Shown: piece after piece, positions 1-64,000 of the stretch
How positions within the stretch are numbered: position 1 is the first letter of the stretch
Layout: each line of letters opens with the position of its first letter
Origin: Bdellovibrio bacteriovorus
GTDB taxonomy: Bacteria > Bdellovibrionota > Bdellovibrionia > Bdellovibrionales > Bdellovibrionaceae
DNA length: 64,000 nt
NCBI RefSeq assembly: GCF_001592735.1
Contig: NZ_LUKE01000001.1
Coordinates: 1,523,018 to 1,587,017 of the forward strand
Reading direction: 5' to 3'
The notes under the pieces: model-generated
Told to the model about the DNA's origin: nothing
Database searches by the model: none
Seen by the model: only the letters and a program-made list of their open reading frames with translations
Position numbers and translations under genes: made by a program

Positions 1-303
1 ATTATCGACGATGGGAAAATCCTGACTGTCGGTAAGCCCCGCGATTTAATCCGCGATCTTATTGGTAAAGAGGTTGTCGAATTTGATACCAATCCCGTCG
101 ATCTTAATTATTACCTAGGCCGTTTGCGTGCGGAAGGCTTTGCTTATCAAGTGATTCAAGAAACCGTGTCTGTATTGGTAAAAGAAAATCAAGATGGTCG
201 CCGCGTGATGGATTTAATTGCCAGCGATAAAATCTTTATTCGTAAGCCGACATTGAATGACGTGTTCTTAAAACTAGCCGGTCACCACTTGAGGGATGAA
301 TAG
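1..303 (+). CDS. ABC transporter ATP-binding protein, C-terminal fragment
   Basis: An open frame enters from the left edge and stops at 301-303, giving the last 100 residues of a protein. It begins IIDDGKILTVGKPRDLI, the typical sequence after the H-loop of an exporter ATPase (as in NodI or CcmA relatives), followed by a C-terminal extension. The Walker motifs lie outside the window. The permease gene follows directly (possible ATG at 305), so the pair very likely forms one exporter. The substrate cannot be inferred. Confidence 0.85.
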   Translation: MIDDGKILTVGKPRDLIRDLIGKEVVEFDTNPVDLNYYLGRLRAEGFAYQVIQETVSVLVKENQDGRRVMDLIASDKIFIRKPTLNDVFLKLAGHHLRDE

Positions 304-304
304 C

Positions 305-1093
305 ATGAAAATCAAAGACTGCTTTTCCATTCCAAAGTTTTCCGAAGACGCACTTAAAGTATGGTCGCGTAATTTCTTGTATTTCAAAAAAACCTGGATG
401 GTTTCAGTTTTCTGGATCGTCCTTGAACCCGTGATTTATTTAGGCGCAATCGGCTTTGGATTAGGTGCTTTTGTAAATAACATGGGCGGCATGTCTTATA
501 TTGAATTCTTTTATCCTGCGTTATTGTGTACGACCGCGATGATGGTTTCTTTCTTTGAAGGCACTTACGGAAATTACACTAAACTAACCCATCAAAAAAC
601 ATACGCCACCATCATGTTGACTCGAATTGGACCTGAAGAAATCGTGGCGGGTGAGTTATTGTGGGCGGCCAGCAAAGGCTTCTTTGGTGTTTGCGGTGTT
701 ACTTTGGTGGCGGGCATTTTTGGTTTGATTGATACTTACCGCATTATCTTAGCCTTGCCGATGCTGTTCTTATTATGCGCGCTGTTCTCTTGTATCGGAA
801 TGATCTTTACTTCGATTGCCAGAAACTATGACTCGTTCATTTATTCAACGTCGGGCTTAATTGTGCCAATGAGTTTACTCAGCGGAACTTACTTCCCTTT
901 AGAGCAGCTGCCTTCCGGTCTTCGTTACGTGGCTTATTTATTTCCATTAACTCACGCAGTGTCGGCGATTCGTGAAACGATCCATTCAGGTGTCTCGCTG
1001 AATGTGGCTGGGCATTTACTGATTCTTTTGATCGCAGCATGGATCTGTATGAACGTGGCGTTTTATAGAATCAGAAGAAAACTTCTGCGATAA
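305..1093 (+). CDS. ABC-2 type permease (NodJ/NatB-like)
   Basis: Inner-membrane permease of about 262 residues with six hydrophobic segments, ending in a short basic tail (RIRRKLLR). The SGTYFPLEQLPSGLRY stretch followed by FPLTHAV is characteristic of the ABC-2/NodJ family, which exports polysaccharides, lipids or drugs. An in-frame ATG at 296 abuts the GAGGG Shine-Dalgarno, so the ATG at 305, ten bases further on, is the better start. It follows the stop of the ATPase gene at 303, so the two are co-translated. Its stop touches the convergent mtgA gene with no spacer. Confidence 0.85.
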   Translation: MKIKDCFSIPKFSEDALKVWSRNFLYFKKTWMVSVFWIVLEPVIYLGAIGFGLGAFVNNMGGMSYIEFFYPALLCTTAMMVSFFEGTYGNYTKLTHQKTYATIMLTRIGPEEIVAGELLWAASKGFFGVCGVTLVAGIFGLIDTYRIILALPMLFLLCALFSCIGMIFTSIARNYDSFIYSTSGLIVPMSLLSGTYFPLEQLPSGLRYVAYLFPLTHAVSAIRETIHSGVSLNVAGHLLILLIAAWICMNVAFYRIRRKLLR

Positions 1094-1924
1094 CTATTCT
1101 TGAACTTCGACTTCTTCAGCATCCATCGGTTCACCGGCTTCCAGTTCCTCTAGCGTAGGAACTTCATCCGCAGGCACATTCATTTCCGCCGGCAAAGGCT
1201 CTGCCTGGAAGAAGTAAGACAACTGATACACCGCTTCGTTGTATTCAGCTTCGTTGATTCGGTTATAGCGATACATATTGTCGATGATTTCACTTAAACG
1301 TTTCTTGGCAAAGCCGGTCAGTTCTTTACGATAATATGATTGGGAATACTTCACCGGATTAGGCAGTACCATGGCAAAAAATGCACTTTCCACGACGTTT
1401 AATTCGGCCGGTGTTTTCTTAAAGTAATATTGAGCGGCCGCTTTGATGCCGTAAATATTTTTTCCGAATTCCACCACGTTTAAGTAGCGCTCTAAAATTT
1501 CTTTCTTAGATAATGTGTGCTCAATGCGATCGGTAATGATGGCTTCCAGGGCCTTACGAATAAACGTACGGTCTTTATTTAAGTACATGTTCTTAGCAAG
1601 TTGCTGAGTGATCGTGGAGCCCCCACGTTTAAAGACCCCAGTTTCCCAGCCGGCGCGCGCATTTTTTTCAAGCGAGGCCCAATCAAAACCTTTGTGGTCG
1701 TAAAAGCTTGAATCCTCAGTGAGAACCACCACTTTTTGCAGATAAGGAGAGATCTTTTTTAACGGCACATAGTTTTTGGAAGTTGGACACAATTCCACTT
1801 GGTACATGCGCGTAATCATGCAGCCACGGATTTCTGCCGAACTGGGCAGCCAGTTTAACAAAGTGACTAACGCCACAGTGATTAAAGTAATAAAACCTAA
1901 GATAAAGAAAATGGCGTGTTTCAT
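1094..1924 (-). CDS. mtgA: Monofunctional peptidoglycan transglycosylase
   Basis: A GT51 enzyme that polymerises lipid II into glycan strands at the periplasmic face of the inner membrane. One N-terminal membrane anchor (about residues 5-27) precedes the family motifs EDSSFYDHKGFDW, KRGGSTITQQLAKNMYL and RKALEAIITDRIEHTLSKKE, then ERYLNVVEFG. No transpeptidase domain follows. The protein is 276 aa, longer than the usual roughly 240 aa, because of a strongly acidic C-terminal tail (about the last 30 residues). It is the last gene of a minus-strand run with an epimerase gene (gap 6 bp) and a PAP2 gene. Confidence 0.93.
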   Translation of the reverse strand: MKHAIFFILGFITLITVALVTLLNWLPSSAEIRGCMITRMYQVELCPTSKNYVPLKKISPYLQKVVVLTEDSSFYDHKGFDWASLEKNARAGWETGVFKRGGSTITQQLAKNMYLNKDRTFIRKALEAIITDRIEHTLSKKEILERYLNVVEFGKNIYGIKAAAQYYFKKTPAELNVVESAFFAMVLPNPVKYSQSYYRKELTGFAKKRLSEIIDNMYRYNRINEAEYNEAVYQLSYFFQAEPLPAEMNVPADEVPTLEELEAGEPMDAEEVEVQE

Positions 1925-1930
1925 CAGTCC

Positions 1931-2917
1931 TTAAACTAGTTTGTGATCTTTCATCCACTGAACACTGTTATGAATCGCTTCGCGCGCGGGGCGAGGTTTA
2001 AATCCTAGCTCTCGTTGAGCTTTCGCGGAGTCAAACCAGTGATACATCGTTGCGGTGTAAGCATTTTCTTTGCTGACCGGGCCTTTTAAGCCCGCTTTTT
2101 CCATCATATCGCCAGCAGCTCCCAAAACATGTAAAAGTCCGTCGGGAAGTTGGAACGATGGAGGCTTCACTCCGGCTTCTGCCGCGATCATGGCAAAAAG
2201 ATCTTTGATCAAGATATTTTCGCCGCACAAAATATAGCGTTCGCCACTTTTGCCGTTCTTCCAAGCCTTTAAAATGCCGTCGACGACGTCTTCAACGGCG
2301 ACAACATTGACGCCACCGGAAGTATAAAATTTCAATTTTCCTTGCGCTACTTTAAGCTGCATTTTGCGACTGCCTTTTTTGGCATCGCCGGCACCATAGA
2401 TTGTTGAAGGATTTAAAATAACCGCATCGATTTCATGCTTATCACAAGCTTTCTTAACGATTTTTTCAGCCTCGTGTTTGGTTTCAAAATAGCCTAAGTT
2501 TAAATCGTGTAAATTGTAGGTGGAGTCTTCATTTAAAACTTCATCGGTGCTAAACCCACCACCGATGGCGACTACAGATGAAAGATAAACCAAGCGACGA
2601 ATTTTATGTTCACGACATACCGAAACTACGTTGGCGGTTCCTTGCACATTTACTTTATCCATTAACGGACGTTGCGATCTTTTATAAGCAATAACACCAG
2701 CCAAGTGAAAAACCGAATCCATGCCCTTAAAGGTTTCAAGCAAGGAATGAACATCGGTGACATCACCGTGCACATATTTACAGTTCACACCTTCAAGTTC
2801 AGAAAGATCACTTTTGGGACGAACCAAGGCATAGACGTCGTGACCTTCTTGCACTAGCGCCCGAGTCACCCAACTGCCTAAAAATCCATTTGCTCCTGTG
2901 ACTAAAACTTTTTTCAT
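1931..2917 (-). CDS. NAD-dependent epimerase/dehydratase family protein
   Basis: Extended short-chain dehydrogenase of about 328 aa. The N-terminal TGANGFLGSWVTRAL is the Rossmann nucleotide-binding motif. YFETKHEAEK carries the YxxxK catalytic pair, and the C-terminal part (FKPRPAREAIHNSVQW) matches dihydroflavonol reductase-like and hopanoid-associated sugar epimerases. A longer open frame exists, but the ATG at 2917 has AAGGATC in front and overlaps the upstream PAP2 stop as ATGA, so I use it. Substrate unknown; the neighbours (PAP2 phosphatase and transglycosylase) suggest envelope lipid or polysaccharide work. Confidence 0.85.
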   Translation of the reverse strand: MKKVLVTGANGFLGSWVTRALVQEGHDVYALVRPKSDLSELEGVNCKYVHGDVTDVHSLLETFKGMDSVFHLAGVIAYKRSQRPLMDKVNVQGTANVVSVCREHKIRRLVYLSSVVAIGGGFSTDEVLNEDSTYNLHDLNLGYFETKHEAEKIVKKACDKHEIDAVILNPSTIYGAGDAKKGSRKMQLKVAQGKLKFYTSGGVNVVAVEDVVDGILKAWKNGKSGERYILCGENILIKDLFAMIAAEAGVKPPSFQLPDGLLHVLGAAGDMMEKAGLKGPVSKENAYTATMYHWFDSAKAQRELGFKPRPAREAIHNSVQWMKDHKLV

Positions 2918-3498
2918 GATCCTTCTACCTTTACAAATTCCATGCGCTTTAAAATCATCCGACATATCGTGGCCATCAAAAGACCACAGAATATTCCGAC
3001 AATAGCGCCCCCTAGAACGTCCGTTGGAAAATGCACACCGTTATACACACGGCTATAACCAATCAAAACAGCCATGCCGTACATCGGAACGGCCGCTGGA
3101 GGAAACATCGCTGCGGTAAAGCTTGCAAAGCCAAACATATTAGCGGCGTGGTTGGAAACAAAACTGTAACCGCCATAAGGCGCACGCGGGATAACGGCTA
3201 AGCCGGCCGTTTCACCAGGTCGAGGTCGCTGAATTGTTTTTTTAAATCCGTGATTACCAATACCATCGGCGGCTAAAAGACTGAACACGGCAAAAAAGAA
3301 AATGATCAAGCCGCGTTTGGTGCCTCTTCTCCACATGAAAAGACCAAGCACTAAAGGAATCACTATAATTTTAAAAGGTTTTGTCTTATGAAGGTCTGTG
3401 ACGAACGGAAAAAACTGATCCGCCCAGGGTGCGGTCCACACAGAGTTAATAAGATGAAAGAGCTTCCAATCAAGATCTAAAATATAGTCCAACATCAT
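2914..3498 (-). CDS. PAP2-family membrane phosphatase
   Basis: Integral membrane phosphatase of 194 aa. The three PAP2 signature blocks are visible: KKTIQRPRP, SNHA (motif 2, with Asn in place of the usual Gly of SGH) and SRVYNGVHFPTD. Family members dephosphorylate phosphatidic acid, phosphatidylglycerophosphate or undecaprenyl pyrophosphate at the membrane surface. As first gene of the operon that also encodes the epimerase and MtgA, recycling of undecaprenyl pyrophosphate is plausible but not proven. It is divergent from motA with about 90 bp between the starts. Confidence 0.88.
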   Translation of the reverse strand: MMLDYILDLDWKLFHLINSVWTAPWADQFFPFVTDLHKTKPFKIIVIPLVLGLFMWRRGTKRGLIIFFFAVFSLLAADGIGNHGFKKTIQRPRPGETAGLAVIPRAPYGGYSFVSNHAANMFGFASFTAAMFPPAAVPMYGMAVLIGYSRVYNGVHFPTDVLGGAIVGIFCGLLMATICRMILKRMEFVKVEGS

Positions 3499-3589
3499 AG
3501 GTAATGTACCCTAGTTTTACGCCCGCAGAAAGTCTAGGTCTTCGAGGGGTCTAAGTGATATCTCTGATCCCGTGTGGCAAGATTTGATT

Positions 3590-4342
3590 ATGGACAAAGC
3601 AACTTGGTTAGGCCTTCTAATAGGCTTCGGTGGGATCATCGCGGGAAATCTTTTAGAAGGCGGGCACATGAGTTCTCTCATGCAGCTGACAGCTTTTATT
3701 ATCGTTATCGCGGGTACAGTGGGTGCCGTCATGGTTTCAAGTTCTGAAAAAGATCTTAAAACGGGTGTCGCGTTGGCCAAAACCGCATTCAAAAATGAAG
3801 ATCAGCCCATCAAAGAAAAAATTGAAGAGATTGTGGATTGCGCGCGTTTAGCCAAAAAAGAATCTTTGCTAGCATTAGAGGCAAGACTGCATCGCATTCA
3901 AGATCCCATGCTTAAAGGGATTTTACGAAACGTCGTGGATGGAGTTGAAACGGAAGCCATTCGCGATATCTATGAGACCCAAATTCAAACCGAAGAAGAA
4001 GAACTCTTGGGCGGGGCAAAGATTTGGGTCGATGCCGGGGGATATGCGCCCACTATCGGGATTATCGGGGCCGTTCTTGGATTGATTCATGTGATGGGGA
4101 ATCTGACGGACACGAGTAAACTGGGAGGCGGTATCGCGGTTGCTTTCGTCGCGACAGTTTATGGCGTCGCCTCTGCCAATCTTTTATTTTTACCTTTGGG
4201 AAGTAAATTAAAACGCCGAGTGCAGAGCACCTCGAGAGAAAAGCAAATGATCCTTGAAGGCGGTCTTCTTATCGCCAGCGGTATGAATCCGGTAATCTTG
4301 GAACAGAAACTTTTTGCCTTTCTTCATAAAGATCAGAAATAG
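3590..4342 (+). CDS. motA: Flagellar motor stator protein MotA/PomA
   Basis: Ion-channel subunit of the flagellar stator. The N-terminus MDKATWLGLLIGFGG aligns with PomA-type proteins (MDLATLLGLIGGF), supporting the ATG at 3590 rather than the in-frame GTG at 3572. Four hydrophobic segments are seen, two near the N-terminus and two around residues 145-200 (GGYAPTIGIIGAVLGLIHVM; GGGIAVAFVATVYGVASANLL). The cytoplasmic loop between them holds the charged rotor-interacting region. About 250 aa. motB follows 11 bp downstream. Several stator pairs are known in Bdellovibrio, so this need not be the only one. Confidence 0.93.
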   Translation: MDKATWLGLLIGFGGIIAGNLLEGGHMSSLMQLTAFIIVIAGTVGAVMVSSSEKDLKTGVALAKTAFKNEDQPIKEKIEEIVDCARLAKKESLLALEARLHRIQDPMLKGILRNVVDGVETEAIRDIYETQIQTEEEELLGGAKIWVDAGGYAPTIGIIGAVLGLIHVMGNLTDTSKLGGGIAVAFVATVYGVASANLLFLPLGSKLKRRVQSTSREKQMILEGGLLIASGMNPVILEQKLFAFLHKDQK

Positions 4343-4353
4343 GGCTATCGACG

Positions 4354-5100
4354 ATGTCCCGCAAACACAAAAAACATGAAGAGCACGAGAACCATGAAAG
4401 ATGGCTGGTTTCTTATGCCGATTTCATTACGTTGCTATTTGCGTTTTTTGTGGTGATGTATGCGACATCTTCCGCCAACGAAGAAAAACAAAAACAATTT
4501 GAAGACTCGATAAAAATGGAACTTCGTCTATCGGGGGGCGGGGGAAACACCAACCGCACCGCGATTGAAGAGACCATGCTAGAGTTAAAAATGCCATTAG
4601 GAAGCTTTCCCGCCAAGGGTGGATCTGGTGAAGCTCAAGATTATGTAGAGCGCTCTTTAAATAAATCCATGGGGAGTGACGAAAAGAAAAACTCTATCCA
4701 AGATGTCTATTCTGACGCCGTGGGAGTGCGCATCGCTTTAGCAGCATCTACTTTTTTTCCGGCGGGATCGGCCAAACTTAAAATGTCGGCATTGGGAGCC
4801 TTAGATAAGGTCGCTGAAGTTTTAAAAAGTAATAATAAACGAGTGATCGTGGAAGGTCACACCGATGATACACCGATTGAAGGTTCGATTTACCCAAGTA
4901 ATTGGGAGCTAGCAGCGGGCCGATCGTCAGCGGTGATTCGCTATTTTGTAAAGTACCATAGCATAGATGCAAAAAGATTTATTTCATTATCTTATGGGGA
5001 TCAAAAGCCCATTGTTCCGAACGACACGGAAGAGCATCGCTCGATGAACCGCCGTATTGAAGTCTTCATTATCACCGACGATAAAAAAGCAGAAATCTGA
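4354..5100 (+). CDS. motB: Flagellar motor stator protein MotB
   Basis: 248 aa stator partner of MotA. A basic, His-rich cytoplasmic tail precedes one membrane helix (VSYADFITLLFAFFVVMYAT), in which Asp23 corresponds to the ion-binding aspartate. A linker with a plug-like region leads to a C-terminal OmpA/MotB peptidoglycan-binding domain (VEGHTDDTPIEG, NWELAAGRSSAVI, NRRIEVFI). It is co-transcribed with motA, and a bidirectional terminator follows. Whether the pair uses protons or sodium cannot be settled by eye. Confidence 0.94.
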   Translation: MSRKHKKHEEHENHERWLVSYADFITLLFAFFVVMYATSSANEEKQKQFEDSIKMELRLSGGGGNTNRTAIEETMLELKMPLGSFPAKGGSGEAQDYVERSLNKSMGSDEKKNSIQDVYSDAVGVRIALAASTFFPAGSAKLKMSALGALDKVAEVLKSNNKRVIVEGHTDDTPIEGSIYPSNWELAAGRSSAVIRYFVKYHSIDAKRFISLSYGDQKPIVPNDTEEHRSMNRRIEVFIITDDKKAEI

Positions 5101-5143
5101 TTCGCCTTCACTGAAGCTTCGGTGGACCTTATCTGAAATGAAA

Positions 5144-5171
5144 AAAGCCGAGGTCCCTGAACCTCGGCTTT
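5144..5171. terminator. Bidirectional rho-independent terminator
   Basis: An 11-bp perfect stem (AAAGCCGAGGT / ACCTCGGCTTT) with a six-base loop. It is flanked by an A tract on the left and AAAATTTTTT on the right, so it can end motAB on the plus strand and the convergent gene at 5199-5894 on the minus strand. Confidence 0.85.
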
Positions 5172-5198
5172 AAAATTTTTTAGCTTATAAAGTTAAAA

Positions 5199-5894
5199 CT
5201 ATACGCACTCTTTAAGTTTTTTAACGATCTCAAGAGCTTTAGTACGGTCCACTTTCTTAACGTCCATGATAGCGTCTACGAAAGACTCTTCAGCTGATTT
5301 TTTACCAGCAGAGTTAGAAACGATAGAGTCATACTTTTCTAAAACTTGAGTGTATGAATCACGCTCAGCCTTAGAGAATTGGATGATGATATCTGCAGGC
5401 ATTGTCTCAGCTTTGTTTAATGCATCGCGAACCAAAGAAACTTCTTCAGCTTTCATTGTCGTCTCTGGAATTTTCAAAGCGCCAACCAATGTTGAGTTCG
5501 CGATCAATTTCAAAGAAGCTTCAGCTGCGGCGTTCATTGATTGAGCTTCAGCGGCGTCAGTTTTAGCCAAGTTTTCAGTAGAACGTTTAACGGCGATAAT
5601 AGTAACCAATGATTCCATACGAGCTTTACCAGCTTCGCCGCTCATTGCTGCATTTAAATCAGCCGCACGTGAAGAGTTTAACTCTTTAGTGATGCGTGAT
5701 TTTGCGTTTTGCAATTCAGCGTCTTTAAGGTTTTTAGCGCTGCCACCTTTACCTAAAAGAGTTTCTTTCATTGATTTTGTGTACTCCATCAAAACTTCGC
5801 GAGGAGCGCGTGCGCCACCAACACCAGCCGCAAATGAAACTTGAGCTGCCGTCATGCTAAGTACAACCATTCCTAATACAAATTTCTTTTTCAC
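5199..5894 (-). CDS. Secreted alpha-helical protein of unknown function
   Basis: A 231-aa protein starting at a GTG preceded by GGGAGAA. A classical signal peptide (KKKFVLGMVVLSMTAAQVSFA, cleaved before AGVGG) is followed by a mature part rich in Ala, Lys, Glu, Leu and Ser that looks wholly helical. There are no recognisable motifs and a single Cys near the C-terminus (KECV). A longer frame reaches 5942 but would bury the signal peptide. It lies 134 bp after the 931-aa membrane-protein gene on the same strand. Unknown family; probably periplasmic. Confidence 0.7.
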   Translation of the reverse strand: MKKKFVLGMVVLSMTAAQVSFAAGVGGARAPREVLMEYTKSMKETLLGKGGSAKNLKDAELQNAKSRITKELNSSRAADLNAAMSGEAGKARMESLVTIIAVKRSTENLAKTDAAEAQSMNAAAEASLKLIANSTLVGALKIPETTMKAEEVSLVRDALNKAETMPADIIIQFSKAERDSYTQVLEKYDSIVSNSAGKKSAEESFVDAIMDVKKVDRTKALEIVKKLKECV

Positions 5895-6028
5895 TGTCTT
5901 CTCCCTTTTTAATCTGTTTAAACTTTTTACAAAGCGCTCCAATTTTTGGAACTTTCCTTCTTTAAAAGCGCTTGGTTAATCCTTATTCTTCATAAATCTA
6001 AATAATCAATTATCGGGCCAGGACGTTT

Positions 6029-8824
6029 TTAGTGACGAGCACCTAGAACGCCGCGAAGTTGGTCCACCTTCTTCTGAATCTCATTTTGGAACTTGTTATT
6101 TTCCGAATTGATACGTTTCATATCGCGAATTTTTTCCCAGGTAACCGCATTCGCCATTGAGCCGTACATCATGATTTCAGAAGCTAAAGCTTCAAGTTGT
6201 TCAATAACCTGAACCGCAAGGTCGCGGCGAGCTTTGGGCATTTTTGCCGACTCAGCAGAATCCTCTTCGCCAACCCCTAGAGTTTTAGAAACCTCATTTA
6301 AAGCCGTTTGGATTTTTTGCACTTGCTCTTCAAGTTCATAATTTTCTAAATCGGATGAAACCGCTTCCTGCTTATTGACCGTGACAATCTTAATGCGACG
6401 AAGAAGAGTTTCTAGTTTTCTGAACTCGGCATCTACATTCTTAAGAACCTCAATCGAAGGACCTTTATTTAAAGTCTCGCTGAAGTCCAAATTGAATTCC
6501 TTGGAAGGTTTCATCAGATCCTCAAGCATCGCTAAATAGATATTCATCTCTTGATAAGAAGAGTTCAGACCGCCATTCATGATAGGTCCACCCTCCATAT
6601 TGCGCTTGGCTTGTTTTTTATCCCACAGCCCGACAATACCGCTCCAAGTGATAGATCCCTTAGCGCCATTGAAAACACTTTTCCCTGGCTCAAAGATACC
6701 TTTGACCATTTGGGCAACGATAGTTTGATATTTTTCCGAATAAACCTTGAAAGCGTCCATAACTTGTTTTTCGGTTTTCTTTTTCCACCAGTCTTCAAAA
6801 TTTGAAGCGTCAGCTGTTCCGATCACGGAAGGACGAGCGGCCGCTAAAAGGTATGGAATAGAACCTTGATATGTTTTTCCTTGGTATTGGATTTCGCGAG
6901 AGTAAATCTGATCTGATGGCAAGTTCGCCCCGATCGCATTACAGTTAAATAGATCTACATTGGCCGCCGCAATTTGTGGGGGAGCAAATACCGAAGGGTA
7001 ACCTAAAGAATTTCTTACCAAGCGACCACCGTTTTCAGCATCCGGTCCGCAAATCATCTGCATGACTAGATAGTCTGTGATGTTAGGTGTTTGAAAGGCA
7101 CCGGTAACGCGGTAATAGTTAGTTCCTTTAAGTTTATCTGCCGTCGAAGGGGATTTTTCGTAAGTGGCAAAATAACCTTGGCCCAGGCCTTTTGGCATCA
7201 CCGGGTCACCCAAGATAGACCAAAGTTCTTGAACTACTTTGATCGCGTCTTCAGAGCTGTTATTTGCGTAAATGGACTCTTTCATCGAGTTTAGCTCGCG
7301 AATTCCGGCTAAAACTTTCTGTTGGTCTTCGCTGCGTAATAGATCTGCCGCCTTTTTCAAAGATTTCTTTTCTGCGGGATACAAGAAAACCTTGTCATCA
7401 CCTTGTTGCAGATAAGAATCAATTTTTAATGCGACATCTTTAGCAGTTTCTAGCTGCGGACCGACCACGAATTCGGGTCTTGTTAAATAAAGATGCTGTC
7501 TGTCGTCGGCTAAATCTTTAGCTTTAACACCCGCTAGAAGTATTGGTGACATCATCGGCGTTTCCACGTTTTGGAAACGGGCCGTGCGAATTTGTTCCGT
7601 CACGTCTTGGTAGACGGAATAGCTAGTATTGTACATCGAAGTTAGTTGTTGTAATGACTCCGACCAGTTTTGATGAGCTTCGTAAACCGCTGACATATTA
7701 GTCATACGCCAGTTCGTCATTTTCTCGCGGAAGTCTTTCACTTCGTGGATCAACGCCTTTTCGTCTTTTTGCCAGTTAGAGGCTTTCATCTCGTTAAGAA
7801 GATTATTTAAACGATCGTTCTGGTCATAAAAGTCAGCGCCATCAAAGATGTTTTTCCAAATATAGGTGATCTTGCGCATGATCAGCGCATCAATTGCCAC
7901 GAATGCGGTGATTTGCAGACCTTTTACTAAAAGCAAACGCATGCCTTTAAGTTGCATTGTGCCCGGGGCAAACCATAAGGCGATATCAACACCTGTGATT
8001 CTTAAAACTGTTTTTTCCACGACCTTTTGACCAACAGCTGCAAGGGCTGAAGAAACCAACATAGATACGATACCGGGTGCGAATTCCCAGATTTTTTTAG
8101 TCGTGGTGAAATATTCGTAAGCTTTTTCACAAGCTTCCATGGCTTCCTCATCAGAAGCTGACTTTTTAGCGCCAATCCAAGAGTTCGCACACATTTTTAC
8201 ATTTGGATCGCTGACAAAAGAAGAAAGGTAAGTTTGTAAGAACGCACCCACAGTCATTCCTAAATAAGGAATAAGGACTTGGAAGTTCTTATTTTGGATG
8301 TACATCGCCAGAACGTTAGAAGTTACACCTTGTGAATACATGAAAGTAAAGAAACCAAAGACACCAAGTGGAGACATCGAGTGATCCATGTGCTGTTTCA
8401 TGCCCACGGGATTTTGCGAATAGTTCGTAACTAGTTGTCCCGCAACAACGGCACCCATAGCCATAAAGAAAATCGCTGACTCAGTGGGTAGACTGCGAAC
8501 TGAATGAGACCAAGCGCCTTTAGACGCCATTTTAACGCGAGTCATTTCTTCTAACATCATTCTTTGCATTGATTTAGGTGAATATTTACGAAGGTTTGAC
8601 TTGTCGGCATAAGGGACTTCCATGACGACCTTGCCTTCTTTATCTACGATCAAGACATTTTTCCCAGCTTCATCGGGTTTAAGTTTATAACCCATAGATT
8701 CAAGCACCTGCCGCATATCTTCAGGCTTCACTTCTTGTTTTTGGTCGCGCACTTGTGCGGCCACGGGGCCAACCACAAGATTGATAAGCGCGACAAGAGT
8801 CAGAAGTTTTTTGAACCATTTCAT
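6029..8824 (-). CDS. Large multi-spanning membrane protein of unknown function
   Basis: A 931-aa protein starting at an ATG with GGGAGAA eight bases upstream. A signal peptide (residues 1-22, ending VAAQ) is followed by a short lysine/glutamate-rich region, then about five or six hydrophobic segments between residues 115 and 345, then some 580 mostly helical, polar residues including two coiled-coil-like stretches near the C-terminus. Cysteines occur in the middle part (MICGPD, LFNCNA). I recognise no family. The architecture, a membrane bundle followed by a long soluble helical domain, suggests an envelope scaffold or secretion-type component, but this is inference. Confidence 0.72.
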   Translation of the reverse strand: MKWFKKLLTLVALINLVVGPVAAQVRDQKQEVKPEDMRQVLESMGYKLKPDEAGKNVLIVDKEGKVVMEVPYADKSNLRKYSPKSMQRMMLEEMTRVKMASKGAWSHSVRSLPTESAIFFMAMGAVVAGQLVTNYSQNPVGMKQHMDHSMSPLGVFGFFTFMYSQGVTSNVLAMYIQNKNFQVLIPYLGMTVGAFLQTYLSSFVSDPNVKMCANSWIGAKKSASDEEAMEACEKAYEYFTTTKKIWEFAPGIVSMLVSSALAAVGQKVVEKTVLRITGVDIALWFAPGTMQLKGMRLLLVKGLQITAFVAIDALIMRKITYIWKNIFDGADFYDQNDRLNNLLNEMKASNWQKDEKALIHEVKDFREKMTNWRMTNMSAVYEAHQNWSESLQQLTSMYNTSYSVYQDVTEQIRTARFQNVETPMMSPILLAGVKAKDLADDRQHLYLTRPEFVVGPQLETAKDVALKIDSYLQQGDDKVFLYPAEKKSLKKAADLLRSEDQQKVLAGIRELNSMKESIYANNSSEDAIKVVQELWSILGDPVMPKGLGQGYFATYEKSPSTADKLKGTNYYRVTGAFQTPNITDYLVMQMICGPDAENGGRLVRNSLGYPSVFAPPQIAAANVDLFNCNAIGANLPSDQIYSREIQYQGKTYQGSIPYLLAAARPSVIGTADASNFEDWWKKKTEKQVMDAFKVYSEKYQTIVAQMVKGIFEPGKSVFNGAKGSITWSGIVGLWDKKQAKRNMEGGPIMNGGLNSSYQEMNIYLAMLEDLMKPSKEFNLDFSETLNKGPSIEVLKNVDAEFRKLETLLRRIKIVTVNKQEAVSSDLENYELEEQVQKIQTALNEVSKTLGVGEEDSAESAKMPKARRDLAVQVIEQLEALASEIMMYGSMANAVTWEKIRDMKRINSENNKFQNEIQKKVDQLRGVLGARH

Positions 8825-8904
8825 GGTTTCTCCCTTTGAGACACAAGGCCTCAAAGGTATATGAAGCAAGCCCCGGACCGGTTAGGACCGCATAAAATGC
8901 AAAA

Positions 8905-8929
8905 GGCCCGTCTCAAGATGAGACGAGCC
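8905..8929 (-). terminator. Rho-independent terminator after the DUF1501 operon
   Basis: Inverted repeat GGCCCGTCTC / GAGACGAGCC with one mismatch and a five-base loop. Read on the minus strand it is followed by TTTTGCATTTTAT. It lies between the end of the DUF1501 gene (8955) and the start of the 931-aa gene (8824), so it separates two minus-strand transcripts. Confidence 0.7.
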
Positions 8930-8954
8930 GTAAGAGGTCACTGGGATGTCAGGA

Positions 8955-10196
8955 TTATCGACGGATCAGGTGCGTAAGGCTAGGCGTTGAGCTTTTCACC
9001 GGCGCAAAGCGCTTTCTTGAAATCCCCATGAGTTCCGCCACGGTGGCGGCAATATTCTCAGGGGTCACGATAAAGGCGTTATTACGATCCTTCAAGGGAC
9101 GGCCTGTTTGGATATCAATAGGGGAAGCCACATGATAAGAAGACCCTCTTGCCGAGCGTTTGCTTTCAACTAAGTGACTGCCACCGATACTTGCAGATTT
9201 GACTTTTGAACTGATAATCACTGCAGAGTTCGTCAAAGGATTATGATCTTTTCCTCCGGCCATATTTAAAGCGGCCGTTCTGCCAAACTCAGAAGTGATA
9301 AAGAAAGTGGTGTGATCATAAAGGCTGTCACCATTCTGTCCGTAAGGAGTGCCTTTGAAAGTATTGATGAGGTCTTTCACATCGTTCCACATAGCAAGCT
9401 GAACATTTTTGTGATTGTTTTCATGAGCGCTGTGAGAATCAAGACCGCCGGCAACGCCGGTTGCGCTGGCCTCATAAAGTGCCGTAAGTGCAAGGCCTGC
9501 GCTCATGGCCGCGGTCATTTGATGTTTATTATTTAAGGTAGGATTTTGAGATTTCAAAATATCTAAAATCTCCTGACGACGAGCAAACTTACCGGCTTGA
9601 GTTTGCATGTTTTGCGCGACCACGTCTAACTTACTTTGGCGTGCCGACTTGGATCCAAAGCCTGTGGGTTTAGCAAGCTGCATGTTAGCAAGATTTGAAG
9701 CGGGCGTTGTGATCGGCGTGCGACTTCCGGAAAGCACAGTGCCACTGGAAATAAGGCCCAAAAACTCTTCACCACGGCATTCGCCGTATTCAACGGCTAA
9801 AGATCCCCAAAGTGTATCGACGGAGCCGGACTGCATATAGTGCATCGCCGCTTCATGCCCATTGTCGTTGCCACTTAAGAAAATCCCGTTGATCACAGAC
9901 ATGTTGTTTGCAAATTCGCGCATGGGTTCAAACGAAGGTCCAAAGGCGATATCGCCCACGCGTGAGATGCTGCTGGGGTCATATTCAATGAACATTTCTT
10001 TATCGTCAGGTTTTGCCGTTAACCAAGGATCTGTTCCCAGGGTAACATCCCATCCACCAGATAAAATGACTTGCACAAAAAACTTATCGCCATCGACCAT
10101 GCTCTCTGCAAAGGCATTGTTCAGGTTGATTAAGTCACTAAGAGCCATCAAAGAAAGACTTTTCGCGGTTAAATTTAAAAACTCTCTGCGTTTCAT
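8955..10196 (-). CDS. DUF1501 family secreted protein
   Basis: 413 aa. The N-terminus MKRREFLNLTAKSLSLMALS resembles a signal of the Tat type, though with a single RR and no strict consensus. The C-terminal half carries the family signature FITSEFGRTAALNMAGGKDHNP, which is related to the alkaline-phosphatase/sulfatase fold. DUF1501 proteins are usually encoded beside DUF1588/1592 or DUF1800 proteins; here the DUF1588-type gene lies two genes upstream in the same operon. Function is not established; export and a periplasmic role are likely. Confidence 0.85.
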   Translation of the reverse strand: MKRREFLNLTAKSLSLMALSDLINLNNAFAESMVDGDKFFVQVILSGGWDVTLGTDPWLTAKPDDKEMFIEYDPSSISRVGDIAFGPSFEPMREFANNMSVINGIFLSGNDNGHEAAMHYMQSGSVDTLWGSLAVEYGECRGEEFLGLISSGTVLSGSRTPITTPASNLANMQLAKPTGFGSKSARQSKLDVVAQNMQTQAGKFARRQEILDILKSQNPTLNNKHQMTAAMSAGLALTALYEASATGVAGGLDSHSAHENNHKNVQLAMWNDVKDLINTFKGTPYGQNGDSLYDHTTFFITSEFGRTAALNMAGGKDHNPLTNSAVIISSKVKSASIGGSHLVESKRSARGSSYHVASPIDIQTGRPLKDRNNAFIVTPENIAATVAELMGISRKRFAPVKSSTPSLTHLIRR

Positions 10197-10207
10197 GTCG
10201 TCATTCC

Positions 10208-10852
10208 TTAGTAAAGAAGAAATTCATCGCGGGTTAATAAAATAGTAATCGCAAGCTCGGTGATGTTCTTAGCGTCTTGATTAGATTGCTTTAACAAAAA
10301 ACCCAGCAGGTCTGCGCGGAACTGATTTACATCCGTGATAAATCCATAACTCAGAATTTCTTCGTCCGTTCCTAGGGCCCATTCCACCAGATCGGCGACG
10401 TGCGCTTTCTGGTCATTTTCAGTTAACGAAGAAAATTTTAAGATATATGAAAAAGATGTCAGTGGCAGGTCAGGGTTGTATTTGCGAATCACTTCCGTCT
10501 GTTTTGAATTTAAATAAGCTTTATAAAGTTTTTTGAAAACCTCTTCAGATTGCGGGCGAGTGTTAAAATTTACCATCGACAAATAGTCTGAAATACATTT
10601 TGTATACCAGGTTAAAAATGCCGGATTTGGCGTGCTAACCGCCACTTCGCCATTTAAGGCACTTGAATCACCCAAAGCACTGCGCAAATCATTCGGTAAT
10701 GATTGGCAGCTGTCTAACTTTATCGCATCAAATTTCTGATACAGATTCCAGATAATATCTTGAGGCGAAAAATAGCCTTCTTCAAATGCCGCGTGCGCCG
10801 TCAAAGACGAAGCTTGCACGGTGATGAATAAAACTAAAACGAACTTTTTCAT
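10208..10852 (-). CDS. Secreted protein of unknown function
   Basis: 214 aa with a signal peptide (KKFVLVLFITVQASSLTAHA). The mature part is helical and contains two cysteines (SCQSLP, TKCIS). No domain recognised. Its start overlaps the stop of the cytochrome-type gene upstream as ATGA, and the DUF1501 gene begins 11 bp after its stop, so it is translationally tied to both and probably works with them. Confidence 0.75.
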   Translation of the reverse strand: MKKFVLVLFITVQASSLTAHAAFEEGYFSPQDIIWNLYQKFDAIKLDSCQSLPNDLRSALGDSSALNGEVAVSTPNPAFLTWYTKCISDYLSMVNFNTRPQSEEVFKKLYKAYLNSKQTEVIRKYNPDLPLTSFSYILKFSSLTENDQKAHVADLVEWALGTDEEILSYGFITDVNQFRADLLGFLLKQSNQDAKNITELAITILLTRDEFLLY

Positions 10853-12387
10853 TTTGTCACCTCTGCTGATCTCATAAGATCGATGCCGTTTTCATCAGGG
10901 GCCCCTTGATCAATCCAGGTTTTAATCAGCTGCATTTCTTTAAAACGAGTCCTCCAGCTGGAGATTGAAGGAGGCATGCGCGGATTTTCACCATCATGAG
11001 CAAGGTCCATAGCGCGCGCGATTTTACCAGTCCATTCCTTCATCGAAGCCTTAGAACCACCGATCGGCCACTGAGTGAAATCAGGAATTTTAAAGTCTGG
11101 TGAATCTTCATAGAACTGATCTTTATGACAGTCTTGGCATTTCTTAAAATAAGCCTTCACGCGACGAGCCTGAAGCTGGCTTTCCGTCAGCGGAATGCGC
11201 ATCGCAAAGAATTCAGGTTCTTGTATTAGAACTTTAATAAAATCATTAGTGCGACGACCGACCTGATCAAATTTCTTAACTAATGCACTTTCGCGCTCTT
11301 TAGTAAGCTCAACGTCACCCACAAACCATTTCCAAAAGTGACGAACCTGACAGGATTTATATTCTTCTTGTTGAGTGATGGCTTTTCCTAATCCGGCGAC
11401 ACCTTTTGCTTCCACATCTACTAAACTGCCGTTGGCTTTTTTATAGGTCAGGCGACCGTTTGAGGCGCGCGTTGAAAGGACAGACTGCGAAGTCAAAAGA
11501 GTCTTTCCCATTGGATCAAGCTTATAATGACAGGCCATACAGTCGGGTTGAGTGCCATGCAAGGCTTCACCGGTCGAAGCACGGATTTGATCTTCGGTCA
11601 TGCCAGCACCGTGTGGGAACATAAGATCTAAGACTTGATCATCCATTCCGGCCGAAGAGGAAACCGCCGCACTCATCGAGTCACAGAGAAAAATGCGAAA
11701 GATCGCAGCGGCCCGACGACGGTTTTTGTTAACCCCGGTATTTCCGTAGCGCATGAAAAAGCGATTTGTCGTTATCACGCCAGCTATGCGTGGATCATTT
11801 TCTGCAAACTGGATGTCTTTAGAAACAACATCAGAATAATTTGCAGGAATGGCATCAATGGAGTTTACGCCATTAATGGCTTTAAGATCCGGCACAAGAC
11901 CGGCAAAAAAACCCCAGTCAGAAAAAGCTGAAAAGCTATCCGGACGGTTAAAGGCGCGATAAGACTTTCGGGTCAATAGCTCGTCCCAGTTCAGGTTCTT
12001 CTTGGCCATTTCTGTAAATAGATAATTTAAGGAATTGTCTCTGTAAAAACGAGCGTCCGGTCCATAATAGGAATTTAGAGAGGAACCTCCATCTAAAATC
12101 GGGGTTCCACCGGTCCGCACTCGGAAAAGCTCATCCAAACGGACCGACATCTTGTAGGCATGCTGATCTGAATTTAAATATTCATTCATTTTATTTTCTA
12201 GTAACGCATCACCACGGCCTTCCGCGATGGCTTTTTTCATTTCTTCTCTTTCAAGAGCTGTCGGCTGATTTCCTAAAAGCACACGGCTTAGGCGGTTGAG
12301 TTTCACTTGGGCGCTGACGTCATTGCTGGCAAAGGCACCGCTTGTGATTTGCGTCGCTACTAAAAAAGGAATTAAGAATTTTTTCAT
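10849..12387 (-). CDS. DUF1588/DUF1592-type cytochrome c protein
   Basis: 512 aa exported protein (signal KKFLIPFLVATQITSGAFA). Two CxxCH heme-binding motifs are present: CMACHYKLDPMGKTL, the hallmark of DUF1588, and near the C-terminus CQDCHKDQFY, a PSCyt1-like site. The segment between the signal peptide and the first heme is DUF1592-like. These proteins were first described in Planctomycetes and occur beside DUF1501 proteins. A periplasmic redox role is likely; the substrate is unknown. ATGA overlaps on both sides place it in the middle of the operon. Confidence 0.85.
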   Translation of the reverse strand: MKKFLIPFLVATQITSGAFASNDVSAQVKLNRLSRVLLGNQPTALEREEMKKAIAEGRGDALLENKMNEYLNSDQHAYKMSVRLDELFRVRTGGTPILDGGSSLNSYYGPDARFYRDNSLNYLFTEMAKKNLNWDELLTRKSYRAFNRPDSFSAFSDWGFFAGLVPDLKAINGVNSIDAIPANYSDVVSKDIQFAENDPRIAGVITTNRFFMRYGNTGVNKNRRRAAAIFRIFLCDSMSAAVSSSAGMDDQVLDLMFPHGAGMTEDQIRASTGEALHGTQPDCMACHYKLDPMGKTLLTSQSVLSTRASNGRLTYKKANGSLVDVEAKGVAGLGKAITQQEEYKSCQVRHFWKWFVGDVELTKERESALVKKFDQVGRRTNDFIKVLIQEPEFFAMRIPLTESQLQARRVKAYFKKCQDCHKDQFYEDSPDFKIPDFTQWPIGGSKASMKEWTGKIARAMDLAHDGENPRMPPSISSWRTRFKEMQLIKTWIDQGAPDENGIDLMRSAEVTK

Positions 12388-13262
12388 CGGAATTCTCCTT
12401 TTTTGAACTGCAGCGCTTTCAGCGTACCTAAAACATGTTTTTTTCTGTACTCAGTTAAGTTAGGCGTTGGCGTTTCTTTGAACATCTGGTCAATCAATTT
12501 AGAAATAAGAATCTGTGCCTTTGAGATGTCTGGGGAAAACTGCACCTGACAAAGTTCACGAGTGGTTTTATCAGTGATTACCAAAGAAATCGGCCCTACA
12601 GAAAACAGTCCTGGAAGAGTTGGGTTTTGGGCGATGTTCTTATAACCAGAAATACGATACATACGACCTAAACTCCCTGAGAGTTCCATATCTAAGGCAC
12701 CGCCGATAGTGCGATTTTCCGACATTGTGGTCTCGGTATTAGTAAAGTTGGCTTCAGATCCCCAAGAAATAATATTTTCGTGACGGTTGATCTCGCCAGC
12801 ATCCTTATTTCCCGTTAACCAGCGATAATCATCACAGATCAAAAGATCTTTTTGCCCTTGCTCTTCAGATTCATGAAGAAGTTGGCCATCAAAGACTTGG
12901 TTGTATTCAAAAGATACCGGCGTGCCGACCTTTCCGGCGTCAGGATTTTTAGTCCAATTCAACATAAGAAATTGCATTTCTGCCCGTAAGATCAAACGGC
13001 AGTTGGCTTTAACCATTTCTGGATTGCACATGTTTTCCGTCATACTCATTGGCATGGGCCAAGTGTAATAGCCAGTTCTATACATGGTGGTTTGGGCTTC
13101 ACGGCCATCTGCAAATTTCAGCGTGATGGCATTTTCAGGGCTGACTTCAATTTTGAAGTTTTCTTTTGGGGATTCAGTCACTTGCGCAAATGCGGACCCG
13201 GCGATCAACATCGACAGAACGCAAATACGTGCCATAGCCCTGTATTGAGCATAAGATTTCAT
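12384..13262 (-). CDS. Secreted protein of unknown function, first gene of the DUF1501 operon
   Basis: 292 aa from the ATG at 13262, which has GGAGG four bases before it; the frame continues to 13313 but lacks a ribosome site there. A signal peptide (ARICVLSMLIAGSAFA) is followed by a beta-rich sequence with several Cys (NMCNPEMVKANCRL, LLICDDYRW, RELCQVQ). No family recognised. It heads the operon with the cytochrome-type, 214-aa and DUF1501 genes, joined by ATGA overlap. A 14-bp palindrome, CTCCGGTACCGGAG, covers the Shine-Dalgarno region and could affect translation. Confidence 0.75.
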   Translation of the reverse strand: MKSYAQYRAMARICVLSMLIAGSAFAQVTESPKENFKIEVSPENAITLKFADGREAQTTMYRTGYYTWPMPMSMTENMCNPEMVKANCRLILRAEMQFLMLNWTKNPDAGKVGTPVSFEYNQVFDGQLLHESEEQGQKDLLICDDYRWLTGNKDAGEINRHENIISWGSEANFTNTETTMSENRTIGGALDMELSGSLGRMYRISGYKNIAQNPTLPGLFSVGPISLVITDKTTRELCQVQFSPDISKAQILISKLIDQMFKETPTPNLTEYRKKHVLGTLKALQFKKGEFR

Positions 13263-13464
13263 AAAGCCTCCGGTACCGGAGCTCTTTGAGCAAGTTCGGT
13301 GCCCGAAAGGCATGGGCTTAAAAACAAAATAAAGCCATCTGAGCAGGGGTGATTACGGTTGTGGCCATTCCCTCAACAAACGGTAACCGATTTGGGCACT
13401 GTTCAGTTTGCCAGGAAAAGGCGAAAACGCTACGCTGAAGACCTAACCCTACTCGGAGGCCCGC

Positions 13465-13815
13465 ATGTCCGTTGTTGAAGTCACTAAAGAAAACATCAAA
13501 GATCTGGTCGAAAAAAATCAAATGGTTATCTTAGATTTCTGGGCGGCGTGGTGCGGACCTTGTCGTCGCTTTGGTCCCATTTTCGAATCAGTAGCGATGA
13601 AACACAAAGATATCGTATTCGGAAAAGTCGACACCGAGGCCCAGCAAGAATTAGCCGCAAATTTCGAGATTCAATCCATCCCTTCACTTGCGGTCATCAA
13701 AGAAGGTGACATCATTTTCTTTCAACCGGGCGCTCTGCCAGAAGAAGTCTTAGAGCAAATTGTCGAAAAAACCAAAGAAGTCGACATGGCAGAGGTCCGA
13801 AAACAAAATACCTAA
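13465..13815 (+). CDS. trxA: Thioredoxin
   Basis: 116-aa cytoplasmic thioredoxin, a disulfide reductant. The active site WAAWCGPC (Cys30/Cys33) and the cis-proline loop (QSIPSLAV) are intact. No signal peptide is present. The ATG is preceded by CGGAGGCCCGC. The last bases overlap the convergent XRE regulator gene by 4 bp. Other thioredoxins may exist elsewhere, so the symbol marks family rather than proven identity with the main housekeeping protein. Confidence 0.92.
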   Translation: MSVVEVTKENIKDLVEKNQMVILDFWAAWCGPCRRFGPIFESVAMKHKDIVFGKVDTEAQQELAANFEIQSIPSLAVIKEGDIIFFQPGALPEEVLEQIVEKTKEVDMAEVRKQNT

Positions 13816-14543
13816 ATAACGGGGAAGAGATCTTGAATCTTTAAGGGGACGTTTAAAAATAATGTCCCCGTATTCACAAGCTCTTTCGGATCATGGAGCT
13901 TTTTCTCTCTTTCAGAGCGCGCAGAAAATTCGTCTAATAAGGCCTGCATTTCATTGCGAAGTTCTAAAGCTGATTTTTGTGACAAGCTGAAGGTTCCTAA
14001 CCCCTCAAACATCCAGGATTTCCATTCTCCATTTTTGATGCCCACAAGTGATTTTATCAGTACATCGTATTGTACCCTGAAGCGTTCATTAAATTTTTCG
14101 CTAGCTTGAAAACCTTCTTCAAGAAGAGAGTGGATATCACCATCAATTGTTTTTAGGACGTTGATTCTTTCTAGATCCTCTAAGAATTTGGTGATCTTTT
14201 CTTTAGACAGCTTGTTGTTGGCCTTTTTTAGGCGCTCGGCTTTCATTTTGTGGTGATGAAGCTGAATGAAAAAGTTAAAGTGCTTAGGATTCTTTTCAAA
14301 AAACCGCTCTTGCTCTTCAGTAAGTTTTTTGTAAGGCTTAGGAGCAATCGATACGACATCATCAATTTTTAAATCTAGCATCTCAAGGATCGCGTTGAGT
14401 TTGTTATAACTAATGTCATTTGCCGTAAGCATCTTTTTTACACCCGACTCGGACATCTCGAGTTTGGCGGCAATATCTTTGTAGGTGACGTTACGAGTTT
14501 TCAGAATGTTTCTTAATCCCTCAGATAATGGCGTGTAGTTCAT
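13812..14543 (-). CDS. XRE-family transcriptional regulator
   Basis: 243 aa. Residues 5-62 form a lambda-repressor-like helix-turn-helix (YKDIAAKLEMSESGVKKML, then SYNKLNAILEMLDL). The remaining 170 residues are a helical, charged domain of unknown ligand that includes the LTEEQERFFEKNPKHFNFF stretch seen in several proteobacterial XRE proteins. It is divergent from the DUF4430-like gene, and two dyads in the 155-bp gap are candidate binding sites for autoregulation and control of the neighbour. The target is inferred from position only. Confidence 0.82.
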   Translation of the reverse strand: MNYTPLSEGLRNILKTRNVTYKDIAAKLEMSESGVKKMLTANDISYNKLNAILEMLDLKIDDVVSIAPKPYKKLTEEQERFFEKNPKHFNFFIQLHHHKMKAERLKKANNKLSKEKITKFLEDLERINVLKTIDGDIHSLLEEGFQASEKFNERFRVQYDVLIKSLVGIKNGEWKSWMFEGLGTFSLSQKSALELRNEMQALLDEFSARSEREKKLHDPKELVNTGTLFLNVPLKIQDLFPVI

Positions 14544-14608
14544 TTTTTTCCTTCGTGGTTGGTGAAGAAAATATGCGCGAGGTGCTTTTATTTTTCAAAA
14601 TATTTAAA

Positions 14609-14625
14609 GTACCGTAATTTGGTAC
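14609..14625. promoter_or_regulatory. Candidate operator dyad
   Basis: Inverted repeat GTACC-7 bp-GGTAC in the divergent gap between the XRE gene and the DUF4430-like gene. The arms are short but perfect, and the A/T-rich surroundings fit a promoter. Binding by the XRE protein is inference. Confidence 0.4.
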
Positions 14626-14636
14626 CACATATAGGG

Positions 14637-14653
14637 GTGTTTTACCAAAACAC
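14637..14653. promoter_or_regulatory. Second candidate operator dyad
   Basis: Perfect inverted repeat GTGTTTT-ACC-AAAACAC, 12 bp from the preceding dyad and about 45 bp before the ATG of the DUF4430-like gene. It has no U tract after it, so it is unlikely to be a terminator; the position suits an operator. Confidence 0.42.
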
Positions 14654-14698
14654 AACTCTGCGGTTGAAATTAATAGCTATTCCAGCTAGAAAACCGCT

Positions 14699-15160
14699 AT
14701 GAAAAACTTTATCGCCACCGCCATTCTTTTAGCCGCCACACCAGTTTTCGCCGTTTCGTGGAAGGTCTATGGACCTTGCAGTGAAAAGCCGGTTCATGAA
14801 GGCAAAGTGCCGATGAAAAAATTTGATACTTCAGTCGGCGCATTCAGTGTGCAGGTTTTTGAAGACAACAAGATTCCTTATATCGGTTCTGAAGAAGGAT
14901 TTAATTCTATTATTGGCACACCGACTGATCGCGGCTCGATTGAGATTGTTTCTAAAGATGAACTGCGTGCTTATGGTTGGTGCTATTCCGTGAACGGGCA
15001 GTTCCCAGAACAAATGCCGAACGAAGTCTTCTTTACCGAAAACAATGCAGAGCTGGTTTGGTTTTATGCGTATTCAACTGTAAAGAATAACCAATGGCAG
15101 GAAGACTACTGCACACCGGCTTATAATATTAAAGCAACGCAGTTCTGCGGGAAGAAATAA
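14699..15160 (+). CDS. Small secreted DUF4430-like protein
   Basis: 153 aa with a signal peptide (MKNFIATAILLAATPVFA). The mature part resembles the DUF4430/transcobalamin C-terminal-like domain: an aromatic GWCYSVNG turn followed, about 20 residues later, by ELVWFYAYS. Four cysteines (Cys of YGPC, GWCY, DYCT, QFCG) could form two disulfides. The function of the family is not established. It is monocistronic, ends at a strong terminator, and lies opposite an XRE regulator. Confidence 0.72.
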   Translation: MKNFIATAILLAATPVFAVSWKVYGPCSEKPVHEGKVPMKKFDTSVGAFSVQVFEDNKIPYIGSEEGFNSIIGTPTDRGSIEIVSKDELRAYGWCYSVNGQFPEQMPNEVFFTENNAELVWFYAYSTVKNNQWQEDYCTPAYNIKATQFCGKK

Positions 15161-15187
15161 TCCGTCGTCGCCAAGTCGGGATAAAAA

Positions 15188-15216
15188 AACCCGCCAAGCT
15201 TTCGACTGGGCGGGTT
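15188..15216. terminator. Bidirectional rho-independent terminator
   Basis: An 8-bp GC-rich stem (AACCCGCC / GGCGGGTT) with a 13-base loop, preceded by an A tract (so a U tract on the minus strand). It lies between the convergent DUF4430-like and cyclophilin genes. Confidence 0.75.
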
Positions 15217-15271
15217 CCTAAAATCTAAATTTCAAAAATACTTATTACGCCGAAGCCTCGGCATAGGTGAA

Positions 15272-15988
15272 TTACTGAACGATTTTAACGTGCTTGATGA
15301 TCATTGGCTCTGCCGGTCTGTCACCTGGAAGAGTTTTTGTGTTCTCGATAGCGTGAACTACGTCCATACCTTCAACAACTTCACCAAATACAGTGTGGCG
15401 GTTGTCCAACCAAGGAGTCGCTACTGTTGTAACGAAGAACTGAGAACCGTTAGTGTTTGGTCCCGCGTTCGCCATTGAAAGCATGCCTGGTTTAGAGTGC
15501 TTTGGTTGACCTGGAAGGAATTCATCATCAAAACGGAAACCCGGTCCACCAGTGCCGTTACCGATCGGGCAACCACCTTGAATCATGAAATCTTTGATCA
15601 CGCGGTGGAAAGTCAAACCGTCATAGAAGGGTTTTTTAACTTGTTTACCAGTTTTAGGATCCGTCCACTCTTTCGTGCCTTCAGCCAGGCCTACGAAGTT
15701 TTCAACAGTTTTTGGAGCTGTTTCTTTAAGAAGTTTTACTTTGAAGTTACCTTTAGTGGTTTCAAATAGTGCGAACATTTCTTTATTCCCTTTTTTCTTA
15801 TCTGCGGCCGCTTCTTTTTTGTCAGCTTTCGCTTTTTTAGTCTCTTTGGATTTTTCTACCGTTGTGGTCTCGGTCTTTGTTTCAGTGCTTGAGGCTTCCT
15901 TTGCATCAGCGCGGAAACTAAAAGCCGCTAACAAGAACGCGAAAAGGTAAATCCACAGTACCTTTTTAATATCGATATTCTTCGACAT
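15272..15988 (-). CDS. Cyclophilin-type peptidyl-prolyl isomerase, exported
   Basis: 238 aa. An N-terminal hydrophobic segment (IYLFAFLLAAFSFRADA) and a Lys/Glu/Thr-rich linker to about residue 65 precede a complete cyclophilin domain: GLTFHRVIKDFMIQGG carries the catalytic Arg region, then LSMANAGPNTNGSQFFVT and HTVFGEVVEGMDVV. It probably folds proteins in the periplasm. The charged linker is low-complexity and unusual in length. It is the only gene between two terminator or gap regions and is transcribed alone. Confidence 0.92.
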   Translation of the reverse strand: MSKNIDIKKVLWIYLFAFLLAAFSFRADAKEASSTETKTETTTVEKSKETKKAKADKKEAAADKKKGNKEMFALFETTKGNFKVKLLKETAPKTVENFVGLAEGTKEWTDPKTGKQVKKPFYDGLTFHRVIKDFMIQGGCPIGNGTGGPGFRFDDEFLPGQPKHSKPGMLSMANAGPNTNGSQFFVTTVATPWLDNRHTVFGEVVEGMDVVHAIENTKTLPGDRPAEPMIIKHVKIVQ

Positions 15989-16024
15989 TTGATTACTCCT
16001 GACTTTGGTCCAACCCTTTTACTA

Positions 16025-18328
16025 TTAGTGAGGGCGAGGACGAGGGTCAAGGTTCTTCAAGGCCCGAACGTTGTCCGCAAAGAGCGCGCGGATCTCATTT
16101 TCTAGGAATGAAGGTGTTAATTGAAGCGCCAAGGCAAGCGATTGAAAGGACTCATGATTTAACTGCAGCTCAACGATGGATTCTGACGCAACAAGCTGAA
16201 GCATCTGTTCGACTTGACGCAGACGCATATAATTTCGCATCAAAGCTTCGGCATTTGAGCCCATTACGGTTAAGAGCTCTTTGGTTGAAGAGTCTTTCGG
16301 GCGGATTTTGTGATGTAAAACGAAAGCCTGCGCCGCAAGCTCCACATCCACTAAGCCGCCCTCGCTGTACTTTAAATTCAAGCTTGAATCATCAGGGACC
16401 AATTGCAAACGGATACGTTCAAGCTCGGTTAACTCTTCGCTCGTTAATCCGCGATCAATAAAGGATTCAAATAAAGAAACGGAGTGGGTTCCGATCCAAC
16501 GAGCTTTTAAGTAAGCTTGTCGTTCCCAGCCAGAAGCCTCTTTTAAAAGATATTCGCGCAAATCTTTCTCAGTAATCACCAACGGGCCGGCTTTTCCGGA
16601 AGGACGTAAGCGCATATCAATGGAATAGATATTTCCCCCGCGATGAGATTCTGTCAGACGGGTGATAAAGCGTTTAGCGACTTTAAAGTCATTTTCTTCA
16701 GGTTCATTGGGGACGACAAAAATAAAATCCAAATCTGATCTAAAACCTAACTCTTGTCCGCCCCATTTTCCTAAAGCTAAAACTTGAATGTCCGAAGGGA
16801 ATTGTCGTTTTAAAGCTTCAAGCAAATTAATAACAATTGAATCCGCCGTCGAGCTTAAGTTTTTTTGTAAAGAAGGCAGATCTTTATCTTCTAAATAGGC
16901 AGAGCCATTAATGACTTCAGAAAGCAGTCTTTTTTCCGCAAGCTCCTCTAATAGAACATCTAAGTCTGTGGAGTGTTTATCTTGTGCGCGATAAACGAAG
17001 CTGTCTAAAAGCTCAGGTCTATTGCAAAGGATGCGTGATAAATAAGGTGAGTGCCCAAAAAGCCAGGCTAATTCTTCCAGTAATTCTTTTTCCCGCAAAA
17101 GCATGGAAAAGAAACTGGCCTTGGCGCGCGTCCCGTGAATGAAATCTTTTAAAAGCAAAAGTCCGCGGCGCACATCACCTTGTTGGGATTGAAGTGTTTC
17201 TAAAAACTGCGCCAAAAAAGCTTTGCGGGCGATTTCATCTCGAGCCTTGGTGCGCGATAAAACTTCTTGCCCTAAAATTTCATCCCAAAGTTCTTTAAGT
17301 TCCTGATCGGTGATGCCCACTTTTTTTAGATCTTCTTCGACTGAAACTTCTTGAGGCGCTTCACCTAAAAGACCTTTGACGATTTGATCACAGCGAGCAA
17401 GGTCTGTACGTAAAGTGGTTAGGGACTGGATAACAAAATCAGGATGAGGATCATTCGTTTTTAACAAATGAGTTTGCTCGTCATTGAGCGCCTGGACATA
17501 GTTTTCTAAACCGCGCAGATGCCAATAGTGCTGGGTTAAAAAATCCACGTCACTTGCGGGCAGCAGATTTTTGCTGGCGATCAGATCTAAAGCTTCGGTT
17601 GTGCCTTTGATCTGTAAGGTGGTATCACGCCCCCCGTGAATAACTTGTAAGGCGTGCGCGAAAAGTTCGACGTCGCGAATTCCACCCACACCCAACTTTA
17701 AATCAATCACATCATCTTGGGATCTTGCCCAGTAATGACCTTGGATTTTTGAACGCAAGGTTTTTAAGTCTTCTAAAAGTGTAAAATCTAAATGACGACG
17801 GAACGAAAACTTCTTAGAAAAAGCCAGAACTTCGTCCTGAATAAAAGAATTCCCGGTGATAAAGCGCAAGCGCACAAAAGCCAAGCGTTCCCAGGTTTCG
17901 CCATAATTGCCGTAATAGTCTTTGAATTGTTCAAGTGTCGGAATCAAAGGTCCTTGCTTACCGCCGGGGCGTAAATCAAAGTCGACGCGAAAAATATAAC
18001 CTTGCGCGGTTCTTTCAGTCAGAAGTCTTTGGAATTTTCGTAAAGACGGATAAGAAATCGATTCCTCATCTTGCGCGACTAAAAGAATATCGACATCCGA
18101 ACTTAGATTTAGCTCGTTAGAGCCTAATTTTCCAAGGGCAAAAAGGGCGATGGCTTGATCCGCAAAACAATAATTAAAAGCTTCAGTCAGAAGTCGGTCA
18201 GCATCCTGACTCCAGGATCGACACACGGAGGGGGCGCTAGTAAGATCGGCTTTCGCTAAAAGAGCGCAACGGGTCCAGGCCTCATTGCGCTCCAAACGAA
18301 GTTTTTCTTCTATCGCGACATTACTCAA
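16025..18328 (-). CDS. glnE: Bifunctional glutamine synthetase adenylyltransferase/deadenylylase
   Basis: Controls glutamine synthetase by adding and removing AMP. Both nucleotidyltransferase halves are present: [21 protein letters not shown] near residues 65-85 and [21 protein letters not shown] in the second half, each followed by [11 protein letters not shown]- or [13 protein letters not shown]-type motifs. At 767 aa it is clearly shorter than the 946 aa of E. coli GlnE, mainly at the N-terminus. The start is a TTG overlapping the tolB stop by 8 bp, so it is translated after tolB; an association with the tol operon is unusual. Confidence 0.9.
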
Positions 18329-19703
18329 TGTTTTTAGACCACTTTGGTTTGTAGTAATTGTGGTTGTCGTTGGTCACGCGACGTTCTTCCGTGCCATCCA
18401 CCGTAGAAATATAAATCTGATTTTTACCGGTACGGTCACTCGTGTACATGACGAAGCGTCCATCAGGTGAAAACGAAGGGTCTTCGTTGCTAGACATTTT
18501 ACCGTTTGGTTTTTTCGCCGAAGTCAGGCGAATCATACCGGTGCCGTCAGCATTCATCACGAAAATATCGAAGTTGTTATCGCTTTGACCGGCAAATGCG
18601 ATTTTCTTGCCGTCAGGGGACCAGCTGGGCGAAGAGTTAAATACACCCGCAAAAGTAATACGTTTTACGTTGTTGCCACTTGAGTCTGCGGTGTAAATCA
18701 TGGGGCGACCCGCACGGTCTGAAGAAAAGGCGATACGTCCGTCAGCCGCCGTGGCGGGTTCAACGTTCATGGCCCCCGCGGGACCGTTAGTGATTTTCGC
18801 CGCCAAGTCACCATCCAAAGTCATTTTATAAATATCCGGATTTGTTCCTTGAGAAACAGTCAGATAAATATGACGACCATCCGGAGAGAAAGCGGCGCCC
18901 GAGTTAATACCTTGGCGGTAAGAAACTAAAGAACGACGACCCGAAGAAAGATCTAATAAAAGCATATCGGCATTTTTAAATTTTGCACCAACACGTCTTA
19001 CATAAGAAGTATAAGCAATTTTCTTTCCATCAGGGGACCACGCTGGAGAAATAGAAATCGTACGGTGAGAAGACACTTGATCCACATTCGCGCCATCCCA
19101 ATCCATGACATAAATCTCTTTGGTGTCTTTTCCGGAACGATCAGAAGAAACCACAATGCGAGAAAGGAAAGGACCTTCCGTTCCGGAAAGAGCTTTTAAA
19201 ACATCATTGGCATATGTATGAGCAATGCGACGAGCCGAAGAAACCGGGCCGCGATATTTTTTACCTAAAACAAGTTGTGCGCGCGGAACGTGATAAAGGA
19301 ATGTTTCAAATGTGAGTTCATTGCCGGTGATAGAATAACCCGCACGAATCAAGAAATCCGCACCCACCGCTGTCCAACTTTGAAACTTAAAACCATTAGG
19401 CTGACCCGGGGCCGGCATCATCCCGACTTTGCTGGTGTCTTCTAAGAAAGCTTTTTGATCAATCATTTGGAAGTAAGAAGAAACACTTAAGTCGTTGTTG
19501 ACGGTATTAAAGATTTCTACACCTGTAGATTGATATTTAGAGGCGGTATTCGGGGCGCCAGAATATTGCAGCGGAGGAAAAGCCAAAAGACTTTTTTTCG
19601 TGCGGGCCTCACCCAGTTTAATATAAATCCCATTTTCCTGCGCGTGAGAGAAAAGAGGGCATAAGCCAACTGTCAGGAGTAAGATCAAAAGCTGCTTCAT
19701 CAT
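18321..19703 (-). CDS. tolB: Tol-Pal system periplasmic beta-propeller TolB
   Basis: 460 aa. The signal peptide ([19 protein letters not shown]) is followed by an N-terminal mixed domain and a six-bladed propeller made of WD40-like repeats, each with a SPDGKKIA- or SPDGRHIY-type turn. TolB links TolA and Pal between the membranes during outer-membrane constriction. The ATG at 19703 has AAGGAGG seven bases upstream. Fourth gene of the tolQRAB run. Confidence 0.95.
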
Positions 19704-19722
19704 AAAGAATCCTCCTTAAAAA

Positions 19723-20532
19723 CTATTCAGGGAATCCTATCAAGATTCCATCAACAGACACAATCGCAATAAATCTTTCCGGTGGCGCTGGGAACGGTGC
19801 AGAGCGATCAATCGTCGCTAATACTTCGTCATCATAACTAGGGTTGCCACTGGATTTCACAATTTTTCTTCCTAAAATATTTCCGCGTGAATCAATTTGC
19901 ACACGAGCTTGGGCTTTTAAATCGCGTTTGGCGAGCCATTCGGGAAGCGCCCAATGCTGTTTGATATGCGCATCCAAATCCGCGGCATAAGTTTCATGCT
20001 GTAACTTAGCTAACCCAGTCAGTGAGGTGCCAGGCGACAAGATGTTGCCTTTGATTTTTTGGCCCCCGTCATCGGCTTTACCCTTTGCGGCTTCTTTTTT
20101 CTTTTCAGACTCGACGTCTTCTTTGATTTTTTCTAAAGCCGCCATGGCTTTTAGTTTTTCCAATGCACTTTGCTGCTTAGATTTTACTTTTTCTAAGTTA
20201 ACCCCTTCATCGGCTTTGGGAACTTTGACTTCTGGTTTTGGCGCTGGGGGTGTCGGTGGCTTTTCTGCCGCTTTTTCCACAGGTTTTTCCGCAGGCTTAT
20301 CTGGCAATTGTGGTTTGGCTTCAGGTTTTGGAGGTTCTATTTTTGCAGGAACTTTATCGGGTAACGCCACCATGTCTACGCGCACCGCTTGAGAAAAATC
20401 GATTTGTTCTGGTGTAAAAAAGACCGCCTTCACCGTGAACAAAAGCAAAATCATTCCGTGCACGACAAAGGAAACCCCTAAGCCGCGGGAGAGTCGTTCT
20501 TCTTCTCTGTTCGGTTCGCGTTCTAGTTCCAA
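19723..20532 (-). CDS. tolA: TolA/TonB-like energy-transducing protein
   Basis: 269 aa. One inner-membrane helix (FVVHGMILLLFTVKAVFF), a Pro/Lys/Glu-rich spanning region, and a C-terminal TonB/TolA fold (DSRGNILGRKIVKSSGNPSYDDEV-type sequence). The position between tolR and tolB marks it as TolA. The start is a TTG only 4 bp after the tolR stop, so expression is coupled. The periplasmic stalk is short compared with E. coli TolA (421 aa). Confidence 0.88.
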   Translation of the reverse strand: MELEREPNREEERLSRGLGVSFVVHGMILLLFTVKAVFFTPEQIDFSQAVRVDMVALPDKVPAKIEPPKPEAKPQLPDKPAEKPVEKAAEKPPTPPAPKPEVKVPKADEGVNLEKVKSKQQSALEKLKAMAALEKIKEDVESEKKKEAAKGKADDGGQKIKGNILSPGTSLTGLAKLQHETYAADLDAHIKQHWALPEWLAKRDLKAQARVQIDSRGNILGRKIVKSSGNPSYDDEVLATIDRSAPFPAPPERFIAIVSVDGILIGFPE

Positions 20533-20536
20533 GGTC

Positions 20537-20959
20537 CTAGTTATCCTTAGGCATGGTGATTAAACCAATGTTAAAGATCCCTGCAGCTCGAACTTCTGCC
20601 ATGGCTTCCGCGACGAAGCCGTAATCCACTTTACGATCTGCCTGGATATAAACTTGTTTGTTCTTTTTATTTTCAAAGATAGCTTTGAGTTTAGTTTTAA
20701 GATCACCCATGGCGATCGAAGTTTTAGCGATCGTCATTTTTTGATCCGGGCCAATCACCAAAACAAAAGGCTCCTCGTTCATTTCTACACCCGATGCGGA
20801 CGTCTTTGGCAAATCCACATCGATCCCTTGTTGCATCAGAGGAGTTGTTACCATGAACATGATAAGAAGAACCAACATCACGTCAACCAAAGGTGTGACG
20901 TTGATTTCACTCAATGTCGCTCGACTTTTCTTTCCGCCGCCGTTGGTTCCCATCGCCAT
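20537..20959 (-). CDS. tolR: Biopolymer transporter TolR (ExbD family)
   Basis: 140 aa. NVTPLVDVMLVLLIMFMVT contains the conserved membrane aspartate of the proton channel formed with TolQ. The periplasmic part (residues 45-140) has the usual ExbD/TolR fold ending in GLITMP. It begins 2 bp after the tolQ stop. Confidence 0.94.
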   Translation of the reverse strand: MAMGTNGGGKKSRATLSEINVTPLVDVMLVLLIMFMVTTPLMQQGIDVDLPKTSASGVEMNEEPFVLVIGPDQKMTIAKTSIAMGDLKTKLKAIFENKKNKQVYIQADRKVDYGFVAEAMAEVRAAGIFNIGLITMPKDN

Positions 20960-20961
20960 GA

Positions 20962-21702
20962 CTAGTTTCCTTGAAAGAAGTTTCTTTTTACGATGTTAAG
21001 GAAATCTGCATTGAAATTATTCAGAACGATTTCTTGTCGGCGGATACGAGCAATAAAGTTATTATAAAGAACCACCGCCGGAATTGCCGCCGCCAGACCA
21101 ATCGCCGTGGCAATCAACGCCTCAGAGATACCAGGTGCTACGACCGCTAGGCTTGCTGATCCCGTTTGCCCGATCTTATGGAAAGATCCCATGATCCCCC
21201 AAACCGTTCCGAAAAGACCGATGAAGGGACCGGTGCTGCCGGTGGTGGCTAATACGGTCAAACGGGACTCTAAACGAGCAATTTCATTTTCTTGGGCTTT
21301 ATTTAAAACACGCTGAAGGTTGTCGATCCCAGAAAGAATCGGTTTATCCCCATCTGTTTTGGCTAACAACGGAGACTCAGAAATCTTCTTCATTTCTAAG
21401 TAAGCCGCTTTAAATACGCGTGCGACTGAAGAATTCGCATATTGATCGATATCTTCATAAAGAGTGTCCAGGGAATTTACTTTCCAAAATTTGCTTAAGA
21501 AAAGTTCGTCAGACTCATTCATTTTTCTGAAGGTTTGGTATTTTGAATAACCAATAGCCCAACAAAAAATCGATAAAACGACTAAGATTAAAAGAGTCAG
21601 TTGCACCACCGGACTTGCATGCATAAGTGCATCCATCGAGCTGGTGTTTACCGACACGGCCGGAGCTGCTTGAGCTACGTTAATGAATTGAAAAGCGGAC
21701 AT
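20962..21702 (-). CDS. tolQ: Proton channel protein TolQ (ExbB family)
   Basis: About 246 aa. The ATG at 21702 has GGAGG seven bases before it and gives MSAFQFINVAQ; the frame could extend to 21744 but without a ribosome site. Three membrane segments are seen, with the characteristic GLFGTVWGIMGSFHKIG and GISEALIATAIGLAAAIPAV motifs. It provides ion-driven energy to TolA together with TolR. First gene of tolQRAB. Confidence 0.94.
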   Translation of the reverse strand: MSAFQFINVAQAAPAVSVNTSSMDALMHASPVVQLTLLILVVLSIFCWAIGYSKYQTFRKMNESDELFLSKFWKVNSLDTLYEDIDQYANSSVARVFKAAYLEMKKISESPLLAKTDGDKPILSGIDNLQRVLNKAQENEIARLESRLTVLATTGSTGPFIGLFGTVWGIMGSFHKIGQTGSASLAVVAPGISEALIATAIGLAAAIPAVVLYNNFIARIRRQEIVLNNFNADFLNIVKRNFFQGN

Positions 21703-21761
21703 TCCTTGACCTCCGTAGAGCATTCCTATCAAAGATATGCTCATTCGGAGTCGAGTTCAAC

Positions 21762-22628
21762 CTATTGCGCAGGACCTTGGCCGAGAAGACGCAGCAATTC
21801 CGGCAAATTGTCTGTGATATACCCCGTCGCATTCAAGCTTTGTGCTTTTTGAAGTTGAGCTTCGCTTTGAATTGGCCCTAAAAAAATTCTTTTCTGACGG
21901 CGATGCATCTCTGCAATGATCTCGTCGTTAAAGGCCGGACGATTTTTTATAGTAAATGGTGCAATGAAAACATCGCCTTTAAAAATTGTTGCTGGCAATA
22001 CGTACATAGAGTCCAAAGTTAACAAACGCATCAGATCCGGAACACTGGTTCCGTAAACCCATTCTGGCTTTAAATCTTTGACAGACGTCATAAGAATCAA
22101 GGCATCACTTTGAATCAACGTTCGCTCGTTAGGCTTAAAGCCCTCAACGGCTTCGACTACTTTCAAATGGGCATCAGCAACATTGTCGACCATATTCACC
22201 ACGAAACGAGTTTGCGGGAATTGTTCATAGAACTCTTTTAAGGCCGGGGTGTTTTTATAAAACTCGTTGATTTGCTCCCAAGGATAGTCAGAAAGCCGGG
22301 CGCCAATAAAAATTGGAGTTTCGGGGTGCTTTTCTTGTTCAACTCGTTTCATCTCTAGGAATGCCGCATCGCGCGATTTCTCTAAGATGAAAGGCACTCT
22401 TTCCAGAGAGAAGCGCACATCCAGCCATAAAACCACGTCTGATTTCAGTTTTATGGCTTCTTTGGCCTCTTCGAGGGTTTTCACCTTGGTGATAATGATC
22501 GGGGTGGAGCTAGAAAAGAAGGCATGTTCGTAAAGACGGTGAGGCTGGGACAGTCCCCAAATACGGGTCATCGTGATTAAAACGCCAAGAACAAGAAGGG
22601 AAAATACGCTAATTAAGATAATTCTCAT
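21762..22628 (-). CDS. Membrane-anchored degenerate glycerophosphodiester phosphodiesterase-like protein
   Basis: 288 aa with an N-terminal anchor (residues 2-22). The rest looks like a GDPD-type TIM barrel (DVVLWLDVRFSLERVPFIL, FVVNMVDN, GYITDNLPELLRLL near the end). The HRG...PENT loop that carries the catalytic histidine and metal ligands is missing, and the usual Glu of the IElDv strand is Trp. It is probably not a phosphodiesterase in the normal sense. It lies 59 bp upstream of tolQ on the same strand, so it could share its transcript. Confidence 0.6.
   Translation of the reverse strand: MRIILISVFSLLVLGVLITMTRIWGLSQPHRLYEHAFFSSSTPIIITKVKTLEEAKEAIKLKSDVVLWLDVRFSLERVPFILEKSRDAAFLEMKRVEQEKHPETPIFIGARLSDYPWEQINEFYKNTPALKEFYEQFPQTRFVVNMVDNVADAHLKVVEAVEGFKPNERTLIQSDALILMTSVKDLKPEWVYGTSVPDLMRLLTLDSMYVLPATIFKGDVFIAPFTIKNRPAFNDEIIAEMHRRQKRIFLGPIQSEAQLQKAQSLNATGYITDNLPELLRLLGQGPAQ
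22547..22557. repeat. GGGACAGTCCC palindrome
   Basis: An 11-bp perfect palindrome inside the GDPD-like gene. The same 15-bp string GGGACAGTCCCCAAA recurs at 31344, and a partial copy (GGGGACAGTG) at 41471. Confidence 0.45.
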
Positions 22629-22705
22629 GATAGGCGGTATAACATTCTAAAGTATTGAAATCAGCAATTTTTTACAGAACTCGCAGAAAGATTTCTGTTA
22701 TGAAC

Positions 22706-22734
22706 TTAAATACGCTAAAATATGGCGTATTTAA
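22706..22734. promoter_or_regulatory. Candidate Rrf2 operator upstream of the suf operon
   Basis: Perfect 10-bp inverted repeat TTAAATACGC-9 bp-GCGTATTTAA, 40 bp before the ATG of the Rrf2 regulator. It overlaps a possible -10 (TAAAAT, 22716). The size and place fit an IscR/RsrR-type homodimer site for autoregulation of the operon. The sequence differs from the E. coli IscR type 1 consensus, so the assignment rests on symmetry and position. Confidence 0.65.
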
Positions 22735-22774
22735 TCTTGTTTTTCATTTCGCTTTCGTTTAGAAACGGGTACTT

Positions 22775-23221
22775 ATGAATAAGATCAACCGCAAATTTGA
22801 ATACGCTTTGATGGCTTTAAAGTACATGAGCCAAAAGATTCCTGGCGAACTGACGTCAGCAAAAGAAGTGTCTGATTCTTTTCATACTCCTTTTGATGCG
22901 ACGGCGCGTGTGATGCAGCAAATGGCGCAAAAAGAAAACGGACTTTTGCGTGCAGAATATGGCGCTAACGGCGGGTATCAAATCAGCAAAGATTTGGCGC
23001 GAGTTTCTGTTTTGGATTTGATCGAAATGATCGAGGGTCCGACGGCCTTGGTAAAATGCGTGGGCGAAAAAAAGGGCTGCGACATTCAAGGAACTTGCAA
23101 CATCGCATCCCCACTTCAACAACTTAATGATCGACTCAATGGCTTTTATGAAAACCTTAGCTTGAAAGAACTGCTCTTGGAAAAATCTGCGAACTCTAAA
23201 AAGGCGGAACTGCATGGATAA
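22775..23221 (+). CDS. Rrf2-family iron-sulfur regulator of the suf operon
   Basis: 148 aa winged-helix repressor. The N-terminal DNA-binding part includes [21 protein letters not shown] and the wing [13 protein letters not shown]. Three cysteines, Cys95-x6-Cys102-x5-Cys108, occupy the place of the Fe-S cluster ligands in IscR (IscR has x5 and x5). First gene of the suf operon, its last 8 bp overlap sufB. It probably senses Fe-S status and represses suf when clusters are plentiful. Confidence 0.9.
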
Positions 23222-24671
23222 TAATAAGTCCAACAACAATCCGCTTGAAAGTTATGAATACAAATACGGTTTTACGACCGATATTGAAACTGATTCGGTT
23301 CAACTGGGACTGAATGAAGATATCATTCGTTTGATTTCTGCTAAAAAGAACGAACCCGACTGGATGTTGGAATACCGTCTTAAAGCTTATCGTCATTGGT
23401 TGACGATGACAGAGCCTACGTGGGCGCATGTTTCATATCCAAAAATTGATTTCCAGGCGATTCGTTATTATTCCGCACCAAAAAAACAAACGGAAGAAGA
23501 TAACAAACCCAAATCCTTAGATGATCTGGATCCCGAGTTATTAAAAACTTTCGAAAAACTGGGTATTCCATTATCTGAACAAAAACGTATCAGCGGTATT
23601 GCTGTCGACGTGGTTTTTGACTCAGTTTCTGTAGGAACCACGCATACGGATGTTTTAGATAAAGCCGGCGTTATCTTTTGTTCAATTTCTGAAGCCGTTC
23701 ATAAACATCCAGAGTTGGTAAAAAAATATCTAGGTACGGTTGTGCCTTACACCGACAACTATTACGCGGCTTTAAATGCAGCGGTCTTTACCGATGGATC
23801 TTTCTGTTACATCCCTAAAGGAGTTCGTTGCCCCATTGATTTATCAACGTACTTCCGTATCAATGCTAAAGATACCGGGCAATTTGAAAGAACTCTTTTG
23901 ATTTGTGATGAGGGTGGTTACGTAAACTACCTTGAGGGTTGTACCGCGCCTCAACGTGATGAAAACCAGCTTCATGCGGCCGTGGTGGAACTTATCGCTT
24001 TTGATGATGCGGAAATTAAATATTCCACAGTGCAAAACTGGTATACGGGCGACAAAGAAGGTCGTGGCGGTATCTATAACTTTGTGACTAAGCGTGGAAA
24101 AGCGGCCGGGAAGCGTTCAAAAATTTCTTGGACTCAAGTGGAGTCAGGTTCCGCTATCACTTGGAAATATCCGTCTTGCATCTTGCAAGGGGACTATTCT
24201 GAGGGTGCTTTTTATTCTGTCGCGTTGACTCACGATCGCATGCAAGCCGACACGGGTACAAAGATGATCCACATCGGTAAGAATACAAAAAGTACGATCA
24301 TCTCTAAAGGTATTTCGACAGATTTTTCGTCAAATGCTTACCGTGGCCAAGTGAAAATCATGCCGTCAGCTGAAAATGCACGTAATTATTCGCAGTGTGA
24401 TTCAATGCTTGTGGGTGATAAGTGCAGTGCCAGCACGTTCCCTTATATTGAAGTTAAAAATAAAACCGCAACGTTAGAGCACGAAGCAACCACTTCGCGC
24501 ATCAGTGAAGATCAGATCTTCTATTTACAATCGCGCGGTTTGGATATGGAAAAAACAATCTCGATGCTGGTGAACGGATTCTGTAAAGAAGTTTTCAAAG
24601 AATTGCCTTTGGAATTTGCCGTGGAAGCCGTGAAGTTAATCGAAATGAAGCTAGAAAATAGTGTGGGATAA
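23214..24671 (+). CDS. sufB: Fe-S cluster assembly scaffold SufB
   Basis: 485 aa member of the SufBCD complex, which builds Fe-S clusters. The conserved core is present, including [28 protein letters not shown] and the C-terminal YLQSRGLD motif. The ATG lies inside the regulator gene behind AGGCGGAA. Length matches the family. sufC follows after 2 bp. Confidence 0.97.
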
Positions 24672-24673
24672 TT

Positions 24674-25426
24674 ATGTTAGAGATTAAAAACCTTCAAGCA
24701 CGTGTTGAAGAAAAAGAAATTTTAAAAGGCTTGAACCTGACAGTAAAAGCCGGTGAAGTGCATGCGATCATGGGGCCCAATGGCTCTGGCAAATCGACTT
24801 TGTCTAAAGTTCTGGCAGGCCATCCGGCTTATGAAGTGACCGGTGGCGAAGTAAAATACGAAATCAATTTCATGATGCAAAGTCTTTTAGATCTTGCTCC
24901 GGATGAGCGTGCGAAAGAAGGCATCTTTTTAGCATTCCAATATCCGGTGGAAGTCCCAGGAGTTTCTAACTTCACCTTCTTGCACACCGCCTTTAATTCG
25001 GTTTTGGCCCATCAAGGTTCTGAACCCATGCCCGAAGGCGAATTCCGTGAATTCTTGGTTCAAAAATTAAAACTCGTTAGCATGAAGCCAGAATATCTGG
25101 ATCGTCCCGTAAACACCGGCTTTTCAGGTGGTGAAAAAAAGAAAAACGAAATCTTGCAGATGGCAGTTTTATCGCCGCGTCTGGCGTTGCTGGATGAAAC
25201 AGATTCAGGCCTTGATATCGATGCTTTGCGTGTGGTTTCGGACGGTGTGAATAAGCTTCGTCGTAAAGACAACGCCATCATCTTGGTGACGCATTACCAA
25301 AGACTATTAGATTATATTAAACCTGACTTCGTACATGTTCTTTTGAACGGAAAAATCGTTGAGACCGGTGACTCTTCTTTGGCTTTGAAGCTTGAAGAAA
25401 AGGGTTACGACTGGTTGATCAATTAA
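24674..25426 (+). CDS. sufC: Fe-S assembly ATPase SufC
   Basis: 250 aa ABC-type ATPase of the SufBCD complex. Walker A GPNGSGKST, Q-loop region FLAFQYPVEVPG, signature FSGGEKKKNEI, Walker B LALLDETDSGLD and H-loop VTHYQR are all present. It has the SufC-specific EKKKNE sequence rather than a transporter signature. Confidence 0.97.
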   Translation: MLEIKNLQARVEEKEILKGLNLTVKAGEVHAIMGPNGSGKSTLSKVLAGHPAYEVTGGEVKYEINFMMQSLLDLAPDERAKEGIFLAFQYPVEVPGVSNFTFLHTAFNSVLAHQGSEPMPEGEFREFLVQKLKLVSMKPEYLDRPVNTGFSGGEKKKNEILQMAVLSPRLALLDETDSGLDIDALRVVSDGVNKLRRKDNAIILVTHYQRLLDYIKPDFVHVLLNGKIVETGDSSLALKLEEKGYDWLIN

Positions 25427-25441
25427 TTTGAGGATGAATAA

Positions 25442-26710
25442 ATGAGTTTATTTTCATCGTACGAAAAATTTAGCAAATCTTCACCAGCGGACGGGGCGCT
25501 TTTAGCATTCCGTCAGGCAGGTTTTGATTATGCTAAAGACAAAGGGCTTCCGACCCGTCAGAACGAAGACTGGCACTACACCAGTGTGAAGCTTCTGTCT
25601 GAAGCGGAATACACGGCAAGTACGCCTGAAGGATTTTTGCCGGCGCATGAGCTTTTTGTCGAAGTTAAGAAGTTCTTAAATCCTGATTTTACCAATTTTG
25701 TATTCTTTAACGGCGTATTTAATCGCACTCTTTCTGATGAAACTCCGAAGACCGTAAAATTTGAGCAGACAAAAAATTGGGCGACGACTTTTGCGGATGC
25801 GTTTGATGCGCTTAATGGTGCTTACTTGACGCAAAGTTGGGATTTGGAAGTTCCGGCGGAAACCTCTGTGGAAAAGCCTGTGAATTTCGTCTTTTTCTCT
25901 GCAAACAATGATGGTGTATCCACAATGATGCATCCACGTTTGAATATCAAAGTCGGCAAGCGCTCTTCGGTGCGTGTCCTAGAGAGCTATTATGGTTCTT
26001 CTTCGGGGGCTTACTTTGTGAATACTGTGACTCACTTACAAGTGGGTGAAAGTGCCAAAGCGACTTACATCCGTTTGCAAAATGAGCCGACCAATGTAGT
26101 TAACATTGGTCGCACCAATATTTCCGTTGATGCTAATGCGAATGTGGAAAGCCTGTCTTACGCAACGGGGGCTCGCTTGGGCCGCCATTCTTTGGATGTC
26201 GTTCTTAAGGGGGCGGGATCTCACAGTGAAGTCTTAGGGCTTTATTCAGTTTCGGGGAATCAACATGTGGATAACACCACGACGATTGATCATGCTATCG
26301 GGGCCTGTGATACCAATCAGCTTTATAAAGGTATCTTAGATGGCGAATCGCGCGCGGTCTTTAACGGTAAAGTTTTGATCCGTAAAGATGCGCAAAAAGC
26401 CAACTCGGCTCAGTTAAATAATAATCTGCTTTTAAGCCAAAAGGCAGAAGCGGACAGCAAGCCTAATCTAGAGATCTATGCCGATGACGTTAAAGCATCA
26501 CATGGATCGACGGTGGGGCAATTAAATGCAGAAGAGATTTTTTATCTGCAATCCCGCGCAATTCCGAAAGAAAAAGCCATTCCGATGTTAAGTTATGGCT
26601 ATCTTTCAGAAGTGATTTATAAAATTTCAGACGAGTCTATTCAGCACTGGCTGACTCGTCATTTGGATGAAGCCTTTAAGCGTTTGTCGATTCCTTCGGT
26701 GACGAAATAG
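25442..26710 (+). CDS. sufD: Fe-S cluster assembly protein SufD
   Basis: 422 aa paralogue of SufB and third part of the SufBCD complex. The N-terminal PTRQNEDWHYTS and the C-terminal region with KASHGSTVGQLNAEEIFYLQSR (around residues 350-372) are typical. It lies 15 bp after sufC behind GAGGATGAATAA. Confidence 0.96.
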   Translation: MSLFSSYEKFSKSSPADGALLAFRQAGFDYAKDKGLPTRQNEDWHYTSVKLLSEAEYTASTPEGFLPAHELFVEVKKFLNPDFTNFVFFNGVFNRTLSDETPKTVKFEQTKNWATTFADAFDALNGAYLTQSWDLEVPAETSVEKPVNFVFFSANNDGVSTMMHPRLNIKVGKRSSVRVLESYYGSSSGAYFVNTVTHLQVGESAKATYIRLQNEPTNVVNIGRTNISVDANANVESLSYATGARLGRHSLDVVLKGAGSHSEVLGLYSVSGNQHVDNTTTIDHAIGACDTNQLYKGILDGESRAVFNGKVLIRKDAQKANSAQLNNNLLLSQKAEADSKPNLEIYADDVKASHGSTVGQLNAEEIFYLQSRAIPKEKAIPMLSYGYLSEVIYKISDESIQHWLTRHLDEAFKRLSIPSVTK

Positions 26711-26725
26711 GTTTTTAAGGTAGTT

Positions 26726-27955
26726 ATGAGTGAATTAGATCCAATTTTTGCCTCTGTAAGAAATGAATTCCCAGCACTAAAGCAAAAGGTGCATGGGAAG
26801 GCATTGTCGTACCTAGACAGTGGCGCCACGACTTTAAAGCCGCAATCGGTGATTGATCGTATTACTCATTTTTATTCTTTTGAAACTTCAAATGTGCATC
26901 GTGGGGCGCATTATTTAGGGGATGTGGCGACGCAAGCTTTTGAGTCGGCGCGCACGCGTGTAGCAAAATTCTTAAACTCTTCACAAACTGAAGAAATCAT
27001 TTTTGTTCGCGGAACCACTGAGGGTGTTAACTTAGTGGCCCATTCCTGGGGTTTAACCAACCTTAAAGCGGGCGATGAAATTCTGATCACCGAAATGGAA
27101 CATCACGGAAACATCGTTCCTTGGCAAATTGTTGCTGAAAAAGTGGGGGCGAAGGTTTTAGCGGCTCGTGTTTTAGATAACGGCGAACTCGACATGGATG
27201 ACTTTAAAAAGAAATTGTCGGGAAAAACCAAAATGGTCGCGTTTACGGCGTGTTCAAATGTTTTAGGTACGAACACGGACATGAAGCTTATGACTAAGCT
27301 TGCTCACGAAGTGGGTGCTAAGGTTTTGATCGACGGGGCCCAGATCGTTTCGCAAGTTCGTGTGGATGTTCAAGATATCGATTGTGACTTCTTTGTGTTT
27401 TCCGCACATAAAATTTTTGGTCCCTTTGGCTTTGGGGTGGTTTTCGGTAAAAGAGACATCTTAGATACCATGCCTCCGTACCAAGGCGGCGGCAGCATGA
27501 TTTCTAAAGTCACCATTGATAAAACCACTTTCAATGATGTTCCTTTCCGTTTTGAGGCGGGAACTCCGCACGTAGAAGGTGCCGTGGGATTGCATGCTGC
27601 TTTGGATTTTGTAGATCGTATTGGTTTTGATAAAATCCATGCCTATGAAATGGAACTTTTAAAAGAAGCGACGACTAAGTTGTCAGCGATTCCGGATGTC
27701 GTGATTGTCGGAACAGCTCATAACAAAGGGCCGATTCTTTCATTTAATATTAAAGGTGTGCATCACTCCGATGTAGGCCAAATCTTAGATCAAGAGGGGG
27801 TTGCGGTTCGCGCCGGCCACCATTGTACTCAGCCGTTGATGGCAAGATTTGGCGTACCCGGGACTGTGCGCGCTTCGTTCTCAGTTTACAATAATCACGA
27901 AGATATCAACGCACTAGTAAAGGCCGTGGCCAAAGCACGGGAGATGTTATTATGA
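26726..27955 (+). CDS. sufS: Cysteine desulfurase SufS
   Basis: 409 aa PLP enzyme that takes sulfur from cysteine for cluster assembly. The Schiff-base lysine is Lys229 in FSAHKIFGP, and the persulfide cysteine is Cys367 in RAGHHCTQPLM. The short type II active-site loop agrees with SufS rather than IscS. No sufE or sufU gene is beside it here. Its stop overlaps the nfu start as ATGA. Confidence 0.95.
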   Translation: MSELDPIFASVRNEFPALKQKVHGKALSYLDSGATTLKPQSVIDRITHFYSFETSNVHRGAHYLGDVATQAFESARTRVAKFLNSSQTEEIIFVRGTTEGVNLVAHSWGLTNLKAGDEILITEMEHHGNIVPWQIVAEKVGAKVLAARVLDNGELDMDDFKKKLSGKTKMVAFTACSNVLGTNTDMKLMTKLAHEVGAKVLIDGAQIVSQVRVDVQDIDCDFFVFSAHKIFGPFGFGVVFGKRDILDTMPPYQGGGSMISKVTIDKTTFNDVPFRFEAGTPHVEGAVGLHAALDFVDRIGFDKIHAYEMELLKEATTKLSAIPDVVIVGTAHNKGPILSFNIKGVHHSDVGQILDQEGVAVRAGHHCTQPLMARFGVPGTVRASFSVYNNHEDINALVKAVAKAREMLL

Positions 27956-28512
27956 GCACCCAAGATGTCCTAATTCGTATTCAAGCAACCCCGAATCCAA
28001 ACGCATGGAAGTTCGTTTTAGACCGTCCGGTTTTAACTGAAGGCAAAATGACTTACACGGATCCCAAAGAAGCCGATCAAAGCATTTTGGCTTCATCACT
28101 TTTTTTGGTTGAAGGTGTCCGCCAAGTTCACTTTTTCCAAAATGTGATCACGGTGACGCATAATTTTGATGCCGATCCTGAAGAACTGCAAAAAGAAGTT
28201 TGTTCTGTTATCCAGACACGCATGCCCGCGCACAATCCCAATGTCACGGTGATGGATGAAAAGAAAATGCGTCGGGCAGGACTGTCCCCTGAACTTCAGC
28301 AGATTGAAGAGATCTTAGACCACACGGTGCGCCCAGGTTTGCAGGGCGATGGTGGGGATATTGAAGTAGTTAAATACGAAGAGAATAAACTGTACGTGTT
28401 TTATCAAGGGGCTTGCGGCACATGCCCAAGTGCGACTTCAGGCACATTGATGGCGATCGAAGGCATTCTTCGTGATCAATTCAATCCGACAGTCGAAGTT
28501 ATTCCGGTATAG
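27952..28512 (+). CDS. NfuA-like Fe-S carrier with N-terminal Nfu_N domain
   Basis: 186 aa. Residues 5-95 form the Nfu N-terminal domain (QATPNPNAWKFVL), the rest a NifU C-terminal domain with the cluster-binding pair GACGTCPS (Cys155/Cys158). Family members carry a 4Fe-4S cluster from the scaffold to target proteins. Placed last in the suf operon, it probably receives clusters from SufBCD. The gap to the convergent gene is only 4 bp. Confidence 0.92.
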   Translation: MSTQDVLIRIQATPNPNAWKFVLDRPVLTEGKMTYTDPKEADQSILASSLFLVEGVRQVHFFQNVITVTHNFDADPEELQKEVCSVIQTRMPAHNPNVTVMDEKKMRRAGLSPELQQIEEILDHTVRPGLQGDGGDIEVVKYEENKLYVFYQGACGTCPSATSGTLMAIEGILRDQFNPTVEVIPV

Positions 28513-28516
28513 AAAA

Positions 28517-29083
28517 TTATCTGCGATGATTTTTAGAGGTGCCGAGTTGTTCTTCGGCATCTCTTTTCATATCTGGGGCAACGGCTTCCCAAGTGTCTTC
28601 AGGACGGCTTGGAAGGATCGCCGAACCACCTAAAACAAGTTCACCACGAGTGGCTGAAGCTTGCAAAGAGATCAGTTTCTGGGACTCTTTGGTGAAGCCT
28701 CTCACAGTCAGGCTAAGGTCTACGATCTGGCCTGTTTTTACGTTCGCGAGGGAATCTTTTACTGAACCTGATACGACTTGAACGCCTTCAGGCATGTGCC
28801 ATGTGTAGTTCAAATCTCCTTGCAGGTCTTGGTTTACCAAGATTCTTCCGCGCAATACAGTTTCGCCGTCACCATCTTCAGGAATGCTTTCTGGTTTTGC
28901 GATTTCAACTTTTAAGAGGGCTAGATGTTTTCCGACCGGAGCAGGAATCCACGGAATTCTTTTTCCTTCTACAGACGCGGGGCCACGATGGGCGGCGCGC
29001 GCTTTATCTTTAAAGTAAGCGGCACCTGAAATCCCGAAGAGCAAGCCTAGAAGTAATACTGTTAAGGTCTTTCTGTTCCGCAT
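28517..29083 (-). CDS. Membrane-anchored periplasmic protein of unknown function
   Basis: 188 aa. An N-terminal anchor (TLTVLLLGLLFGISGAAYF) is followed by a beta-rich domain (residues 55-155) and a charged C-terminus. The LNYTWHMPEGVQVVSGS region resembles immunoglobulin-like or DUF-type domains found in secreted proteins, but I do not recognise the family. Its start lies 22 bp inside the end of the metalloprotease gene, so the two are probably translated from one message. Confidence 0.7.
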   Translation of the reverse strand: MRNRKTLTVLLLGLLFGISGAAYFKDKARAAHRGPASVEGKRIPWIPAPVGKHLALLKVEIAKPESIPEDGDGETVLRGRILVNQDLQGDLNYTWHMPEGVQVVSGSVKDSLANVKTGQIVDLSLTVRGFTKESQKLISLQASATRGELVLGGSAILPSRPEDTWEAVAPDMKRDAEEQLGTSKNHRR

Positions 29084-31047
29084 AGCTGCTGGCTCCCGTT
29101 TTTGGTGATCGTGTAAGTCGCGTTGCCGTTAAGTTCATATTGAAGTTTGTTGTAAGCATTGATTTTTACATTCAACATGTAAATACCTGCAGGTAGACCC
29201 GAAAGATTGATGGTTTCGGCTCCGGAAGCATTGCGACTTGTTCTTGCGACAAAGTTTGAAGACTTTCCGGCATAAGCGTAGTCATCCTCAAAATACACGT
29301 AAGATCCATAATAAAGAATCAGATCCAAATTCAAAGTGGCACTGCCACTGGTGGTGTAGTTCATAGTGAGCGTCGCCGCTTGGCCGTCATGATAATACAG
29401 ATAGAAGTCATTATTCATTTGTTGGTCAGAGCGCTTCACGGTGTCCCGGCTAGTCATCAATTTTTCAGTTGTTCCGTTGGTGAACGTATAACTGCAACCC
29501 GTTCCAGCTTGCAGATAGTAGGCATAGTTTTCTGTGGTCTTAGTCTGTTTTTCCTCATTTAGGATAGAATTCCACGCTGAGGATGAAACGCCATTTTTTG
29601 AAAGCATCCAGTTCATCAAACCCATATTGGAAATTGGGAATACGGTTGTATTTGCAAAGCTGTAATAAGCAGGGCTTGCGTGGGTAGAAACATTTTTTTC
29701 TTCACCAGAAAACACTTTCCAGACGTCCTTAAACAGAACGCCGCCGCCAGTTTTTGAGCCTGTGTAAATAGAGGCCGTATTGCGAGTCGACTTATAAAGG
29801 GAACGTGAAACGGAGACTTCACGGAACATACCAGTGCCGGCGGGGTCGGATGCTACACTGTCATATTGAGAGACGTCCGTGCCGTCTGCCGCAAGATTAA
29901 AGGCGATGGCAACACCCGCGTTGTTTCCCGAACCTTTATAACCATAGGTATCCACGTAATAGTGATAGCGTTTGGTCGCGGGGATGTCCGTTTCTAAGTA
30001 AGCGCCGTTAGAACCATTCGCGTCTGCGCCTGTGAGGACAGCTCCTTGGAAATAGTTCGCCCAACCCTCACTCCATGCTAAGCGCGCATCGATCACAAAG
30101 TTACCAGTGTGCGATCCGCCTGGGGATTGTGAGCTGCCGTAAACGTCTTCTAAAAAATGGCCGTATTCATGCAAGATCACCGAATCATCAAAGTGATCCG
30201 TGTCGGCAGACTTCACGTTGCCGCTGACTCCACCCAAGATGTAGAGTTTGCGATCACCCGGGGAATAAAACGACAGCGGTGTAGTGTTATTAAAGTAAGT
30301 GTAAGGATTAAAGCCGGCCTTCCAATAGACCGTGACCTTTTCGGCCACGAACCATTTATTGGTGTCGGCAACGGGTGTTCCGGCGACGTCACCGTTTTTA
30401 TTGATGTTACGGCGCAGGTATTCGTTGGCTAAAAGAATATTGAACATGATGTTGAAAGCGCCGCCCTCAATTTTTGCGGAAAGACTTTCGTTAGCTTCGG
30501 CATATAAGGGAGAAGTGGAAATGTTCTTTGTGCCGGCAGCGATATCTGTCGCATCTATCGTGAAACTGCGAGAGATGTTGTACGGAGTATTAGAATAGAT
30601 GTCTTCTAAGACACTAACCTTGATGTAATCATTTAAAGCGCGAGAGAAGACTTTTAATGTATAAGTGCCAGCGGTTTTTGGAATTTTAAATTCTGCAATA
30701 CCCGCTGTTGTCGTTTCGCCTTGTTGGATACGATTTCCGGCAGCATCGTAAATATGAAACTCTGCAAATGGAATGGGGGCTGCATTCGCCGCGCTAACCA
30801 CGGCGCCAAGACCGTTAGTGCTTGAGCCCGGTGTGAAGTCGAGCTGGCGGTAAAGGAATTTTGCTGACGCCGTTACTCTTACGGCAGAGGCATCCGCGAT
30901 GTCCGTCGGTTTGCCATAGTAGGCTGGTTCAGGAGTTGCGGGTGTCGTGGATCCGTAGTCATTTCCCTGAAAGGAATTGCCACAGCCAACAGTAAATAAG
31001 AGTGTCAGGGAGCTAAAAGCACCCACCAGGATCTGGTTCAACGTCAT
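29062..31047 (-). CDS. Secreted lipoprotein zinc metalloprotease
   Basis: 661 aa. The signal peptide ends in a lipobox (LFTVGCGNS, Cys22). A carboxypeptidase-regulatory-like or Ig-type domain follows at about residues 55-150, then a gluzincin-type catalytic domain: HEYGH (His293, His297) and EGWANYF, where Glu327 is the likely third zinc ligand. The C-terminal 120 residues resemble a pre-peptidase or beta-sandwich domain. It is probably on the outer membrane or outside the cell and could act on prey proteins, which is inference. The downstream 188-aa gene overlaps it. Confidence 0.8.
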   Translation of the reverse strand: MTLNQILVGAFSSLTLLFTVGCGNSFQGNDYGSTTPATPEPAYYGKPTDIADASAVRVTASAKFLYRQLDFTPGSSTNGLGAVVSAANAAPIPFAEFHIYDAAGNRIQQGETTTAGIAEFKIPKTAGTYTLKVFSRALNDYIKVSVLEDIYSNTPYNISRSFTIDATDIAAGTKNISTSPLYAEANESLSAKIEGGAFNIMFNILLANEYLRRNINKNGDVAGTPVADTNKWFVAEKVTVYWKAGFNPYTYFNNTTPLSFYSPGDRKLYILGGVSGNVKSADTDHFDDSVILHEYGHFLEDVYGSSQSPGGSHTGNFVIDARLAWSEGWANYFQGAVLTGADANGSNGAYLETDIPATKRYHYYVDTYGYKGSGNNAGVAIAFNLAADGTDVSQYDSVASDPAGTGMFREVSVSRSLYKSTRNTASIYTGSKTGGGVLFKDVWKVFSGEEKNVSTHASPAYYSFANTTVFPISNMGLMNWMLSKNGVSSSAWNSILNEEKQTKTTENYAYYLQAGTGCSYTFTNGTTEKLMTSRDTVKRSDQQMNNDFYLYYHDGQAATLTMNYTTSGSATLNLDLILYYGSYVYFEDDYAYAGKSSNFVARTSRNASGAETINLSGLPAGIYMLNVKINAYNKLQYELNGNATYTITKNGSQQLCGTERP

Positions 31048-31488
31048 GTTAAACTTATCGGGATCAAGGACTTACGACTGAACGAATGATCGGGAAGATT
31101 TTGACTCTATTTTCATTGAGAACTGGCGAAGTTTTAGTCAGCGTGTTTCATGCTGGGAATAGTGGATTGTCAGAGGAGAATTAAGTGCAGTTGAGGGGTC
31201 TCAAGAAGAGATTTTTTTAATGGTAGCACAATAAAAAAAGGCTCGATCAGCAACTCTGAACTAAACCTGTTTTAGCTAAGGTGGGTGACCATGGTAACGA
31301 CTTTAGGCTTCTCAATACGAGTTGAGCTTGCACACCATCATCAGGGACAGTCCCCAAAAATATGCTTGTAAGGTTTAATTTCGATGAGCTTTACGCCGTC
31401 GAACCTCTGATTTCAATAATACCATGGATCCGAAATCCGTCAATCGAACCGGACTTTAACAAATCCCTATAACGCCGATAAATTCAAT
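31048..31488. other. 441-bp intergenic region with one palindrome
   Basis: The gap between the start of the metalloprotease gene and the small gene at 31489 contains no plausible gene. It holds the GGGACAGTCCC palindrome at 31344, a weak TCTC-GAGA-T7 hairpin near 31200, and otherwise A/T-rich sequence. The longest reading frame inside lacks a start codon. Promoters for both flanking genes must lie here, but I cannot fix -35/-10 boxes with confidence. Confidence 0.5.
31344..31354. repeat. GGGACAGTCCC palindrome, second copy
   Basis: Same 15-bp string GGGACAGTCCCCAAA as at 22547, here in a non-coding gap. It could be a short interspersed palindrome of the REP type. Confidence 0.45.
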
Positions 31489-31707
31489 ATGACGCCAGAA
31501 AAGCTAGATTTTATTTTTCCTTTCTTTGTTTTTTCCTATGGACTCATGATGGTTCTTGTGTTGGAGACCCCTGCCCTGGTGCGGCTTGGGGAGCAACGCT
31601 TAGGCGAGATCTATCACAATATGGCCAAACACAAATCCCTGGGTTGGATTTGTTTCTTTGTGGGGGGATTATGGTCGGCCCAGAATGTTTGGTACTCCTC
31701 TCTATAA
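31489..31707 (+). CDS. Small membrane protein of unknown function
   Basis: 72 aa with two hydrophobic segments (FIFPFFVFSYGLMMVLVLE and SLGWICFFVGGLWSAQNVWY) joined by a short charged loop (RLGEQRLGEIYHNMAKHK). The arrangement is that of a genuine two-helix membrane protein. It lies 64 bp upstream of xseA on the same strand. The start lacks a strong Shine-Dalgarno. Unknown family. Confidence 0.55.
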   Translation: MTPEKLDFIFPFFVFSYGLMMVLVLETPALVRLGEQRLGEIYHNMAKHKSLGWICFFVGGLWSAQNVWYSSL

Positions 31708-31771
31708 TTCTCCTGCTGAATGACTCTGGATGTATTGACTAGAATAGGCCTGGGGGCTAGCCTTCCCAGCC

Positions 31772-33166
31772 ATGTCAGACATCCCAAATCAACCTTTTCG
31801 TAAGACTGCCTTAAGTGCTGAAACCGGCATGGAGCTCGCTCCGAAATCGAATGAGCCGTCGGTTCTTTCCGTGGAAGGATTGAATGTCTACATCAAGCAA
31901 TTGCTTGAAGGCCAAGTGGGTATGGTGTGGGTGCGTGGGGAACTTTCTAATTTCAAAGCGCACACGTCGGGACATTTTTATTTCAGCCTTAAAGATTCAA
32001 AGTCTCAAATCACGGCGGTGATGTTCCGCGGGCATAATGCGCGTTTAAAATTTAAACCTACTGACGGTATGGAGGTTATCATCCGTGGTCGCATCACGGT
32101 GTATGAACCTCGTGGCAATTACCAGCTGATGTGCGAGATGATGGAGCCGGTTGGCGCCGGGGCTTTGCAAAAAGCTTTTGAGCAACTAAAAATGAAACTG
32201 AAAGGCGAAGGCCTTTTTGATTCAGCTCGGAAAAAACCGATTCCTACTTTGCCAAGACATATCGCGATTGTGACCTCCCCAACCGGGGCGGCGATCCGTG
32301 ATATTTTAAATGTTCTTTCTCGTCGTGCAAAATCTGTCGAGGTCACAGTTGTTCCGACCATCGTACAAGGTGAAGCGGCGGCTCCCCAAATCCGTGAGGC
32401 TTTCAAAAAAGCCATGAAACTTCCAGGTGTGGATGTCATCATCATTGGTCGTGGTGGTGGATCGATTGAAGACATGTGGTGCTTTAATGATGAAGCCTTA
32501 GCGCGTCTTATTGCTTCAAGTCCTATCCCTGTGATTTCAGCTGTCGGCCATGAAATTGATTTTACTATTGCTGACTTTGTTGCGGATTTAAGAGCGCCAA
32601 CGCCCTCCGCCGCGGCCGAGCTTGTCGCTAAAAGTTCGGCCGAACTTGCCAGCAAAGTAAAAGCGGCCGAGCGCATGTTGTATGTGAGCTTTGAAAAAAG
32701 AATGAAGCTTTTAATGGAACGTGTACGCAACCTTTCAAAACTTTTAGTAGATCCTCAGCGGCGCTTGCAAGATTTGGAATTGCGTAATGACGACCTTTTA
32801 AATCGTTTGGAATTTGCGATTCATCGCCGCTTAACAGAAAAACGTCATCGCGTAGAGCTTTTCACTCATAAACTTGGATCGCCTCAAGATCTTATCGATG
32901 AAAAGCGTAAAGAGATTGAGTTTTTAGAAACCCAAATCTCTAAGGGTATGGTGTTTTCCATGGAGCGAAGACTTGCGCGTCTTTCGCGTTTCATGGGCGT
33001 GCTTGATAGTTTGAGTCCGCTGAAAGTTGTGGAGCGCGGCTATTCCATCGTGAAAAAAAATGAAGAAGTTATTAAATCATCCCATCAAGTCTCTCAAGGA
33101 GATATGCTGGATATACGCTTGGCTCAAGGTTCGTTGACGGCAAAAGTAGAAAGCGTAAAGGAGTAA
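31772..33166 (+). CDS. xseA: Exodeoxyribonuclease VII large subunit
   Basis: 464 aa. An N-terminal OB-fold (VWVRGELSNFKAHTSGHFYFSL) precedes the catalytic region (IVTSPTGAAIRDILNVL, IIIGRGGGSIEDMWCFNDE, SAVGHEIDFTIAD) and a coiled C-terminal part. It degrades single-stranded DNA with XseB. The gene is followed by xseB after 2 bp. The N-terminal 30 residues before the OB-fold are extra. Confidence 0.96.
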   Translation: MSDIPNQPFRKTALSAETGMELAPKSNEPSVLSVEGLNVYIKQLLEGQVGMVWVRGELSNFKAHTSGHFYFSLKDSKSQITAVMFRGHNARLKFKPTDGMEVIIRGRITVYEPRGNYQLMCEMMEPVGAGALQKAFEQLKMKLKGEGLFDSARKKPIPTLPRHIAIVTSPTGAAIRDILNVLSRRAKSVEVTVVPTIVQGEAAAPQIREAFKKAMKLPGVDVIIIGRGGGSIEDMWCFNDEALARLIASSPIPVISAVGHEIDFTIADFVADLRAPTPSAAAELVAKSSAELASKVKAAERMLYVSFEKRMKLLMERVRNLSKLLVDPQRRLQDLELRNDDLLNRLEFAIHRRLTEKRHRVELFTHKLGSPQDLIDEKRKEIEFLETQISKGMVFSMERRLARLSRFMGVLDSLSPLKVVERGYSIVKKNEEVIKSSHQVSQGDMLDIRLAQGSLTAKVESVKE

Positions 33167-33168
33167 AC

Positions 33169-33393
33169 ATGGATTTCGAGAAAAAACTAAGCCGCTTAGA
33201 AGAGATCGTACAAAAAATGGAAAAAGGCGATCTGGCTTTAGAAGATTCTTTAAAACTTTTTGAAGAAGGTGTGAAGCTTTCTCGCGAGTGCCATTCGCGA
33301 CTGAACGAGGCTGAATCAAAAGTAAAACTTTTGATGTCTGTCGGCGCTGACGGTAAACCGGTTGTTTCTGATTTCGCTTCAGAGGAAAACTAA
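33169..33393 (+). CDS. xseB: Exodeoxyribonuclease VII small subunit
   Basis: 74 aa. The typical helical pair is present (FEKKLSRLEEIVQKMEKGDLALEDSLKLFEEG). It binds the C-terminal helices of XseA. Start ATG has AAGGAG upstream. The C-terminus is slightly longer than most family members. ispA follows after 2 bp. Confidence 0.95.
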   Translation: MDFEKKLSRLEEIVQKMEKGDLALEDSLKLFEEGVKLSRECHSRLNEAESKVKLLMSVGADGKPVVSDFASEEN

Positions 33394-33395
33394 TT

Positions 33396-34265
33396 TTGGA
33401 TTTAGCTCTGCAATTAGAAAAGGAAATGTCTTTGCGTGTGCAGACGGTGAATGAGGCCGTTGAAGCCTACCTGTCGGAAATATCTCTTCCGCAAGTCGAA
33501 TCCATGCTTGAATTGCGCAAGTCCATGCTTTATTCCGCAACAAACGGGGGCAAGCGCTTCCGTCCGGTGCTTTCTCTTTTGGTAGCAGATCTATTTGGTG
33601 CTTCAGCAGAACGTGTTCTGCCTTTTGCTATTGCGGTGGAAATGATTCACACCTATTCCCTGATTCATGATGATCTTCCGTGCATGGATAATGATGATAT
33701 CCGCCGTGGCAAGCCCACCAATCACAAAGTGTATGGGGAAGACTTTGCATTGTTAGCAGGCGATGCGCTTTTAACTGAAGCTTTTTTCTTACTCGCTGAT
33801 AAATACGGCGATACTAGTCACTTGTCTGCGACTTTGATCAAACTTCTCTCGGAGGCCGCAGGCCTTCGCGGCATGGTCGGTGGTCAAGCCATTGACTTAC
33901 GTGCGGGGAAAAAACGTTTTACTTTAGAAGAACTTACTCAGCTGCATTTGCTTAAAACCGGCGCTTTGATTCGAGTGGCGGCTGAAGGGGCGGCGATCAT
34001 CGCAGGCGCAAGGCCCACCCAGATTGAAAGCTTAAGAAAATTTGGTGAAGGCCTGGGCTTAGCATTCCAAGTGGCCGATGATATTTTGGATCACGGTGAA
34101 AAAGATCAAGATGCGCGCAGCTTTACGGGTATCTTGGGCATGGAGCCGACGAAAGATTATTTGCGAAATCTAAGTTCGGAAATTCGGGCAGAGCTTCACA
34201 AGGTTTCTGGACAGGCTCCTCTTTTGGAATACCTGATTGATTTTAATCAAAACCGCAGTCACTAA
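33396..34265 (+). CDS. ispA: Farnesyl/geranyl diphosphate synthase
   Basis: 289 aa prenyltransferase that condenses isopentenyl diphosphate to farnesyl diphosphate, a precursor of undecaprenyl carrier and quinones. The first Asp-rich motif is DDLPCMDNDD, the second DDILD, and GGKRFRP is the substrate site. The start is a TTG with GAGG ten bases before it. In many bacteria the xseAB-ispA cluster continues with dxs; here tlyA follows directly. Confidence 0.93.
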   Translation: MDLALQLEKEMSLRVQTVNEAVEAYLSEISLPQVESMLELRKSMLYSATNGGKRFRPVLSLLVADLFGASAERVLPFAIAVEMIHTYSLIHDDLPCMDNDDIRRGKPTNHKVYGEDFALLAGDALLTEAFFLLADKYGDTSHLSATLIKLLSEAAGLRGMVGGQAIDLRAGKKRFTLEELTQLHLLKTGALIRVAAEGAAIIAGARPTQIESLRKFGEGLGLAFQVADDILDHGEKDQDARSFTGILGMEPTKDYLRNLSSEIRAELHKVSGQAPLLEYLIDFNQNRSH

Positions 34266-34268
34266 AAT

Positions 34269-35057
34269 ATGAGCGACAAGGCAAGTTCAAAAACCCGATT
34301 AGATGTTTGGTTGATGGAAAAAGGCTTAGCCTCTTCGCGCACGCAGGCCCAAGACTTGATTGCTGCGGGTCAGGTTTTTTTACATTCAAAAAACGGCAAA
34401 AAAACTTTAAACAAATCTAGCTTTGCGGTTGAGCCTGAAATGGCAGATCTGATTTCGGTAGAATCGGGTGCGGCCAATCGTTTTGTTTCTCGCGGGGGAT
34501 TAAAACTTGAAGGTGCGTTAGAACATGTGAAGTTAAACCTCCAAGGTCTTAACGCTTTAGATGTTGGGATTTCAACGGGCGGATTTACCGACTGTCTTTT
34601 GCAAAAAGGCGTTTCTTCGGTGGTTGGCGTGGACGTCGGCCATGGGCAAGTTCATAAATCTCTTTTGGGACATGCAAGGCTGCGGGTTTTTGAAGGCATC
34701 AATGCCCGAAGTCTCAGCCAAGAGCCGGGCGTTTTAGCCGCCAAACCGGAAGGTGGGTTTGATTTAGCCGTCATGGATGTCTCTTTCATCTCGATCACGC
34801 TGATCATTCCAGAAATTTACTCACTGCTTAAAAAAGAGGGTGTGCTTTTAAGTCTGGTTAAGCCCCAATTTGAAGTCGGGATTGACGGCCTCTCTAAGGG
34901 GGGTATAGTCAAAGATGTTTCTAAATACGCAGAGGTTGAAGCCAAAATCAAAGACCTATGTGCCTCTTGCGGTTTTAAAGTAATGGACTATTTTTCTTCA
35001 TCGATTTTGGGAAAGGACGGGAACAATGAGTTCTTCATCTATGCTAAAAAGATCTAG
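34269..35057 (+). CDS. tlyA: TlyA-family rRNA 2'-O-methyltransferase
   Basis: 262 aa. An N-terminal S4 RNA-binding domain (RLDVWLMEKGLASSRTQAQ) precedes a FtsJ-like methyltransferase (ALDVGISTGGFTDCLLQ, SAM-binding; LAVMDVSFIS; LVKPQFEVG). TlyA proteins methylate ribosomal cytidines in 16S and sometimes 23S rRNA. It begins 3 bp after ispA, and its last 32 bp overlap the start of the patatin-like gene. Confidence 0.92.
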   Translation: MSDKASSKTRLDVWLMEKGLASSRTQAQDLIAAGQVFLHSKNGKKTLNKSSFAVEPEMADLISVESGAANRFVSRGGLKLEGALEHVKLNLQGLNALDVGISTGGFTDCLLQKGVSSVVGVDVGHGQVHKSLLGHARLRVFEGINARSLSQEPGVLAAKPEGGFDLAVMDVSFISITLIIPEIYSLLKKEGVLLSLVKPQFEVGIDGLSKGGIVKDVSKYAEVEAKIKDLCASCGFKVMDYFSSSILGKDGNNEFFIYAKKI

Positions 35058-36051
35058 CTTGGTTGTGATGTTATTATTCTTGGCAAGTTGCCAATCTATC
35101 CGGACACGCGAAGACATTCGCAAAGGCACTCACCCAGGAAAAACTTCTACACAGGGTACGATGTCACCGACCACTCCCACAGCGCCCTCAAGTCCTAACT
35201 TTGGTACACCACCTCCACCAGATGGTGACGGGGATGACGAAGACATGGCGGCAGCTCCGCCACCACCTCCTGCGCCGGTCATTCCGTCTATGCCGAAGAT
35301 TGCATTTATCTTAGGTGGCGGGGGCGCAAAAACATATGCGCACGTGGGATTTTTACATGAACTTGTGCGTGCGAAAGTTCCAGTGCAAGCCATTGCCGGT
35401 GTCGAATTTGCGGCTCCTATGGCGGCTCTGTTTGCGACTCGTGAACAAGCCAACGACGTTGAATGGCAAATGTTTAAGTTAAAAGACGAAGAGGTTATTA
35501 AAAAATCTCTTTTAGGTTCGGTAAATAAAAACGGTGAAGTCACAGTTTTAAAAGAATTTTTGGGCACGGCTTTTAATCGCACGAAAGTCGAAGACTTCCG
35601 TATTCCTTTTGCCTGTCCGTCTTACAATTTAAAGAAAAACCAAGTATTCATGATGAATCGTGGTGGTTTAGACCAAATCATGTACACGTGCATGGCTTAT
35701 CCGCCATTCTTTAAGCCTTACCAAAATAATATCGCCGGCATCCGTGATATTTCGGCTTTGGCGGCTTACTTACGTACCAAGGGTGCGAATTTCGTGGTCC
35801 TGGTGAACGTATTGCAAGCGCCGGGCGGCACGAAACCTTACACGATGGACGTAGCGGCAACTGACAACGTCTTATGGAGTGAGATCGGGGGCTTATATAA
35901 TAAGCCTTTCACAGGAGTTGACACTGTGATCTCCCTAGATACGTCGGCTTATGGTATTATGGATTTTGAGAAACGTCGTGAGATCATGAGCAAGGGCGCA
36001 GACTCTGCCGCTAAACAGCTTAAAGTTCTAACGCGTAAATGGGGACTGTAG
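35026..36051 (+). CDS. Patatin-like lipoprotein lacking the catalytic serine
   Basis: 341 aa. A lipoprotein signal (LLFLASCQS), a Pro-rich low-complexity linker to about residue 85, then a patatin fold: ILGGGGAKTYAHVGFLHEL (oxyanion glycine motif) and the PPFFKPY segment. The nucleophile elbow GxSxG reads GVEFA, with Glu127 where the Ser should be. The acid motif DGG reads DIS (Asp241). It is therefore probably not an active phospholipase. Two starts (35026, 35041) are possible, both inside tlyA. Confidence 0.82.
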   Translation: MSSSSMLKRSSLVVMLLFLASCQSIRTREDIRKGTHPGKTSTQGTMSPTTPTAPSSPNFGTPPPPDGDGDDEDMAAAPPPPPAPVIPSMPKIAFILGGGGAKTYAHVGFLHELVRAKVPVQAIAGVEFAAPMAALFATREQANDVEWQMFKLKDEEVIKKSLLGSVNKNGEVTVLKEFLGTAFNRTKVEDFRIPFACPSYNLKKNQVFMMNRGGLDQIMYTCMAYPPFFKPYQNNIAGIRDISALAAYLRTKGANFVVLVNVLQAPGGTKPYTMDVAATDNVLWSEIGGLYNKPFTGVDTVISLDTSAYGIMDFEKRREIMSKGADSAAKQLKVLTRKWGL

Positions 36052-36061
36052 GAGATTCCAA

Positions 36062-37381
36062 ATGAGAAAGCCCACTATTGATATGAATGTGTTTGCTCAA
36101 CGTCGGGCAAACTTAGCCTCTAAACTTCAAGGCGCAGCTCTTGTGGTGGCTTCTCACCCGGAATACATTCGTAATGACGATGTTCACTATCCGTATCGCC
36201 AAGATTCAAACCTTTTTTATCTTACGGGCTGGGAAGAGCCAGAATCTGTTTTCATTTTCCGTCCGGGCTTAAAGCCAGAAACGGTGATGTTTGTCCGTCG
36301 TCGTGATCCAGAAAGAGAAACCTGGGATGGTTTCCGTTATGGGCCAGAAGGTTGTGAGCGCGAATTTAAAATTGAAAAATGTTATCCGATTGATGAGTTC
36401 GCTAAAGAAGCGCCAAAACTTTTAAAAGAAGTGGATAGCGTTTACTACCGCCAATTCAAAAATCAGGCGATGGACACAAAACTCAGCGAAGCGATGCAAG
36501 AAGTTGAGCGCATGAAGTCTCGTTCGGGTTACGGAATGATGCCAATGCATGATGCAGACATTCTTTTGGGTGAAGCACGTTTAGTAAAATCTGAATACGA
36601 ACTTATCCAACTGCGCGAAGCTTGTGAAATCAGCGCGCAAGCTCACCTAGCAGCCATGCGTTTTACTCGTCCGGGTGTGAATGAAAGACACATTCAAGGT
36701 GTGTTGGCGCATCAGTTCTATATGCGCGGATCGGCGCGTGAAGGTTATAACTTTATTGTGGCGTCCGGGAATTCGGCGACGACTTTGCATTACAACTTTA
36801 ACGATCAAGTCTGCAAAGATGGTGATCTGTTATTGATTGATGCCGGGGCGGAATACAATTACTACACCGGCGACATCACTCGCACCTTCCCGGTGAATGG
36901 AAAATTCACGGACGAACAAGGCCGGGTGTATGAAGCCGTTTTAAACGTTCAGAAACGTATTATTGATTTCATCAAGCCAGGTATTTTCTTTAAAGATTTG
37001 CATGAAATGGGAACATCCCTTTTAACCGACGCAATGTTAGAACTTGGTTTATTATCTGGTCGCAAAGATGATTTGATCCAAGCGCTTGCACAGAAAAAAT
37101 ACTATCCGCATGGCATTGGCCACTGGTTAGGTATGGATGTGCACGACGCGGGAATGTACGCGATCAAGGGTGAACCGCGTCCGATCGAAGCCAATATGTG
37201 CTTTACAATTGAGCCCGGGCTTTATATCCCCGCGGATGATTCCTCGGCGCCTCAAAAATATCGCGGTATTGGAATTCGTATCGAAGACAATATCCGTGTG
37301 ACTTCTAATGGGTCAGAAAATATGACGTCTTCCGTGCCTAAAGAAATTACGGATATCGAGCAAGTCGTCGGTAAATCCTAA
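36062..37381 (+). CDS. pepP: Xaa-Pro aminopeptidase P
   Basis: 439 aa M24 metallopeptidase that removes N-terminal residues before proline. An N-terminal creatinase-like domain (HYPYRQDSNLFYLTGWEEPE) precedes the pita-bread domain with the two-metal ligands: LLIDAGAEYNYYTGDITRTF (two Asp), HGIGHWLGMDVHD (His), FTIEPGLYIP (Glu) and GIRIEDNI (Glu). No signal peptide, so it is cytoplasmic. A Shine-Dalgarno AGGAG precedes the ATG. Confidence 0.94.
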   Translation: MRKPTIDMNVFAQRRANLASKLQGAALVVASHPEYIRNDDVHYPYRQDSNLFYLTGWEEPESVFIFRPGLKPETVMFVRRRDPERETWDGFRYGPEGCEREFKIEKCYPIDEFAKEAPKLLKEVDSVYYRQFKNQAMDTKLSEAMQEVERMKSRSGYGMMPMHDADILLGEARLVKSEYELIQLREACEISAQAHLAAMRFTRPGVNERHIQGVLAHQFYMRGSAREGYNFIVASGNSATTLHYNFNDQVCKDGDLLLIDAGAEYNYYTGDITRTFPVNGKFTDEQGRVYEAVLNVQKRIIDFIKPGIFFKDLHEMGTSLLTDAMLELGLLSGRKDDLIQALAQKKYYPHGIGHWLGMDVHDAGMYAIKGEPRPIEANMCFTIEPGLYIPADDSSAPQKYRGIGIRIEDNIRVTSNGSENMTSSVPKEITDIEQVVGKS

Positions 37382-37395
37382 GCGTCCGAAAGTCG

Positions 37396-37417
37396 ATCGC
37401 CGAAGTTCTTCGGCGAT
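37396..37417. other. Hairpin without U tract
   Basis: Perfect 9-bp stem ATCGCCGAA / TTCGGCGAT with a four-base loop, directly after pepP. No U tract follows, so it may stabilise the 3' end rather than terminate. Confidence 0.4.
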
Positions 37418-37458
37418 ATCTTCAAAGCATTTAAAGATTGATACATTCTTTGCAAAAA

Positions 37459-37486
37459 AAGAAAGCGGCTCCAAGGCCGCTTTCTT
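37459..37486. terminator. Rho-independent terminator after pepP
   Basis: Perfect 11-bp stem (AAGAAAGCGGC / GCCGCTTTCTT) with a six-base loop and a preceding A-rich tract. It ends the xseA-pepP transcript and lies just before the small lipoprotein gene at 37522. Confidence 0.8.
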
Positions 37487-37521
37487 AGGACTAGAGCATC
37501 CTTCTGAACAAGGAGAACTCT

Positions 37522-37626
37522 ATGAAAAGTTGTCATACCACCAAGTATGAAGCTATTCGGTTTTTTAAAGAATTTCTTAAGTGGGCAGTGTTAGCGATAT
37601 TTTTATTGCTAACCTCCTGCGGATAG
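37522..37626 (+). CDS. Very small lipoprotein (34 aa)
   Basis: An ATG preceded by AAGGAGAACTCT opens a 34-codon frame ending in TAG. The product has a basic N-terminal stretch, a hydrophobic core (WAVLAIFLLLTSCG) and a lipobox LTSC immediately followed by Gly and the stop, so the mature product would be a lipid-modified Cys-Gly. It resembles entericidin-type peptides, although it lacks their C-terminal part. It is flanked by terminators and sits alone between pepP and the convergent kinase gene. Missed by length filters. Confidence 0.6.
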   Translation: MKSCHTTKYEAIRFFKEFLKWAVLAIFLLLTSCG

Positions 37627-37753
37627 ATTGATTTGAACCTCTTAAGGGCTTAACTGTATCATTCTAACACAATCAAGCGAGTGGGCGCGCTCGGCTTAAA
37701 ACCGAGGATAGAACTCATGGAAGAGGTGGCTTTGGGGTCACTACCATTTGGCG

Positions 37754-38539
37754 TCAGAAGAATTCATCGAGCAATTTGTAGAATTCCAACTTTTCTTCGT
37801 CTAATTTGGTGATCAATCCGTAAGATTCTAAAAACTCGGTTTGAAAGCTATCTCCTAAATTTCTTTCAAGACTATTAAAACATATAGCCAAGTCCTGATG
37901 CCTGTCGGCGACACCTGCGCGGCCCAGATCAATAAAGCCGCTGAAACTTGATCGTTCGGCAATAAGATTTGGCAGGCTGAAATCCCCATGAGTCACAACC
38001 AGGTCTTCGCTTTTAGGAATGTTTTTGTCTAACTCGACAAGCAGTCGTTCTAAACTCCAGCCTTTTCGGGAATCGTCAAAGTCTTCGAGGTCCACAAGTC
38101 CGTCGTGCAAGCGTTGCTTTGCCCAGGGTATTTTTACTTGCAGTTTTTGATCTAAGGGGCAGTTTGCATAAGGAATCATATGAAGCTGGCGCATCGCTAT
38201 TGCACAAATGTTTACAATTTCCAGGTTTGAAAGCTCCGAGACCCAGGCGGAAAGGTCTTTCCCCTGCAGCGCACTAGTTAATAGATAACTAAAAGGTCCT
38301 TGAGAGCCATCAGCCAAAACTTCAGCCGCTGAAATATGTTGATTTAGCCACAAAGCTGCAGCGATTTCGTGAGTAAAATAATTATCGCTATTGTTGGCAT
38401 GTGTTTTAAGAAAAGCTTTGTTTCCATTTTTAAGTGTGACCTTAAAACAAGAATCTCCGGACTCCCCGACGTTGACCTGCTCCCAAGGCATGTCGGCTTG
38501 GATTAGCTGGGTTATTTCTTCAGGAAGATGGCTTTTCAT
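37754..38539 (-). CDS. APH(3')-like aminoglycoside phosphotransferase family kinase
   Basis: 261 aa, close to the 264 aa of APH(3') enzymes. The catalytic motif VVTHGDFSLPNLI has the catalytic Asp and metal Asn, FIDLGRAGVADRHQDLAICF holds the second metal Asp, and an N-terminal Lys (KAFLKTHANN) and Glu (FTHEIAAALW) serve ATP. The C-terminus YKLLDEFF also follows APH(3'). Aminoglycoside phosphorylation is possible, but a metabolic small-molecule kinase is also possible. It lies 20 bp after the HAD gene, on the same strand. Confidence 0.85.
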   Translation of the reverse strand: MKSHLPEEITQLIQADMPWEQVNVGESGDSCFKVTLKNGNKAFLKTHANNSDNYFTHEIAAALWLNQHISAAEVLADGSQGPFSYLLTSALQGKDLSAWVSELSNLEIVNICAIAMRQLHMIPYANCPLDQKLQVKIPWAKQRLHDGLVDLEDFDDSRKGWSLERLLVELDKNIPKSEDLVVTHGDFSLPNLIAERSSFSGFIDLGRAGVADRHQDLAICFNSLERNLGDSFQTEFLESYGLITKLDEEKLEFYKLLDEFF

Positions 38540-38559
38540 ACAGTCGATAAATTCTTAAC

Positions 38560-39303
38560 TTAAATAAACCTATGCGACTGCCAACCATGCTTAACGGCGT
38601 TGTCTTGCAGTTCCTGCTCCGTCTTAAACAACTTATCATCCCGCGAAGCCGCACTGACCGCCAGGCTTAAATGCGTGGCTGATTGCAAAAGCTGGTAATC
38701 ACCCATCGTATTGCCCGAAGCAAAGAAAGGCTTTTTACCGCCGGTGTGTTCAAGGAGTGCTGAAACTTTTCCTTCACGGTAAGTGATCAGGCCTTTTTGA
38801 CGATCGGTGACGATACCACCATCGACATGGGTTTCAATCCCGATCACGTTTTCCTTTTTAAGGCCTAACATTTCCGCACCGGGTTCCACCGCCCATTTTA
38901 CCGATGCGGTGACCACGAAAACACGAACGCCTTTTGACAAGAAAAGATCGATCAGTCTTTTTTGTTCAATAAAAATGGGAACGGGTGCCGCTTTAGAGAC
39001 GCCCTCCCGGGCCCAAGAGTGCACTTGCTCTAGTGTTTGGCCTTTGCAAATTTGTGCTAACCAAAGATAAGCTTTCTTTGGATCTACGGCTTTCATACTT
39101 TCATAATGGTTCCACGCATCCTTGGGCAGGTCGACAAGTTTGTTGTCGATCTGATAGTGGAAAAAAGTTTCGCCCAAGTCGATATCCCAAAGAGTTCCGT
39201 CAGCGTCAAAAGCGGCGATCGGTGAAGAATCCTCTTTCAAAACTTGGTCTAGTGTCGTATTTATGCGATTCCAAATGTCAGCGGAATAGTCTTTGTATTT
39301 CAT
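38560..39303 (-). CDS. HAD-family phosphatase, phosphoserine-phosphatase-like
   Basis: 247 aa. Motif I AAFDADGTLWDIDLGETFF has the nucleophilic and acid Asp, motif II VVTASVKWAVEPGA the Thr, and motif III-IV has KVSAL plus FASGNTMGDYQLL for the metal Asp. It resembles HAD-IB phosphatases acting on small phosphorylated metabolites. It is the first gene before the APH(3')-like gene. The substrate is not known. Confidence 0.85.
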   Translation of the reverse strand: MKYKDYSADIWNRINTTLDQVLKEDSSPIAAFDADGTLWDIDLGETFFHYQIDNKLVDLPKDAWNHYESMKAVDPKKAYLWLAQICKGQTLEQVHSWAREGVSKAAPVPIFIEQKRLIDLFLSKGVRVFVVTASVKWAVEPGAEMLGLKKENVIGIETHVDGGIVTDRQKGLITYREGKVSALLEHTGGKKPFFASGNTMGDYQLLQSATHLSLAVSAASRDDKLFKTEQELQDNAVKHGWQSHRFI

Positions 39304-39357
39304 AGGTGGTTAGTATGAAATAAGGACTGTCAAAAAGCCAGAGGAGATCCCGGCGCC

Positions 39358-39813
39358 ATGAGCCTAATTTGCCGTATTGTTCAAGCGGATGATTTGCAGG
39401 ATATTTTAGACCTGGAAAACAAAAAGCTTCAGGATGCATATCCGGATGAGATGGAACGAATGATGGCGGGGTGGAATTCTAAGCATCGCTTAGAGGCTCT
39501 GAACCATTATATCCCGTTAGGATGGAGCTTTTTGGCCCGCGACGAAGACACGGGCACCCTCGTTGGATATTTCATTGCACAACCTTTGCTGTTTTTGGAT
39601 GGTCAAACCCAGTCTTTGTGGGTTGAGCATGTCCAATACGTGTCTTTACAAGCCCGCGATGAGCTTTGCGAGCTAGCCTACAAACTAGGTCGTGAAAAAC
39701 ATCTACAACGAGTCTATTTTCCGAACGATAATGGAGTTCCGAATTCGGTGAAATCTTTTAAGGCTGATACCTGGCAGCCGGGAACACTGGCCGTCAAAAC
39801 GACGAAAGGTTAA
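39358..39813 (+). CDS. GNAT-like acetyltransferase
   Basis: 151 aa. The N-terminal CRIVQADDLQDILDLENKKL looks like the first strand and helices of a GNAT domain, followed by SFLARDEDTGTLVGYFIAQPL (the core beta strands) and a final helix (LAYKLGREKHLQRVYF). The usual R/QxxGxG/A acetyl-CoA loop is degenerate, so the activity is uncertain. It is divergent from the HAD gene and 5 bp before glpD, with which it probably shares a transcript. Confidence 0.6.
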   Translation: MSLICRIVQADDLQDILDLENKKLQDAYPDEMERMMAGWNSKHRLEALNHYIPLGWSFLARDEDTGTLVGYFIAQPLLFLDGQTQSLWVEHVQYVSLQARDELCELAYKLGREKHLQRVYFPNDNGVPNSVKSFKADTWQPGTLAVKTTKG

Positions 39814-39818
39814 AACTC

Positions 39819-41465
39819 ATGAAAAACTTCTCCTTCGTAAATCGCATCCAAAACATCAAGAAAATGAAAACTCAAGAGTTTGATTTAGTGGTGATAGGGG
39901 GCGGGATTAACGGAGCAGGGGTGGCCAGGGACGCTTCGGCTCGTGGCATGAGTGTGGCCCTGGTTGAAGCGCGCGATTTTGCTTCAGGAACATCGTCGAA
40001 ATCTTCCAAATTAATCCATGGCGGGATTCGCTATTTGGAAAACATGGAATTCAAATTGGTGTTTGAAGCGCTCAGCGAACGCACGCACTTATTTGAAATG
40101 GCACCACATCTTGTACATCCCTTGAGATTCATGATTCCCCTTTATGACGACAGTCGTGTGGGAATGTTTAAAATGGGCTTGGGAATGTGGCTTTATGATG
40201 CCCTTTCGCTTTTTCAAACACCCGAAATGCACGAGCGACTCAACAAGAAAGAATCTATGGATCGCATGCCAGCGTTGCGTCAGCAGGGACTTTTAGGCTC
40301 TTATATTTATTCAGATGCTTACATGGATGACGATCGCTTGGTGCACGAAACCATGCGTGCGGCGAATGAAAATGGCGCTTCGTGCGCGAACTATGTCAAA
40401 GCCACCGGGGCGGGTTTTAAAGACGGCAAAATAAATCAGGTGCATTGTGAAGACACGACAACAGGTGAAAAGTTCAGCATCAAAGCTCGTCACGTGATCA
40501 GCAGCACCGGCCCGTGGACGGATCAACTGGGTAGCAAAATTTTAAACAATTGGAAGAACATCCTGCGCCCAACTAAAGGAGTTCATTTAACTTTTCCTAA
40601 ACACCGGCTTCCTTTATCAAGTGCCGTGGTTATGGGTGCAGAGAAAAGTGATCGCATCGTTTTTGGTATTCCAAGACATGACATGATCATCGTGGGAACT
40701 ACTGATACGGATTTTAAAGAGTCTCCAGAAAATGTCAGCTGCACACCTGATGACGTTAAATATTTGCTGTCGATCACGGATCATTATTTTCCGGGTGCTG
40801 AAATAAAACACCAAGATATCATTGCGAGTTACGCGGGTGTTCGGCCGCTGGTAAATGACGGCTCTTCGACTGAGGGAAAAACCAGTCGGGAACACACGAT
40901 CATCAATGATGAGCGTGGAATTACGTTTGTGGCGGGCGGAAAATATACGACGTATCGTTTGATGTGTAAGCAAACCGTGGATCATGCTTTAGAGTCCTTC
41001 ACCTTCGAAGAACGTCTTAAGTTTGGTAAGTCTGACACCTTAAAGCCCTTAAATCAGTACACAGGACCTGAAATTTATCACCAAGCTCAAGGCTTAGCTT
41101 CAGCTTGGGCTAGCGACACGAGACGTCCGGTGGGTGAATTGAAGCTTTTGACTGAGCGTTATGGTCAAGAGGCCGCAGAAATTTTAAACAAATATCCTTC
41201 GCAATATACGTACTGGCAGCTTGAGGCCGCACAAGCGATTGATTCGACAATGTGCATGCACATGGCAGATTTCTATTCGCGTCGAGTGCCTTTATTTTTG
41301 GGTGATCGCAATCACGGCGTGCAATTTATTGACGAAGTTGGGCAGGTATTCCAAGAAAAGTTAGGTTGGAGTGACGAGCGCTTAAAACAAGAGGTGCGTC
41401 AGTTGACGCACTATATGGGCGATGAAGTCGAGTGGAAGAAGCACTTCTCCAACCAAGATCTTTAA
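39819..41465 (+). CDS. glpD: FAD-dependent glycerol-3-phosphate dehydrogenase
   Basis: 548 aa. It oxidises glycerol-3-phosphate to dihydroxyacetone phosphate and feeds electrons to quinone at the inner membrane. The FAD motif is VVIGGGINGAGVARDASARG; GTSSKSSKLIHGGIRYLE and the C-terminal helical domain are typical. An alternative start, ATG 39864, would give the usual short N-terminus, but only the first ATG has a Shine-Dalgarno-like AAAGG. No glpK or glpF gene is beside it; predators may take G3P from prey phospholipids. Confidence 0.93.
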   Translation: MKNFSFVNRIQNIKKMKTQEFDLVVIGGGINGAGVARDASARGMSVALVEARDFASGTSSKSSKLIHGGIRYLENMEFKLVFEALSERTHLFEMAPHLVHPLRFMIPLYDDSRVGMFKMGLGMWLYDALSLFQTPEMHERLNKKESMDRMPALRQQGLLGSYIYSDAYMDDDRLVHETMRAANENGASCANYVKATGAGFKDGKINQVHCEDTTTGEKFSIKARHVISSTGPWTDQLGSKILNNWKNILRPTKGVHLTFPKHRLPLSSAVVMGAEKSDRIVFGIPRHDMIIVGTTDTDFKESPENVSCTPDDVKYLLSITDHYFPGAEIKHQDIIASYAGVRPLVNDGSSTEGKTSREHTIINDERGITFVAGGKYTTYRLMCKQTVDHALESFTFEERLKFGKSDTLKPLNQYTGPEIYHQAQGLASAWASDTRRPVGELKLLTERYGQEAAEILNKYPSQYTYWQLEAAQAIDSTMCMHMADFYSRRVPLFLGDRNHGVQFIDEVGQVFQEKLGWSDERLKQEVRQLTHYMGDEVEWKKHFSNQDL

Positions 41466-41470
41466 AAAAC

Positions 41471-41480
41471 GGGGACAGTG
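41471..41480. repeat. Partial GGGGACAGT element
   Basis: GGGGACAGTG follows the glpD stop and begins like the palindrome at 22547 and 31344 but lacks the right arm. Possibly a decayed copy. Confidence 0.3.
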
Positions 41481-41552
41481 ATTTTTGCAAATCTCCCGAA
41501 AAGGTCGAGGCGGATGACGGAATGCATAATTTCCGTCGAAATCTACACCTAA

Positions 41553-42680
<1,128 letters not shown>

Positions 42681-42693
42681 CATACAAGGATCT

Positions 42694-43164
42694 ATGACCG
42701 AAAATGACGTAAAGTCTATCGCGCTGTTTTTCTATTTCGCCTTATTGGATGATCAAAAGGCGGTAGAAGCCGCATCGCAGGCCCTAGCCTTAGGTCGTGC
42801 TCGTAAACAAAGAAATCCAGAATTAAAAAATCCCGTGGCCCTTGTCGCGGCCACGAAAGCCGTTTGGGATAAGTTCAAAGCGCGTGTAGCACGGGGACGT
42901 CCTAATACAACAATTGAATCTGGCTGGTTGATTCCTGATGGCGTCGATTTAGGACCTTGGCGCGAGTTTCAGAAGTCTGCTTCTGAAGACGAGCTGCTCA
43001 CGGTGATCTGGTCAAAAATTTTAAAGATTGAAGATGATGATATTTCCGAAGGATTGGGAATCACGCAAGGAACCATTCGCTATCGATTGGGTCGTGCGCT
43101 TCGCAAACTTGGAAGCATGACACAAGGTGTGGGCAAATTTAAGCATGGCTCAGCAGGACGATAA
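42694..43164 (+). CDS. Sigma-70 region 4-like protein
   Basis: 156 aa. The C-terminal ISEGLGITQGTIRYRLGRALRKLG has the sigma-4 helix-turn-helix pattern seen in ECF sigma factors. The N-terminal part (FFYFALLDDQKAVEAASQAL) is helical but I cannot recognise a canonical region 2, so it may be a diverged sigma factor or another HTH protein. AAGGATCT precedes the ATG, 13 bp after mreB, and the next gene overlaps by 20 bp, so it belongs to one operon. Confidence 0.65.
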   Translation: MTENDVKSIALFFYFALLDDQKAVEAASQALALGRARKQRNPELKNPVALVAATKAVWDKFKARVARGRPNTTIESGWLIPDGVDLGPWREFQKSASEDELLTVIWSKILKIEDDDISEGLGITQGTIRYRLGRALRKLGSMTQGVGKFKHGSAGR

Positions 43165-44119
43165 GATTCCTCTTTCAAAGAAAAATAAAAGGGAGATGTC
43201 TCCCTTTATTGGGCATGAGCTCCTGTATGACTATTTGTCCGGAAGCTTAGATAAAGAACGTCGTCTTGCCGTTGAAGATCACGTCAAGTTTTCCCGTGAT
43301 GCGCAACTGGATCTAAGCAAAATTCAAAACGGCCAACAGTATGCAGAAAAATTATCTGAAACAGTGGTTTCTCGTCCAATCATCGATCTGATTGGAACGC
43401 CTTCAAATTATCTGACCGTTTTGATGCAAAAATCGAATTTCGATAAATGGCCTCAAGGTGTGAAGTGGGGACTTGAAGCGTTGGTAGTGGTTTTTGCTAT
43501 CGTGGTTGTGCTTACGATTATGCCTTGGCAAAAAATCATGCAGCTCACAGATATCGGATCAAAAGAGGTTATCTTAGCCGAAGCGACGAAAACGGAGACC
43601 TCGGCGCCTGTTCCAGATAAGCCTGAATTCGTGGATGAAGAAGTTAAATCATCTACACCAGTGGTGAAACCAAGCGAAACTGTGGCGGCGGTGCAAACTC
43701 CGTCTCCATCAGCATCACCAACACCACAAAAATCTCCAAGTGTTGCAGCTTCTGCGACCCCTAAGCCGACAGCAACGGTGGCAGCTGTTACGGCGACAGA
43801 AACTGCAACCTCGGCAACGGCATCGGGTGGTTTCTTGTATCGTGGCGAAGTTGAAATCACGAATATTGATTCTAACGGTCCTAAGATCACTGAAAAAATG
43901 GTTGAACTTGGCGGACGTAAAGCCGGTTCGGTAGAGCTTGGGTGGAAAAAAACTCCGACGTCTATGTATTATCACTTCACAATTCCAGAAGCGAAATACC
44001 AAGACCTTCTTACGTTCATGTCGACTTACGGAACGCCTAAAATTTCTAAGGAAAAACATCCACGTGTCATGCCAGATGGAATTATCCGTTTGATTATCAC
44101 GGTGGACGAAAAGAAGTGA
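43145..44119 (+). CDS. Membrane protein with anti-sigma-like N-terminus
   Basis: About 324 aa from the ATG at 43145. The N-terminal HELLYDYLSGSLDKERRLAVEDHV recalls the zinc-anti-sigma start, but the CxxC is absent. One TM segment (GLEALVVVFAIVVVLTIMPW) is followed by a low-complexity Thr/Pro/Ala/Ser periplasmic linker and a C-terminal domain of about 90 residues (from GGFLYRGEVEIT) reminiscent of DUF4349. It probably restrains the sigma-like protein encoded just upstream; this is inference from position and layout. The next gene starts on its stop codon. Confidence 0.65.
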   Translation: MAQQDDKIPLSKKNKREMSPFIGHELLYDYLSGSLDKERRLAVEDHVKFSRDAQLDLSKIQNGQQYAEKLSETVVSRPIIDLIGTPSNYLTVLMQKSNFDKWPQGVKWGLEALVVVFAIVVVLTIMPWQKIMQLTDIGSKEVILAEATKTETSAPVPDKPEFVDEEVKSSTPVVKPSETVAAVQTPSPSASPTPQKSPSVAASATPKPTATVAAVTATETATSATASGGFLYRGEVEITNIDSNGPKITEKMVELGGRKAGSVELGWKKTPTSMYYHFTIPEAKYQDLLTFMSTYGTPKISKEKHPRVMPDGIIRLIITVDEKK

Positions 44120-46083
44120 AAACTTTAAGGCGCAGACCCAAAAGATCTTTGCGAACGATCTTGATCGTCTGGTTCGGTCTTTTTTCGATTATCCCGCTAG
44201 CATTCGTGACGGCCTATTCGATGGTGAAATACGAAAAGGCCATCGATCATGAGCTTTCGCAAAGGCTCAGTGGTAATGCGCGAGAAATCGAAGTCGTTTT
44301 ATCTGATTTAAAAGCCAATATGCAACAAAAGCGTGATCGTTATATTCGCGATCCCAGTTTGATCTACCATATGACAGTGGGGGACGGCTCCACGATTCGG
44401 GGCCTGTCCACCCAATGGATCCGCAATGACAATGTTTCGAGTCTGACGTTCTTTGATCGCGAAGGACGCATGCTTTCCTCGGTCTTTAAAGATGATAAAG
44501 ACAATGTGCGCAGCTTTATGCCGGTTCAAGATGCGGTCTTTCTTTCCGCGAAATACATGGCGGATGTGAAAGATAAAAAAGAGCTTTCTTTAGCTGAAAC
44601 CAATGAAAATCAAAAAGTCAGTTTAATCATCATTTCAAGAGTGAACGGTTCTGGTGGTCGCACCGTAGGTTATTTAGAACAGACGATGGCTCTTGATAGA
44701 GTTTTCGTACAACGACTAAAAAATCGTCTGAAATCAGAGTTGATCTTTTTGGGTGACGGTGGACAAGTGGCCGTGGCTAGCCATCAGGATTTTTACCTTT
44801 ATAAAAAAGATTTTTTCCGATCTTATTTGCGCCCGGGTGCGGATCCTTTCTTTGATTTGACAGTGCGAAATAATCCTTATGGGTTTCTGACATATCCCTT
44901 GAACTGGGGCATCACAAAATTTTATGTGGCTTTAGGAGCCTCGAAAGTTGAAGCAAAAGCTGTTTTAAAAAACGTCAACTTCGCTTTTATGACTGTCGTC
45001 GGTGCTGTCATCATTCTTTTGATTGTGACTATCTTGATTACTTCAAACTGGGTTTTGAAACCATTGTATGATCTGGTGGATGCTTTACAGTCCTTTGAAT
45101 CCCAAGAACAGGCTGTCACTATTCCAGTAAAAAATGATACGGAAATTGGTTTGCTGACAGAGTCGTTTAATGAAATGAGTAAGAAGATTTCACAAGCTCG
45201 GGGTGATCTGCGTAAAAAAATAACCGAACTCGAGGCGACAAATAAAGAGTTAAAAGACACGCAAACTAAGCTTGTTCACTCCGCGAAGATGGTCAGTTTA
45301 GGTCAGCTGGTTGCGGGGGTGGCCCATGAGCTCAATAATCCGATTGGATTTATTTACAGCAACATGACTCATCTTAAAGATTACTCCGAAAAGCTGATAA
45401 AAATTGCTGAAGTTGCCGAAAACGAACCCGCTAAGCTGCACGACGTAAAAGAAGATTTCGAATTTGATTATATCGTAAAGGATTTGCCAAAACTTGTAGC
45501 CTCTTGCCAAGATGGCGCACGTCGTACGCGTGATATCGTTTTAGGCTTAAGAAACTTTTCGCGTCTTGAAGAAGCCAAGCTGCAAGAAATTGATGTTCAT
45601 CAAAGTTTAGATACAACGTTAGATCTTCTTCATGGCGAAATCAAAAACCGCCTTGAAATTCATCGTCAATATGAACCTACGCCACTGATCCACTGTTATG
45701 CCAGCCAGATCAACCAGGTGTTTATGAATATTCTTTCTAATGCGGTTCAAGCGATTGAAGGAAGTGGGCACATCTGGATCTCCACGACGGCCTTAAAGGA
45801 TTTTAAAGGCTCGAAAGATCGTCGGGGATGGGTGCAAATCTCAATTCAAGACAGTGGTAAGGGAATGTCGACATCGACCATTGAAAAAATCTTCGATCCT
45901 TTCTTTACAACCAAAGGCGTCGGACAGGGTACGGGATTGGGCTTAAGCATCTCTTACGGAATCATCCAAAACCATGGGGGCGAAATTCAGGTACGCTCTG
46001 AAGAGGGCGTAGGTACTGAATTTATCGTTGTAATTCCTGTTTTCCCTCCTCTGCAAGAGAAAAATCCCACACTTACGTCCTAA
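44116..46083 (+). CDS. Sensor histidine kinase
   Basis: 655 aa. An N-terminal TM, a large periplasmic sensing region (about residues 40-290, Cache-like), a second TM ([18 protein letters not shown]), a HAMP domain and coiled coil, then HisKA with [15 protein letters not shown] (His404) and a HATPase domain ([31 protein letters not shown]). The GTG start overlaps the preceding stop. No response regulator is encoded alongside, so the partner is elsewhere. It belongs to the mreB-sigma-like operon. Confidence 0.92.
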
Positions 46084-46115
46084 AGCTTTCGTCTAGGCCT
46101 CCCGAAAAGATCCGT

Positions 46116-46322
46116 ATGAGAATGCTGATCGTTTTAATTATGATTTTCGCTGGCAGTTCAAGTCTTGCTAAGGATTCAGGGCTGGTTTTGTCGGGTGTCG
46201 TGCCGCTTGCGGCAGAAGTCGTTGTTCAAAATAATCAGATCATTCATAAATCATCTGCAGGCTTAAAAACCAGCGTTCAAAAGCGCGCTATAGCCTCGGT
46301 TATTCAAGTCACCGCTCCTTAG
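46116..46322 (+). CDS. Small secreted protein
   Basis: 68 aa with a signal peptide (MRMLIVLIMIFAGSSSLA) and a short polar mature part (VVVQNNQIIHKSSAGLK). It lies 32 bp after the histidine kinase gene and before the fimbrial chaperone. No family known. The Shine-Dalgarno is weak, so the gene is a moderately supported call. Confidence 0.5.
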   Translation: MRMLIVLIMIFAGSSSLAKDSGLVLSGVVPLAAEVVVQNNQIIHKSSAGLKTSVQKRAIASVIQVTAP

Positions 46323-46387
46323 ACCAGATATTTAGACCCACAGTTTTCGCCATTCTTTCTCGCTGCAGAGTCATCTAATCTTATTAC

Positions 46388-47119
46388 ATGTATAACAAAG
46401 TCGTCTTCGCCGCTCTTAGTGCGGTTCTTATTCCCGCGTTTGCTCATGCTTTTCGTTTAAGCCCTATGGTTGTGCAGTTTGCCCCCCATGGAAACAAAGC
46501 CACGCAAGTTTTGCTTTTAGAAAACCAAGGATCGGAAAAAGTCCCGGTACAAATCGAAGTTTTTGCGCGCAGCGCGGATGCAAAAGGTGAAGAAGTTCGC
46601 ACTAAAACGGATGACTTCGTGGTTTACCCAGAGCAAGTCGTGCTGTTGCCGGGAGAAAAAAGAAATGTGCGTGTGACTTGGTCAGCGGATCTTAAAGGAC
46701 CTGACGAACAAGCTTATCGTATTGTGGCTTCGCAACTTCCGGTAAAGTTCAAAGAAAAAAATTCAGCTCCGCAAAATCAAAATGTAAATTTGAACTTTCT
46801 TTTACAGTACGTGGCTTCGGCTTACGTCGTGCCAGAGGGAGCTAAAGCCCAAGTGAGAGTTAAAGAGGTAAAGCGTATTGATGCTAAGAAGGTATCTTTG
46901 CTTTTAGCCAATGAAGGCACAGCCCACAAAGTTTTAAAGGCAAAGAGCTTATCTTTTTATAGCGGTGATAAACTGTTACTAGAAATGGCGACGGTTAAAG
47001 AATTTGAGAATGTAAATCTTTTGCCTAAGTCTCAAAAGACTCTGATTGTAGCGGTCCCTAAAGATGTTTCCGGAGCGAACCTTCGCGCCGAAATTTCTTT
47101 ATTGGAGACCGGCGATTGA
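46388..47119 (+). CDS. Periplasmic fimbrial chaperone (PapD-like)
   Basis: 243 aa. After the signal peptide, the N-terminal Ig-like domain has the PapD pattern: FRLSPMVVQFAPHGNKATQVLLLENQG, with VVYPEQVVLLPGEKRNVRVTW carrying the conserved strand for subunit binding. The C-terminal domain is shorter in conserved features. It guides pilin subunits to the usher. The usher gene overlaps its stop by four bases. Confidence 0.85.
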   Translation: MYNKVVFAALSAVLIPAFAHAFRLSPMVVQFAPHGNKATQVLLLENQGSEKVPVQIEVFARSADAKGEEVRTKTDDFVVYPEQVVLLPGEKRNVRVTWSADLKGPDEQAYRIVASQLPVKFKEKNSAPQNQNVNLNFLLQYVASAYVVPEGAKAQVRVKEVKRIDAKKVSLLLANEGTAHKVLKAKSLSFYSGDKLLLEMATVKEFENVNLLPKSQKTLIVAVPKDVSGANLRAEISLLETGD

Positions 47120-49527
47120 GATTTTTGATTTTTCTATTTTCATTCTTAACAATCTTAAGTGCTCATGGGCAATCAGTGAGGCCCGCACTTGCTAAGCCGT
47201 ATTTCGTGGCGCCCGTCATTTTAGATAAAAAGGCCATTGTCGAAGTTTGGATTTTTCCTCGCGACGAAAGACGTCAGTTTTCCATTGAAGCAAAACCTTT
47301 ATTAGAAGCTTTAAAATCTTACGTCCCAGATTCTACGATCAGTCTTTTGAAACAAAAGACATCACCTCAAGGCGTTATTAGTTTAGTTGATTTAGAATCT
47401 GTCGGTATTTCCACGCATTTTGATGAAAGCCGCTTGGATATTACCTTGGCGATTCCGATTAAGCACCGTAAGAAATCAGATTTAGATTTAAACTATATTG
47501 AAATCGATGACCAAAAATTTCTTCGTCCCTCAGGGCACAGTGGGTATTTAAATTTACGTACCCAGCAATCATACCGCTATGGGGAAGTTGAGACGGAAAA
47601 GCTGCCCCTCAATGGACATTTGGACTTTGTCGAAAACATCCACGGCTATGTTTTAGAATCCATGGCCGACTTCACCGAAGGTGATCAGTACCCATGGCGC
47701 CGGCAGGACACGCGCTTGCGTTTTGATAATGAAGATAAAATGATTCGTTATACGCTAGGAGATTTAACCTTAGGGGCCAGGGGCTTTCAACAAGCACCTA
47801 ATGTCGCGGGTCTGTCGGTTGTGCGAGAATTTTCAATTCAGCCTTATAAAACGTTAAGACCTTTAAGCAATACCGAGATCGTCATTAAAAGATCATCTCT
47901 TTTAGAAATTTACGTGAATGGTTTTTTATACAGCCAGCTTAGAATGGCGCCAGGAATCTTTAACATCCGTGACTTTCCATTGGCGACTGGTCAAAACTCC
48001 GTTAAAGTGCGTATCCGCGATGACCTAGGGCAAGAAGAGACCTATGATTTTTCCGTTCTTTTTGAAAACACACTGTTAGGTAAAGGCATCCAAGAGTTTT
48101 CATATTCCGTAGGCCTTCCGTGGACGGAGTCCGGTGCAGATCGTGCTTATAATGACAAGGCCTCTTTCTTGTCGGCGTATCATCGTTGGGGAGTTTCTGA
48201 TCAAGCAACGGTGGGTCTAAATTTTCAGAATTATCTTTCAAAAACGATGGCCGGCGGGGAAGTGTCCGGAATAGTTAATTGGGGATATCTGTCTTTGGAT
48301 GCCGGTTTTGCCGGGCAGGGAAATAAGACCCAAGGCTTTGCGCAAAGATTTCGCTATCGCAGTTTAGATCGCATGTACGGCGTGGATCTTCCGCTGCTAT
48401 TTTCTTTGGAAGCAGAAAATCGTGATGAGGCATTCCAAGCCGTCAGCGTCTCTGATCTTATTACAAATAACTACGTACAACGCTATGACACACAAATAAG
48501 CTTACGCCATAATGACGGCTGGGTATTTGGGGTTGGTGCAGGAAGAATTATTTACGTCGGAAATGCGGAACAAGATAACTATCGCGCAAACCTCATTGTG
48601 CCCTTAACAAGACAAGCTCGCATCGAGTTTGGTTATCAGCGCTCAAACCCCGCATTGCCGGGGCAAGATCAGGATCGCGGCCTTGTCTCCTTTAACTGGT
48701 TAGAATCTCAAGGACGTTACAGTGCAAGTGCTTATTACGATAGCTTAAATCGCAACACCAACATAAATCTGAACCGCAATGCTAAATATCGTTACGATGA
48801 TTTTAATGTCTTAGCGGCATTTCAAAATTCGGATTCGACAACCTCTGGCAACTTAACGGCGGAATACTTAGCTCAGCCCTTCAGTCTGCGTCTAGATCAT
48901 TTTACTTCTCAGCAAAATAGCACGACGATCCATAATACCGGGCTGGGCCTGAATACAGCTTTGGTGTGGGCAGGTTCTCACGTATCATTAAGTCAACCGA
49001 TCGCGGACAGCTTCGTCATCGTCAGCGCAGATCGACTTCCTGCGGGACAAGAACTGCTTATCAATCCGTTAGATGAAAAAGGTGAAGCGCAACTGGGTCC
49101 TCGTCGCACGACGGTGGTTCGAGACATGTCGGGCTATTATAAATACTTTATCAATGTTGACTCAACCAGCCTGCCAATCGGTTATCTTTTGGATCAAGAG
49201 TTTTATCCGGTTCAACCCACCTATCGCAGTGGTATCGCTATCGATCTGAATCTGCAACGTCGAATCATGGTCCGGGGTCGTTTAGTGGATAAAGATCATC
49301 AGCCAGTGGCTTACCTTGCGGGAGATATCGTGAATGCGAAGGGCGAGTTGGTGGATAACACATTCTTCACCAATAAGGATGGCGGATTCCTAATTGACGG
49401 TTTAGAGCCAGGTTCCTATAAAATGATGACCGGACAGGGATCTTGGAAGACTCTGGAATTTGAGGTGGCCGATCATCCAAAAAATATTCTGAATCTGGGA
49501 GAAATCACGTTGGAGGAAGCGCGATGA
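47116..49527 (+). CDS. Outer-membrane fimbrial usher
   Basis: 803 aa with a signal peptide. A N-terminal domain, a beta-barrel region of about 500 residues with many aromatic-alternating strands (LSAYHRWGVSDQATVGLNF), and C-terminal beta domains ending in a carboxypeptidase-regulatory-like fold (LVDKDHQPVAYLAGDIVNAKGELV). It forms the pore through which chaperone-bound pilins are assembled. The start is a TTG with GGAGACC upstream. It is more like the CS1/alpha or sigma type than FimD. Confidence 0.82.
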   Translation: MRFLIFLFSFLTILSAHGQSVRPALAKPYFVAPVILDKKAIVEVWIFPRDERRQFSIEAKPLLEALKSYVPDSTISLLKQKTSPQGVISLVDLESVGISTHFDESRLDITLAIPIKHRKKSDLDLNYIEIDDQKFLRPSGHSGYLNLRTQQSYRYGEVETEKLPLNGHLDFVENIHGYVLESMADFTEGDQYPWRRQDTRLRFDNEDKMIRYTLGDLTLGARGFQQAPNVAGLSVVREFSIQPYKTLRPLSNTEIVIKRSSLLEIYVNGFLYSQLRMAPGIFNIRDFPLATGQNSVKVRIRDDLGQEETYDFSVLFENTLLGKGIQEFSYSVGLPWTESGADRAYNDKASFLSAYHRWGVSDQATVGLNFQNYLSKTMAGGEVSGIVNWGYLSLDAGFAGQGNKTQGFAQRFRYRSLDRMYGVDLPLLFSLEAENRDEAFQAVSVSDLITNNYVQRYDTQISLRHNDGWVFGVGAGRIIYVGNAEQDNYRANLIVPLTRQARIEFGYQRSNPALPGQDQDRGLVSFNWLESQGRYSASAYYDSLNRNTNINLNRNAKYRYDDFNVLAAFQNSDSTTSGNLTAEYLAQPFSLRLDHFTSQQNSTTIHNTGLGLNTALVWAGSHVSLSQPIADSFVIVSADRLPAGQELLINPLDEKGEAQLGPRRTTVVRDMSGYYKYFINVDSTSLPIGYLLDQEFYPVQPTYRSGIAIDLNLQRRIMVRGRLVDKDHQPVAYLAGDIVNAKGELVDNTFFTNKDGGFLIDGLEPGSYKMMTGQGSWKTLEFEVADHPKNILNLGEITLEEAR

Positions 49528-50453
49528 TAAAATATTTTATCGTCCTCATGAGCGTCTTAATCTCGGGAACGGCGTGGGCGCAAGCCGTGTGTACGAACAT
49601 GCAGTTGCAAGTGAATCAGACTGCGTTCGACTTAGTATCAAGCCAAACGGTAAATCCCACGTTGGTGGTGAAAGCAAATACCAATCCCGGAGCGTGTGAT
49701 TTTTTTATCACTTTTGATTATGGCCAAGGCACTTCGTTTTCTAGTCGCGGCTTAAGATCTGGCGGAAATGTTTGGCCATTTCAATTGGCCAAGAATGCGG
49801 CGGGCACGCAAATCATTAAACGTGTCGGTGATATTTCAAGTTCCAACGACATCCTTTCAGGAACATTGACGGCGGGAAGCAACGATCGCCAAGTGAACGT
49901 GAATTATTGGGCTATCCTGGATATGTCCAATCCATGGTTGCCTCGCGGTGACTATGAGGACAACTTTACGGTGACTTTATATCGTGGCAGTCCGTTTAGT
50001 TCCTATGTTTTTATCTCTTCAAATTCAGTGCGTTTTCGTTACAGATCGGGAAGCCGGGTGGATATTTCATTGGTACCTACGGGTGGGGCCTTTAATGTTT
50101 CCGATACGACAGAGACTTTGAATTTTGGTGTTTTAACGACGGGTGCGACAAGATCTGCCGATGCGGTGATAAAATACAACGGTGGATATATCCTAAAAGC
50201 GTCCTCACAAAATAATGGAAGATTAAAGCATTCAACTCAGAATGAATACATAGATTATTCGGCGACGTTCAACGGTAGTACAGTTAGTTTGAGTGGAACC
50301 TCTTCAAATCCGGTTCAAATTATTAGGGAGTTAGGGCAAAGTCCCGCCAACGGGAAAAGAATTCCGATCGGGGTGACTATTGGAAACGTGACGGGAAAAA
50401 GAGGCGGACAGTATGCCGATACGATCACGTTGACTGTGACCTCTGCTGAATAA
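49524..50453 (+). CDS. Fimbrial subunit or tip adhesin
   Basis: 309 aa with a signal peptide (ending GTAWAQA). Two beta-rich halves are seen: an N-terminal domain with AVCTNMQLQVNQ and PGACDFFITFDYGQG (a Cys pair) and a C-terminal domain with pilin-like LNFGVLTTGATRSADAVIKYNGGYILKAS. The domain order fits a tip adhesin with receptor and pilin domain, as in spore coat U-type systems. GGAGG precedes the ATG, which overlaps the usher stop. Confidence 0.75.
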   Translation: MIKYFIVLMSVLISGTAWAQAVCTNMQLQVNQTAFDLVSSQTVNPTLVVKANTNPGACDFFITFDYGQGTSFSSRGLRSGGNVWPFQLAKNAAGTQIIKRVGDISSSNDILSGTLTAGSNDRQVNVNYWAILDMSNPWLPRGDYEDNFTVTLYRGSPFSSYVFISSNSVRFRYRSGSRVDISLVPTGGAFNVSDTTETLNFGVLTTGATRSADAVIKYNGGYILKASSQNNGRLKHSTQNEYIDYSATFNGSTVSLSGTSSNPVQIIRELGQSPANGKRIPIGVTIGNVTGKRGGQYADTITLTVTSAE

Positions 50454-50481
50454 AAAAGCCCACTTTTTCGAGTGGGCTTTT
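50454..50481. terminator. Bidirectional rho-independent terminator
   Basis: Perfect 11-bp stem AAAAGCCCACT / AGTGGGCTTTT with a six-base loop. It is located between the convergent adhesin and pilin genes and can end both. Confidence 0.85.
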
Positions 50482-50501
50482 AAGGAATTTTTTAATAAAA
50501 A

Positions 50502-50990
50502 CTAGTTAGCTTCGATAGTTACCGTCAAAGTATCTTGATAAATACCTGCGGGAGCATTTGAAAGAGCGACCACTGATACGTTGATATCAGAAGTGTCTGT
50601 CGTTAAACCGGATAAAGCATTTACATTTTTAACTTCAACGCCCGCTACCGTCGGAGTTACTTCCGCGCCACCATCATAGCTCACTTTGTAAGTAGTTTTG
50701 TGATTTGCCGGTTGTACGGTGTGGCGAAGCTCGCCGTTTGTCGTCGAGGAAATTTTAATTTTATAACCCGTAAGGATGTTTGAAGTTTCTGTTGCCGTAG
50801 CCACTTTGGTGGAAGCTTGACCGGCCGTGATATTTAGCGTGGTAGCAGCGGGCTGCGCAGTAACAACTAAATCAAGAACTTGTTGTACTTCACCTTGAAG
50901 TAAAAGAGTTCCCGTTGTTGCCGCCAGAGCTGATGTACTTACGGCTAAAGTTGATAAAAGTGCTAGAGCGGTTTTCTTAGAGATTTTCAT
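50502..50990 (-). CDS. Presumed major pilin subunit
   Basis: 162 aa, signal peptide KTALALLSTLAVSTSALA, and then a mature domain of about 140 residues rich in Thr, Val and Ala, without cysteines. The C-terminal PAGIYQDTLTVTIEAN is the end strand typical of chaperone-usher and spore coat U-type pilins (GxYxDxLTVTI). It is transcribed on its own toward the chaperone-usher operon, which would allow subunit excess over the usher. A terminator follows. Confidence 0.8.
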   Translation of the reverse strand: MKISKKTALALLSTLAVSTSALAATTGTLLLQGEVQQVLDLVVTAQPAATTLNITAGQASTKVATATETSNILTGYKIKISSTTNGELRHTVQPANHKTTYKVSYDGGAEVTPTVAGVEVKNVNALSGLTTDTSDINVSVVALSNAPAGIYQDTLTVTIEAN

Positions 50991-51139
50991 TTTCGGTCCT
51001 TGTGAGTTTAAAGAAAGGTTAATCTTTCACCGAATTTTTACTTCACGGGACGTGCCAGGGTTAAGACTCGGTTAGAGTTGCAAAGGCGATTTGATCACTG
51101 ACTAAAGTTTCGACAGGAGAGCGTATTCCGCTGGACACC

Positions 51140-51171
51140 CTCTGAATAATAACAGGGGGTTCAGAGTTTTT
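51140..51171 (+). terminator. Terminator-like hairpin in the 51-kb gap
   Basis: CTCTGAA / TTCAGAG with a 13-base loop, followed by TTTTTCTC. On the plus strand this looks like a rho-independent terminator, yet no plus-strand gene precedes it. It could end a small RNA or be incidental. Confidence 0.4.
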
Positions 51172-51235
51172 CTCAAAATGAGAAGAAAAGGTCTCTCATA
51201 TAAAGGAAACCATTGAACTTCCCGATACGAAAGTT

Positions 51236-51841
51236 ATGGCGAACGATAAATCGCAAAAAGAAAAATCAATGCTCTTAGCCTTGCTCCTATTTTTGGCGGC
51301 GGGCGGGTTGATTTTTGCGTATTTAGGCGGAGACTCTAAGAGAAAACCAAGCGGTACGGCGGCAGTGGCTAAAACTAAAAAGTTTGAACAATCCGTCAAT
51401 CGCCACCTGATGTTGACCAATGAGCGCATGGAGCTTGAAAAGCAGCGCATGGCTTTAGAAAACGCCAAGATTTTAAATAACCCCCTCAGCGCGACACGGC
51501 CCCAAAAAGCATATACCAATGATGATCGTTTAGATCTGTCATCAGATACTCGCGCGGCCGATGTGGCTAAGGATTTGGGTCGTGGTCCCCGACAAGAAGA
51601 AATTATTTCTCCGCACGATGTTGTGCAAAAAGAAATCTTCAATGAAGAGTTAGCTCGCCAGCAATCGCAAGCTTATCGTGAAGAGTACGCTCGTCAATTC
51701 GTTGAGAACGCGCGCCGCGGTGGGTACAAAGTAAAGTTGAGTGAAGACCTAAGTCGAGTGATTTCGGTCACTCCTATTCGCAATCCTTCGGCGGATTTCC
51801 AAGTCTTTGAAGGAGCAGGTTCCATTAGGGGCAGTCAGTAA
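51236..51841 (+). CDS. Membrane-anchored protein of unknown function
   Basis: 201 aa. A short N-terminal cytoplasmic segment, one TM (LLALLLFLAAGGLIFAYLG), and then a charged helical region with a likely coiled coil (NRHLMLTNERMELEKQRMALENAK) and a C-terminal globular part (YKVKLSEDLSRVISVTPIRNP). Family unknown. The Shine-Dalgarno is weak. Its stop overlaps the convergent RadC-like gene by 7 bp. Confidence 0.65.
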   Translation: MANDKSQKEKSMLLALLLFLAAGGLIFAYLGGDSKRKPSGTAAVAKTKKFEQSVNRHLMLTNERMELEKQRMALENAKILNNPLSATRPQKAYTNDDRLDLSSDTRAADVAKDLGRGPRQEEIISPHDVVQKEIFNEELARQQSQAYREEYARQFVENARRGGYKVKLSEDLSRVISVTPIRNPSADFQVFEGAGSIRGSQ

Positions 51842-52245
51842 ATCCAATTTCCGGATTTCTTTTTTCGCCATTTTAAAAAATACCCATGATCAGCCATGCT
51901 GAAATAAGCGTCCGAGCTTAGGATAATATGATCATTCATGGGAATTTGGATGACTTGGGAAAGTCGATAAATCTTACGCGTCATTGCTAAATCTTGCTCT
52001 GAGGGAAGGCAATCATCGCTGGGATGATTGTGTGCCATAATAAATGAACTGGCATTGTTACGTACTAAGAAACGAAAAATATCTCGGGGATGAAGCAGAC
52101 AGTGATCCACTGTGCCGCGAAACAACATTTCTTTTCGAATTAAACGCATCTGTGAGTTTAACGCTAAGATCCAGACCTCTTCGGAATCGGGGTTGTATTG
52201 CGCATTTAGACACTCGTAGGCCTGCAAACTTGTGGACATTTCCAT
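51835..52245 (-). CDS. Short RadC-type JAB domain protein
   Basis: About 136 aa starting at ATG 52245 (frame opens to 52275). The JAB/MPN metal motif MAHNHPSDDCLPSEQD is complete, with the conserved PHDRI-like region (VDHCLLHPRDIFRFLVRN) before it. The N-terminal helix-hairpin-helix part of full-length RadC proteins (about 220 aa) is missing. RadC proteins are possible metal-dependent deubiquitinase-like or DNA-related proteins, but the function is unknown. Stand-alone JAB forms often occur on plasmids and genomic islands. Confidence 0.8.
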   Translation of the reverse strand: MEMSTSLQAYECLNAQYNPDSEEVWILALNSQMRLIRKEMLFRGTVDHCLLHPRDIFRFLVRNNASSFIMAHNHPSDDCLPSEQDLAMTRKIYRLSQVIQIPMNDHIILSSDAYFSMADHGYFLKWRKKKSGNWIY

Positions 52246-52388
52246 AGATGGACGACAGTTGCAAAAAAGCGCCACCGTCCTCTGTCTAACAATGTGTTTC
52301 TGGGGGTCGGTTTGGGACTTGCGTGTCCGGAGTCCAGGACATATCCTTTGAAGGTCAAACCCAATTCGAATTGTAGAGGGAAGGTTTT

Positions 52389-52988
52389 ATGAAAAAGAAT
52401 TTAACATTGGCTTTGCTTTCATTGTCTTTCATTGCGACCGTAAGCTGCGGTCCAAAAGCGTTCGTGAAAGGTCAATATGATGACGTTAACCGCGAAAATT
52501 TGATGAATGACCAATGGTCCGAAACTGATATGCAAAAAGCTGTTCAGGATTTGGTAGCAAGCTTAATGAATTCTCCGATCATTACACAGTCTAAAAAAAT
52601 GCCGGTGGTGATGGTTACAAATCTTCAAAATAAAACCAGCGAGCATATCGATACTCAAAGTATTATGGACATGGTTCGTGTAGAGCTTATGCAATCTGGC
52701 CGAGTGGCATTCATCGATAAAGAGGCTCGCCAAGATATCTCTGACGAATACAACTATCAAAACTCTGGCATGGTAGAAGACGCTTCTAAAAAAGGTCCCG
52801 GCGGTCAAATTGGTGCGGATTTCATCATCAACGGTCGTCTTGATTCTATCGTGCAAGAAGTCGGCAAAGATAAGTCAGTGTACTATAAACTGACTTTGAA
52901 TCTGACGAACCTTAAAACCAGCATGATTCAATGGACGAACCAAAAGCAAATCCGTAAGACGTTCAAAAAGAAATCTATCGGTCTGTAA
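52389..52988 (+). CDS. LpoB-like lipoprotein
   Basis: 199 aa with a lipobox (FIATVSCGPK). The domain PVVMVTNLQNKTSEHIDTQ and VELMQSGRVAFIDKEARQDI matches COG3417 (LpoB), the outer-membrane activator of penicillin-binding protein 1B. The following gene encodes COG3014, and the pair is a common arrangement. A role in activating a PBP during wall synthesis is probable. Starts with GAGGGAAGGTTTT upstream of the ATG. Confidence 0.85.
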   Translation: MKKNLTLALLSLSFIATVSCGPKAFVKGQYDDVNRENLMNDQWSETDMQKAVQDLVASLMNSPIITQSKKMPVVMVTNLQNKTSEHIDTQSIMDMVRVELMQSGRVAFIDKEARQDISDEYNYQNSGMVEDASKKGPGGQIGADFIINGRLDSIVQEVGKDKSVYYKLTLNLTNLKTSMIQWTNQKQIRKTFKKKSIGL

Positions 52989-52991
52989 TTC

Positions 52992-54239
52992 ATGATTTTT
53001 AATCTGCAAAGACTCACGCTGGTCGTGGGTCTTTTTTTTGTGAGCGGTCTTTTGGGTTGTGCGACCTATCAGAGCAAGGTCGAAACGGCTCGCACCGCCA
53101 TTGAAACAGGGAATCCGGATAAAGCCGTTAAAGAGTTAAAGCCCCTGGCAGAAAAAGAAGACGGCGATCAGTTAGTTTATTTATTAGACTATGCGACAGC
53201 CCTGCAGATCGCGGGCGATATCAAAGAAAGTAATAAAGCCTTTTTAAAAGCAGATAGACTTGCTGATCAGGTGGACTATCAATCCATTTCGCGTATCGCG
53301 GGGTCACTCGCTTTGAACGAAGAAATGGTTCAGTACAAAGGCGACACTTTTGAAAAGATCTTTATCAACGCATATCTTGCGATGAATTTTTTAGAGATCG
53401 GCCAACTGGATGATGCTTTGGTTGAAGCTCGCCGTATCAATGAAAAGTACTTGAAATACCGTGCGGATGAAAAACAAAATTTCGAGTTAAACTCTTTCAG
53501 TAAATACTTATCCGCCATGATTTGGGAAGCCAATCGTAGTTATGACGATGCTTACATCGCCTATGCGGAAACCTATAAAATCGATCCTTCAATTTCGACT
53601 CTTGGCGAAGACCTCATTCGTTCGGCAAAATTAGCGCGACGAATGGATACCTACAAAGATTGGAAAAAGAAGTTTCCAGAAGTTCAAGAAGAGGACTCTT
53701 GGTATGACCGCCGCAAAGGAGAGCTGGTTATTCTTTTTCAACAAGGATGGGGACCGCGCAAACAGGCATCCAATAACGAATATCGCTTTCCGGTACTCCG
53801 GCCGGTCTTCAGTGAAACTCAAAAAGCGCGCTTAGTGATTTCTGATTCCAATAAAGTTTTAGTCAGTCAAAAAGTGTACGATGTGCAGGAAGCCGCTATT
53901 GCCACGTTAAGGGACGACCAAGGCATTTTATTAGCCAAGCGGGTTGCGGGTCTGGCGACAAAAGCTGTTTTATCGGATCAAGTTCGACAAAAAAATGAGG
54001 CCTTAGGTGCGTTAGCATGGGTCGCGATGAATATCGCCGATCGCGCCGATGTTCGGCAGTGGTCTTTCTTACCGCAAACAATTCAAACCATCCGCATTCA
54101 GCTCCCGCCGGGAAAATATAAATTCCGTCTGGAAGGTTTAACTCATGGACTGAGCGCCACGGGCGAAAATCTGGCAGACCGCGAAATCGAAATCAAAGCT
54201 GGTCAAAAGAAATTCGCCGTTTGGCGCTCTGTAAAATAA
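52992..54239 (+). CDS. COG3014-like tetratricopeptide lipoprotein
   Basis: 415 aa. The lipobox is FVSGLLGCATYQS. The next 200 residues are TPR-like helical repeats (KAVKELKPLAEKEDGDQLVYLLDYATAL; LDDALVEARRINEKYLKY), and the C-terminal part is beta-rich. It is consistent with COG3014, which is found next to LpoB-like proteins. The gene starts 3 bp after the LpoB-like stop and probably makes a partner for it in the outer membrane. Confidence 0.82.
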   Translation: MIFNLQRLTLVVGLFFVSGLLGCATYQSKVETARTAIETGNPDKAVKELKPLAEKEDGDQLVYLLDYATALQIAGDIKESNKAFLKADRLADQVDYQSISRIAGSLALNEEMVQYKGDTFEKIFINAYLAMNFLEIGQLDDALVEARRINEKYLKYRADEKQNFELNSFSKYLSAMIWEANRSYDDAYIAYAETYKIDPSISTLGEDLIRSAKLARRMDTYKDWKKKFPEVQEEDSWYDRRKGELVILFQQGWGPRKQASNNEYRFPVLRPVFSETQKARLVISDSNKVLVSQKVYDVQEAAIATLRDDQGILLAKRVAGLATKAVLSDQVRQKNEALGALAWVAMNIADRADVRQWSFLPQTIQTIRIQLPPGKYKFRLEGLTHGLSATGENLADREIEIKAGQKKFAVWRSVK

Positions 54240-54252
54240 AAAGCACAAAATA

Positions 54253-54282
54253 AAAAAGGCCCGGGGTGAACCGAGCCTTTTT
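54253..54282. terminator. Bidirectional terminator
   Basis: Outer stem AAAAAGGC / GCCTTTTT enclosing GG/CC pairs (the middle is imperfect). It sits between the convergent COG3014 gene and the PHA regulator-like gene. Confidence 0.7.
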
Positions 54283-54305
54283 AAGACAAACTTTTAAACC
54301 AAGAA

Positions 54306-54854
54306 CTAGTTGTTCAAGTTAAGAGCAATACCAGGAAGGTTTGGAGTTTCGTCGTCTTGTTGAAGACCTGGAAGTACAGTTGCTTTTTCAGCAGCTACTT
54401 TAGCAGTAGTGTCTGTGCTGTAACGAGTAGCAGCAGAAGCAACACGGTTTTCAAGGTTTTGTTTAGAGCTGTCCGCAGAAGCATTTTCAACAACTGTGTT
54501 TACTTGTTGTTTAGTCATGTAATCCTGAGGGAAAGCACCAAGTTTAGCAAGGTAGCCCGAGATGCTGCCGTTGCCGTTTTGGATGATTTCGCGAAGGGTG
54601 AAAAGAGGAGCGTATTGAGATGCTTTCTTTTCAGCTTCGAAGATGATTTGCGTCAAAGTAGCCGCAGTGATGTCGTTTTTAGATTTATTGTCGATGACCA
54701 TCACTTCTTCGTTAGTGCGGATCATTTTAGCGATATCATCTAAAGTCACATAGCAGCTTTGTTGTGTGTCGTAAAGTTTGCGGTTCTGATAGCGCTTGAT
54801 GATTTTAACTTTAGAATTTGGCTTAGATGTCATTGTTTCGTTTTGGTTGATCAA
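54306..54854 (-). CDS. PHA synthesis regulator-like protein (PhaR N-domain)
   Basis: 182 aa. The N-terminal RYQNRKLYDTQQSCYVTLDDIAKMI is the PHB/PHA accumulation regulator DNA-binding domain, followed by the helical second part (FTLREIIQNGNGSISGYL). Members bind DNA and PHA granules. No phaC or phasin gene is in the window. The start is a TTG at 54854 with GGGAGG five bases before it; ATG 54833 is too distant. Confidence 0.85.
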   Translation of the reverse strand: MINQNETMTSKPNSKVKIIKRYQNRKLYDTQQSCYVTLDDIAKMIRTNEEVMVIDNKSKNDITAATLTQIIFEAEKKASQYAPLFTLREIIQNGNGSISGYLAKLGAFPQDYMTKQQVNTVVENASADSSKQNLENRVASAATRYSTDTTAKVAAEKATVLPGLQQDDETPNLPGIALNLNN

Positions 54855-54951
54855 AAGTGCCTCCCAATTTGAAATTTCCCCAAAATCTTAAGAAGATAGT
54901 GTGTGTTTTGATTCACCGTCCCCTTAGATGGGCGCAACCTATCCCCCCCGC

Positions 54952-54968
54952 CACCCCTTGTCAAGGGG
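54952..54968. promoter_or_regulatory. Perfect 17-bp palindrome
   Basis: ACCCCTTG-T-CAAGGGGT lies between the divergent PHA regulator-like gene and the pseudopilin-like gene, about 150 bp upstream of the latter. It is a good candidate for a dimeric regulator binding site, possibly that of the neighbouring PhaR-like protein. Confidence 0.45.
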
Positions 54969-55114
54969 TCCTCAGACCAAAAGAAAAGAAATTCTTAGAT
55001 ACTGTTTCGTCTCAAAAACCGCTCGGTAAAAGAATTCACAGACCTTTGTCTAAAGTTTTTTTCAAAGCCCGCCGAAAGGTCTAGGAGAGACGGCGAAGGC
55101 GCGGGAAAAATTTA

Positions 55115-55606
55115 ATGAAAAATGAACAAATTCAAGAGGTTAGGTCTTCAGGAATGCTCCTAATAATGGGGCTGGTGGGTCTTTCTTTGGCCATTGTGGC
55201 CACACCCTGGAACCGCCAATTTCAGGATTCTCGGGTCGAAGTCGCACTGCAGAAAGCAGAGATCGTTGGCTACCAAGTTGTACAAATTTACCGCGAAGCG
55301 TCCAAGTCTTCACTGCCTGATGACAAGAAATCCCGCGTTCCAGCCTCTATCTCTTCGTCTGACAGCGCCTTTCCCGCCGACTTGCGCAGCACAGGAACCA
55401 TGGGAACGGACCCCTGGGGAGCTCCCTTCCGTTATCGCATTTTGTCGGCAGATAAATCGGGCAATGTACGAATTCTTGTTTGGTCTACAGGACCCAATCA
55501 AAAGGCGGAAACAGCGGATTTGGACAATGAAGAGGCGGTCATCGCTGGTCAACCAAGCTATGCAGGGGACGACATAGGAGTCCTTCTCAGTATGACACAC
55601 AATTAA
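55115..55606 (+). CDS. GspG-like pseudopilin-type protein
   Basis: 163 aa. An N-terminal hydrophobic helix (GMLLIMGLVGLSLAIVATPW) follows a short charged leader. The C-terminal motif GTDPWGAPFRYRI and VWSTGPNQKAETAD resembles the type II secretion pseudopilin GspG (DPWGxPY and SxGxDG). The usual GFTLIE prepilin-cleavage motif is missing and only a Gly at the helix start is present, so processing by PilD is uncertain. It may be a structural relative rather than a true pseudopilin. Confidence 0.6.
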   Translation: MKNEQIQEVRSSGMLLIMGLVGLSLAIVATPWNRQFQDSRVEVALQKAEIVGYQVVQIYREASKSSLPDDKKSRVPASISSSDSAFPADLRSTGTMGTDPWGAPFRYRILSADKSGNVRILVWSTGPNQKAETADLDNEEAVIAGQPSYAGDDIGVLLSMTHN

Positions 55607-55690
55607 GCACCGATTTAGGTCGTGATGAGGTCCTGGTGCCTCATGAAAGTCTCAAAATTTGCCGATCAGCCTAGTGACCAAGGAGATCTA

Positions 55691-57574
55691 ATGTTTCCAT
55701 ACACTAGGGCCGCAATATTCCTTCCCTTTCTCGTAACACTCACGGCATGTGCGACGTTCACGTCGAATGAAACTGATAAAGCGCCGTATTACGAGTCTTC
55801 CTTCAACGATAGAAACAGAGCTCCTGCGTCTTTTGCTCCTCAGTCTGTTGCCTCTGGTCCGGACAACACGACGACGATTGATCCTCTCTACATGAGAACT
55901 CAAGCTGATTATTACTTCGCGATGGGTGAGGCTTATTCACTCGAAGGCAATTCAGCAAAAGCACTCGAGGCTTTCAAAAACACATTGATCTACGATCAAG
56001 AATCTCCCGCAGTGCATATGCGTTTGGCGGCGGAATACCTTAAGCAAGGTCTTTTGTCAGAATCTTTGACTCAAGGTGAAGAGGCCGCAAAGAAAGATCC
56101 AAAAAACGTGGATGCGCATTTGTTGTTGGGGGGCTTGTATTCTTCGATGAAGCTTTATCCAAAGGCGATGGATCAATACAACACCGTGATGAAGCTTGAG
56201 CCCAAAAACACGGAAGCGCCGCTTTACATTGGTGCGCTGTACTCTGAACAGAAACAACCAGACAAAGCCGTAAAATATTTTGAATCTTTGGCAAAGAATC
56301 CAGATTACACGACTCCACACTTGGCTTGGTATTACATCGGCCGTGTACGCATGGAACAGCCAGAGGCTAAATATCAAAAAGGTGCGGAAGAGGCATTTAA
56401 AAAGTCTTTAAGCATCAAGCCTGAATTCGTAGATTCACTTCTTTCATTGGGTGCGATGTACACGAAAGACAAAAAAGAAGAAAAAGCTTTGGCGATGTAC
56501 CGTGAATACCAAAAAGAAAATACGCCGAACTCTCGAGTCGCAGAAATCTTGGCGCAAACTTATATTGAGCAAGGCGATTACGAAAAAGCTTATGATCAGT
56601 TGGAGATAATTGAACGGGATTCTGATGAGCCACTAAATGTTAGAATGAAAATGGCTTTGATCTTAATTGACCAAAAACGTTTTGATCAAGCGGCTGAAAA
56701 ATTACAAGAAGTTCTTAAAGAGGCTCCAGATTCAGACAAAGTCAGATTCTATTTGGCGGCTGTTTATGAAGAGACTCATAAAAACGAACTTGCCGTTCGT
56801 GAATATAAAAAGGTACCAGCTTCAAGCACTTATTACGGTGAAGCGGTAGTGCATACGGCTTATATTCTAAAGGGCATGGGTAAACTTGATGAAGCAGTTC
56901 AGACTGCGGCGGAAGGCTTGAAAAACCGTCAAGACCAACCACAAATTTATGCAATGTACGCTTCATTGTTAGATGAAAAGTCAGACTATAAAACGGCGTC
57001 TGCGGTATTAGAGCAAGGCTTGGTGAAGTTTCCAGAAAATGCGCAACTTAGATTTTATTATGGCACGATCCAGGATCGTTTGGGTAATAAGTCATTGGTT
57101 GTAAGCGAAATGAAAAAAGTTTTAGAGATCGATCCAAATCACGTTCAAGGCATGAATTATCTTGCATTTACTTGGGCAGAAATGGGAACGCAGCTTCCTG
57201 AGGCTGAAAAATTAGCGCGCAAGGCTTCAGAACTAGAGCCGCAAGATGGTTATGTTTTAGATACTTTGGGGTGGGTTCTTTATAAGCAAAGCAAATACAG
57301 CGAAGCGGTGAAAGTCTTAGAAGCGGCTCACAAGTATCAAGGCACGGTGAGTGTGATTGCTGAACACTTAGGTGATGCTTACTATAAGCAGTCGATGGTG
57401 GATAAAGCGAAGAACATGTACCGTAAGGCTGCGGATTTAGAAACGGATAAACGTAAAGTGCAAGAAATCCGTAACAAAATCACTGCGATTGAAAAACAAG
57501 AGCTTTCATCGCCACGTATGCCTGCTTCGGTTGAAAAACCAACGGATAAACCTATTGCGGAGCACGCTCAGTAA
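55691..57574 (+). CDS. Large tetratricopeptide-repeat lipoprotein
   Basis: 627 aa from the ATG at 55691, which has AAGGAG upstream; the frame continues to 55622. The lipobox is LVTLTACATF. Nearly the whole mature protein is made of TPR units (for example AKALEAFKNTLIYDQESPAVHMRL), about 14 in number. TPR lipoproteins serve as assembly platforms in the outer membrane (PilF/PilW or PEP-CTERM-type). It lies 84 bp downstream of the pseudopilin-like gene. Its 3' end overlaps the convergent gene by 23 bp. Confidence 0.82.
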   Translation: MFPYTRAAIFLPFLVTLTACATFTSNETDKAPYYESSFNDRNRAPASFAPQSVASGPDNTTTIDPLYMRTQADYYFAMGEAYSLEGNSAKALEAFKNTLIYDQESPAVHMRLAAEYLKQGLLSESLTQGEEAAKKDPKNVDAHLLLGGLYSSMKLYPKAMDQYNTVMKLEPKNTEAPLYIGALYSEQKQPDKAVKYFESLAKNPDYTTPHLAWYYIGRVRMEQPEAKYQKGAEEAFKKSLSIKPEFVDSLLSLGAMYTKDKKEEKALAMYREYQKENTPNSRVAEILAQTYIEQGDYEKAYDQLEIIERDSDEPLNVRMKMALILIDQKRFDQAAEKLQEVLKEAPDSDKVRFYLAAVYEETHKNELAVREYKKVPASSTYYGEAVVHTAYILKGMGKLDEAVQTAAEGLKNRQDQPQIYAMYASLLDEKSDYKTASAVLEQGLVKFPENAQLRFYYGTIQDRLGNKSLVVSEMKKVLEIDPNHVQGMNYLAFTWAEMGTQLPEAEKLARKASELEPQDGYVLDTLGWVLYKQSKYSEAVKVLEAAHKYQGTVSVIAEHLGDAYYKQSMVDKAKNMYRKAADLETDKRKVQEIRNKITAIEKQELSSPRMPASVEKPTDKPIAEHAQ

Positions 57575-58175
57575 TCTGCGAACGTTTTTCCTGATATAAA
57601 TAATGATTGGCAAAGAATATTAAAGGGAGTGCGGCGATAAGCCCCGCTCCTTTTGTCATTGCAGAAACAAAGATCAACAAGGCGGCATAAAAGCTGACGC
57701 CCAAATAGTCCTTAAAATTTTTAACTGAAGCCAAGCCCCAGATATCAATGGATTTAGCGATGCTGCTTTGTGTTTCAATATGCCATTTCAAAGATTGGCT
57801 TAAGACCAAAAAGAAGTAAGTCGCCACGATCATCAGTAGGATAGAAAAAGGCACAGTCATCAAAAGACCTTGTGGGCTTTCTAATAATCCCACCGCTGAT
57901 CCAAACAGGGCACTTGTGGGGAATAAAGCCACAGCGATAATTAAATAGGATATCAATTCTTTGCTTTCAAAGCTGATTTGCCGTGGCTTCTTTTTTTCGA
58001 TAATCAGGCGTACAGCCATCTCTTGAAAGATTAAAAGCACTAAAGAAACCACGATGGCCCCAACGCCGGGCGTGGCGCGGGCCAAAAAGATAAAGAGCAT
58101 AGTGACGAAACCGAACATTAAACTGTTCTTTAACGTCACTTTTACTAGATTCAATGCTTGTTTAAAATAATGCAT
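57552..58175 (-). CDS. Multi-spanning membrane protein of unknown function
   Basis: 207 aa with five to six hydrophobic segments spread along the chain (SLMFGFVTMLFIFLARATPG, YLIIAVALFPTSALFGSAVG, VPFSILLMIVATYFFLVLSQ). It resembles small DUF-type integral membrane proteins, with no catalytic motif. It overlaps the TPR gene at its 3' end and faces the LolB-like gene at only 17 bp. Confidence 0.7.
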   Translation of the reverse strand: MHYFKQALNLVKVTLKNSLMFGFVTMLFIFLARATPGVGAIVVSLVLLIFQEMAVRLIIEKKKPRQISFESKELISYLIIAVALFPTSALFGSAVGLLESPQGLLMTVPFSILLMIVATYFFLVLSQSLKWHIETQSSIAKSIDIWGLASVKNFKDYLGVSFYAALLIFVSAMTKGAGLIAALPLIFFANHYLYQEKRSQITERAPQ

Positions 58176-58192
58176 TTCAATATGCTAAGCGA

Positions 58193-58828
58193 ATGAAATC
58201 AGGGATCAATTACTTTCTCGCATTAGGTTTCTTTCTATTAACGGCTTTTCTTTCGGGGTGTGCTACAAAAACCGTGAAAGAAGGAGCGTTTCAAAAAGCG
58301 CAGTGGGAAACCAAGGCGATGATTAAAAATCTTAAAGAAAATAAAAACCAGTCACTCACTATTGATATCTATGCCATTAAAAACGAAAGAGCCCGTTTTG
58401 AAATATCGGCTCTCTTAGGTTATCAGGTGGCAAGCTTGGTGATGAGTCCTTCAGATATCTCTTATGCCATTTATCCCCAAAAAACTTTCTTTTATGGAAA
58501 GAATTCGGATCGCGCTTTCCGCCGTATCATTGACTTGCCATTGCATCCAATGAATTTGGCCAATATCGCTTTTGATGAACCTATTCGGGGCCCAGGATGG
58601 AAATGCACCTTAGGAGCCGATGGATTTTTAACCGAATGTGAGAATATTCAACGCCAGATGAAAGCTGTTTGGAGTGATCGCAAAGAAGGTAAGAAGAAAG
58701 TCGTTTTAACGGGTCCCCAATTCGAAATGCAGTGGCATTTTGGGGTGCCCCAGACTGAAGTCCAGTTCAAGGATGACTTATTCACTTTGAGACAGCCCTC
58801 GGGGTTCAAAGCAATACAAATAAATTAA
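58193..58828 (+). CDS. LolB-like outer-membrane lipoprotein
   Basis: 211 aa with lipobox LTAFLSGCATK. The mature part shows the LolB/DUF4292-like beta pattern (QSLTIDIYAIKNERARFEISALLGYQVASLV) and later beta strands with SDRKEGKKKVVL. LolB receives lipoproteins from LolA and inserts them in the outer membrane. Identity is moderate only. It starts on the opposite strand of a membrane protein gene 17 bp away. Confidence 0.55.
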   Translation: MKSGINYFLALGFFLLTAFLSGCATKTVKEGAFQKAQWETKAMIKNLKENKNQSLTIDIYAIKNERARFEISALLGYQVASLVMSPSDISYAIYPQKTFFYGKNSDRAFRRIIDLPLHPMNLANIAFDEPIRGPGWKCTLGADGFLTECENIQRQMKAVWSDRKEGKKKVVLTGPQFEMQWHFGVPQTEVQFKDDLFTLRQPSGFKAIQIN

Positions 58829-58905
58829 AAAACTCGTTAACCGTCTAGGTTTGAGGCATCATCTATATAGAAGGTGTGTGTCACCAAACACCAGGGGAGA
58901 GTTTT

Positions 58906-60981
58906 ATGGCCTCTAAGATTGATCTTCATTCATTGGTAACCAACTGGCAGAACACAAGTGTCCAGGCCAAAGAACACTGGAGCGGCACATTCGAGGAATA
59001 CCTCGATTTAGTGAAGCAAAATCCAAAAATCACCAGAAACGCCTACCAACGCATGTATGACATGATCATTGAGGAAGGCACCGAGCAATACATTGATTTC
59101 AAAAAAGAAGTCACACGCTTTAAATTCTTTGATGACGTTCACAATAACGGTAAAGACGCGGTTTTCGGTCTTGATGTGCAGTTGAATAAATTGGTGAACG
59201 TACTTAAAGCCGCGGCTTTAGGATACGGAACAGAAAAACGTGTCATCTTACTTCACGGTCCGGTAGGCAGTGCGAAATCTACTATCTGCCGCATGCTAAA
59301 AAAAGGCTTAGAGCGCTACTCACACTCTAAATCGGGTGCCCTTTACACGTTTGAATGGATCGATGAAAAACAAGAATTGGGTGGACTTCTTGGTAAAGAA
59401 ACAAAAGTTTTTCCTTCGCCGATGAATGAAGAACCTTTGTTGCTTATCCCTGAAGAACTTCGCCCGCAAATTTTTGATGCTATTAATAAAGGCCAAGAAG
59501 GTTCTTACCGTGTTCAGCTTGACGGTGAACTAAGTCCTCCATCACGCTTTATTTTCAAAGCATTGATGGAACGATATGATGGTGACTTGATGAAAGTTCT
59601 TTCCCACGTGCGTGTGAAAAGATTTTTCATTTCTGAAGCTGATCGCGTCGGGATTGGAACATTCCAACCAAAAGATGAAAAGAATCAGGATAGTACTGAG
59701 CTTACGGGGGATATCAATTACCGTAAGATCGCGGAATATGGTTCAGACTCCGATCCTCGCGCATTTAACTTTGACGGTGAATTTAACGTCGCCAACCGTG
59801 GTTTGATTGAGTTCGTTGAGGTTCTAAAGCTTGACGTGGCATTCTTGTACGATCTTTTAGGGGCTTCTCAGGAACACCGCGTGAAACCTAAAAAGTTCGC
59901 GCAAACGCACATCGATGAAGTCATCATCGGTCACACGAATGAGCCGGAGTACCGTCGTTTGCAAGACAATGAGTTCATGGAAGCTCTTCGCGACCGTACC
60001 GTGAAAATCGACGTGCCTTACATCACTCGTTGGAGAGATGAAATCAATATTTACAAACGTGATTTTAATTCCAACAAAGTGCGTGGTATCAGTATCGCTC
60101 CGCACACGGTTGAGATGGCGGCGATGTGGGCGATTTTAACTCGTTTAGAAAAGCCAAAAAAAGCAAACCTAACTCGTTTGCAAAAACTAAAACTGTATAA
60201 CGGTAAAACCTTGCCAAACTATACCGAAGACAACGTGCGTGAGCTTCGTAAAGAAACTCAGCGCGAAGGTTTAGAAGGTATTTCGGCTCGTTATATCCAA
60301 GATAAGCTTTCTAATGCGCTCGTGACCGCGCAACAGTCCAACAAGGGCTCGGTCAACCCATTCATGGTATTGAAAGAGCTTGAGTCGGGGTTAAAAAATC
60401 ACTCGCTCATTTCAAACGATGAGTTGAAAGCCGAATACAAAGAACTGCTTGGCGTCGTCATGCAGGAATACGAAGAGATTATCAAAGGCGAAGTGCAACG
60501 CGCGATCAGTGCCGATGAAAGTGCGATGCAAAGGTTGACGGGTAATTATATCGATAACGTCAAAGCCTATACCCAACGTGAAAGAGTTCGTAATCAGTTC
60601 ACCGGAAATGATGAAGAACCCGATGAGCGTTTAATGCGTTCGATCGAAGAAAAGATTGAAATTCCTGAATCTCGTAAAGACGACTTCCGTCGTGAGATCA
60701 TGAACTACATCGGGGCGTTGGCGCTGGAAGGTCGCAAGTTCAATTACAAAATGAATGAAAGACTTCATAAGGCGATTGAGTTGAAACTGTTTGAAGATCA
60801 AAAAGACAGTATCAAGCTTACGACATTAGTTTCGAACGTGGCGGATAAAGACACTCAAGAAAAGATCGATATCGTAAAAACTCGTTTGATCAAAGACTTT
60901 GGTTATGACGAAATCTCAGCGACGGATGTACTTCACTATGTGGCAAGTATTTTTGCTCGCGGGGACGTAAAAAATAAGTAG
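58906..60981 (+). CDS. prkA: PrkA family serine protein kinase
   Basis: 691 aa from ATG 58906 (GGGGAG upstream); a longer frame to 58876 lacks it. An AAA-type ATPase module has Walker A GPVGSAKS (residues 118-125), followed by the PrkA-specific C-terminal helical region. In E. coli the YeaG relative and YeaH are induced by starvation stress and act in RpoS/nitrogen-stress control. It heads an operon with DUF444, SpoVR and SUI1 genes. Confidence 0.92.
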
Positions 60982-60990
60982 TAAATAACT

Positions 60991-62088
60991 ATGGCGATAC
61001 GGGAAGACCAAAACAGATTTAGAGAGATCGTAAAAGGGAAGGTCAAAGAAGACCTTCGCAAATACGTCTCTCAAGGCGAAATGATCGGGAAGCGTGAAAA
61101 CGAATTCGTGAAGATTCCGTTGCCACGTATTGATATCCCGAACTTTCGCTATGGACCCAAGCAACAAGGGGGCGTGGGACAAGGTGAAGGTCAGCCCGGT
61201 CAAGATGTAGGTGATCCAGGTGAAGGCGGACAAGGCCAAGCCGGCGAAGCACCGGGTGAGCACATGGTCGAAGTTGAAATGTCGATGGATGAACTTGCCG
61301 ATATCTTGGGTGAAAAATTAGAGCTTCCGCGCATTCAGCCTAAAGGGGCTAAAAACATTGATTCGATGAAGACTAAATTCACAGGCCTTGCGCCGGTGGG
61401 GCCAGAAGGTCTTCGTCATTTTAAATCTTCATATAAAAGAGCTTTAAAGCGCATGGTGGGTTCGGGAACTTATAACTCCGAAGAACCCATGGTTTTACCC
61501 ATACGCCGCGATATGCAGTATAAGTCCTTCAAAAAAGTCCAGCAGCCTCAAACTCAGGCCGTGGTGATTTACATGATGGACGTGTCCGGCAGTATGGGTG
61601 ATGAACAAAAAGAAATTGTTCGCCTTGAAAGCTTCTGGATCAACACGTGGCTAAAAAAACATTATAAAGGCTTAGAAACCAGATTCATTATCCACGATGC
61701 CGCGGCTAAAGAGGTCGATGAAGACACCTTCTTTCGCACCAGTGAATCCGGTGGAACCTTGATTAGTTCGGCTTATAAGCTTTGCCAAGAAATCATCCTG
61801 CAAGATTACCCGGTGAATGAATGGAATATTTATCCGTTTCACTTTAGTGACGGCGACAACTGGTCAGGCGAAGATACGAAACTGTGCATGAAGCTTCTTC
61901 AAGACTTCTTCCTTCCAAACTGCAACGTCTTTGGTTACGGGCAGGTGGAAAGTAAATACGGAAGCGGTCAGTTTTTAAAAGATCTGCAAAAAGAATTTGG
62001 TGAAGACGAAAGACTCACTCTTAGCCAAATCGAAAATCGGGATAAGATCCTAGATTCTATCAAAGATTTCCTAGGTAAAGGCCGCTAG
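60991..62088 (+). CDS. DUF444/YeaH family protein with von Willebrand factor A domain
   Basis: 365 aa. An N-terminal charged region and a Gly/Gln-rich stretch ([20 protein letters not shown]) precede a vWA-like domain with a MIDAS-type [15 protein letters not shown] motif. It matches YeaH of the PrkA-YeaH-YcgB group. It starts 9 bp after prkA. Its role is to work with PrkA in a stress response. Confidence 0.92.
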
Positions 62089-62109
62089 GCCGTTCAGGGT
62101 GGGGACCAC

Positions 62110-63636
62110 ATGGCTAATTTAACTCCGGAATTAGAAGCCGAACGCAAAAGAATCTGCCAGATTGCCAAAGACGCGGGGCTTGATTGTTTTGAAACAATTT
62201 TCGAACTTATTACTTATGATCAAATCAGCCAATTTGCCGCTTATGGGGGTTTTCCCGTAAGATATCCACATTGGAAATTCGGGATGGAGTATGAACATCT
62301 TTCTAAATCCTATGAATACGGTCTTTCAAAGATATATGAAATGGTGATTAACACGGATCCTTGTTACGCGTACCTGATGGAGGGAAACGCGATGATGGAT
62401 CAAAAGCTGGTCATGGCGCACGTCTATGGTCACTGCGATTTCTTTAAGAACAATATCTGGTTTTCAAAAACCAATCGTAAAATGATGGATCAAATGGCGA
62501 ATCATGCAACCCGCATTCGTCGTTACATGGATCGTTATGGGCAAGACACGGTGGAGAACTTTATCGACGTCTGCTTAAGCTTAGAAAACTTGATTGATCG
62601 TTACAGCCCCTATGTGGAAAAGTCTGTGACTAAGTCCCCCGAGCCCGCCCGCAACCAGGAAAACTATCTTCTGCGTGTGGATCGTTCTTACATGCGTGAC
62701 TATATCAACCCCCCTTCGTTCGTAGCCGAACAACGTGAAAAGGCCGAACAAGAAGCCATGGCCAAAGCCGCGCGCTTCCCGGCAGAACCGCAAAAAGACG
62801 TTTTAAATTTCTTTATTCATCATGCGCCGTTAACTGACTGGCAGCAGGATGTGCTTTCGATCATTCGCGATGAAGCTTACTATTTTTCTCCGCAAGGAAT
62901 GACGAAAACCATGAATGAAGGTTGGGCTTCTTACTGGCATTCAAAACTGATGACGACCAAAATCCTGAATGACTCAGAGATCATTGATTTTGCCGATCAT
63001 CACAGCGGTACGATGGCCATGGCGCCAAACGGTTACAACCCTTATAAAGTGGGTATTGAGCTTTTCCGCGATATTGAAGAGCGTTGGAATAAAGGCCAAT
63101 TTGGCCGCGAATGGGAAGAATGCGACGACGTGAACGAACGTAAGCATTGGAATAAAGACTTACGCTTGGGTCGCGAAAAAATCTTTGAAGTTCGCAAAGT
63201 TTGTAATGATGTGACTTTCATTGACCAATTCCTGACGGAAGATTTTTGCGTTCGCAATAAGCTGTTTGTCTATCGTTTTAATAAGAAAACTCAAAAATTT
63301 GAAGTCGACACGAAAGACTTTAAAGCGATCAAGGCACAGCTGTTATTTCATATGACGAACTTTGGTCAGCCGATCATTCGCATTGAAGATGCCAATTTCG
63401 AAAATCGTGGGGAATTGCTTTTAACTCATCTGCATGAAGGTATTGATATGCAGCCGGATTTCATGAGCGAAACGCTTAAAAACGTTTTCAAGATGTGGAA
63501 ACGACCGGTAAATATCGCAACAGTCATGGATGAAGCTCCGCAGCTTTTTAGATTCGACGGAAAAGAGTATACCCAACATAAGTTGGGAGAAGGTCCTAGC
63601 GCGAATCCAGCCACTGCTGAGACCAAAGAATCATGA
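62110..63636 (+). CDS. SpoVR/YcgB family protein
   Basis: 508 aa. YEHLSKSYEYGLSKIYEMVIN, HVYGHCDFFKNN and ETIFELITYDQ belong to the SpoVR family, named for a Bacillus cortex protein; in Gram-negative bacteria it accompanies PrkA and YeaH. The C-terminal KREKIFE- and LTHLHEGIDMQ-type regions are also conserved. Function uncertain. Its stop overlaps the next start as ATGA. Confidence 0.94.
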   Translation: MANLTPELEAERKRICQIAKDAGLDCFETIFELITYDQISQFAAYGGFPVRYPHWKFGMEYEHLSKSYEYGLSKIYEMVINTDPCYAYLMEGNAMMDQKLVMAHVYGHCDFFKNNIWFSKTNRKMMDQMANHATRIRRYMDRYGQDTVENFIDVCLSLENLIDRYSPYVEKSVTKSPEPARNQENYLLRVDRSYMRDYINPPSFVAEQREKAEQEAMAKAARFPAEPQKDVLNFFIHHAPLTDWQQDVLSIIRDEAYYFSPQGMTKTMNEGWASYWHSKLMTTKILNDSEIIDFADHHSGTMAMAPNGYNPYKVGIELFRDIEERWNKGQFGREWEECDDVNERKHWNKDLRLGREKIFEVRKVCNDVTFIDQFLTEDFCVRNKLFVYRFNKKTQKFEVDTKDFKAIKAQLLFHMTNFGQPIIRIEDANFENRGELLLTHLHEGIDMQPDFMSETLKNVFKMWKRPVNIATVMDEAPQLFRFDGKEYTQHKLGEGPSANPATAETKES

Positions 63637-63977
63637 GCAATGTGCGTTTAGTTTTCAGTACCGATCCAAAAGATAAAATCGAATCCGAAAAGGATTCGAA
63701 AGTCGTGACTAACGAAACTGTCCAAGAAGGCCAGTTTACCGTAGTATTTCGCCTCGAAAAGGGCGGCAGAGGCGGGAAAACGGTCACGGTCATGGACGGA
63801 TTTCCCCGTAATGAAGAGTATCTCAAAGCCTTGGCCAAGGAATTAAAGGCTAAATGCGGCGTAGGGGGAACTCACCTCATTGGCGAAAAAGGTGGTACAA
63901 TTGAGATACAGGGCGACAAAAGAGACCAATTGAAGAAACTTTTAGAGTCCAAACGCATCAAGTTCAAGGGGATGTAA
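63633..63977 (+). CDS. SUI1/YciH family translation initiation factor
   Basis: 114 aa. The C-terminal 80 residues form the eIF1/SUI1 fold (VVFRLEKGGRGGKTVTVM, LKAKCGVGGTHLIGEKGGTIEIQGD). YciH is an inhibitor of aberrant initiation under stress in E. coli. Overlapping the SpoVR stop by 4 bp, it forms the fourth gene of the stress operon. The N-terminal 35 residues are charged and not recognised. Confidence 0.9.
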   Translation: MSNVRLVFSTDPKDKIESEKDSKVVTNETVQEGQFTVVFRLEKGGRGGKTVTVMDGFPRNEEYLKALAKELKAKCGVGGTHLIGEKGGTIEIQGDKRDQLKKLLESKRIKFKGM

Positions 63978-64000
63978 AACTGGACTATTTGACGCTTGTA

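What the first reader, a model, noticed from the sequence alone, without database searches (positions are those of the whole stretch)
35026..36051. Patatin-like lipoprotein with Glu in place of the catalytic serine
The oxyanion glycines (GGGGAKTYAHVG) are intact, but the nucleophile elbow GxSxG reads GVEFA with Glu127, and DGG reads DIS. The fold is retained without the Ser-Asp dyad, and a lipobox places it in the envelope. A pseudo-phospholipase carried after tlyA may have a binding or regulatory role, or be a new activity.
Basis: partly seen in the sequence, partly recalled or inferred. Interest (0 to 1): 0.68.

Follow-up and report, generated by a model that had tools for sequence, protein, structure and literature searches.

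The report
Patatin lipoprotein family lacking catalytic residues
This gene belongs to a phospholipase-like family of envelope proteins that lost both catalytic residues once, long ago, and that Bdellovibrio and most of its sampled phylum have kept under strong selection, probably as a binding or regulatory protein next to cell-wall genes rather than as an enzyme.

Summary
ORF 35026-36051 encodes a 341-aa lipoprotein with a full RssA/PlpD-type patatin domain. The nucleophile-elbow Ser is Glu127.

In 124 non-redundant orthologues from the order, position 127 is Glu in 107, Gly in 17 and Ser in none. Relatives in most other sampled families of the phylum also lack Ser and Asp. All non-Ser proteins form one clade (100/98 support) on a tree built without the motif columns, so Ser was lost once. 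The domain is under purifying selection (dN/dS about 0.07), carries a lipobox in nearly every family, and in this lineage has an almost perfectly co-occurring Cys pair (Cys197/Cys222).

The gene sits directly behind tlyA. In six other families it lies just upstream (mostly within 30 bp) of a class A penicillin-binding protein.

Best reading: an ancient patatin-fold pseudoenzyme lipoprotein with a binding or regulatory role in the envelope, possibly linked to peptidoglycan synthesis. A non-canonical activity, as reported for plant pPLAIII, is not excluded. I found no description of this family in the papers searched.

The parts
35026..36051 (+). CDS of the patatin-fold lipoprotein without catalytic dyad, 341 aa; AAAGGA at 35012-35017 is a plausible ribosome-binding site; the start overlaps the end of tlyA by 32 bases
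   Evidence: PF01734 E 3.7e-19; match in 126 of 141 genomes of the order
35026..35091 (+). lipoprotein signal peptide with lipobox LASC; lipid-anchored Cys22 is codon 35089-35091
   Evidence: sequence; Cys22 in 123/123 aligned order members; lipobox seen in nearly every family sampled
35092..35289 (+). Pro-rich, poorly conserved linker, residues 23-88
   Evidence: sequence; dN/dS about 0.27 for residues 23-86 against 0.07 in the domain
35314..35331 (+). oxyanion-type glycine motif GGGGAK, residues 97-102 (mostly GPGG in relatives)
35398..35412 (+). nucleophile elbow GVEFA, residues 125-129; Glu127 (GAA, 35404-35406) in place of the catalytic Ser
35464..35466 (+). Trp147 of the NxxEW motif, invariant in the family and shared with E. 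coli RssA
   Evidence: 67/67 in the phylum set, 124/124 in the order
35614..35616 (+). Cys197, half of a probable structural disulfide
   Evidence: co-occurs with Cys222: both 126, neither 43, discordant 2, one truncated and one divergent
35689..35691 (+). Cys222, partner of Cys197
35734..35736 (+). Ala237, the position of the catalytic Asp of DGG
   Evidence: family A/S/G/N/K with no Asp counted among 67; Asp in all seven Ser-type proteins
34269..35057 (+). tlyA (S4 plus FtsJ-like rRNA methyltransferase), conserved upstream neighbour
   Evidence: Pfam S4 and FtsJ; upstream in 113 of 171 loci
36062..37381 (+). pepP-like aminopeptidase P, downstream neighbour in this order and sister family f11
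   Evidence: Pfam AMP_N and Peptidase_M24; downstream in 115 loci
33396..34265 (+). ispA-like polyprenyl synthetase, start of the conserved ispA-tlyA-patatin-pepP block
   Evidence: Pfam polyprenyl_synt; upstream in 111 loci

Best explanation
The gene encodes an ancient patatin-fold pseudoenzyme that is exported, lipidated on Cys22 and held in the periplasm, probably on the outer membrane, by a Pro-rich tether. An RssA-type patatin ancestor lost the catalytic Ser and Asp once, near the base of the phylum. The domain was kept as a binding module: the glycine motif, lipid-groove elements and elbow geometry remain, and the Glu side chain may fill the oxyanion site. In the Bdellovibrio lineage the fold was probably stabilised by a Cys197-Cys222 disulfide. 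It most likely works by binding an acyl lipid or an envelope protein rather than by hydrolysis; peptidoglycan synthesis is the best-supported context, since relatives lie directly upstream of a class A PBP gene. Shown: dyad loss, single origin, conservation, purifying selection, lipobox, synteny, Cys pair co-occurrence. Inferred: lack of activity, disulfide, membrane location, binding role.
For: Position 127 is E in 107, G in 17 and S in 0 of 124 aligned order members. Across 67 phylum representatives no Asp was counted in the DGG Asp column, while all seven Ser-type patatins have it. The non-Ser proteins form one clade (100/98) with a single Ser-to-non-Ser change on a tree built without the motif columns (larger quick tree). 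dN/dS is about 0.073 for the domain and 0.058 around the elbow. Glu is replaced by Gly in many lineages while the domain stays, which argues against an essential catalytic Glu. Lipobox in nearly every family. Cys pair co-occurrence, with only one truncated and one divergent exception. Fold: PlpD best, Z 13.5 over 162 residues. Neighbours: tlyA upstream in 113 of 171 loci; class A PBP directly downstream in f12 (18/18), f20, f21, f24, f26 (10/11) and f27; two such PBPs checked carry Transgly and PCB_OB domains.
Against: No activity or binding data exist. Plant pPLAIII proteins lack the same Ser and usually the Asp, yet are reported to have acyl-hydrolysing activity (PMC4623698), so absence of the dyad is not proof of inactivity. 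In the order of this window the PBP neighbour is absent and pepP takes its place. Synteny with tlyA, ispA and pepP has no obvious functional logic, so PBP adjacency may also be inherited gene order. The AlphaFold models are of middling confidence (pLDDT 54 and 59.5), with residues 56-151 of the domain poorly modelled.
Confidence: 0.62

Rival explanations
1. It is a dedicated partner of the class A PBP: an outer-membrane lipoprotein that reaches through the wall to bind and tune PBP1A-type glycan synthesis, working like LpoA or LpoB. This is a specific form of the best explanation.
For: In six families outside the order the next gene downstream on the same strand, mostly within 30 bp, is a class A PBP; two checked PBPs carry the PCB_OB domain, the region that LpoA contacts in E. 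coli PBP1A (own knowledge). The protein is a lipoprotein with a tether-like linker.
Against: In the window's own order the PBP gene is not adjacent (own PBP1A-type gene at G000:C1:1196567, about 360 kb away, with no patatin in the 7 kb around it). LpoB-type proteins occur in 100 of 114 sampled phylum genomes, including this window, and LpoA-type hits in 68 of 114, so there is no obviously vacant activator role. No sequence similarity to Lpo proteins was seen.
Confidence: 0.22
2. It is still an enzyme with a non-canonical mechanism, as reported for plant pPLAIII (GxGxG), or one in which Glu127 serves as carboxylate nucleophile or general base.
For: pPLAIII proteins lack Ser and mostly Asp yet are reported to hydrolyse acyl lipids (PMC4623698; motif also PMC4204433). 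The glycine motif, the Lys/Arg102 and His106 positions and the elbow are largely conserved. Glu is the commonest residue and is kept in every sampled member of families f1-f8, f11 and f26.
Against: Glu becomes Gly, Asp or Asn in several lineages with the rest conserved. No conserved acid replaces the lost Asp at its column (A, S, G, N or K). A Pro replaces the second oxyanion-motif residue in 51 of 67.
Confidence: 0.15
3. It is a decaying gene or an annotation or assembly artefact.
For: Loss of both catalytic residues is what decay would give.
Against: Open frame in nearly all of 126 genomes (one listed TAA in an incomplete genome), 55-77% identity within the genus, dN/dS about 0.07, conserved position and lipobox.
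Confidence: 0.01

Closest known systems
RssA/PlpD-type bacterial patatin-like proteins (PF01734; NCBIfam RssA model NF007623; PlpD PDB 5fqu and 5fya)
   Same: Same fold, collinear motifs, same C-terminal region; EW/DW motif shared with E. coli RssA; PlpD is the best solved-structure match by sequence (E 3.7e-07) and by fold (Z 13.5)
   Different: No catalytic Ser, no DGG Asp, mostly Pro in the glycine motif, lipoprotein export signal, Cys pair; far below the RssA model's cut-off (25.9 of 272 bits); E. coli RssA starts directly at the domain without a lipobox
Plant pPLAIII subfamily (GxGxG patatins)
   Same: Patatin domain in which the elbow Ser, and usually the Asp, is replaced (PMC4623698); some relatives in this family also have Gly at the elbow
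   Different: Plant proteins; elbow residue Gly rather than Glu; reported to retain acyl hydrolysis; presumably an independent loss (not tested here)
LpoA and LpoB, outer-membrane lipoprotein activators of class A PBPs
   Same: Envelope lipoprotein; relatives genetically linked to a class A PBP with a PCB_OB domain
   Different: No sequence relation; LpoA-like and LpoB-like proteins exist in addition in this phylum; no interaction shown

Membership tests
Patatin family (PF01734), by descent and fold | profile match above curated cut-off | tested here: met
   70.1 bits against 27.7; 47 of 52 diverse family members match at E <= 0.001
Patatin family (PF01734), by descent and fold | patatin fold | tested here: met
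   AlphaFold model of the domain matches PlpD, Z 13.5, rmsd 3.7, 162 residues; middling model confidence
Active patatin-like phospholipase | GxSxG nucleophile Ser | tested here: not met
   Glu127; 0 Ser in 124 order members and 0 in 67 phylum members
Active patatin-like phospholipase | DGG/DGA catalytic Asp | tested here: not met
   Ala237; no Asp counted among 67 at this column, Asp in 7 of 7 Ser-type proteins
Active patatin-like phospholipase | glycine-rich oxyanion motif | tested here: met
   GGGGAK in the window; GPGG in most relatives
Active patatin-like phospholipase | acyl hydrolase activity | not testable with these tools
   needs assay
Bacterial lipoprotein | signal peptide with lipobox and invariant Cys | tested here: met
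   LASC-Cys22; 123/123 in order alignment, present in nearly all sampled families
Bacterial lipoprotein | lipidation and outer-membrane sorting | not testable with these tools
   needs labelling and fractionation
Plant pPLAIII-type patatins | Gly in place of the elbow Ser | tested here: not met
   Glu in the window; Gly in 38 relatives
Lpo-type activator of class A PBP | homology to LpoA (PF04348) or LpoB (PF13036) | tested here: not met
   the only Pfam hit at E <= 1 is Patatin
Lpo-type activator of class A PBP | genetic linkage to a class A PBP | tested here: inconclusive
   linked in f12, f20, f21, f24, f26, f27; not linked in f1-f11, which include the window
Lpo-type activator of class A PBP | binds and stimulates the PBP | not testable with these tools
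   needs purified proteins

The most novel reading that the evidence does not exclude
A phylum-wide patatin-fold lipoprotein has been turned from lipase into a regulator of peptidoglycan synthesis: a pseudo-lipase that senses envelope lipid through its dead active site and controls a class A PBP, thus coupling membrane state to wall growth in predatory and related bacteria.
Probability: 0.15. Interest if true: 0.82.

Novelty: new variant of a known kind. Interest (0 to 1): 0.62.

Why it matters
Bacterial patatins are normally annotated as phospholipases on fold alone; here a conserved, mostly single-copy lipoprotein of a phylum rich in predators has no catalytic dyad in any member examined. 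Annotation as phospholipase is therefore doubtful for hundreds of genes. The family gives a clean evolutionary case of one loss of catalysis followed by long conservation, and a testable link between a lipid-binding fold and wall synthesis in organisms that must remodel their own and their prey's envelope.

Tried and rejected
Shifted alignment placing another Ser at the elbow: rejected, because the ungapped alignment with PlpD, RssA and other Ser-type patatins fixes Glu127. Decay: rejected. Pseudopatatin standing in for missing Lpo activators: not supported, since LpoA-like and LpoB-like proteins are common in the phylum. Literature: no paper on a Bdellovibrio patatin of this kind, and the other term searches gave nothing on such a bacterial family. 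Rfam in 34000-38000 and the tRNA search gave nothing; promoter and terminator matches there are at chance level.

Full report
What is there. ORF 35026-36051 on the + strand encodes 341 aa. The start overlaps the end of tlyA by 32 bases and has AAAGGA eight bases upstream (sequence). The protein has a signal peptide with lipobox LASC-Cys22, a Pro-rich linker (about residues 23-88) and a full-length RssA/PlpD-type patatin domain. Pfam Patatin matches at E 3.7e-19; the only solved structure found by sequence is PlpD, E 3.7e-07. An AlphaFold model of the trimmed domain (pLDDT 59.5, core blocks mostly 75-90) matches PlpD best, Z 13.5 over 162 residues, followed by other patatin-domain proteins. The fold is therefore patatin, at low model confidence in the middle third.

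The dyad. The elbow GVEFA (125-129) aligns without gap to GxSxG, with Glu127 at the Ser position, at a strand-turn-helix in the model. The Asp of DGG corresponds to Ala237 in NIAGIRDIS. Both catalytic residues are thus absent.

Conservation. A search of 141 genomes of the order finds the protein in 126, nearly always once, in all ten families of the order. In 124 aligned non-redundant members, position 127 is Glu in 107 and Gly in 17, never Ser. A profile search of 369 genomes of the phylum gives hits in 286; weaker hits may include ordinary Ser-type patatins, as L211 shows. Representatives from f11-f27 show Glu (f11, f19, f20, f21, f24, f26), Gly (f13, f14, f15), a mix (f12), Asp (f27) and Asn (f16), and again no Ser outside the Ser-type outgroups.

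One loss. On a tree of 74 rows built without the elbow and DGG columns, all non-Ser proteins form one clade with support 100/98, and Ser to non-Ser changes once. A larger quick tree agrees, with 148 rows in the clade. After that, Glu and Gly interchange several times; the codons in the order are GAA/GAG and GGN, one base apart for the purine-ending forms. Hence Glu is the commonest state but not indispensable, which argues against a strictly required catalytic Glu.

Selection. Within the genus, median dN/dS is 0.073 for the domain, 0.058 for residues 95-140 and 0.27 for the linker. Synonymous sites are near saturation (pS about 0.73), so these are rough values, but selection is clearly purifying.

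Other hallmarks. Trp147 is invariant (124/124 in the order; 67/67 in the phylum set). It is also present in E. coli RssA, which points to an RssA-type ancestor (inference). The second residue of the glycine motif is Pro in 51 of 67. Two Cys, 197 and 222, occur together in 126 proteins and are both absent in 43; the two discordant rows are one truncated and one divergent sequence, and 124 of 127 order and f11 members have exactly two Cys after the lipobox. A periplasmic disulfide is the natural reading (inference; the model is too weak there to judge).

Surroundings. In the order and sister family f11 the block is ispA-tlyA-patatin-pepP: tlyA upstream in 113 of all 171 loci, ispA in 111, pepP downstream in 115. 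In f12 (18 of 18), f20, f21, f24, f26 (10 of 11) and f27 the next gene downstream, mostly within 30 bp, is a class A penicillin-binding protein; two checked ones have Transgly and PCB_OB domains and the full-length one also has Transpeptidase. In the window's own genome the PBP1A-type gene lies about 360 kb away with no patatin next to it. Thus the gene order tlyA-patatin is old, and PBP linkage is widespread in the phylum but not present here.

Mechanism. The most likely reading is a pseudoenzyme: an exported, lipid-anchored patatin domain kept for binding. Retention of the glycine motif, the elbow and the lipid-groove elements suggests that a lipid or acyl group may still be recognised; Glu127 may occupy the oxyanion site. 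The PBP linkage suggests a part in wall synthesis, perhaps as regulator; this is inference from gene order. Lpo-type activators are also present in the phylum, so it would be an additional, not a replacement, factor. The chief rival is a non-canonical enzyme: plant pPLAIII proteins lack the Ser and mostly the Asp yet are reported to hydrolyse acyl lipids (PMC4623698).

Novelty. Patatins without the catalytic Ser are known in plants; pseudoenzymes in general are well known (PMC10211241, listed). A phylum-wide bacterial patatin-like lipoprotein family with the whole dyad lost in one event was not found in the papers searched; that search covers open-licence papers only. I rate it a new variant of a known kind.

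Noticed in passing
window 52389-52988 (+) and 52992-54239 (+): A lipoprotein of the LpoB family (PF13036, E 1.4e-42) followed by a second, longer lipoprotein-like ORF; LpoB-type proteins occur in 100 of 114 sampled phylum genomes.
   Followed up: partly
window about 1274-1783 (-): A transglycosylase-domain protein in a 278-aa frame (PF00912), probably a monofunctional MtgA-like enzyme.
   Followed up: no
window 29062-31047 (-): A 661-aa lipoprotein-like ORF with an HEYGH zinc-protease-like motif.
   Followed up: no
L192, L194, L197-L199, L217, downstream of the pseudopatatin: In families f13 and f14 the downstream gene encodes a lipoprotein-like protein of about 458 aa; the one member scanned has no Pfam match.
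   Followed up: partly
L190 (G152:C88): A genome assigned to f12 carries a contig whose patatin domain is identical to that of L034 in family f1 and also has its own more typical copy: probably contamination of that assembly.
   Followed up: partly
G015, G016, G018, G019, G023, G026: Several genus members have an additional 740-758 aa frame with a weak match to the patatin domain, possibly PlpD-like; the window's protein finds none in G000.
   Followed up: no
window 37459-37486: A strong stem with a T tail after pepP, on the - strand; may be a terminator near the end of the block (the count in the region is at chance level).
   Followed up: no
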